Assembly (NCBI GenBank): GCA_016869375.1
Contig: VGEH01000030.1
Coordinates: 1-36,298 of the forward strand
DNA from: Alphaproteobacteria bacterium
GTDB lineage: Bacteria; Pseudomonadota; Alphaproteobacteria; SHVZ01
Direction: 5' to 3'
DNA: 36,298 nucleotides
Made by a program: the position numbers and the translations under genes. Under the pieces are notes generated by a model. It searched no databases and was not told the origin of the DNA. It saw only the letters and a program-made list of their open reading frames with translations. This document shows positions 1 through 36,298 of the stretch, piece by piece. How positions within the stretch are numbered: position 1 is the first letter of the stretch; every line of letters starts with the position of its first letter.

Positions 1-49
1 GATCCACATACGAAAACAGTGAACCAGACCGATCGTCAGATCCGCGCAT
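1..49 (-). CDS. Transposase, N-terminal fragment (partial)
   Basis: Only the first 16 codons are inside the window: MRGSDDRSGSLFSYVD. This matches the usual opening of IS5/IS1182-type DDE transposases, M-R-G-x-D-x-x-x-G-x-x-F-S-Y, which normally continues with a V-P-x-D-H-P-L stretch that is not visible here. The start ATG at 49-47 follows AGGAGG at 60-55 with a 5-nt gap. A second ATG at 54-52 touches the Shine-Dalgarno and is less likely. Whether the full gene is intact cannot be judged from this fragment. Confidence 0.6.
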   Translation of the reverse strand, partial: MRGSDDRSGSLFSYVD

Positions 50-128
50 CTCATCCTCCTGACAAACTAAGGAGAATGAATCACCCTTCAAACCCGATTC
101 GCTACAGACTTCTTCAACAGCCTGCTAG
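1..128 (-). mobile_element. End of an insertion sequence (IS5/IS1182-like), cut by window edge
   Basis: The left edge holds the upstream end of an IS whose transposase reads leftward out of the window. A candidate terminal inverted repeat lies at about 107-128; read on the minus strand it begins CTAGCAGGCTGTTGAAGAAG, which resembles IS1182-type ends as I remember them. The interval 50-128 is richer in A and T than the chromosome to its right and acts as the transposase leader. The other end is not in the window, so the exact boundary, target duplication and family are inferred. Confidence 0.55.
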
Positions 129-147
129 CCGTTAACCGTGTTCGAGC

Positions 148-708
148 CTAGAGGTCGGGCCAGAAGTCGCTCGGGCTCTCGCGGCTGTCGCCGCTGCTCA
201 CGAACATGCGCAGCATGGCCTGCTCGGCCAGGTTTCGGATCACCGGCGCGTCGCCGCTCTCCGGTCGCGCGCCCGATGCCGCCATCGAGAGGATCGGTTG
301 CGCGCGGTCGCAGAAGGCGACGAGGGCGGTCATCCGGCCGGCGACATCGACCTTCGATACTGGCCGCGATGCGTCGCAGACAGCGGCGGAGCTGGTTCCC
401 GGCGCCGGCGAGAACTGGACGACAAGCCGCACGCCCGGATTCGCCGCCTGGGCGCGGTCGAGGGTGAAGCGGACTTTCATGCCGATGCTGGTGGCACTCG
501 CCGCTTCCGCCAGCGTGCGCGCGACATCGGCGGAGAAGGGGTTGTCCCGCACCTCGAGCAGCACCGGGCCTGCCGCCGCCGCATTCTGCAGGCTGCCGCG
601 CGCGGTGTTCACCGTCTGCGGATACTCGTTGGTCATCGTCTGCAGCGCGCCGGCACAGCCGCCGAGCGCGAGGGAGCCGAGGAGGGCGAGAGCGGGAATG
701 CGACGCAT
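148..708 (-). CDS. Putative lipoprotein of unknown function
   Basis: A 186-residue protein with a lipoprotein signal peptide: basic MRR start, hydrophobic stretch, then lipobox L-G-G-C with the lipidated cysteine at residue 18. It should be exported and anchored to a membrane. The mature part is rich in Ala, Arg and Val and has two further cysteines, near residues 109 and 133, that could form a disulfide. I recognise no domain. It lies 51 nt downstream of the SDR gene on the same strand and could be co-transcribed with it. Its stop is only about 20 nt from the IS end, so the insertion may have removed a terminator or downstream gene, although the reading frame looks complete. Confidence 0.7.
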   Translation of the reverse strand: MRRIPALALLGSLALGGCAGALQTMTNEYPQTVNTARGSLQNAAAAGPVLLEVRDNPFSADVARTLAEAASATSIGMKVRFTLDRAQAANPGVRLVVQFSPAPGTSSAAVCDASRPVSKVDVAGRMTALVAFCDRAQPILSMAASGARPESGDAPVIRNLAEQAMLRMFVSSGDSRESPSDFWPDL

Positions 709-759
709 GGGGACTCTGGAGCCTAGTCTGTCTGGCCCGATCTTATCAGGAAGTGCCGG

Positions 760-1500
760 TTACATCACGAGCCCGCCATCGACGATGAAGGCTTGGCCGG
801 TCGCGAAGGCCGCCTCGTCCGAGGCGAGGTAGACGGCGAGCGCCGCGATCTCCTCGGCGGTGCCGAGCCGGCCCATCGGCTGGCGCGCGATGAAGGCCTT
901 GCGGGCGGCGACCGCGTCGGCATTGGCGTTGATGCGATCGTCGAGGGACGGGGTCTGGATCGTGCCCGGGCAGATCGCGGTGCAGCGGATGCCTTTGGCG
1001 ACATAATCGGCGGCGACCGACTTGGTGAGCCCGATCACCGCGGCCTTGGACGTTCCGTAGACGAAGCGGTTGGGCACGCCTTTCACCGAGGAGGCGACCG
1101 AGGCCATGTTGATGATCGTCCCTTTGCCCTTGTCGAGCATGGCCGGCAGGAACGCCTTGATCATGCGGAACATAGAGCGGACGTTGAGGGTGATCGCCAG
1201 GTCGAAATCCGCCTCGCTCGCTTCCAGGATCGAGCCGTTATGGACCATGCCAGCGACGTTGAAGAGCACGTCGACCGCGCCGATCGACTTGGCATAAGCC
1301 TGGATTGCCGCCGGGTCGGTGGCGTCGAGCCTCTTCACCGAAACGCCCTTCAGCTTTGCAAGATCGGCGAGCTTGGATTCGTCGAGGTCGGAGGCGTGGA
1401 CCGTGGCGCCTTCGCGCTGGAAAGCCTCGACCGAGCTTCGGCCCATGCCCTGGCCTGCAGCGGTGACGACACAGATCTTGCCCTGAAGGCGGCCGGCCAT
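760..1500 (-). CDS. SDR-family dehydrogenase, BDH2/DHRS6-like (sugar-acid or hydroxyacid oxidation)
   Basis: A 246-residue classical short-chain dehydrogenase. It has the dinucleotide-binding motif TAAGQGMG (13-20), NVAG (81-84), and catalytic Ser134, Tyr148 and Lys152. The stretch N-x-x-S-V-A-S-S-V-K-G-V-x-N-R is very close to human BDH2/DHRS6 as I recall it, and also resembles bacterial 2-keto-3-deoxy-L-fuconate dehydrogenases. An acidic residue (Asp38) after the second beta strand points to NAD rather than NADP. It diverges from a UxaA-family dehydratase across a 90-nt gap (1501-1590), so a role in the same sugar-acid pathway is a reasonable inference. The exact substrate cannot be read from the sequence. 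Confidence 0.85.
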   Translation of the reverse strand: MAGRLQGKICVVTAAGQGMGRSSVEAFQREGATVHASDLDESKLADLAKLKGVSVKRLDATDPAAIQAYAKSIGAVDVLFNVAGMVHNGSILEASEADFDLAITLNVRSMFRMIKAFLPAMLDKGKGTIINMASVASSVKGVPNRFVYGTSKAAVIGLTKSVAADYVAKGIRCTAICPGTIQTPSLDDRINANADAVAARKAFIARQPMGRLGTAEEIAALAVYLASDEAAFATGQAFIVDGGLVM

Positions 1501-1590
1501 GGTGATGCTCCGATTGGAAAGCTTGGGTACGGGCCGCTACACTAGAAACAGCCCGCAGGCCCGCCAAGGCCCTCCATCCGAGGATGAAAG

Positions 1591-3114
1591 ATGACCCAGC
1601 CGACGCTCACCATCCGGCTCAATGCCGCCGACACCGTCGTCGTCGCCCGCGCCGACATCCTGCCCGGGACCAGCATTCCCGGCGAGAACACCGTCGCCAA
1701 GGGCCATATCCCGGCCGGCCACAAGATCGCCACTCAGCAGGTGGCCGAGGGCGAGCCGGTCCGGCGCTACGGCCAGATCATCGGCTTTGCCAGCCGCCCG
1801 ATCGCCGCCGGCGACCATGTCCATACGCACAACTGCGCCTTCCAGATGTTCGAGCGGCAGTACGAGTTCTGCGTCGAATCCAAGCCGACGCCTTATGCCA
1901 CCGGCGCCGCGCAGGCGACCTTCCAGGGCATCAAGCGCAAGGACGGCCGCGTCGGCACGCGCAACTACATCGGCATCCTGACATCGGTGAACTGCTCTGC
2001 GCATGTCGCCAAGCTGGTCGCGCGCAAGGCCGAGACGCTGCTCGAGCAGTATCCGAACGTCGACGGCATCGTCGCGCTGACCCATGGCCTCGGCTGCGGC
2101 ATGGCGGCCGAGGGCGACGGCATGGACGTCCTCCGCCGCACCATCGCGGGATATGCCGTACACGCGAATTTCGGCGGCATCCTGATCATCGGCCTGGGTT
2201 GCGAAGCGAACCAGATCGGCGGCCTCATGCGCGCGCATAACCTCAAGGACGACGCGTTCCTGCACACAATGACGATCCAGGAATCGGGCGGCTCGACCGC
2301 GACGATCAACAAGGCGCTGGCGGCGATCCGCGAGATGCTGCCGGTGGTCAACGACGTGAAGCGCGAGGCCGCTCCAGCGAGCCACATCACCATCGGCCTG
2401 CAATGCGGCGGTTCCGACGGCTATTCCGGCATCTCGGCCAACCCGGCGCTCGGTGCCGCGTCCGACATCCTGGTCCGCCATGGCGGCTCGGTGATGCTCT
2501 CGGAGACGCCGGAGACCTATGGCGCCGAGCATGTGCTGGTCCGCCGGGCGCAGAGCAAGGAGGTCGGGCAGAAGCTCGTCGACCTGATGCGCTGGTGGGA
2601 GGACTACACCGCGAAGAACAAGGGCTCGATGGACAACAACCCCTCGCCCGGCAACAAGGCGGGCGGGCTCACCACGATCCTCGAGAAGGCGCTGGGCGCG
2701 GCGACCAAGGGTGGCACCACCAACCTCGTCGATGTGCTGCAATACGCCGCACCGCTGAAGAACCGCGGCTTCAACTTCATGGATTCGCCGGGCTACGACC
2801 CGGTCTCGGCAACGGGGCAGGTGGCATCGGGTGCCAACATGATCTGCTTCACCACCGGCCGCGGCTCGGTCTTCGGCTGCAAGCCCGCGCCTTCGATCAA
2901 GCTCGCCACCAACTCGATGCTGTTCAAGCGCATGCCCGACGACATGGACATCAACTGCGGCACGATCATCGAAGGCTCGGAGACGGTCGAGGCCTGCGGC
3001 GAGCGCATCTTCAAGCTGATCCTCGACACCGCCTCCGGCAAGAAGACCAAGAGCGAGGAGATGGGCTTCGGCGAGGACGAGTTCCAGCCGTGGTCGATCG
3101 GCGCGGTGATGTAG
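1591..3114 (+). CDS. UxaA/GarD-family sugar-acid dehydratase
   Basis: A 507-residue protein in the altronate/galactarate dehydratase family, which removes water from hexonates or hexarates to give 2-keto-3-deoxy acids. The N-terminal 90 or so residues form a SAF-like domain (L-N-A-A-D-T-V-V-V-A-R ... I-A-A-G-D-H-V-H-T-H-N). The catalytic part begins near residue 105 with G-R-V-G-T-R-N-Y and has conserved cysteines and histidines (LTHGLGCG, IGLGCEANQ, LQCGGSDG, FTTGRGSVFGCKPAP) suited to a metal site. Its length matches UxaA (about 495) and GarD (about 523). It is followed after 15 nt by a 2-hydroxyacid dehydrogenase. Family membership is secure; the choice between altronate, galactarate or another acid is open. 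Confidence 0.88.
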   Translation: MTQPTLTIRLNAADTVVVARADILPGTSIPGENTVAKGHIPAGHKIATQQVAEGEPVRRYGQIIGFASRPIAAGDHVHTHNCAFQMFERQYEFCVESKPTPYATGAAQATFQGIKRKDGRVGTRNYIGILTSVNCSAHVAKLVARKAETLLEQYPNVDGIVALTHGLGCGMAAEGDGMDVLRRTIAGYAVHANFGGILIIGLGCEANQIGGLMRAHNLKDDAFLHTMTIQESGGSTATINKALAAIREMLPVVNDVKREAAPASHITIGLQCGGSDGYSGISANPALGAASDILVRHGGSVMLSETPETYGAEHVLVRRAQSKEVGQKLVDLMRWWEDYTAKNKGSMDNNPSPGNKAGGLTTILEKALGAATKGGTTNLVDVLQYAAPLKNRGFNFMDSPGYDPVSATGQVASGANMICFTTGRGSVFGCKPAPSIKLATNSMLFKRMPDDMDINCGTIIEGSETVEACGERIFKLILDTASGKKTKSEEMGFGEDEFQPWSIGAVM

Positions 3115-3129
3115 AGAGCCGGACGCAAG

Positions 3130-4086
3130 ATGACCAAGCATCCCGTGCTGCAGAACGGCCCGGTCTCCTATGCCGGGACGATGAAGAAGATCGATGAGCT
3201 GTTCGTCGCGCATAAGCTCTGGCTCGCGCCGGACAAGCTGGCGCTGGCGAAGAAGATCGGCCCCGAGATTCGCTGTGCCTTCACCAGCGGCCACGATCCG
3301 ATACCGACGCTGATCCTGGACGCGCTGCCGAACCTCAAGCTTGTGGCTTGTTTCGGGGTCGGAGTCGACGGCGTCAACGTTGCGGAGCTTGCGGCGCGCG
3401 GCATCGCCGTTACCAACACGCCGGACGTGTTGACCGAGGAGGTCGCCGATTTCGGCATGGCGCTGCTGCTCGCGACGGTCCGCCAAGTCGTGAAGGGCGA
3501 CCGTTATGTCCGCTCGGGTGACTGGGTGAAGAAGGGCAACATGGAGATGACCTGGTCGCTGACCGGCGGCAAGACCATGGGCATCATCGGCCTCGGGCGC
3601 ATCGGCAAGGCGATCGCCAAGAGAGCCGAGGCCTTCAATCTCAAGATCGCCTACCACGGCCGCAACCGGCAGCCGGACGTTTCGTACGCCTACTACGCCG
3701 ACCCGGTATCGCTTGCGAAGGAGTCGGACATCCTGATGGTGGTGACGCCGGGCGGCCCAGGGACGAAGCAACTCGTCAATGCCGCGGTGCTTGAGGCGCT
3801 GGGGCCGAACGGCATCTTCGTCAATATCGCGCGTGGCTCAGTCGTCGATCAGCAGGCGCTGGTCGCCGCGCTGAGGGATCGGAAGATTGCTGCGGCCGGC
3901 CTCGACGTGTTCGAGACGGAACCGTGCATTCCTGAAGGTCTGGTCGATATGTTGGACAACGTCGTGCTTCAGCCCCACCAAGCCTCGGCCAGCCACGAGA
4001 CGCGGGGGGCCATGGGCGACCTCATGATCGCGAACGTACAGGCCTTCCTCGAGGGCAAGCCGATCCTGACGCCCGTCAAGCCGTAG
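3130..4086 (+). CDS. D-isomer-specific 2-hydroxyacid dehydrogenase (glyoxylate/hydroxypyruvate reductase type)
   Basis: A 318-residue NAD(P)-dependent enzyme that interconverts 2-keto and D-2-hydroxy acids. The Rossmann motif GIIGLGRIGKAIA (151-163) is clear. The catalytic set of the family is present: Arg235 in NIARGSVVD, Glu264 in F-E-T-E-P and His283 in QPHQASASHETR. The ATG lies 15 nt after the dehydratase stop, so the two are almost certainly co-transcribed, pointing to reduction or oxidation of a keto-acid intermediate of the same pathway. It ends 22 nt before the convergent selenoprotein gene. I would not assign ghrA or ghrB without a phylogeny. Confidence 0.88.
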   Translation: MTKHPVLQNGPVSYAGTMKKIDELFVAHKLWLAPDKLALAKKIGPEIRCAFTSGHDPIPTLILDALPNLKLVACFGVGVDGVNVAELAARGIAVTNTPDVLTEEVADFGMALLLATVRQVVKGDRYVRSGDWVKKGNMEMTWSLTGGKTMGIIGLGRIGKAIAKRAEAFNLKIAYHGRNRQPDVSYAYYADPVSLAKESDILMVVTPGGPGTKQLVNAAVLEALGPNGIFVNIARGSVVDQQALVAALRDRKIAAAGLDVFETEPCIPEGLVDMLDNVVLQPHQASASHETRGAMGDLMIANVQAFLEGKPILTPVKP

Positions 4087-4108
4087 CCGTCGCGCGGTCG
4101 TTTGGGCT

Positions 4109-5317
4109 TTAGACCGGATTGGCCGCTTCGAGCAGGGCGACGCGCGCGCCGGGTACGAGCAGGCTGCCGCCGACGGCCTTGAAGGCGGCGACGTCGCTTG
4201 CCAGCGCCAGCGCACGGATCTTCAGCAACACCGCGCCGAGCGCTGTCCTCTCCCATAGCCAGTCCGCGAGCTGGCGGCTTGATGGCTTTGCGTTAAGCGA
4301 CGCGGCTTCGGTCCAGGCTGCCTTGAGATCGTCGGCGGCGAAGCGGAGCGCCTGCGCGGGGTTGAGAGCCGGGTTCGGGCTCTCGGCAAGAGCGCCCGAG
4401 AGCGCGGCGGCGGCGAGGTCTGCGGCGGTGGCGAGCGTCATGCCCGAGAGGCCGACCATGGTCCGCCCGCGTGCAGCTTCCGCCTCCCGATAGACCGGCA
4501 GGAGACGATCGAGTTCGGCGCGAAGCTCGACGCCGTCGATCGTCCCTCCGGGCCATACGAAGGGCGGGCGCCAGACCGGATCGTCGGCCGAGCGGGGCTC
4601 CTCCTCGGGGAAATCCTTGAGAATCGCAGGACCGTCGCGCCGCTCGAGGAGCGAGAGCGCCTGGCGGAGCACGCGCTCCTGGAATTCAGGCTCATCCGGA
4701 GAACCCAGCGGCCGGCCGAGCTGGAATGGGACCCACAGCGCGCGCGGCGGACGAATCTTTTCGCTGTGGAGGCGTATCAAGCTCACGACCGTCGTCGCGA
4801 TCCCGTGCGACTCGATCATGTGGGCGAGCGCGCTCACGGCGCGCGTGCAGAAGGGTCACACCGGAACCAGGATTGCGGCATCGACGCGGTCCGCCTTGAG
4901 CCTGCTGGCGATCTGGGAGGCGGTATCGTTCAGCAGCTTCGGGTCGTTCGAGCCCATGAAAGTGTAGTGCGTCGGCGACACCGAACCGATCACGCCGTCC
5001 TTCGCCAATCGATCCAGGTGGCGACGCGGCAGCGCGACCTCGAGATCCTGCTGCAGGCCCGTGCGGTCGAAGTTGATGGAGACGTGGCTGATGAGCACGT
5101 CAGAGTCAGGGAGCGCGTGTGGCACTTCGCGCCAGCCTGCGTCGCTCGGATGAAACACCGGGTCGCCGCGGCGGATCAGAGCGGCAGACGAGATGATCGC
5201 AATCCTGCTCTTCGCCAGCGGCGGCGGCTCGACCCAGGGTCGCTTCTCGTAGCTCGGGCACTCGATCTCGGCCAGGCGCGCACGCGAGGCGGCGTGCAGG
5301 TCAGTCAGTCGGACCAA
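4109..5317 (-). CDS. Selenoprotein of the GrdB/PrdB-like family, UGA (Sec) at codon 154
   Basis: Two open segments in the same phase, 5317-4859 (153 codons) and 4855-4109, are separated by one UGA at 4858-4856. Read through, they give a 402-residue protein with ILVPV-U-PFCTRAVSALAHM at the junction: Sec154-Pro-Phe-Cys157, a redox motif like that of the substrate-binding selenoprotein B of glycine/sarcosine/betaine and D-proline reductases. Residues on both sides look like one conserved family (SYEKRPWVEPPPLAKSR near 22-38; HVSINFDRTG near 99; RPPRALWVPFQLGRPLG soon after the junction). A hairpin after the UGA could be the SECIS. The TTG start at 5317 has GGAG six nt upstream. There are no grdA/grdC or prd partners in the window, so the role is unknown. 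It follows glpD and denD on the same strand. A sequencing error or Cys-to-UGA decay is the alternative. Confidence 0.8.
4828..4858 (-). promoter_or_regulatory. Candidate bacterial SECIS element
   Basis: Read on the minus strand, the UGA (4858-4856) is followed 11 nt later by a perfect 6-bp stem, GCGCGC (4844-4839) paired with GCGCGC (4833-4828), closing a 5-nt loop CGUGA (4838-4834). Two more pairs form below a 2x2 internal loop. The loop carries GU at nucleotides 19-20 after the UGA. SelB-recognised loops contain a GU at nearly this distance in E. coli fdhF, as I recall. In GC-rich DNA such a stem can arise by chance, so this is supporting evidence and not proof. Confidence 0.5.
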
Positions 5318-5337
5318 GAGCGGCTCCGTGAATCGAT

Positions 5338-5380
5338 ACCCGGGACAGCCTTCGCGACGACCCTAGCACCGCTCCCGGGT
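5338..5380 (-). repeat. 8-bp inverted repeat upstream of the selenoprotein gene
   Basis: ACCCGGGA at 5338-5345 and its exact complement TCCCGGGT at 5373-5380 are separated by 27 nt. They lie between the denD stop and the selenoprotein Shine-Dalgarno. The arrangement could be a regulatory hairpin or operator, or part of a weak terminator; there is no U-run. Function unknown. Confidence 0.35.
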
Positions 5381-5381
5381 G

Positions 5382-6362
5382 TCACGCGACCTTGACCATA
5401 TCCTCGTCGATGAACGCCTTGATGATCTCTTCGATGTTCGTGTCGGCCTTGAAGCCGAGTTTCTTGGCCTTGTCCCAGCCGACCGTGCCGGGCCAGGTCG
5501 CGACGATCTTCTGAATCACCGGATCCGGCACCCAGTCGATGCGGCTGACCGGCTCAGGCCCGGCGAGCTTCTCCATCGCCTTCACGATCTCGTCGATCGA
5601 ATAGGTGATCGCCGGCAGCATGCACGAGCGCCACGGCCCCCAGGCCTCGGCCTGCAGCTCATGCGCATGGATGAAGGCGTCGATCGTCCGGCGCGGGGAG
5701 AGGAACGCCATCTTCACGTCGCGCGTCACCGGGCACACGGCGCGCGTGCCCTGCAGCGGATCGCGGACGATCGAGGAGGCGAAGGTGGACGCCGCCTTGT
5801 TGGGCTTGCCGGGGCGCACGAAGATCGTCGGCAGCTTCAGCGAGCGGCCGTCGATGAAGCCCTTGCGCGAGTAGTCGTTGACCAGCATCTCGCCCATCGC
5901 CTTCTGCACGCCGTAGCTGGTCTGCGGCGTCTGGGGCGTGTCGTCGCTGATCGCCTTGTTGTACTCGCCGCCATATGTCGCGAGGCTCGAGGTGAAGACG
6001 ATGCGCGGCGTGTGCGGCAGCTTCCGCATCGTCTCGAGCACGGCGAGCGTGCCCTCGAGATTGACGTGGTAGCCGAGATCGAAATTCTCCTCGGCGCCGG
6101 CGCTGACCACGCCGGCGAGGTGGAAGACGCTGTCGGTCTCCTCGTCGATCAGCTTGCTCATCAGCGACTTGTCGGCGACGTCGCCGGTCGCTTTGGTGAA
6201 GCGCTTGTCGTTCGGGCCTTCCGGCTCGACCACATCGAACAGCGTCACCTTGGTGATCGCCTCGGGCTTGCCCGAGCGGCCGGTCAGCGTGACGTTGCCG
6301 GCGAGCCGGTGCGAGAGCTTCTTGCCGAGAAACCCGGCGGCGCCGGTGATGACGACCTTCAT
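5382..6362 (-). CDS. denD: D-erythronate dehydrogenase-like NAD-dependent SDR
   Basis: A 326-residue extended short-chain dehydrogenase. The N-terminus MKVVITGAAGFLGKKL holds the G-x-x-G-x-x-G NAD motif. Catalytic Y-x-x-x-K is in TSYGVQKAMGE, preceded by FTSSLATYGG. The block LKLPTIFVRPGKPNKAAS followed by conserved Arg/Pro residues is typical of the DenD group, which oxidises D-erythronate at C2 to 2-keto-D-erythronate. Its start codon directly follows the glpD stop with no gap, so the two are one transcript and probably translationally coupled. The other erythronate enzymes (OtnI, DenK/OtnK-type kinase) are not in the window, so the substrate is inferred from family resemblance. Confidence 0.78.
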   Translation of the reverse strand: MKVVITGAAGFLGKKLSHRLAGNVTLTGRSGKPEAITKVTLFDVVEPEGPNDKRFTKATGDVADKSLMSKLIDEETDSVFHLAGVVSAGAEENFDLGYHVNLEGTLAVLETMRKLPHTPRIVFTSSLATYGGEYNKAISDDTPQTPQTSYGVQKAMGEMLVNDYSRKGFIDGRSLKLPTIFVRPGKPNKAASTFASSIVRDPLQGTRAVCPVTRDVKMAFLSPRRTIDAFIHAHELQAEAWGPWRSCMLPAITYSIDEIVKAMEKLAGPEPVSRIDWVPDPVIQKIVATWPGTVGWDKAKKLGFKADTNIEEIIKAFIDEDMVKVA

Positions 6363-7874
6363 TCAGCCTCTCCTTGAGAACCAGTCGGCGATGGCGACCT
6401 TGGCCTTCGCATCCAGATGCAGCCCGAGTTTGGACCTGCGCCACAGCACATCCTCGGGCATCCTCGCCCATTCGCGTGTCACCAGATACTCAAGCTCGCG
6501 CTCGGTGAAACCATGGCCGAAGTCGTGGCCCAGGTCGGTCGCGGTCTTGGCGTCGCCGATCAGCCGCTCGACCTCGCTGCCGTAGGCGCGGGCGAGCCTG
6601 TGCGGCTCCGGCAGCCAGGGATGGCGCCGTGTGAGCTCGGCGAGGAAGGCGTCGAAATCGGCATTGGCGATGGCGCCGCCGGGAAGTGCGGCATCCTTGG
6701 TCCAGGCGCGCTCGCCGCGGCGGAGATGCGGCAGCAGCTTGTCGAGCGCGTGCTCGGCGAGCTTGCGGAAGGTGGTGATCTTGCCGCCGAAGATCGAGAG
6801 CAGCGGCGCTCCGCCGGAAGCGTCGAGATCGAGGTCGAAGGCATAGTCGCGTGTCACCTGGGAGGCGACCGCCTCGGCATCGTCATGCAGCGGCCTCACG
6901 CCCGCGTAGGACCAGATCACGTCCTCGGGCGAGACGCGCGTGCGGAAATGGCGGGTGACGACGTCGCAGAGATAGGCCGTTTCGGCGGACGAGATCGCGA
7001 CTTTGGCCGGGTCACCGTCGAACGGCTCGTCGGTGGTGCCGATCAGGCTGAAGCGGTCTTCATAGGGCAGAACGAAGACGATGCGCCGGTCCTCGTTCTG
7101 CAGGATGTAGGCCTGCGGCCCGTCATGCAGCTTCGGTACGACGATGTGGCTGCCCTTGATCAGGCGTACATGCTTCGGGCTGTTAGTGCGGACGACACTG
7201 CCCAGCACTTCGTTGACCCACGGACCGGCGGCATTGACCACGGCGCGCGCCGTGACCTCGTTGGTCGCGCCGGCTTCGTCGGCGAGACGCACGCGCCAGG
7301 CGCCGCTCTCGCGTTTCGCTTCCGTACAGCGCGTCCGCGTCCTCACCTCGGCGCCGCGGTCGGCAGCGTCGCGGGCATTGGCGACGACCAGGCGCGCATC
7401 GTCGACCCAGCAATCGGCATAGACGAAGGCGCGCGAGATGGTGGAAGAGAGCGGTGCGCCGAAGGGATGCGTCTTGGTGTCGATTGCGTAGGAGCCCGGC
7501 AGCTTCTCGCGGCCGCCAAGGTGGTCGTAGAGGAAGAGGCCGAGCCGGATCATCCAGGCAGGCCTCAAATGCGGCCGGTGCGGCAGGACGAAGGACAGCG
7601 GCTTGACCAGATGTGGCGCCATCCTGAGCAGCACCTCGCGCTCGATCAGCGCCTCGCGGACCAGCCGGAACTCGTATTGCTCGAGGTAGCGGAGCCCGCC
7701 ATGGATCAGCTTGGAGGAGGATGAAGAGGTGGCTGAGGCGAGGTCGCTGGCCTCGACCAGCAGCGTCCTGAGGCCACGGCCCTGGGCATCGCGGACGATG
7801 CCCGCACCGTTGATGCCGCCGCCGATGACGAGAAGGTCGTACAGAGATTGCCCCGCGAAGAACCCGCGCAGCAT
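6363..7874 (-). CDS. glpD: Aerobic glycerol-3-phosphate dehydrogenase (FAD)
   Basis: A 503-residue flavoprotein that oxidises sn-glycerol 3-phosphate to dihydroxyacetone phosphate at the inner face of the membrane and passes electrons to quinone. The FAD-binding motif DLLVIGGGINGAGIVRDAQG starts near residue 13, followed by the family signature SSSSSKLIHGGLRYLEQYEF (about 48-67) and by AVVNAAGPWVN mid-protein. The C-terminal domain after about residue 390 is the helical GlpD cap. It is divergent from glpK with only 41 nt between start codons. No Shine-Dalgarno is visible before the ATG at 7874, so a leaderless or very short leader is possible. It is followed without gap by denD. Confidence 0.95.
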   Translation of the reverse strand: MLRGFFAGQSLYDLLVIGGGINGAGIVRDAQGRGLRTLLVEASDLASATSSSSSKLIHGGLRYLEQYEFRLVREALIEREVLLRMAPHLVKPLSFVLPHRPHLRPAWMIRLGLFLYDHLGGREKLPGSYAIDTKTHPFGAPLSSTISRAFVYADCWVDDARLVVANARDAADRGAEVRTRTRCTEAKRESGAWRVRLADEAGATNEVTARAVVNAAGPWVNEVLGSVVRTNSPKHVRLIKGSHIVVPKLHDGPQAYILQNEDRRIVFVLPYEDRFSLIGTTDEPFDGDPAKVAISSAETAYLCDVVTRHFRTRVSPEDVIWSYAGVRPLHDDAEAVASQVTRDYAFDLDLDASGGAPLLSIFGGKITTFRKLAEHALDKLLPHLRRGERAWTKDAALPGGAIANADFDAFLAELTRRHPWLPEPHRLARAYGSEVERLIGDAKTATDLGHDFGHGFTERELEYLVTREWARMPEDVLWRRSKLGLHLDAKAKVAIADWFSRRG

Positions 7875-7915
7875 AATTAATCGGTCGTAGCGAAAATTCC
7901 ACGCTCGGAGAGGAC
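7875..7915. promoter_or_regulatory. Divergent glpD/glpK control region
   Basis: This 41-nt gap must serve both genes unless promoters lie inside the coding regions. It contains an A/T-rich block (TAATTAAT, about 7874-7881) that could be a -10 element for glpK, and GGAG at 7907-7910 as the glpK ribosome site. I see no convincing -35 hexamers, and no clear glpR-type operator can be assigned. Confidence 0.3.
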
Positions 7916-9399
<1,484 letters not shown>

Positions 9400-9403
<4 letters not shown>

Positions 9404-9951
9404 GCAAGGCCTTCACCAAGGAGACCGATGCTGAGGACGAGGAGCTGGAAGCCGCGGAACCGCTCCCGGCCGGTCTCAAGAACTACATCACGCCGGATGG
9501 CCTCCGTCGTCTCCAGGACGAGTTCAGGACCCTGAAGCAGGTCGAGCGGCCGAAGGTGGTCGAGATCGTCTCCTGGGCCGCCGGCAATGGCGACCGCTCG
9601 GAGAATGGCGACTACCTCTACGGCAAGAAGCGGCTCCGCGAGATCGACCGGCGGCTGCGCTTCCTGACCAGGCGCCTGGAGATCGCCGAGCTGGTCGACC
9701 CGGCGCTGCAGAAGAATCGCGGCCAGGTCTTCTTCGGCGCCACCGTGACCTATGTCGATTCGCAGGACCGGGAGCGCACCATCCGCATCGTCGGGGTGGA
9801 CGAGGTCCGCCACGAACAGGGCGAGGTGAGCTGGCTTTCGCCGGTCGCTCGCGCCCTGCTCAAGGCGGCCGTCGGCGACACGGTCGAGGTCCGGACCCCG
9901 GCGGGGCCGGAGCCGATCGAAGTCCTCCGGATCGACTACGGACGCGGTTAA
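9400..9951 (+). CDS. greB: Transcript cleavage factor GreB
   Basis: A 183-residue Gre-family protein that enters the RNA polymerase secondary channel and stimulates cleavage of backtracked RNA. The N-terminal coiled coil runs from about residue 27 ([15 protein letters not shown]) to about 95. At its tip are the acidic residues [20 protein letters not shown], which fit GreB. The C-terminal FKBP-like domain carries [18 protein letters not shown]. The GTG at 9400 overlaps the glpK stop as GTGA, with AGGAG 6 nt upstream, which fixes the start. The extra acidic tail of about 25 residues before the coiled coil is typical of alphaproteobacterial GreB. Confidence 0.92.
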
Positions 9952-10126
9952 CGCTCCTGGAAGGTTTCGCGGTCTTGCGGTTTAGGTCTTGCGCAAGTGT
10001 CCCCGGTCATGTCTGCTGGCCGCGATAATACTGCGGCTGGTGGTCTGAGGCCGAAAACCCGGGCACGCCAAAGTAAAATCCGCTGCAGAACAGGGCAGTG
10101 CGCTTCCTCAGATCTGGAGTTCGAGA
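9952..10126 (+). promoter_or_regulatory. Intergenic region and likely long 5' leader of the cold-shock gene
   Basis: This 175-nt interval has no open frame I would support. It holds a 10-bp perfect palindrome, CTTGCGCAAG (9988-9997), and a GATAAT hexamer (10024-10029) that could be a -10 element, flanked by GCCGC/GCGGC arms. Cold-shock genes often have long structured leaders, and the length here is compatible with that. The start site is not determined. Confidence 0.3.
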
Positions 10127-10336
10127 ATGCCGACCGGTACCGTCAAGTGGTTCAACAGCACCAAGGGTTATGGCTTCATCCAACCCGATGGTGGCGGCAA
10201 GGACGTCTTCGTCCACATCTCCGCCGTCGAGCGCGCCGGACTGCGCACGCTGTCCGAAGGTCAGAAGGTCTCATTCGAGGAGCAGGCCGATCCGAAGCGC
10301 GGCAAGTCCTCGGCCGAGAATCTGAAGCCGGTCTAA
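10127..10336 (+). CDS. Cold-shock domain protein (CspA family)
   Basis: A 69-residue single cold-shock domain, which binds single-stranded nucleic acid and melts RNA structure. RNP1 is visible as KGYGFIQ and RNP2 as DVFVHIS, with aromatic residues in the expected places (W9, F10, Y15, F17, F28, F45). The N-terminus [10 protein letters not shown] is the family's usual opening. It stands alone between greB and an unrelated gene, with its own long leader. Which Csp paralogue this is cannot be decided from one copy. Confidence 0.95.
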
Positions 10337-10552
10337 GTCGTCTCAACTCCAGGCTTTATCGGCGCCGAGATTTTTCACCTCGGCGGGGGTCGACTCGGCG
10401 CCGAAGCCGCTCGGAGCTGCGAGCGCAATACCAGTAAAATCAATAATATTGCCGCATTTTCTTAAATTCCTGTATCATCAAAATTAGGAATTTGTTAACG
10501 CTGGTGGGGGGACACTGACACGGCGACGCTTCACGCCTCAAGGAGGCACCCC
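10337..10552. repeat. Intergenic hairpin region with an A/T-rich inverted repeat
   Basis: Just after the cold-shock gene, GCCGAG and CTCGGC can form a hairpin (about 10361-10385), and a second CTCGGCGCCG follows at about 10393; either may end transcription, although no U-run follows. From about 10435 to 10499 the DNA turns strikingly A/T-rich. It contains a perfect 8-bp inverted repeat, AAATTCCT (10464-10471) and AGGAATTT (10486-10493), with centres about 22 bp apart, or two helical turns. This looks like an operator or promoter for the next gene. AGGAGG at 10541-10546 serves that gene's GTG. Confidence 0.4.
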
Positions 10553-11170
10553 GTGTTCAATTCGAAGCCCAAGGGCGGAGTCGATAAGCGCGCGCAGGAA
10601 GCCGAGAAGAAGGCGCGTGAGGCGGAAGCCGAGGCCCGCAAGGTCGAAGCGATCAAGGTCTCCATCAGCCAGGCCGTCGAGGGCATGCGGGCCTTCGCGC
10701 TGGCCCCTTCGACCGACCGCTGCGAGGCGGCGGCCAAGCGGGTGACCGAGCTCCTCAAGAACCCCAAGGCCCCGAAGGAGTTCGTCGCCGAGATGCGGGC
10801 CCGCTCCGACGACCTGCTCAAGAGCTGCTTCATGAAGGCGGCGAGCGAGGCGGCGGCAGCGGCGCTCAACGCCGCGCATCACGACGACAAGGAGCTGCTG
10901 ACCAAGAAGATCGGCGAGGCGAAGACGCATCTTGCCCGCGCGCTCCAGCTGAAAGCGCCGCCCGAGTTCAAGATGGCCTGCAACCGCGCGCTCGAAGCCG
11001 CGTCCATGACCGGCTTCGTCCAGCACGACGGACCGACCAAGGCAAAGCCCGCCGACTTTGCTCCGAAGCCTCCCGACCGCGCCCATGGCTCTACGCCGAT
11101 GAAATTCGAGCAGCCGAAGCCGGCGGCGGGGGCGGTCCCACCGAAACCCGGCATGGCTGCGCACCGCTAG
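10553..11170 (+). CDS. Ala/Lys-rich helical protein of unknown function
   Basis: A 205-residue soluble protein with no recognised domain. Residues 10-35 are a highly charged helix (repeated E-A-E-x-K-A-R-E-A) likely to form a coiled coil. The middle (about 40-150) is predicted helical and holds three cysteines. The C-terminal 50 residues are rich in Pro, Lys and Ala and probably disordered. There is no signal peptide or membrane segment. The GTG start is supported by AGGAGG 6 nt upstream. Its stop overlaps the stop of the convergent YjbR-like gene. The A/T-rich region upstream suggests independent control. Confidence 0.7.
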   Translation: MFNSKPKGGVDKRAQEAEKKAREAEAEARKVEAIKVSISQAVEGMRAFALAPSTDRCEAAAKRVTELLKNPKAPKEFVAEMRARSDDLLKSCFMKAASEAAAAALNAAHHDDKELLTKKIGEAKTHLARALQLKAPPEFKMACNRALEAASMTGFVQHDGPTKAKPADFAPKPPDRAHGSTPMKFEQPKPAAGAVPPKPGMAAHR

Positions 11171-11517
11171 TCTTCGAGCGCCGCCGCCAGTTTCTTTGGC
11201 GCCGTCATGCGGTAGCTGCGGCGGATCAGGAGGTCGACTTCCTTCCAGTCCGGCCGTCTGTCGAGGCGCATGCCCACCCAGCCCTTGTGGCCGACATAGG
11301 GCGGCACGAAGAAGCGCTCGTCATCGGATCCCACCAGCACCTCCTGGCTTCCCTTTGGCGCCTTGAACCAGACGGAGACGCGCCCATCGCCGCGCTTCTC
11401 CATGGCGAAGATCTTGTCCTTCACCCGCCAGGTCGGATCGCCCCAGGCCTCCTTCTCGGTGGCTTCGGGAAGGGCGAGACAGGTGCGTCGCAGTCTTTCC
11501 GTCGAGGATGCTGCCAT
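11167..11517 (-). CDS. MmcQ/YjbR-family protein
   Basis: A 116-residue protein of the MmcQ/YjbR (CyaY-like fold) family. The family pattern is clear: LPEATEKEAWGDPTWRVKDK at the start, F-A-M-E-K-R, W-F-K-A-P-K-G and VPPYVGHKGWVGMRLD. The role is uncertain; members are often labelled DNA-binding on structural grounds. I place the start at the ATG at 11517 because family homology begins just after it; upstream in-frame starts would run into the glycine riboswitch on the other strand. The stop codon overlaps that of the convergent gene. Confidence 0.85.
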   Translation of the reverse strand: MAASSTERLRRTCLALPEATEKEAWGDPTWRVKDKIFAMEKRGDGRVSVWFKAPKGSQEVLVGSDDERFFVPPYVGHKGWVGMRLDRRPDWKEVDLLIRRSYRMTAPKKLAAALED

Positions 11518-11544
11518 GCAGCATTCTATCGTCTTGAGCATCGG

Positions 11545-11587
11545 TTGACTTTCATCGTCGCGCCGCTCACGTTGGCTTGTCCGTCGA
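11545..11587 (+). promoter_or_regulatory. Possible promoter of the gcv operon
   Basis: TTGACT at 11545-11550 is a good -35 hexamer about 40 nt before the riboswitch. The -10 is poor (CACGTT at 11568-11573, 17-nt spacing), so a start near 11580 is only a suggestion. Confidence 0.3.
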
Positions 11588-11760
11588 TCCCCCGGGGAGA
11601 GACCGGTCGCAAGACCGGCGCCGAAGGAGCAACCGCCCCGGAAACTCTCAGGCACCCGGACCCGGGGGAGAGGACACTCTGGAGAGCAGGCGGCAACGCC
11701 TCACCGACGAGGTAAGCCCGAATATCGGGTGAATCTTTCAGGTCTCATGACAGAGGGGGC
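11588..11760 (+). ncRNA. Tandem glycine riboswitch
   Basis: Two glycine aptamers in series precede gcvT. Aptamer 1 is closed by a perfect 8-bp P1 stem, TCCCCCGG (11588-11595) with CCGGGGGA (11662-11669), and has the core GCCGAAGGAGCAA and ACTCTCAGGCA. Aptamer 2 (about 11676-11757) is closed by CTCTG/CAGAG and has CACCGACGAGGTAAG and GAATCTTTCAGGT. This is the classic gcvT motif, which binds glycine and in most proteobacteria turns on the cleavage operon when glycine is abundant. The downstream hairpin at 11765-11783 probably belongs to its expression platform. Confidence 0.93.
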
Positions 11761-11764
11761 GGCT

Positions 11765-11783
11765 CCGCACGGAAACCGTGCGG
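11765..11783 (+). promoter_or_regulatory. Hairpin between riboswitch and gcvT (expression platform)
   Basis: A perfect 8-bp stem, CCGCACGG and CCGTGCGG, closes an AAA loop directly after aptamer 2. It lies 21 nt before the gcvT Shine-Dalgarno (GGAGGAA, 11804-11810). There is no U-run after it, so translational control or an alternative pairing seems more likely than simple termination. Confidence 0.5.
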
Positions 11784-11816
11784 CGGCCGCATGAAACCCT
11801 GTCGGAGGAACCTGAC

Positions 11817-12923
11817 GTGGCCGATACCGGCTCGCTCAAGACGACACCGCTCAACGCCCTTCACCGCTCGCTCGGCGCCAAGATGGTGCCCTTCGCCGGC
11901 TACGACATGCCCGTCCAGTACCCGATGGGCATCATGGCCGAGCATCTTCACACCCGCGCCCAGGCCGGGCTCTTCGACGTCAGCCACATGGGTCAGGTGC
12001 GTATCGCCGGCAAGGACGCGGCGAAGCAGCTGGAGACGCTGGTTCCCGGCGACTACCAGGCGCTCGCCCTCGGCCGCACCAAGTACTCGCTCCTGCTCAA
12101 CGACAAGGCCGGCATCCTCGACGATCTGATGGCGACCAATCGCGGCGACCATCTCTTCGTCGTCGTCAACGCCTCGAACAAGGAGGCCGACATCGCGCTG
12201 ATGCGCGAGCGCCTGAAGGGTGTCGGCATCGAGTATCTGGAAGACCGCGCGCTGATGGCCCTCCAGGGCCCCGCCGCCAAGACGGTGATGGCGAAGCTGG
12301 CGCCCGGATCGGGCGAGATGGTGTTCCTCTCGATCCGCGAGCTGAAAATCGCCGGTATCGACGTGCTCGCCACGCGTTCCGGCTACACCGGCGAGGATGG
12401 CTGGGAGATCTCGGTCGCGAACAAGGACGCGGAAGCGCTGGCGCGCGCGCTGCTCGCCGAGCCGCAGGTGAAGCCGATCGGGCTTGGCGCCCGCGACTCC
12501 CTCCGCCTCGAAGCCGGGCTCTGCCTGCACGGCAACGACATCGGTCCGGACACCACGCCGATCGAGGCCGATCTCGCCTGGGCCGTCAGCAAGCGCCGGC
12601 GCGAGGAGGGCGGCTTCCCGGGTCACGCCATCGTCATGAAGCAGATCGAGGACGGCGTCGCCCGCAAGCGCGTCGGCATCAAGCCCGAGGACAAGGCGCC
12701 GGCACGCGGCCACACGCCGGTCGCCGACATGTCAGGCGCCACGATCGGCGAGATCACCTCGGGCGGCTTCGGCCCTTCGGTCGGCGGTCCGGTCGCCATG
12801 GGCTATGTCGCGACGGCGCATGCCGCGCCGGGCACCTCGGTCCAGACCATCGTCAGGGGCACGCCTCGGCCGGCCAAGGTCGTGAAGCTGCCCTTCGTCC
12901 AACCAAACTACCATCGGGGATGA
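11817..12923 (+). CDS. gcvT: Glycine cleavage system T protein (aminomethyltransferase)
   Basis: A 368-residue aminomethyltransferase that moves the methylene group from aminomethyl-lipoyl GcvH to tetrahydrofolate and releases ammonia. Family motifs are present: LHRSLGAKMVPFAGYDMPVQ, FDVSHMGQ (folate-domain start), RSGYTGEDGWEI and LGARDSLRLEAGLCLHGND. I choose the GTG at 11817 because GGAGGAA lies 6 nt upstream and family homology begins soon after; the earlier GTG at 11778 sits inside the regulatory hairpin. It is first in the gcvT-H-PA-PB operon, under the glycine riboswitch. Confidence 0.95.
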   Translation: MADTGSLKTTPLNALHRSLGAKMVPFAGYDMPVQYPMGIMAEHLHTRAQAGLFDVSHMGQVRIAGKDAAKQLETLVPGDYQALALGRTKYSLLLNDKAGILDDLMATNRGDHLFVVVNASNKEADIALMRERLKGVGIEYLEDRALMALQGPAAKTVMAKLAPGSGEMVFLSIRELKIAGIDVLATRSGYTGEDGWEISVANKDAEALARALLAEPQVKPIGLGARDSLRLEAGLCLHGNDIGPDTTPIEADLAWAVSKRRREEGGFPGHAIVMKQIEDGVARKRVGIKPEDKAPARGHTPVADMSGATIGEITSGGFGPSVGGPVAMGYVATAHAAPGTSVQTIVRGTPRPAKVVKLPFVQPNYHRG

Positions 12924-12929
12924 AACGTC

Positions 12930-13298
12930 ATGCGGTTCAGCAAGGATCATGAGTGGGTGAAGGTCGAGGGCGGCATCGCCACCGTCGGCATCACCACATA
13001 CGCGCAGGAGCAGCTCGGCGATGTGGTGTTCGTTGAGCTCCCGGCCGTCGGCAAGAAGGTGAAGGCCGGCGAAGAGGCCGCCGTCGTCGAGTCCGTGAAG
13101 GCGGCGAGCGAGGTCTATGCGCCGATCTCGGGCGAGGTAACGGAGGTGAATGCGGCACTCGCCGATACGCCGGCGCTCGTCAACGAGGATGCCGAGGGCA
13201 AGGGCTGGTTCATGAAGCTCAAACTCGCGGACATGAAGGAGCTCGACGCCCTCATGGACGCTGCCGCCTACAAGACCTTCATCGAGGGCCTGCACTGA
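12930..13298 (+). CDS. gcvH: Glycine cleavage system H protein (lipoyl carrier)
   Basis: A 122-residue lipoyl-domain protein that shuttles the aminomethyl group between P, T and L proteins. The lipoylated residue is Lys57 in [12 protein letters not shown]. The N-terminal [12 protein letters not shown] and central G-I-T[16 protein letters not shown] are canonical. It starts 6 nt after gcvT, and its TGA overlaps the gcvPA ATG by one base, which suggests coupled translation. Confidence 0.97.
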
Positions 13299-14644
13299 TG
13301 CGCTATCTGCCGCTGACTCCCGATGATCGGCGCGAGATGCTGGGCGCGATCGGCGCCGCATCCGTGCGCGATCTCTTCAAGGACGTGCCGGCCAAGGTCT
13401 GGCAGTCGAGGCCGGTCGATCTGCCGATGCATCTGGGGGAGCTCGAGGTCGACCGTGCGCTGTCGGCGATGGCGGCGAAGAACATCGCCTCGGGCCAGGT
13501 ACCGAGCTTCCTCGGCGCCGGTGCCTACAAGCACCACGTGCCGAGCTCGGTCGACCATCTGATCCAACGCGGCGAGTTCCTGACGGCCTATACGCCCTAC
13601 CAGCCCGAGATCGCCCAGGGCACGCTGCAGATGCTGTTCGAGTTCCAGACGCAGGTGGCGCTGGTGACCGGCATGGATGTGGCGAATGCCTCCATGTATG
13701 ACGGCTCCACCGCGACCGCCGAGGCGGTGATGATGGCCGGCCGCGTCACGCGCCGGAACCGCGCCGTGCTCTCCGGCGGCCTGCATCCGCAGTATCGCGA
13801 CATCGTCGAGACCCATGGCAAGTATGGCGGCTTCAAGGTCGAGTCCCTTAACCCCGATCCCGAGGGCAAGGAAGACGCGGCCGCCAAGCTCGGCGACGAC
13901 GTGTCCTGCGTCGTCGTGCAGTACCCCTCCTTCTTCGGCCATGTGCGCGACCTGAAGCCGCTGGCCGAGGCGTGTCACGCGAAGGGCGCGCTTTTGGTCG
14001 TCGTCACCACCGAGATCGTCTCGCTCGGCGCGCTGGAATCGCCGGGCGCGATGGGCGCCGACATCGTCGCCGCGGAAGGCCAGTCGATCGGCAACGGGCT
14101 CAACTATGGCGGGCCCTATGTCGGCCTCTTCGCGACGCGCGAGAAATTCGTGCGCCAGATGCCGGGGCGGCTTTCCGGCCAGACCGTCGATGGCGATGGC
14201 CGCCGCGGCTGGGTGCTGACGCTGTCCACGCGCGAGCAGCACATCCGCCGAGAGAAGGCGACGTCCAACATCTGCACCAATGCCGGCCTCTGCGCGCTCG
14301 CCTTCTGCATCCACATGACCTTGCTCGGCGAGGCAGGGCTGAAGCGGCTGGCCGCGATCAACCATGCGAAGGCGGTGCAGCTCGCCGACAAGCTCGCCGG
14401 GGTTCCCGGCGTATCGGTGGTCAACCAGAGTTTCTTCAACGAGTTCACGGTGAAGCTGCCGAAGCCGGCGGCCGGCGTCGTCGATCGCCTCGCGGCGAAG
14501 CGCATTCTCGCTGGCGTCCCGGTATCGCGCCTCGTGCCCGGCGACAAGGATCTCGCCAACCTGCTCTTGGTCGCGGCGACTGAGATCACCACCGACCAGG
14601 ACATGGATGCGCTTGTCGTTGCGCTCCGGGAGGACCTCCGATGA
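13298..14644 (+). CDS. gcvPA: Glycine dehydrogenase (decarboxylating) subunit 1
   Basis: A 448-residue alpha subunit of the two-chain P protein. It is homologous to the N-terminal half of single-chain GcvP and lacks the PLP lysine. The opening [15 protein letters not shown], then [28 protein letters not shown] and [14 protein letters not shown], are hallmarks. The C-terminus overlaps gcvPB by 4 nt (ATGA). Many alphaproteobacteria carry a single-chain GcvP, so the split form is a useful taxonomic marker. Confidence 0.96.
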
Positions 14645-16194
14645 GCGACTGGAGCAAGGCCGTCAGCGCCGGCTTCAAGCCGGACGGCACCGTCACCACC
14701 GGCAATCGCGGCCTGCAGATGGAGGAGGCGCTGTCCTTCGAGCAGGACGCGCCCGGCCGCACCGGCGTCGATCTGCCGGAGCCGCCGAAGGTCAAGGACC
14801 GGCTCGGCGGGCTCGCCCGCAAAGGCGCGATCGGATTGCCGGGGCTGTCGGAACCGCAGGTGGTCCGCCACTTCACCCGGCTTTCGCAGAAGAACTACGC
14901 GATCGATGCCGGGCTCTATCCGCTCGGCTCCTGCACGATGAAGCACAACCCGCGCCTGAACGAGAAGATGGCGCGGCTGCCGGGCTTCGGCGATCTGCAT
15001 CCGCTGGCGCCGGAGTCGGCCGTACAGGGCGCGCTCGAGCTGCTTGATCAGTTGGCGCACTGGCTGAAGACGCTGACGAACATGCCGGCCGTGGCGCTGT
15101 CGCCGGCCGCGGGCGCGCATGGCGAGCTCTGCGGCATGCTCTGCATAAAGGCTGCGCTCGAGGCCAAGGGCGAGAACCGCCACCGCGTGCTCGTGCCGGA
15201 ATCCGCGCATGGCACCAATCCGGCGACGGCGGCGGCGATCGGCTTCACCGTCGAGGCGGTGCCGGCCAAGGCCAACGGCAAGGTCGATGTCGAGGCCTTC
15301 AAGGCCAAGCTCGGCCCCGACGTCGCCGCGATCATGATCACCAACCCGAACACCTGCGGCATCTTCGAGACCGAGATCTCGGCGCTGGCCGACGCGGTCC
15401 ATGCGATCGGCGGCTATCTCTACTGCGACGGCGCCAACTTCAACGCCATCGTCGGCCGCGTGCGGCCCGGCGATCTCGGCGTCGATGCCATGCACATCAA
15501 CCTGCACAAGACCTTCTCGACGCCGCATGGCGGCGGCGGCCCGGGCTCCGGTCCGGTCGTGCTGTCGGCGGCGCTGGCGCCCTACGCGCCGCTGCCGCTC
15601 ACCGTGCATGGCAAGGACGGGTTCAAGGTCATCGAGACGACGCCGGCCTCGGGCGAGGGCGCGAAGGCGCTCGGCCGCCTCAAGGTCTTCCACGGCCAGA
15701 TGGGCATGTTCGTCCGCGCGCTTTCCTACATGATGAGCCATGGCGCTGACGGTCTCGCCCAGGTCGCCGAGGACGCGGTGCTGAATGCCAACTACGTGCT
15801 GGCGCGCTGTAAGGATCTGATGACGCCGGCTTTTGACGGCTACTGCATGCACGAGGCGCTGTTCGACGACCGCTTCCTCAAGGATACCGGCGTCACCACG
15901 CTCGACTTCGCCAAGGCGCTGATCGACGCCGGCTACCACCCGATGACGGTCTATTTCCCGCTCATCGTGCATGGCGCCATGCTGGTCGAGCCGACCGAGA
16001 CCGAGAGCAAGGACGCGCTCGACGCCTTCATCGCGACGCTCCGCGCGCTCGCCGAGAAGGCCAAGGTCGACGCCCAACACTTCGCCGACGCGCCGAAGCT
16101 GACGCCGCGCCGCCGCCTGGACGAGACCGGCGCCGCTCGCAAGCCGGTGCTCCGCTGGCGGCCGGAGACGGTGCAGAGCCAAGCGGCGGAGTAG
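14641..16194 (+). CDS. gcvPB: Glycine dehydrogenase (decarboxylating) subunit 2, PLP-binding
   Basis: A 517-residue catalytic subunit that decarboxylates glycine with PLP and loads the aminomethyl group on GcvH. The PLP lysine is Lys290 in [16 protein letters not shown], preceded by [24 protein letters not shown] near residue 93 is the glycine-site signature. The start overlaps gcvPA by 4 nt, and it is the last gene of the riboswitch-controlled operon. The L protein (lipoamide dehydrogenase) is not here; it is usually shared with other complexes and encoded elsewhere. Confidence 0.96.
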
Positions 16195-16208
16195 CTGTCG
16201 TCCTGTTA

Positions 16209-16226
16209 GCCCCCCCTTGATGGGGG
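16209..16226 (+). terminator. Possible terminator hairpin or dispersed repeat after gcvPB
   Basis: A run of C (16210-16216) pairs with GGGGG (16222-16226) across a TTGA-type loop, 15 nt after the gcv operon stop. There is no U-run. The following GGGAGGGTAGGGTGGGAG tract resembles a short intergenic repeat often seen in alphaproteobacteria, so this could be a REP-like element. Confidence 0.4.
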
Positions 16227-16313
16227 AGGGTAGGGTGGGAGTGGAGTCACGGGCTCCATTGTCCCTTTGCACATTCTCTGTCACATAACCGTCAAATTGC
16301 CGGGGAGGGCTGT

Positions 16314-18143
16314 ATGGCGACGGTCAGGCTGACGATGGCGGAGGCGCTGGTGCGCTTTCTCATCGCGCAATCCGTCGAGGTCGGCCGCAAGAAGGAGCCG
16401 CTGTTCGGCGGCGTCTTCGCCATCTTCGGCCATGGTAATGTCGCCGGCCTCGGCCATGCGCTCGAAGCCGAGAAGAAGCGGTTCCCCACCTTCCGCGCAC
16501 ATAACGAGCAGGCGATGGCCCTCGCCTCGGTCGCCTTCGCCAAGGCGCATGCGCGTCGGCGCATGATGGCTTGCACGACCTCGATCGGCCCCGGCGCCAC
16601 CAACATGATCACTGCCGCGGCGGTGGCGCATGTGAACCGCCTGCCGGTGCTGTTCCTGCCCGGCGACATCTTCGTCAGTCGCCGGCCCGACCCGGTGCTG
16701 CAGCAGGTCGAGGATTTTTCCGATCTCACCGTCTCGGCGAATGATTGCTTCCGCCCTGTGTCGCGGCTCTTCGATCGCATCGTCCGGCCCGAGCAGCTTC
16801 TCGTTGCGCTGCCGCAGGCGATGCGCGTGCTGACCGATCCGGTCGAGTGCGGGCCGGTGACGCTGGCCCTCCCGCAGGACGTGCAGACCGAGAGCTTCGA
16901 TTACCCCGAAGAGTTCTTCCGCCCGCGCACCTGGCGCATCCGCGCGCCGGGGCCCGACGCGGCGGAGCTCGCTGAGGCGGCTGCGGCGATCGCGGCGTCG
17001 AAGCGCCCGTTGATCATGGCCGGCGGCGGGGTCAAATACGCTCTCGCCGAGAAGGCGCTGGGCGATTTCGCCGAGAAGCATGGCGTGCCGGTCACCGAGA
17101 CCCAGGCCGGCAAGGGCAGCCTCGCCTTCGATCACCCGATGAATGCCGGCGCCATCGGCGTCACCGGCACGGCGGCGGCGAACGATCTCGCCCGCGATGC
17201 CGATCTCGTCGTCGCCGTCGGTGCGCGCCTGAGCGACTTCGCCACCGGCAGCCGCGCGCTCTTTCCTCAGGCGAAGCTGATCCAGCTCAATGTCGGTGCC
17301 TTCGACGCCGCCAAGCATGCAGCGCTGCCGCTGGTTGCCGATGCGGAGCGCGGGCTGGCCGCGCTCGATCGCGCGCTCAGGCGCTGGAAGGCCTCGCCGA
17401 GCTGGACGACGTGTGCGCAGAAGTTGTCGCGGCAATGGCTCAAGGCGACGGCGACGATCACGGCGCCTGATGCGGAGAAGCCTACCGACGCGCAGGTGCT
17501 GGGCACCGTCGACCGCGCCGCCAAGCGCCGGAAGAGCATCATGGTCTGCGCCGCCGGCGGCCTGCCGGGAGAGCTGCACAAGCTCTGGCGAGCCGCGGAC
17601 TCGACCGAATACCATCTCGAATACGGCTATTCCTGTATGGGCTATGAGATCGCCGGCGGCCTCGGCGCCAAGCTGGCGAAGCCCGAGCGCGAGGTCTATG
17701 TGCTGGTCGGCGACGGCAGTTACCTGATGATGAATTCCGAGATCGCGACCTCGGTGCAGCTCGGGCTAAAGCTCACCGTCGTCGTCCTCGACAACAAGGG
17801 TTTCGGTTGCATCGCCCGCCTGCAGAAGGCGACTGGCGGCGCGCCCTTCAACAACCTGTTCGCCTCGAAGACGCCCTGGGTCGACTTCGCTGCGCATGCG
17901 CGCGCGCTCGGCGCCGAGGCGGTCAAGATCCGCTCGATCGCCGAGCTCGAGATGGCGCTCGATCGCGCGGCGACGAAGAAGACGACGCAGGTCATCGTCA
18001 TCGATACCGATCCGTGGAAGTCGACGGGCGAGGGCGGGGCGTGGTGGGATGTCGCCGTGCATGACGCGCCGCGCGACCAGACCCGCAAGGACGTGCTGAA
18101 GAACTACGAGAAGGCGCGCAAGCGCCAGAAGCTTGGAGCCTAG
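16314..18143 (+). CDS. iolD: 3D-(3,5/4)-trihydroxycyclohexane-1,2-dione acylhydrolase
   Basis: A 609-residue thiamine-diphosphate enzyme of myo-inositol catabolism. It opens the ring of trihydroxycyclohexane-1,2-dione to give 5-deoxy-glucuronate. The N-terminal ThDP domain has the catalytic Glu65 in RAHNEQAMA. The IolD-specific FAIFGHGNVAGLG and SIGPGATNM follow. The C-terminal ThDP site has VGDGSYLMMNSEIATS ending in LDNKGFGCI. Length is close to the family norm (about 620-640). GGGGAGGG lies just upstream of ATG. iolE follows after 8 nt, so the two consecutive steps of the pathway are co-transcribed. Confidence 0.93.
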   Translation: MATVRLTMAEALVRFLIAQSVEVGRKKEPLFGGVFAIFGHGNVAGLGHALEAEKKRFPTFRAHNEQAMALASVAFAKAHARRRMMACTTSIGPGATNMITAAAVAHVNRLPVLFLPGDIFVSRRPDPVLQQVEDFSDLTVSANDCFRPVSRLFDRIVRPEQLLVALPQAMRVLTDPVECGPVTLALPQDVQTESFDYPEEFFRPRTWRIRAPGPDAAELAEAAAAIAASKRPLIMAGGGVKYALAEKALGDFAEKHGVPVTETQAGKGSLAFDHPMNAGAIGVTGTAAANDLARDADLVVAVGARLSDFATGSRALFPQAKLIQLNVGAFDAAKHAALPLVADAERGLAALDRALRRWKASPSWTTCAQKLSRQWLKATATITAPDAEKPTDAQVLGTVDRAAKRRKSIMVCAAGGLPGELHKLWRAADSTEYHLEYGYSCMGYEIAGGLGAKLAKPEREVYVLVGDGSYLMMNSEIATSVQLGLKLTVVVLDNKGFGCIARLQKATGGAPFNNLFASKTPWVDFAAHARALGAEAVKIRSIAELEMALDRAATKKTTQVIVIDTDPWKSTGEGGAWWDVAVHDAPRDQTRKDVLKNYEKARKRQKLGA

Positions 18144-18151
18144 AGGACGAC

Positions 18152-19036
18152 ATGGCGAAGATCGGCATCAACCCGCTCACCTGGACCAATGACGACATGC
18201 CGGAGCTGGGGTCGGCGACGCCGCTCGAGACCTGCCTGACCGAGGCGAAACAGGCTGGCTATGATGGCATGGAGCTCGGCAACAAGTTTCCGCGCGATCC
18301 GGCGGTCCTGAAGCCGATCCTCGCCAAGCACGGCCTCGGACTCGCGTCCGGCTGGTACTCGGCCAGGCTGCTGGAGCGCACGCCGAAGGAAGAGATCGAG
18401 GCGGTGCAGGCGCACCTGAAGCTGCTCAAGGCCTTCAACGCGCCGGCCATGGTCTTCGCCGAGGTCACCGGCTGCGTCCATGGCGACCGCAACCGCCCGG
18501 TGACGCAGCGTCCGACGCTTTCGGGCGATCAGTGGAAGACGCTGACCACGCGCATGACCGAGATCGGCAAGTATCTCGCCGGCGAAGGCTGTCCGATCGC
18601 CTATCACCATCACATGGGCACGGTGATCGAGACCGAGGCCGAGATCGACCGCCTCGTGGCCGAGACCGGCAAGGAGGTCGGCCTCCTGCTCGATACCGGG
18701 CACCTGACCTATGCCGGCGGCGATCCCATCGCCGTGGCTAGGCGCCACGCCGCTCGCATCAATCATGTTCACTGCAAGGACATCCGCCCGAAGGTGCTCG
18801 CGCAGTCGAAGGCGAACGACTCCAGCTTCCTCGATTCCGTGCTCGCCGGCGTCTTCACCGTGCCCGGCGACGGCTCGATCGACTACCCGGCGGTGCTGAA
18901 GGAGCTGAAGCCGGCGAACTACTCAGGCTGGTTCGTGGTCGAGGCCGAGCAAGATCCCGCCAAGGCGCACCCGCTGACTTACGCCAAGAAGGGCCACGAC
19001 TATCTCCGCCCGCTGACGAAGGCGCTCGGCTTCTAA
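18152..19036 (+). CDS. iolE: myo-Inosose-2 dehydratase
   Basis: A 294-residue TIM-barrel enzyme of the xylose-isomerase-like superfamily that dehydrates 2-keto-myo-inositol to trihydroxycyclohexane-1,2-dione, the IolD substrate. The opening K-I-G-I-N-P-L-T-W-T-N-D-D-M is the IolE signature. Metal-binding residues appear in AYHHHMGTVIE, LLLDTGHLTYAG, NHVHCKDIR and VVEAEQDP. It is 8 nt downstream of iolD. Its end overlaps the convergent amidase by 4 nt. iolG, iolB, iolC and iolR are not in the window. Confidence 0.94.
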   Translation: MAKIGINPLTWTNDDMPELGSATPLETCLTEAKQAGYDGMELGNKFPRDPAVLKPILAKHGLGLASGWYSARLLERTPKEEIEAVQAHLKLLKAFNAPAMVFAEVTGCVHGDRNRPVTQRPTLSGDQWKTLTTRMTEIGKYLAGEGCPIAYHHHMGTVIETEAEIDRLVAETGKEVGLLLDTGHLTYAGGDPIAVARRHAARINHVHCKDIRPKVLAQSKANDSSFLDSVLAGVFTVPGDGSIDYPAVLKELKPANYSGWFVVEAEQDPAKAHPLTYAKKGHDYLRPLTKALGF

Positions 19037-20424
19037 CGCACCATCTTGAACGGCCGCGCCGCCTCGAAGGCGGCGGATGCCCGGAGGATCAGGTCCTCGC
19101 GGAACATCGGACCGACGATGTGAAGGCCGATGGGCAGGCCGTCGACGAATCCGGCCGGGCAGCTCGCCGCCGGCTGGCGCGTCATGTTGAAAGGCCAGGT
19201 GAAGGGCGACCAGTGGAGCCAGGTCGGAAACTTCTCCTTGTCCGGCGTGACCAGGCCGGCATCGAAGGCGGTGATCGGCATGGTCGGCGTCACCAGCAGG
19301 TCGTATTTGTTGTGGAAGGCCTTCATCGTCCGTGACATGTCGAGGCGGACATCCTGCGCGTCGAGGAAGTCGACGGCCGGGATCGAGAGGCCCGACACTG
19401 CGCATTCGAGCAGCGCCGGTTCCATGAGCTTGATCTGCTCGGGTGTCATCTTGGGAAGGCGCTTGGCATTCGAGGTGCGCCAGATGATGTCGATGGCCCA
19501 GGCCGGATCGGGGAAGCCGGGATCGGCGGCCTCGACGATCGCGCCGGCGTCGCTCAGCACCTTTACCGCCTTGGCGATCTCGTCGGCGATGCGCGGATCG
19601 ACGACCTTGATGTATCCAAGATTCGGGCTGAAGGCGATCTTGAGGCCCTTCACGCCCTTCTTCAGTTCAGCGACGTAGTCGATGTCCTGCGGCGGGATGG
19701 CGAAGGGATCGCGCTCGTCCGGCTCGGCGATGACGTTCAGCATCGCCGCCGTGCAGGCGACCGTGCGGCCCAGAGGCCCATGCACGGACATGTCGCCGAT
19801 ACCGGCGGCCGTCGGCGTCGAGACGCGGCCCCAGCTCGGCTTGATGCCGAAGGCGCCGGAGAAGGCACAGGGCATGCGGATCGAGCCGCCGCCATCGCCG
19901 CCGGTCGCGATCGGCCCGATGCCGGTCGAGACCGAGACCGCCGCACCGCCGGAGGAGCCGCCCGCGCCTTTGCCCTCGTTCCACGGGTTGCGCGTGATGC
20001 CCGAGAGCGGGCTGTCGGTCATGCCCTTCCAGCCGAACTCCGGCGTCGTCGTCTTGCCGAAGAAGACACCGCCGGCGGCGCGCAGCCGCGCGGTCATCGG
20101 CCCGTCATAATCGACTGGCTTGTCGGAGGCGGTCATGCTGCCGAAGCGGAAGGGCCAGCCGATGACCGCGTTGGTGTCCTTGATCGGGATCGGCACGCCG
20201 TCGAGCGGCCCCTTGGGCGCGCCTTTCTGCCAGCGCGCCTCGGACTCCTTCGCCATGCGGCGGCCGTGCTCCTTGTCGATCCAGCAGAAGGGATTGAGCC
20301 TCGGCTGCACCTCGTCGAGCCGCTTCATCGAGGCCTCCAGCGCCTCTACCGGCGACAGCGACTTGGCGCGGAAAGCCGCGACCATCTCGGCGACGGTCAT
20401 CTTGGTCGAGTCGGCGGCAGCCAT
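19033..20424 (-). CDS. Amidase-signature family hydrolase
   Basis: A 463-residue amidase with a complete Ser-cisSer-Lys triad: Lys82 (PIPIKDTNAV), Ser157 (GGSSGGAA) and nucleophile Ser181 (GGDGGGSIRMP). The spacings 75 and 24 equal those of fatty-acid amide hydrolase (Lys142, Ser217, Ser241). It hydrolyses an amide in the cytoplasm; the substrate is unknown. It is unlikely to be GatA, because no gatB or gatC is next to it and the GGDGGG variant differs from the usual G-S-D-T-G-G. It starts 14 nt after the class V PLP-enzyme gene and appears to be the last gene of a four-gene minus-strand cluster. Confidence 0.88.
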   Translation of the reverse strand: MAAADSTKMTVAEMVAAFRAKSLSPVEALEASMKRLDEVQPRLNPFCWIDKEHGRRMAKESEARWQKGAPKGPLDGVPIPIKDTNAVIGWPFRFGSMTASDKPVDYDGPMTARLRAAGGVFFGKTTTPEFGWKGMTDSPLSGITRNPWNEGKGAGGSSGGAAVSVSTGIGPIATGGDGGGSIRMPCAFSGAFGIKPSWGRVSTPTAAGIGDMSVHGPLGRTVACTAAMLNVIAEPDERDPFAIPPQDIDYVAELKKGVKGLKIAFSPNLGYIKVVDPRIADEIAKAVKVLSDAGAIVEAADPGFPDPAWAIDIIWRTSNAKRLPKMTPEQIKLMEPALLECAVSGLSIPAVDFLDAQDVRLDMSRTMKAFHNKYDLLVTPTMPITAFDAGLVTPDKEKFPTWLHWSPFTWPFNMTRQPAASCPAGFVDGLPIGLHIVGPMFREDLILRASAAFEAARPFKMVR

Positions 20425-20438
20425 GATGTTCCCTCTCG

Positions 20439-21653
20439 TCAGACCGGCAGAATCTCTTTCAGCGCTTCGATCAGGCGATCGACCTCGGCGTCGTCATTGT
20501 AATGGGCGAAGCTGATGCGGATCACGCCCTCCAGCCCCAGCGCTTCGACGCAGCGCTTGGCGTAGAAATCGCCGTGGCCGACGGCGATACGCCTGGCGAA
20601 GAGCGCCTTCGCCACCTCGGTCGAGGTCTTGCCGGCGACGGTGAAGCAGATGATCGGGGCGCGGGCGCCATCCTCGCCGATCAGCCGCACGCTCTTTCGG
20701 CTCTTGAGGAAGTCGACGATGCGCTTGCCGAGCTTCGCCTCATGCGCCTCGATCAGCTTGAAGACGCGCGCATAGCGGGCGCGCGCCGAGTTCTCGCCCG
20801 AACCGAAGTGATGGCGATAGAGCAGGTCGAGATAGTCGCCGGTGCCGCCGAGGCCGGCGACCAGCTCGTAGGTGAGGCCGCCGGGGTTGAGCGTCGCCGG
20901 CGCGCTCTTGATGAAATAGTGGTTCTGCGTCTTCGCCTTCGCCGCGAGCTCGGGCTTCACCCAGAGGATGCCGATATGCGTGCCGAAGATCTTGTAGGCC
21001 GAGCAGGCATAGGCATCCACGCCGAGCGCGCGCACGTTGATCAGATGATGCGGCGCATAGCCCACGCCGTCGGCGACGGTCAGCGCGCCGACCTTCTTCG
21101 CCCGTGCGGCGATCGCCGCCATGTCGTTGACGCTGCCGACGACGTTCGAGCAATGGGTGACGCAGACGAGCTTCGTCTTCGGCGAGAGCAACCGGTCGAG
21201 ATCGGCGAGGCGAAGCTCGCCGGTCGTCTTGTCGATCTGCCATTCTCTTAAGACGAGGCCGAACTCGTCGAGCTGCCGCCAGGCGCCGACATTGGCCTCG
21301 TGGTCCTGGTTGGTGACGATGATCTCGTCGCCGGGCTGGAACAGATGCCGGAGCGCCTGGGCGAGGACGTAGAAGTTCAGCGTGGTCGAGGGGCCGAGGA
21401 CGATCTCCTCCGGCTCGACGCCGAGGAGATCGGCGGCAAGCCGCTTGCCGTCGGCCATGCGCCGGCGCGAGACCAGCGACGGCTCGGAATCGTAGGAGGG
21501 CTGGGCGAAGCTTTTCTCGACGAAGTCGAGGAGGCGTTTCTTCACCGCCTCGGGCACGAGGCTGCCGCCGGCATTCTCGAAGAACGCCATGCCGTCAGCG
21601 AGCTGGGGAAACTGACGGCGCACGAAAGCGACGTCGAGAGCGGGAGAGGTCAT
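20439..21653 (-). CDS. Class V aminotransferase-fold PLP enzyme, cysteine-desulfurase-like but without the catalytic Cys loop
   Basis: A 404-residue fold-type I PLP enzyme. Lys221 in YACSAYKIFGTHIG is the Schiff-base lysine, Asp195 (VADGVGYAPH) binds the pyridine nitrogen, and His118 (TNQDHEAN) should stack on the ring. It resembles the group named cysteine desulfurase-like protein (VC1184 type). The C-terminal loop that carries the SufS/CsdA nucleophile (R-x-G-H-H-C) reads AVGHGDFYAKRC here, with no Cys at that place. Sulfur transfer is therefore doubtful; a lyase, epimerase or transaminase on another amino compound is more likely. It is 14 nt before the amidase, in the same direction. Confidence 0.82.
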   Translation of the reverse strand: MTSPALDVAFVRRQFPQLADGMAFFENAGGSLVPEAVKKRLLDFVEKSFAQPSYDSEPSLVSRRRMADGKRLAADLLGVEPEEIVLGPSTTLNFYVLAQALRHLFQPGDEIIVTNQDHEANVGAWRQLDEFGLVLREWQIDKTTGELRLADLDRLLSPKTKLVCVTHCSNVVGSVNDMAAIAARAKKVGALTVADGVGYAPHHLINVRALGVDAYACSAYKIFGTHIGILWVKPELAAKAKTQNHYFIKSAPATLNPGGLTYELVAGLGGTGDYLDLLYRHHFGSGENSARARYARVFKLIEAHEAKLGKRIVDFLKSRKSVRLIGEDGARAPIICFTVAGKTSTEVAKALFARRIAVGHGDFYAKRCVEALGLEGVIRISFAHYNDDAEVDRLIEALKEILPV

Positions 21654-21712
21654 GCGGCGCCGGCTTCCTCGGGGCAGGACGGAGCGCCCTTACGCCGTCC
21701 CGCCGCGCGCCG

Positions 21713-22303
21713 TCAGTACGGATGCTTAGCGTGGAAGGCTTGGACGCCCTTCTCGTACAGGCGATACACCATCGGCTCGAAGTGCTCCAGCGGCAGGTAG
21801 TCGTACTTGCCGAAGCAGTTCATGTCGTAGTGCTCGCAGAACCGCATCGCCGCCTCGAAGTACGGGTGCCCGCGGAACTTCTCGCAGGCGGTCTTGTCGA
21901 ACTTCGAATGGTCGCGGAAGGAGAGCTGGAAGACCTGGTGGTTCTGCACCACCCAATGCAGCTCGTCCGAGACGTAGTAGCGGAGCGCGTCGCCGGCGAG
22001 CTTGTCGTGGTTGTAGGGGTTGATGTCCTGGCAGAGGTCGTGCAGCAGCGCCGCGACGATGTATTCCTCGGTCTCGCCGTTGCGCAGCGCGCGGGTCGCG
22101 CACTGGAGAGAGTGCTCGTAGTTGTTGATCTGCCAGCCATGGTTCGGCACGTCCTTCTGCGAGCGCAGCAGGTCGATCACCGGGCGGCCAGCATTCTTCT
22201 GGATCGCCTCGCGGCCAAGCTTGGTGACGTAGTCCCAATCCTCCGCCGTGGCTTCGCGGAAGGTGGTGGCCTTGACCGTGCGGTTACCGATGATCGTGTC
22301 CAT
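21713..22303 (-). CDS. HD-domain protein, putative mixed-valent diiron oxygenase (PhnZ/MIOX/TmpB-like)
   Basis: A 196-residue HD-fold protein. Candidate ligands are His64 (NNYEHSLQ), His88-Asp89 (ALLHDL), His99 (NPYNHD), His122 (VVQNHQVF) and Asp160 (CEHYD). The order H-HD-H-H-D, with spacings 24 and 23 for the first and last His pairs, resembles the six-ligand set of PhnZ and myo-inositol oxygenase rather than a simple phosphohydrolase. The substrate is unknown. Family homology starts at the ATG at 22303; the in-frame extension upstream is Arg/Ser/Pro-rich and looks non-coding. Neighbours are an MmyB-like regulator upstream and a PLP enzyme and amidase downstream. A phosphohydrolase of ordinary HD type remains possible. 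Confidence 0.65.
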   Translation of the reverse strand: MDTIIGNRTVKATTFREATAEDWDYVTKLGREAIQKNAGRPVIDLLRSQKDVPNHGWQINNYEHSLQCATRALRNGETEEYIVAALLHDLCQDINPYNHDKLAGDALRYYVSDELHWVVQNHQVFQLSFRDHSKFDKTACEKFRGHPYFEAAMRFCEHYDMNCFGKYDYLPLEHFEPMVYRLYEKGVQAFHAKHPY

Positions 22304-22364
22304 GGACCCTGAAGCTCCCCGGGAAGATTTCTTATAGGAAAGTAGCGGGTCCGCGCTGGCTTGG

Positions 22365-23183
22365 CTAGGCGGCGGCGTCCTCCACGGGATGGAAGCTTTC
22401 GATCCGGAGCTCCTGGAGCGTGATGTCCTCGGCGGTGCCGAGCGTGGCGATGGTCGAGAGCAGCCGCTGGGTTCCGGCGGACGTGCGGATCTCGACCGGC
22501 ACCACAAGGCCGACCTGGGCGCCGTCGAGCTCGCGCGGGTCCGGCCCGGGAACCCCGGGATAGGCGCTCACCTCGGCGAGCAGCGCACGGCGGCCGGCAT
22601 CGCCGTCGCGCAGCACCTCTCGCCGCGCGCGGGCGAGCACGGCACGCGTCGTCTCCTCCCAGTTCGCCAGCAGGTTACGTGCACCTTCCGGGCGGCAGAG
22701 CATGCGGAGGATGTTCGGTCTCGGCTTCTCGACCAGCGCCAGCGCCGGGAGCTGTGCGTGCCCTGCCGGCAGCAGGGCATTGACCATGCCGGCATAGGCG
22801 GTGTTCGCCATGACGATGTCCCAGCCGACATCGAAGGCGACGGCTGGATAAGGCTCGTGGCGGCGAAGGATCATGCGGACCGCGGAGATGATCTCGGCCA
22901 TCTCGGGCGCGTCGAGCGCGGTCTCGCGATAGACCGGGGCGAAACCGGCGGCCAGCAGCAGGTTGTTGCGATCCCGCAACGGCACCGCGAGCACGCCGCA
23001 GAGCCGGAGCACCATGTCGCGGCTGGGCCGGGTGCGACCGGTCTCGATGAAGCTCAGGTGCCGGGCGGAGATGCCGCTTTCGAGCGCGAGGTCGAGCTGG
23101 CTCAGGCGCCGGCCCTTGCGCCAGCGCTGGATCAGGCCGCCGATGGCCGGGGCCTGGGAGATGGAGGGAGAGGTTCCTGTCAT
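22365..23183 (-). CDS. XRE-family transcriptional regulator with MmyB-like ligand-binding domain
   Basis: A 272-residue regulator. The N-terminal helix-turn-helix (about 12-70) shows LIQRWRKGRRLSQLDLALES then ISARHLSFIETGRTRPSR, the usual XRE/MmyB pattern. The rest is a PAS-like MmyB/MltR ligand-binding domain (AFDVGWDIVMANTAY, MLCRPEGARNLLANWEE). Such proteins often act on neighbouring oxidoreductase genes and may bind a lipid or small organic ligand. I chose the ATG at 23183; the ATG at 23219 would add 12 residues, and neither has a strong Shine-Dalgarno. It heads the minus-strand cluster with the HD protein, PLP enzyme and amidase, so it probably regulates them. Confidence 0.85.
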   Translation of the reverse strand: MTGTSPSISQAPAIGGLIQRWRKGRRLSQLDLALESGISARHLSFIETGRTRPSRDMVLRLCGVLAVPLRDRNNLLLAAGFAPVYRETALDAPEMAEIISAVRMILRRHEPYPAVAFDVGWDIVMANTAYAGMVNALLPAGHAQLPALALVEKPRPNILRMLCRPEGARNLLANWEETTRAVLARARREVLRDGDAGRRALLAEVSAYPGVPGPDPRELDGAQVGLVVPVEIRTSAGTQRLLSTIATLGTAEDITLQELRIESFHPVEDAAA

Positions 23184-23275
23184 GCGCCATTGGTAGTCGC
23201 TGGCGCGCAGCGATGCCATTACCTGGCGGGTAAGCGCGGCACCGCGCCTCGTTGCCGGGGGGCGGCGGGCGGGGT

Positions 23276-23632
23276 ATGACGACGCCCGCCATGACCCTCG
23301 ACGAACCGAGCTTCGCGCGCCTCGCCGGCGAGACGCTGAAATACCTCCTCGCGACGATCGAGGATGCGCTCGCCGATCATCTCGATATCGACCTCGAGGG
23401 CGGCATCCTGACGATCCGGCTCGAGGCCGGCGGCATCTATGTAATCAACAAGCAGGCGCCCAACCGCCAGATCTGGCTCGCCTCGCCCGTTTCCGGCGCC
23501 TGGCACTTCGATTTTCGCGAGGGTCCGGGCAAGGCCGGCCGCTGGGTCGCGACCAAAGGTGGGGCCAAGCTCTCCGAGCTTCTCTCTCGCGAGCTCTCGG
23601 CCGCGACCGAGACAGCCTTCAGCCTCGACTAA
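23276..23632 (+). CDS. cyaY: Iron-sulfur cluster assembly frataxin-like protein CyaY
   Basis: A 118-residue frataxin-family protein that binds iron and tunes IscS/Isu-type cluster assembly. The first helix is acidic (F-x-x-L-A-G-E-T-L-K-Y-L, then E-D-A-L), followed by the beta-sheet signature ADHLDIDLEGGILTIRLEAG, then YVINKQAPNRQIWLASPVSG and WHFDF. The ATG at 23276 is preferred; ATG 23291 and the more upstream start at 23252 are alternatives. It is divergent from the XRE regulator and followed closely by an ABC exporter gene. Confidence 0.92.
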   Translation: MTTPAMTLDEPSFARLAGETLKYLLATIEDALADHLDIDLEGGILTIRLEAGGIYVINKQAPNRQIWLASPVSGAWHFDFREGPGKAGRWVATKGGAKLSELLSRELSAATETAFSLD

Positions 23633-23638
23633 CACCGC

Positions 23639-25429
23639 GTGGCCGCGAACACCGATCGCCCACCGAGCCGGAACCTGGGCGCGCTTCGCCCGCTCTGGCC
23701 GTTCCTCAGGCCCTATCGTCTCCGGCTGCTCGGCGCCGCCGTCTTTCTTCTGATCGCCGCGGGAACCGTGCTCGGCCTCGGCTGGGCGCTCCGCCACTTG
23801 ATCGATGACGGGCTTGCCGGCGGCAATGCGGCGCTGCTCGACCGCACCGTGATCGCGCTGCTCGGCGTCGTCGTGCTCGCCGCCTTTGCCACCTTCGGGC
23901 GGTTCTATCTCGTCACATGGATCGGCGAGCGGATCGTCGCCGATCTGCGTCGGGCCGTTTACGCGCGCGTGCTCGAGCTCAGCCCCGGCTTCTACGAGGT
24001 AACGCGGACGGCGGAGATCATAACGCGCATCACCACCGACACGACGCTGGTGCAGACCGTGGTCGGATCCTCGGCCTCGGTCACGCTGCGCAACCTGCTG
24101 ATCGTCGTCGGCGCCACGGTGATGATGGCGATCACTTCGATCAAGCTCATGCTGATGGCGCTCGCCATCATCCCGCTGGTCCTGGTGCCGATCCTCGCTT
24201 TCGGCCGCCATGTGCGGCGCTTGAGCCGCGAAAGCCAGGATCGCATTGCCGATGTCGGCGCCTATGTCGACGAGAGCCTCGGCGCGATCCGAACGGTGCA
24301 GGCCTTCACGCATGAGAGCATCGACCGGCCGCGCTTCGCCCAGCGCGTCGAGGATGCCTTCGTCATCGCCATCAAGCGGACGGCGGTCAGGGCGATCCTG
24401 ACCGCGATCGTGATCCTGCTGGTGTTCGGTGCCGTCGCCTTCGTGCTCTGGGTCGGCGGCCACGATATGCTGGCGGGCAAGATCTCGCCCGGCGCGCTCT
24501 CCTCCTTCATCTTCTACGCGATCCTCGCTGCTTCCTCGGCCGGCGCGATCAGCGAAGTGATCGGCGACCTGCAGCGCGCCGCCGGCGCCATGGAGCGGAT
24601 CATCGAGCTGCTCAAGACCGAACCCGCGGTGACCGCGCCCGCGAACCCGGTGTCGCTGCCCGTGCCGCCGCAGGGCCGCGTCGCCTTCGAGAACGTGCGC
24701 TTCCACTACCCCTCGCGGCCCGACCGCGCCGCGCTCGAGAACCTGTCCTTCGAGGTGAAGCCGGGCGAGCGCGTGGCGCTGGTCGGCCCTTCCGGCGCCG
24801 GCAAGACCACCGTCTTCCAGCTCCTGCTCCGCTACTACGATCCGGATGGCGGCATCGTCCGCCTCGACGGCGTCGCTCTGACCGAGGCCGATCCGCAGGA
24901 GGTTCGCCGGCGCATCGGCCTCGTGCCGCAGGAGCCGGTGATCTTCTCGGCCGATGCCTGGGAGAACATCCGCTATGGGCGCCCCGAGGCGAGCGACGAG
25001 GAGGTGCGTGCCGCCGCCGTTGCCGCGCATGCCGCGGAGTTCCTCGACCGCCTGCCCGACGGCTTCAAGACCTTCCTTGGCGAGAAGGGTGTGCGTCTCT
25101 CCGGCGGCCAGCGTCAACGCCTCGCCATCGCCCGCGCCATCCTGCGCGACGCGCCGGTGCTGCTGCTCGACGAGGCGACCAGCGCGCTCGATGCCGAGAG
25201 CGAGCGCGCCGTGCAGGATGCACTCGACAAGCTGATGGCCGGCCGTACTACGCTGGTGATCGCGCATCGCCTCGCCACCGTGCAGAAGGCGAGCCGCATC
25301 ATCGTCATCGACCAGGGCCGTGCCGTCGCCACCGGCACGCATGACGAGCTGGTACGCCAAGGTGGCCTCTACGCCCGGCTCGCGGCGCTCCAATTCGACC
25401 GCCCGAGATGGGATGCGGCGGCCGGTTAG
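23639..25429 (+). CDS. ABC exporter, fused membrane and ATPase domains (MsbA-like)
   Basis: A 596-residue half-transporter that should work as a homodimer in the inner membrane. The first 320 or so residues contain six hydrophobic segments; the first is LRLLGAAVFLLIAAGTVLGL. The ATPase domain has Walker A GPSGAGKTT, Q-loop VPQEPVIFS, signature [14 protein letters not shown], Walker B VLLLDEATSALD and H-loop IAHR. It belongs to the MsbA-related exporters common in proteobacteria; the substrate (lipid, peptide or drug) cannot be told. The GTG start is 6 nt after the cyaY stop. Its stop overlaps the convergent YbdK-like gene by 4 nt. Confidence 0.93.
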   Translation: MAANTDRPPSRNLGALRPLWPFLRPYRLRLLGAAVFLLIAAGTVLGLGWALRHLIDDGLAGGNAALLDRTVIALLGVVVLAAFATFGRFYLVTWIGERIVADLRRAVYARVLELSPGFYEVTRTAEIITRITTDTTLVQTVVGSSASVTLRNLLIVVGATVMMAITSIKLMLMALAIIPLVLVPILAFGRHVRRLSRESQDRIADVGAYVDESLGAIRTVQAFTHESIDRPRFAQRVEDAFVIAIKRTAVRAILTAIVILLVFGAVAFVLWVGGHDMLAGKISPGALSSFIFYAILAASSAGAISEVIGDLQRAAGAMERIIELLKTEPAVTAPANPVSLPVPPQGRVAFENVRFHYPSRPDRAALENLSFEVKPGERVALVGPSGAGKTTVFQLLLRYYDPDGGIVRLDGVALTEADPQEVRRRIGLVPQEPVIFSADAWENIRYGRPEASDEEVRAAAVAAHAAEFLDRLPDGFKTFLGEKGVRLSGGQRQRLAIARAILRDAPVLLLDEATSALDAESERAVQDALDKLMAGRTTLVIAHRLATVQKASRIIVIDQGRAVATGTHDELVRQGGLYARLAALQFDRPRWDAAAG

Positions 25430-26559
25430 AACCCTGCGACCGTCTCCGCGGCGAGCCACTCGACCACGCGCTTCAGCGCGTCCGGCGGCGCGGAGCCGGC
25501 GGCGAGGGCGTCCTTGTAGACCTTGCGCTGGCGGTCGGCGGACGTGCCGCGCTCGAGGATGCTGCGCGCATGCGCGACCTCGGCCTCGCAGCCGAAGAAG
25601 GACGCATCGGGGGCGGTGAGCTCGAGGATCTCTTCCAGCAGGTCGCGATAGGGAACGATGATGCCCTTGCCGAAATCGACCAGGCCCTCGTCGATGCCGT
25701 AGCGCTGGGCGCGCCAGCGGTTCTCGTTGATCAGCATATGCGGATAGAGGCGCCAGCGCTGGTTCGAGTGGCGCAGGCGCCAGAGCATGCGCAGCAGGCA
25801 GCGATAGAGCGCGGCGATCGCGATGCCGTCATCCAGGCTGGTGCAGACATCGGTGATGCGCATCTCCAGCGTCGGGAAGCGTGCCGACGGCCGCAGATCC
25901 CACCAGAATTTCGAGGCGTCCTCGATCAGGCCGGCGGAAACCAGGATCTGCATATGCCGCTGATACTCGCCCCAGCTGGCGAAGCCCTGGGGCAGGCCGG
26001 TGCGCGGCAGCTCGTTGAACACGCTGATGCGGTACGACTTCAGGCCCGTGTCGTCGCCGCGCCAGAAGGGCGAGGAGGTGGAGAGCGCCAGCAGGTGGGG
26101 TAGGAAGTACGCCATCTGGTTCATCAGATCGATGCGCAGATGCTCGTCCTCGATGCCGACATGCACATGCATGCCGCAGATCACCAGGCGGCGGGCGACG
26201 CCCTGGAGGTCGCGGGCGAGCTGGACGTAGCGCTCGCGGTCGGTGTGCTTGAGGTTGCCCCAGTCGGCGAAGGGATGGGTCGAGGCAGCGATCGGCGCGA
26301 GGTCGTGGTCGCCGGCCAGCTCGGCCACCGTCCGGCGGAGCTCGACCAGCTCGCGCCTTGCTTCGGCGAGGCTGGTGCATTTCCGAGTCGCGACCTCGAT
26401 CTGAGATTTGAGGAACTCGGGCATCGCGCGCTCGCCGAGTCGCGCCTGTGCTGCCTGCAGCATGGCCGGCGGCGGCTCGGCGGCCAGGGCTCCGCTGGCG
26501 CGCTCGACCAGGTGGTATTCCTCTTCGATTCCTAAGGTGAAGCTCGGTTCTACGGGCAT
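25426..26559 (-). CDS. YbdK-type carboxylate-amine ligase (GCS2 family)
   Basis: A 377-residue ATP-dependent ligase of the glutamate-cysteine ligase type 2 family, with weak gamma-glutamylcysteine synthetase activity in E. coli YbdK. Hallmarks are FTLGIEEEYHLV (metal-binding Glu cluster, residues 7-18), SQIEVATRKC, CGMHVHVGIED, TLEMRITDVCTS and LINENRWRAQRYG. The true physiological amine and acid are unknown. It is convergent with the ABC exporter (4-nt overlap) and divergent from the sensor kinase. Confidence 0.9.
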   Translation of the reverse strand: MPVEPSFTLGIEEEYHLVERASGALAAEPPPAMLQAAQARLGERAMPEFLKSQIEVATRKCTSLAEARRELVELRRTVAELAGDHDLAPIAASTHPFADWGNLKHTDRERYVQLARDLQGVARRLVICGMHVHVGIEDEHLRIDLMNQMAYFLPHLLALSTSSPFWRGDDTGLKSYRISVFNELPRTGLPQGFASWGEYQRHMQILVSAGLIEDASKFWWDLRPSARFPTLEMRITDVCTSLDDGIAIAALYRCLLRMLWRLRHSNQRWRLYPHMLINENRWRAQRYGIDEGLVDFGKGIIVPYRDLLEEILELTAPDASFFGCEAEVAHARSILERGTSADRQRKVYKDALAAGSAPPDALKRVVEWLAAETVAGF

Positions 26560-26616
26560 GGCGGCGACGCTAACAGAAGCCCGCCGCTAGCTGCCACCGC
26601 TCCTCCGCCGAGGCCA

Positions 26617-26631
26617 TTAACCTTTTGTTAA
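26617..26631. promoter_or_regulatory. CtrA-type binding box
   Basis: TTAACCTTTTGTTAA is an exact TTAA-N7-TTAA match to the Caulobacter/alphaproteobacterial CtrA consensus, and each half is followed by CC. It lies in the 74-119 nt gap between the divergent YbdK-like and kinase genes and is the only A/T-rich stretch there. CtrA control of the kinase, and perhaps of the ligase, is inferred. Confidence 0.55.
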
Positions 26632-26678
26632 CCATGCCGGGCGACCCTGCGCGCCAAGAGAGGGGAAACCCCCGACCC

Positions 26679-28394
26679 GTGCGAATCGTGGATTGGATCG
26701 ACCGCCGCATGGCCGGACGGCAGCGGGCGACGCTGAGCGTCGTCGGCTTTGTCCTGGTATTGGCTGTATTGGCCGGTGCCGCTCTGGTTGCCGTCTGGCT
26801 GCGCTATGGCGCGATCGCAGACCAGCGTATCCGCCTGGACGACGTCGCCGCGGCCCTGTCCCAGCATGCGGGCCGTACCGTCGACAGCATCGATGTCGTC
26901 CTCGGCGTGCTGGCTGAACGTATAGGCACTCTCTCGGCGGCCGGGACGCCGACGGCGGAGGATCTCCGCGATCTCCTGCGCGATCACATCGCGGGAACGC
27001 CGCATGTCCGCGGCGCTCTCTTCGTCGACGCCCGGGGTATCGGGCGCGGCGATTCCGATGCGGTGCCGCCGCGCACGCTCGATGCGTCGGATCGCGAGTA
27101 CTTCCAGTATCAGCAGCAGCCGGGGCGTGGCCTCTTCATCGAGGCGCCGGTGTTCAGCCGTGTTTCCGGCCGCTGGCGGATCATCTTGAGCCGGCGGGTG
27201 CAGTCGGCGAGCGGCGAGTTCCTCGGCGTCATCGCGGCGGGCGTCGAGCCCGCGACCTTCGCCGACATCTATCGTGAGCTCGCGATAGGCAGGACGAGCA
27301 CGATGTCCCTGCTTCGCAACGACGGACGCCTGATGGCGCGACATCCTCCGGCCGACCAGGGCATGGGTGAAGCGGTCGCGCTCGGCGAGGCGATGGATGA
27401 CCGCCGCTTCGTCTCAGTGACGCGCACGCTCGACCGCTACCCGTTGACCGTGCTGATCTCGATGCCGATCAAGGCGGCGCTGGCGAGCTGGGAACGGCAG
27501 GTGACGGTGATCGTCGCCGCCACGATCGCCGCACTGTTGATGCTGGGTCTGATCGGCTTCGTGCTGGTCGACCAGTCGGACCGCCTCGAATCGACCGTGG
27601 CCGCGCTCGGGGCGGCACGCGACGAGGCGGTGCGGGCGAGGCTGCGCGAGGAGGATGCGGGCCGGGCCAAGTCGGCCTTCCTTGCAAATACCAGCCACGA
27701 GCTCCGGACGCCGCTCAACGCCATCCTTGGATTCTCCGAGGTGTTGCGCGACGGGCATGTCGGCGAGCTCGAGCCGAAGCAGCGTGGCTACGCCGCCAGC
27801 ATCCACGATGCCGGCACGCATCTGCTCGGCCTGATCAGCGATCTGCTCGACATGGCGAAGATCGAGGCGCGCGAGCTCCAGCTGCGCGAGACGGTGCTCG
27901 ATATGGCCGACATCGTCGCCGGCGGCATCAAGCTCACCGGCAACCGCGCCGCCGAGCGCGGCGTCATCGTCCTGCCGCGGGTCGAGGGCGAGTCGATCCG
28001 CATCAGGGGCGACGCGCAACGGCTCCGTCAGATCGCGCTCAACCTGCTCTCGAACGCGATCAAGTTCACCGCCGCCGGCGGGCGCGTGTGGGTCGATGCC
28101 TCGGTCGATGCCGGCGGCCGCCCGACGCTGACGGTCAGCGATACCGGCATCGGCATGACCGAGGAAGAAGTCCAGGTCGCGCTGACGCCCTTCCAGCAGG
28201 TCGAGAATCCGTTCACCCGCGAGCATGAGGGCACCGGCCTCGGGCTGCCGATCGTCAAGGCGCTGGTCGAGCTGCATGGCGGCTACCTCCAGGTGGAGAG
28301 CGAGCGCGGCGTTGGCACGCGCGTGACCGTAAGCCTGCCGGCGTCCCGCCTCGTCATGGGGCCGCTGGCCGGGCTCAAGGCGGCGGGAAGCTAG
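26679..28394 (+). CDS. Membrane sensor histidine kinase with periplasmic Cache-like domain
   Basis: About 571 residues from GTG 26679. TM1 is at about 17-42, then a periplasmic region of about 230 residues with a dCache look (DREYFQYQQQ, GVIAAGVEPATFADIY), and TM2 at about 274-298. The HisKA helix carries phospho-His340 in LANTSHELRTPLNAILGFSE, the PleC/DivJ-like form. HATPase boxes follow: LNLLSNAIKFT (N), VSDTGIGMT (G1), GTGLGLPIVKALVELHGG (G2). No receiver domain is attached, and no response regulator is adjacent. The start is uncertain: ATG 26634 has no Shine-Dalgarno and abuts the CtrA box, so GTG 26679, after AGAGGGGA, is preferred; ATG 26709 is also possible. Confidence 0.88.
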   Translation: MRIVDWIDRRMAGRQRATLSVVGFVLVLAVLAGAALVAVWLRYGAIADQRIRLDDVAAALSQHAGRTVDSIDVVLGVLAERIGTLSAAGTPTAEDLRDLLRDHIAGTPHVRGALFVDARGIGRGDSDAVPPRTLDASDREYFQYQQQPGRGLFIEAPVFSRVSGRWRIILSRRVQSASGEFLGVIAAGVEPATFADIYRELAIGRTSTMSLLRNDGRLMARHPPADQGMGEAVALGEAMDDRRFVSVTRTLDRYPLTVLISMPIKAALASWERQVTVIVAATIAALLMLGLIGFVLVDQSDRLESTVAALGAARDEAVRARLREEDAGRAKSAFLANTSHELRTPLNAILGFSEVLRDGHVGELEPKQRGYAASIHDAGTHLLGLISDLLDMAKIEARELQLRETVLDMADIVAGGIKLTGNRAAERGVIVLPRVEGESIRIRGDAQRLRQIALNLLSNAIKFTAAGGRVWVDASVDAGGRPTLTVSDTGIGMTEEEVQVALTPFQQVENPFTREHEGTGLGLPIVKALVELHGGYLQVESERGVGTRVTVSLPASRLVMGPLAGLKAAGS

Positions 28395-28444
28395 GGACGT
28401 CGTCACCGGCGGCGCTTGTCAAAGCCGCGGCCCGCCCGCACTCT

Positions 28445-28467
28445 CGGCCTCCCATTCACGGAGGCCG
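28445..28467 (+). promoter_or_regulatory. Hairpin sequestering the Shine-Dalgarno of the DECR-type reductase
   Basis: CGGCCTCC (28445-28452) and GGAGGCCG (28460-28467) form a perfect 8-bp stem with a 7-nt loop, ending one nt before the ATG at 28469. The 3' arm contains the GGAGG ribosome-binding sequence, so the folded RNA would block initiation. This could act as a thermosensor, a protein-binding site or a coupling device. Confidence 0.5.
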
Positions 28468-28468
28468 C

Positions 28469-29305
28469 ATGTTTCAGCCCGATCTCTTGAGCGGAAAACG
28501 CATCCTTATTACCGGCGGCGGGACCGGGCTCGGCAAGAGCATGGGCAAGCGCTTCGTCGAGCTCGGTGCCGAGCTTCTGATCTGCGGCCGCCGCGAGAAC
28601 GTGCTGGCGGAGACCGCCGCCGAGCTCGGCAAGATCAGCAACCGCGCGGTCAGGACGCATTCGATCGACATTCGCGATCCCGACGGTGTCGAGCGCATGA
28701 TGGATTGGGCCTTCGCCGACGGGCCGGTCGACATCCTGGTCAACAACGCTGCCGGCAATTTCATCGCCAAGACCGAGACGCTGTCGCACCGCGCCGTGGA
28801 TTCGGTGCTCGGCATCGTGCTGCACGGGACGACCTACTGCACGCTGGCCGCCGGCCGGCGCTGGATCGCGGCCAAGCGCAAGGGCGTGGTCCTGAGCATC
28901 CTTGCCACATATGCGTGGACAGGCTCGCCCTATGTCGTGCCGAGCGCCATGGCCAAGGCCGGCGTGCTGGCGCTGATGCAGAGCCTCGCGGTCGAGTGGG
29001 GCGGCAACGGCATCCGCACGGTGTCGATCGCGCCCGGACCCTTTCCGACCAAGGGCGCCTGGGACCGGCTGGTGCCGCCGGCGATGGCGGAGCGATGGGA
29101 GAAGGCCGGGCCGATGAAGCGCGTCGGCGAGCATATCGAGCTCGCCAACCTCGCCTCGTATCTCGTCTCGGATATGGCCGACTACATCAACGGAGACTGC
29201 ATCACGATCGATGGGGGCCGCTGGCTTCAGGGCGCCTCGATGTTCCACCACCTCTCGGCGCTGACCGAGGAGCAGTGGGCGGCGATGAGACCGAAGAAGT
29301 CTTAA
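28469..29305 (+). CDS. SDR reductase of 2,4-dienoyl-CoA reductase (DECR) type
   Basis: A 278-residue short-chain dehydrogenase. NADP-type motif TGGGTGLG (15-22) is followed by Arg41-Arg42 after strand 2, which favours NADPH. It lacks the standard Y-x-x-x-K. Instead it has the DECR1 arrangement: Tyr148 (ATYAW), Ser159 and Lys163 (PSAMAKAG), and Asn97 in NNAAGNF. Spacings equal those of human DECR1 (Asn148, Tyr199, Ser210, Lys214). [11 protein letters not shown] also fits. It would reduce 2,4-dienoyl-CoA during breakdown of unsaturated fatty acids. It follows the kinase by 74 nt and overlaps mtnA by 4 nt tail to tail. Confidence 0.85.
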
Positions 29306-30402
29306 GCGCGCTTCCGCCGCTCGGGGAACAGCGACAGCAGCCCGTCGGCGCTGGCGGGGGCGACGCCGCGCTCGGTGACCAGGCCGGTGATGAGGCGGGC
29401 CGGGGTCACGTCGAAGCCGTAGTTGAGCACAGGCGAGCCTTCCGGCGTCACCTGCACCGTGGCGATGCGACCTTCATCGGTGCGGCCGGTGATCTTCGAG
29501 ATCTCGGCGCCGTCGCGCTCCTCGATCGGCACCTCCTTGACGCCGTCGCGGATGGTCCAGTCGATCGTCGGCGAAGGCAGGCAGACATAGAAGGGCACGC
29601 CGTTGTCCCTGGCCGCGAGCGCCTTCAGGTACGTCCCGATCTTGTTGCAGACGTCGCCGTCGGCGGTGGTGCGGTCGGTGCCGACGAAACAGAGGTCGAC
29701 CTTGCCGTGCTGCATCAGGTGGCCGCCGGTGTTGTCGACGATCACCGTGTGAGGGACGCCGTGATTGTTGAGCTCCCAAGCGGTCAGGCCGGCGCCCTGG
29801 TTGCGCGGCCGTGTCTCGTCGACCCAGACATGAACGGGAATGCCGGCCTCGTGCGCGAGGTAGATCGGTGCCGTCGCCGTGCCCCAGTCGACCGTGGCGA
29901 GCCAACCGGCGTTGCAGTGGGTCAGCACGTTGACCGTCTGCCCCGGCTTCTTCGCTGCCGCTCGCTTGATCAGGTCGAGGCCGTGGGTGCCGATCGAACG
30001 GTTGATCTCGACATCTTCGTCAGCGATCTCGGCGGCGCGCTTCCAGGCGACGGCGAAGCGTTCATTCGCCGCGAGCGGCGCGACCTTGCCGCGGACATCG
30101 TCGAGCGCCCAGCGCAGGTTGATAGCCGTCGGCCGCGTTGCGTGGAGCACGTCATACGCCCTGGCCAGGCTCGCATCGGACGGATCGTCGCGGAGCGCGA
30201 TCGCGAGGCCATAGGCGGCGGTCGCGCCGATCAGCGGCGCGCCGCGGATCAGCATCGCGCGGATTGCATGCGCTACCTCGTCAAGCGTGCGGAGTCCGAC
30301 GGTCTCGAACGCATGCGGCAGCTTGGTCTGGTCGATCACCTCGACGTTGCGGCCATCCTTGCTCGGCCAGATGGTGCGCCGGTGAATGCCGCCGACCTTC
30401 AT
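29302..30402 (-). CDS. mtnA: S-methyl-5-thioribose-1-phosphate isomerase
   Basis: A 366-residue aldose-ketose isomerase of the methionine salvage pathway (methylthioribose-1-phosphate to methylthioribulose-1-phosphate). The family residues Cys163 ([11 protein letters not shown]) and Asp243 ([11 protein letters not shown]) are at nearly the B. subtilis positions (160, 240). [13 protein letters not shown] and [17 protein letters not shown] are hallmarks. The ATG at 30402 has GGGAGA 6 nt upstream and is preferred to a start at 30465. Related enzymes in Rhodospirillum act in a non-Met salvage route or on 5-deoxyribose, so the pathway is not certain. No other mtn gene is nearby. Confidence 0.92.
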
Positions 30403-30461
30403 ATGCGTCTCCCGCCTTGCGAAGGCCGGGACATTAGGCGCGGCAGCGGAGCCGCGCAACC

Positions 30462-30992
30462 TCACGACATCCGCGAGGTCCTCTCCTCAGCGACCTCGCC
30501 GGTCATGGCGTAGGGCGCGGTATAGGCGACGACGAAACGGGGTTCGCCGGCATCGTCGGCGAAGGGCATCAGCAGCCGTTCGAGCTCGGCTACGGTCTTC
30601 ATCTGCACGGGCCGGTGCAGCACGTAGAGCGGCCGGCCGAGCTCGAGGCAGCGGTCGTACTTGGCTATGAAGAAGCGGGAGACGTCGCCCGCGACCTCGC
30701 GGAGCCGGTGGCCCGTCAGGTCGCGGCCGAACATCTCGGCGGCCTTGAGGCCGTGCAGGCGATAGAGGTAGTCGCCGTCCTCTAGCCGCTCCAGGATCAT
30801 GAGCGTGCCTAGCGCGCGGGGGTGGTCGAGCGGGTCGAAGTCACGCTTCGCCGGAAGGCGCGCGGGGCCGCGCCTCGCCTCCCAGTAGCGGTAGAGCTCG
30901 TGGATCAACGGATTGGCGACGGTCTCCGGCGAGACCGCGTCGGTCTCCCAATACTGAATGCCGCCCAGCTCCTGCGTAAGCTCCCTTTCCAA
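30462..30992 (-). CDS. PAS_5-type PAS-domain protein
   Basis: A 176-residue protein with the PAS_5 pattern common in Rhodospirillales and other alphaproteobacteria: [13 protein letters not shown], then [28 protein letters not shown] and R-F-F-I-A-K-Y-D. It is a soluble stand-alone PAS sensor with no output domain; partners are unknown. It sits 59 nt upstream of mtnA and 78 nt downstream of the peptide importer, all on the minus strand. Confidence 0.82.
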
Positions 30993-31046
30993 GACGACAG
31001 CTTCTCCTGCGCCGAATCGACGGCGAAAACCTAGCTGGTGAAGGTC

Positions 31047-31062
31047 TTAACGCCGGTTAACG
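31047..31062. repeat. TTAACG direct repeat upstream of the PAS_5 gene
   Basis: TTAACG occurs twice, 10 bp apart (31047-31052 and 31057-31062), so both copies lie on one face of the helix, in the 78-nt gap before the PAS_5 gene. It is a possible regulator site. The 6-nt spacing between TTAA halves does not match the CtrA box. Confidence 0.25.
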
Positions 31063-31070
31063 CGAGAGGT

Positions 31071-31963
31071 TCACGTCTTGAAGCGGGGATCGAACCAGTC
31101 GCGGAGCGAGTCGCCGAAGAGGTTGAAGGCGAAGACCGCGAAGCTGATGGCAAGCCCGGGGAAGAGGATCATCCACGGCGCCTCGCGGTAGAAATCCGAA
31201 GCGTTGCCCGACAGCATCAGCCCCCAGGCGGGGGTCGGCTCGGTGACGCCGAGGCCGAGGAAGGAAAGCGAAGCCTCGAGCAGGATCGCCTGGGCGATAT
31301 AGGCGGTCAGCATGATCAGGTAGGGCGCGGCGACGTTGGGCGACATGTGCCGGAAGATGATGCGCATGTTGCTGTAGCCGGCGGCGCGCGCCGCATCGAC
31401 ATAGGGCATCTCGCGCACCGAGAGCGCCGCAGCGCGGATGACGCGCTCGACCTTGGGCAGGATCGGGATGGCGATGGCGAGGATCAGGTTGAGGTCGACG
31501 CCGCCGACCACGAACTTGCCGAGCATGGCGACGACGACCAGCGCCAGCACGATCAGCGGGAAGGACAGGATCACGTCGACGAAGCCCTGGGTCACCAGGT
31601 CGATCCGGCCGCCGAAATAGGCTGAAGCGACGCCGAGCGCGGCGCCGAGCGTGCAGCCGACGAAGGAGGAGAGGAAGCCGATGGTGAGCGCGGTACGCGC
31701 CCCGTAGATGACGCGCGAGAAGATGTCGCGGCCGAAGGCATCGGTGCCGAACCAGTGCTCGAAGCTGGGCGGCGCCAGCATCGCGCCGAAATCGAGCGCG
31801 ACCGGGTCGTAGGGCGCCACCCAGGGCGCGAAGATGCCGGCGCCGATCATCACCACGATGACGACGAAGGCGATGGCGCCGAGCGGCTGCGCGACGGTGA
31901 AGGCGACCACGGGATGACGCCGCTTCGGCAGCGCATAGGTGATGACGGGGGCGGTTGTCGTCA

Positions 31964-31964
<1 letters not shown>
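31071..31964 (-). CDS. Peptide/nickel-type ABC permease, DppC-like
   Basis: A 297-residue inner-membrane permease of the DppC/OppC type: an N-terminal TM near residues 27-50 (LGAIAFVVIVVMIGAGIFAP), a conserved soluble segment (GTDAFGRDIFSRVIYGARTA) and about five further TMs. The EAA-type loop that contacts the ATPase is ARAAGYSNMRIIFRHMSPN. It pairs with the DppB-like permease just upstream; the stop/start overlap at 31964 implies coupled translation. It is the last gene of the importer operon. Confidence 0.93.
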
Positions 31965-32914
<950 letters not shown>

Positions 32915-32920
32915 CAGCAG

Positions 32921-32952
32921 TGGCCCTCACCCCTCGATCGGGATGAGGGCCA
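32921..32952 (-). promoter_or_regulatory. Intercistronic hairpin between binding protein and permease genes
   Basis: TGGCCCTCA (32921-32929) and TGAGGGCCA (32944-32952) are exact complements. Inside, CCC/GGG adds three pairs after a C/A mismatch, leaving a 6-nt loop. The whole element fills the 44-nt gap. On the transcript, the 3' arm TGAGGGCCA carries the GAGGG ribosome site of the permease. It could both protect the upstream mRNA and lower permease translation, giving more binding protein than permease. Confidence 0.55.
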
Positions 32953-32958
32953 TGGCCC

Positions 32959-34533
32959 TTACTGGTTCAGCCAGACGTTGACGAGGTCCTGGCCGAGATT
33001 GTGACTCGGCGACATCTGCCAGCCCATCACGATCTTGTTGGTCGGGACGATGCGGTGCCACCACAGCAGCGGCACCTGATAGGCCTGATTCAGCATCCGG
33101 GCCTCAAACTGGCGGAGGAAGCCGAGCCGCTCGGCATCGCTCGTCGAGCGGTTCTGCTTCTCGTACAGGGAGTCGAGCTCACGGTCGATCGCGCGCGAGC
33201 GGTTCTCGGGCGCCTTGTCGAAGGAGACGTACTTGGCGAGTGCGAGGCTCGGCTCATCCATGAACAGGTTGGAGAAGTCGATCGCGACCTCGTAGTTGCC
33301 GGCGTTCAACGCGGCGAGATAGGGAGAGGTCTCCATCTGCTTGTGCTGAACCTCGACGCCGATCTGGCGCCACTGGTCGACGACATAGATGCCAGCCGGC
33401 GTGTAAGGCTGCGCGATCGTACGGTTGACCAGCTCGAACTTGAGATTCGGCACGCCCGCCTCGGCCAGCAGCTTCCTCGCCTCGGCGCGGTTGGCGGTGA
33501 TGTCCTTGCCGAAGCCCGGGAACTTGACGAGATCGGCCTCCGGCGTCGCCATCGGCGAACCCGGACGCAGCAATCCGCCGACCTGGCGCAGCGTCGAGGT
33601 GCGTGAGAGGCCGACGCTGCCGCCCCAGCGGTCGAGCGCCAGCGACAGCGCGCGGCGTACGCGAACGTCGTCGAAGGGCTTCTTCTCGGTGTTGAAGGCG
33701 ATCAGGATGTTGAGCGTCCAGCTCGACTCTTCGATCCGGAGCTTGTCGCCCATGCCCTGGACCAGGCGGTCGCGCTCGGCCGGAGAGACGGAGCGGAACT
33801 CGGCCATGACCTGGCCGCCTTGCAGAGCGTTCAGCATCGCCGCCGGCTGCAGGATGAAGACGCCCTTGAAGCCGTCGAGGTAGGGGCGATCAGGGAGGAA
33901 GTACTTGTCGTTCCTGGCCCCGGCGACGTGGCTGCCCTTCACGTGCTCGACGAACTTGAAGGCTCCGGTGCCCATGACCTGCTTGGCCGGGAACTGAGGA
34001 TCGTCCTTGAGCTTCGCTGCCGAGTAGACGCAGTTCCACGGGCTCGCGAAGTGCTCGAGCATCGCGGGGTTCACCGCCGAGAGCTTGAAGACGACAGTGT
34101 TGGCGTCGGGTGTGTCGATGGAGGCGATGTCGGCGAAGGTGGCTCGCCGGGTGGAGACGACGCCGGTCGGCGGGTTGCGCAGCCGGTCGTATGTGGCCTT
34201 GATGTCCGCTGAGCTGAAGGGCGAACCGTCATGCCAGGTGACGTTCTGGCGGAGCTTGAAAGTGTAGGTCTTCTTGTCGTCCGAGATCGTCCAGCTCTCC
34301 GCCAGATCGCCCATCACTCCCGGATATTTGGCGAGGTCGAACTTGAGCAGCGTCGAATAGAATGGCGCGAGGAAGTGCAGCCCCGCATAGGTGTCGGTCG
34401 CCGAGCAGTCATAGGTCGGCGTCTCGGCGCTGATCGCGTAGACCAGCGTGCCGCCCTTTTTCGGTGCCTGGGCGTTGGTCGTCGCCGGCAATGCCAACGC
34501 CGCCACGAGCCCGATGAACGCAAGCTTCTTCAT
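32959..34533 (-). CDS. Periplasmic solute-binding protein, peptide/nickel type (SBP family 5)
   Basis: A 524-residue extracytoplasmic binding protein. A signal peptide (MKKLAFIGLVAALALPATTN, cut near A21 or A23) precedes the mature chain. Family motifs include GGTLVYAISAETPTYDCSATD, YTFKLRQNVTWHDGSPFSSADIKATYDR and DDVRVRRALSLALDR. The ATG at 34533 has GGAGG upstream and directly precedes a signal sequence; an earlier start at 34614 would spoil it and overlap the ATPase. It binds an unknown peptide, opine or glycoside. It is 11 nt downstream of the double ATPase gene. Confidence 0.93.
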   Translation of the reverse strand: MKKLAFIGLVAALALPATTNAQAPKKGGTLVYAISAETPTYDCSATDTYAGLHFLAPFYSTLLKFDLAKYPGVMGDLAESWTISDDKKTYTFKLRQNVTWHDGSPFSSADIKATYDRLRNPPTGVVSTRRATFADIASIDTPDANTVVFKLSAVNPAMLEHFASPWNCVYSAAKLKDDPQFPAKQVMGTGAFKFVEHVKGSHVAGARNDKYFLPDRPYLDGFKGVFILQPAAMLNALQGGQVMAEFRSVSPAERDRLVQGMGDKLRIEESSWTLNILIAFNTEKKPFDDVRVRRALSLALDRWGGSVGLSRTSTLRQVGGLLRPGSPMATPEADLVKFPGFGKDITANRAEARKLLAEAGVPNLKFELVNRTIAQPYTPAGIYVVDQWRQIGVEVQHKQMETSPYLAALNAGNYEVAIDFSNLFMDEPSLALAKYVSFDKAPENRSRAIDRELDSLYEKQNRSTSDAERLGFLRQFEARMLNQAYQVPLLWWHRIVPTNKIVMGWQMSPSHNLGQDLVNVWLNQ

Positions 34534-34544
34534 GACGTCCTCCC

Positions 34545-36298
<1,754 letters not shown>

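What the first reader, a model, noticed from the sequence alone, without database searches (positions are those of the whole stretch)
4109..5317. UGA-interrupted gene is a GrdB/PrdB-like selenoprotein
Two same-phase open segments are separated by one TGA. The joined protein has Sec154-P-F-C157 preceded by LVPV, the redox motif of the glycine/betaine/sarcosine/D-proline reductase B subunit family. Flanking residues on both sides of the TGA look conserved and continuous. There is no grdA/grdC/prdA nearby, so this would be a stand-alone selenoenzyme in a polyol/sugar-acid neighbourhood, a role not described to my knowledge. Routine callers would split it into two hypothetical proteins.
Basis: partly seen in the sequence, partly recalled or inferred. 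Interest (0 to 1): 0.85.

Follow-up and report, generated by a model that had tools for sequence, protein, structure and literature searches.

The report
Stand-alone PrdB-like selenoprotein, Alphaproteobacteria
This gene, split by an apparent stop codon, almost certainly encodes one selenium-containing enzyme whose stop codon is read as selenocysteine; it belongs to an unnamed branch of the proline/glycine-reductase family that works without the usual partner protein and often sits beside the bacterium's selenium-insertion genes.

Summary
On the minus strand (5317-4109) one in-frame TGA (4858-4856) joins two segments into a 402-aa protein with LVPV-U154-P-F-C157. The same genome has tRNA-Sec, SelA, SelB, SelD and a second selenoprotein (FdnG). 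Full-length homologues (34-74% identity) occur in 14 alphaproteobacterial families sampled; 33 of 36 aligned carry TGA, 3 carry Cys codons. Cys forms nest among Sec forms and their genomes score below the SelB cut-off. Of 29 TGA-carrying genomes 27 have SelB, against 27 of 356 others (p=3e-24); twelve carry the gene within about 16 kb of selB. Codons 158-161 just after the TGA are frozen at synonymous sites and form a SECIS-like hairpin with compensatory changes.

'GrdB/PrdB-like' is right at superfamily level, but membership is not: 91 of 300 bits for PrdB, a separate clade, UPxCTRAV instead of GUGTCH, an extra helical domain. The pyruvoyl partner (PrdA/GrdE) is absent from all 34 genomes searched. 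UxxC 'PrdB' selenoproteins have been reported from oceans since 2005, so this is a new variant of a known kind. The reaction is inferred: a stand-alone selenolate reductase reset through a Se-S bridge to Cys157.

The parts
4109..5317 (-). selenoprotein CDS, 402 aa plus TAA stop; TTG start
   Evidence: start agrees with ATG/TTG starts of homologues
4856..4858 (-). in-frame TGA, read as Sec154
   Evidence: TGA in 33 of 36 aligned homologues, TGC/TGT in 3
4847..4849 (-). codon of Cys157, partner of Sec154 in the U-P-F-C motif
   Evidence: invariant in all 54 superfamily sequences compared
4824..4848 (-). SECIS-like hairpin; core stem 4844-4828 (GCGCGC-CGUGA-GCGCGC), apical loop 17 nt after the UGA
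   Evidence: frozen synonymous codons and compensatory pairs
4613..5248 (-). part homologous to PrdB (residues 24-235), alpha/beta domain with Sec at the N-end of a helix
4121..4534 (-). C-terminal helical domain (residues 262-399), absent from PrdB, no Pfam match
5324..5327 (-). probable ribosome-binding site GGAG
   Evidence: read from the sequence
5382..6362 (-). denD, D-erythronate dehydrogenase, 64 nt upstream on the same strand; DenD-like sequence also lies directly upstream in the genus relatives
   Evidence: NF043036 425 bits, cut-off 325

Best explanation
The gene is one selenoprotein. The ribosome inserts selenocysteine at UGA154, guided by a hairpin directly 3' of the UGA and by the cell's own SelA, SelB, SelD and tRNA-Sec (supported by several independent lines here, not proven biochemically). 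The product is a stand-alone selenoenzyme of the GrdB/PrdB superfamily, in an unnamed alphaproteobacterial clade marked by PV-U-P-x-C-T-R-A-V and an extra helical domain (shown). Inferred: the Sec selenolate attacks an electrophilic carbon or heteroatom of a small acid or related substrate, as GrdB and PrdB do; the selenoether or the selenyl-sulfide with Cys157 is then released by thiols such as thioredoxin. It does this without the pyruvoyl subunit that PrdB and GrdB need to bind amino substrates, so the substrate is probably not an amine. In this genus a hydroxy-acid (erythronate/galactarate) link is possible because denD lies upstream.
For: Sec machinery in the same genome: selC/selB/selA plus Sec FdnG on contig C80, selD on C165. 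TGA conserved at codon 154 across 14 families; Cys at that codon in 3 forms that nest inside the Sec clade and whose genomes have no SelB above cut-off. SelB co-occurrence 27/29 against 27/356, Fisher p=3e-24. Within about 16 kb of selB in 12 genomes of 7 families, 0.24 expected. Thr158 ACG 29/33, Arg159 CGC 28/29, Ala160 GCC 33/33, Val161 GTG 29/33, each p<0.0005; Cys forms do not preserve this set. Hairpin with A-U and U-A compensatory pairs. No PrdA/GrdE family protein in 34 genomes, with a working positive control. Invariant U/C154, C157, E169, T175, P191, R192, G201 across the superfamily, H78 in 52 of 54. Confident fold model, pLDDT 92.
Against: No 75Se labelling or peptide. The hairpin alone is not more stable than shuffled sequence (z=0.62). 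The codon, pair and co-occurrence tests do not correct fully for relatedness. Two TGA-carrying genomes lack SelB above cut-off: G703 has a fragment at a contig end, and G637 has the gene on a 6-kb contig that may be foreign. Genome G000 is a draft, 89.6% complete, so a missing partner is not strictly excluded there. The substrate and reaction have no direct support.
Confidence: 0.85

Rival explanations
1. It is a thiol-disulfide or peroxide oxidoreductase: U-P-F-C works as a thioredoxin-like redox pair that reduces disulfides or peroxides, not as a C-X bond reductase.
For: UxxC at the start of a helix after a strand; many UxxC selenoproteins are thought to be redox proteins (PMC13188914); an AhpD-like peroxidase-related gene (TIGR01926) lies nearby in L072, L074 and L019; GST neighbours in four loci, all f177.
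Against: No thioredoxin-family match by sequence and none among the best fold-search hits; conserved His78, Arg192 and Glu169 shared with PrdB suggest a substrate pocket rather than a protein-disulfide surface (inference).
Confidence: 0.35
2. It is a D-proline (or glycine-type) reductase subunit that works with an unrecognised partner, as its database label would suggest.
For: Best family match is PrdB; marine relatives were labelled proline reductase (PMC1088965, PMC2398784).
Against: 91 bits against a cut-off of 300; no PF09338 protein in 34 carrier genomes with a working control; UPxCTR in place of GUGTCH; separate clade.
Confidence: 0.07
3. The TGA is a true stop, a sequencing error or a decaying pseudogene, and the two halves are separate or dead.
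For: Draft assembly in 278 contigs; the ORF finder splits the gene.
Against: The same TGA in independent genomes of 14 families; protein conserved on both sides; frozen synonymous codons 3' of it; SelB co-occurrence.
Confidence: 0.02
4. UGA is read as another amino acid by a changed code or by plain readthrough.
For: None beyond the open frame.
Against: UGA is used as a normal terminator in the window (for example denD); tRNA-Sec with anticodon TCA is present; the homologous residue is Cys.
Confidence: 0.01

Closest known systems
D-proline reductase subunit PrdB (TIGR04483)
   Same: Homologous over residues 24-235 with Sec at the same place, UxxC, and shared His78, Asp91, Pro97, Glu169, Pro191-Arg192
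   Different: Score far below cut-off; GUGTCH replaced by UPFCTR; extra C-terminal helical domain; no PrdA; separate clade; found in Alphaproteobacteria rather than in amino-acid-fermenting anaerobes
Glycine/sarcosine/betaine reductase selenoprotein B (GrdB/GrdF/GrdH; TIGR01917, TIGR01918, PF07355)
   Same: Matches the C-terminal half of GrdB including UxxC; passes the PF07355 gathering score (24.5 against 22)
   Different: Lacks the first about 220 residues; below all NCBIfam cut-offs; no GrdE partner found
Short PrdB-like proteins of about 300 aa in other proteobacterial genomes, annotated 'glycine/sarcosine/betaine reductase selenoprotein B family protein' in Haematobacter
   Same: Same core, (C/U)PxCHQ motif, some with Sec and some with Cys; no Prd or Grd genes next to the annotated example
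   Different: Separate fully supported clade, about 28-36% identity, mostly Cys among the rows in the tree
'Proline reductase PrdB' selenoproteins of marine metagenomes (Sargasso Sea 42 genes, GOS 235 genes)
   Same: pfam07355, UxxC, aquatic bacteria; probably include this clade (not tested)
   Different: Reported by family label; in the passages read here there is no partner analysis and no split into clades, and the function is taken to be proline reduction

Membership tests
UGA-decoded bacterial selenoprotein | In-frame TGA aligned with Cys in homologues | tested here: met
   33 TGA, 3 TGC/TGT
UGA-decoded bacterial selenoprotein | SelA, SelB, SelD and tRNA-Sec in the genome | tested here: met
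UGA-decoded bacterial selenoprotein | SECIS hairpin directly 3' of the UGA, loop 16-37 nt away with a G near its start | tested here: met
   Loop CGUGA 17 nt after the UGA; conserved with compensatory pairs; not unusually stable alone. The 16-37 nt criterion is from memory.
UGA-decoded bacterial selenoprotein | Selenium present in the protein | not testable with these tools
   needs 75Se labelling or mass spectrometry
GrdB/PrdB superfamily (PF07355) | Score above the Pfam gathering cut-off | tested here: met
   24.5 against 22 bits, residues 34-151
PrdB (TIGR04483) | Score above the curated cut-off of 300 bits | tested here: not met
   91 bits
PrdB (TIGR04483) | PrdA proprotein partner in the genome | tested here: not met
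   PF09338 absent in own genome and 33 other carriers; control finds PrdA
PrdB (TIGR04483) | Groups with known PrdB in a tree | tested here: not met
   Long group is one clade (100/99) apart from two PrdB sequences; only two PrdB rows were used
PrdB (TIGR04483) | D-proline reductase activity | not testable with these tools
   no assay
GrdB (TIGR01917/TIGR01918) | Full length of about 430 aa with the N-terminal half, score above cut-off | tested here: not met
   Only profile positions about 221-421 matched; 35-37 bits against 602 and 65

The most novel reading that the evidence does not exclude
A new selenoenzyme class: a GrdB/PrdB-type selenolate enzyme that has dispensed with the pyruvoyl subunit and gained its own helical domain, performing reductive cleavage of a non-amine substrate in free-living alphaproteobacteria, important enough to be encoded beside selA, selB and selD in several lineages.
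Probability: 0.5. Interest if true: 0.75.

Novelty: new variant of a known kind. Interest (0 to 1): 0.6.

Why it matters
It defines a widespread selenoprotein clade that standard gene callers split and that surveys have probably filed as 'proline reductase', although no carrier genome searched has the partner that proline reductase needs. Its tie to the sel genes gives a reason, besides formate dehydrogenase, why many alphaproteobacteria keep the costly selenocysteine system. Sec and Cys versions within one clade make the question of why Sec is kept directly testable.

Tried and rejected
PDB sequence searches with the protein and with the profile found nothing. Foldseek against PDB gave no match below E=0.017, so there is no solved relative to infer a substrate from. 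Energy of the hairpin alone was uninformative. Neighbourhood as a guide to substrate was inconclusive: denD and sugar-acid genes only in the genus, a molybdenum hydroxylase mainly in one family, TauD with Cys forms. Two genus genomes lack the gene: G004 has SelB, G006 has none above cut-off. An inverted repeat between denD and the gene is not seen in relatives. Paper searches for stand-alone PrdB-like proteins found no functional study. The first paper query with slashes failed on syntax.

Full report
OBSERVATION. The minus strand 5317-4109 reads as 402 codons with a single TGA at 4858-4856. A routine ORF call splits it into 153 and 242 aa. The joined protein matches PF07355 (24.5 bits, above the gathering score of 22) up to the TGA, and matches PrdB, TIGR04483, through the TGA over residues 24-235 (E=8e-26, 91 bits, below the curated cut-off of 300).

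SELENOCYSTEINE MACHINERY. The window is part of a 4.98-Mb draft (278 contigs, 89.6% complete). Contig C80 holds tRNA-Sec (77.6 bits; ARAGORN: SeC, anticodon TCA), selB (442 bits, cut-off 242), selA (601 bits, cut-off 268), and formate dehydrogenase genes whose alpha subunit has its own in-frame TGA. selD is on C165 (288 bits, cut-off 125).

CONSERVATION OF THE TGA. The genome has one such gene. Three of five other genus members carry it with 70-74% identity and TGA. In 385 alphaproteobacterial genomes, 29 have a long TGA homologue, in 14 families. Thirty-six proteins were aligned: 33 use TGA at codon 154 and 3 use TGC or TGT. The three Cys forms are one clade inside the Sec clade, and none of their genomes has SelB above cut-off, which fits replacement of Sec by Cys after loss of the system. 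SelB above cut-off is present in 27 of 29 carriers against 27 of 356 others (Fisher p=3e-24, not corrected for relatedness). The exceptions are G703, with a SelB fragment at a contig end, and G637, whose gene lies on a 6-kb contig that may be foreign.

SECIS. Directly 3' of the TGA, Thr158, Arg159, Ala160 and Val161 use one synonymous codon each in 29/33, 28/29, 33/33 and 29/33 sequences. Among well-conserved columns only Ser77 and Val145 also depart this way, and the Cys homologues do not preserve the set. These bases form a hairpin, GCGCGC-CGUGA-GCGCGC in the window, with its loop 17 nt after the UGA. Pairs 15-31 and 16-30 show compensatory A-U and U-A changes. The structure pairs 88% of cells, against at most 63% for shifted versions. 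The hairpin alone is not more stable than shuffled sequence (z=0.62), so the evidence is the conservation, not the energy.

ASSOCIATION WITH sel GENES. Among the 27 carriers with SelB, the gene lies within about 16 kb of selB in 12 genomes of 7 families (0.24 expected if placed at random). SelA and a fused pyridine-nucleotide-disulfide-oxidoreductase/SelD-type protein recur as neighbours. In the window's own genus the sel locus is elsewhere; the upstream neighbour in the window is denD, 64 nt away on the same strand, and DenD-like sequence lies directly upstream in the genus relatives too.

WHAT IT IS. In a tree of 54 proteins the 400-aa group is one fully supported clade, apart from PrdB and from a group of about 300-aa relatives (only two PrdB sequences were included, and long branches meet). 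Residues invariant in all 54 are Pro97, Cys/Sec154, Cys157, Glu169, Thr175, Pro191, Arg192 and Gly201; His78, Asp91 and Gly172 are nearly so. The Sec context is UPxCTRAV, against GUGTCH in PrdB. A model of high confidence (pLDDT 92.4, pTM 0.91) has an alpha/beta domain, with Sec where a strand meets a helix, and a helical domain at 262-399 that PrdB lacks. No solved structure was found that resembles it.

STAND-ALONE. PF09338, which covers PrdA and GrdE, is absent from the own genome and from 33 other carriers, while the same search finds PrdA in a Terrisporobacter plasmid. The pyruvoyl subunit binds the amino substrate in PrdB- and GrdB-type reductases (established knowledge). Its absence argues against amine substrates here (inference).

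MECHANISM. Shown or strongly supported: Sec decoding, stand-alone status, conserved U/C-P-x-C with conserved His and Arg. Inferred: selenolate attack on an electrophilic centre, followed by Se-S bridge formation with Cys157 and thiol reset. There is precedent that this superfamily is not restricted to C-N cleavage: a GrdB/GrdE-like pair is proposed to cleave the C-F bond of fluoroacetate (PMC10838667). The main rival is a thiol-disulfide or peroxide role.

KNOWN OR NEW. 'Proline reductase PrdB' with UxxC was the third most abundant family in the Sargasso Sea set (42 genes, PMC1088965) and had 235 members in GOS (PMC2398784). This clade is probably part of that pool (not tested). The best NCBIfam model for all 36 members is PrdB, and for the window protein it scores 91 of 300 bits, so no curated family claims it. 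Paper searches found no functional study of stand-alone members; only open-licence papers could be searched.

VERDICT. Real selenoprotein; the superfamily call is right, PrdB/GrdB membership is not met; new variant of a known kind, reaction open.

Noticed in passing
L017 3-9824 (G000 contig C80): Order on the minus strand: fdnG (in-frame TGA, U228 of the translated stretch), fdnH, probable fdnI and fdhE, selA, selB, tRNA-Sec, then an integrase-like ORF next to tRNA-Sec, suggesting an element inserted at selC.
   Followed up: partly
G145, G471, G565, G572, G651, G721, G727 and others; L036, L041: Several alphaproteobacterial genomes carry two to four PrdB-like genes each, including short (about 300 aa) forms, many with an in-frame TGA.
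   Followed up: partly
G637:C98:1572-2762: A long-group gene with TGA in a genome without SelB above cut-off, on a 6-kb contig; possible contaminant contig.
   Followed up: no
L101, L102, L103: The Cys forms of the protein lie near TauD-type dioxygenase and sulfatase-like genes instead of sel genes.
   Followed up: partly
L072, L074, L019 (cluster 21): An AhpD-like peroxidase-related gene (TIGR01926) recurs near the selenoprotein gene in two families.
   Followed up: partly
window 1591-4086 and 5382-9403: Galactarate/altronate dehydratase-like protein, 2-hydroxyacid dehydrogenase, D-erythronate dehydrogenase, GlpD and a glycerol kinase-like protein form a polyol/sugar-acid region largely kept within the genus.
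   Followed up: partly
window 5318-5381: Inverted repeat CCCGGG...CCCGGG between denD and the selenoprotein start; not seen in the genus relatives.
   Followed up: yes
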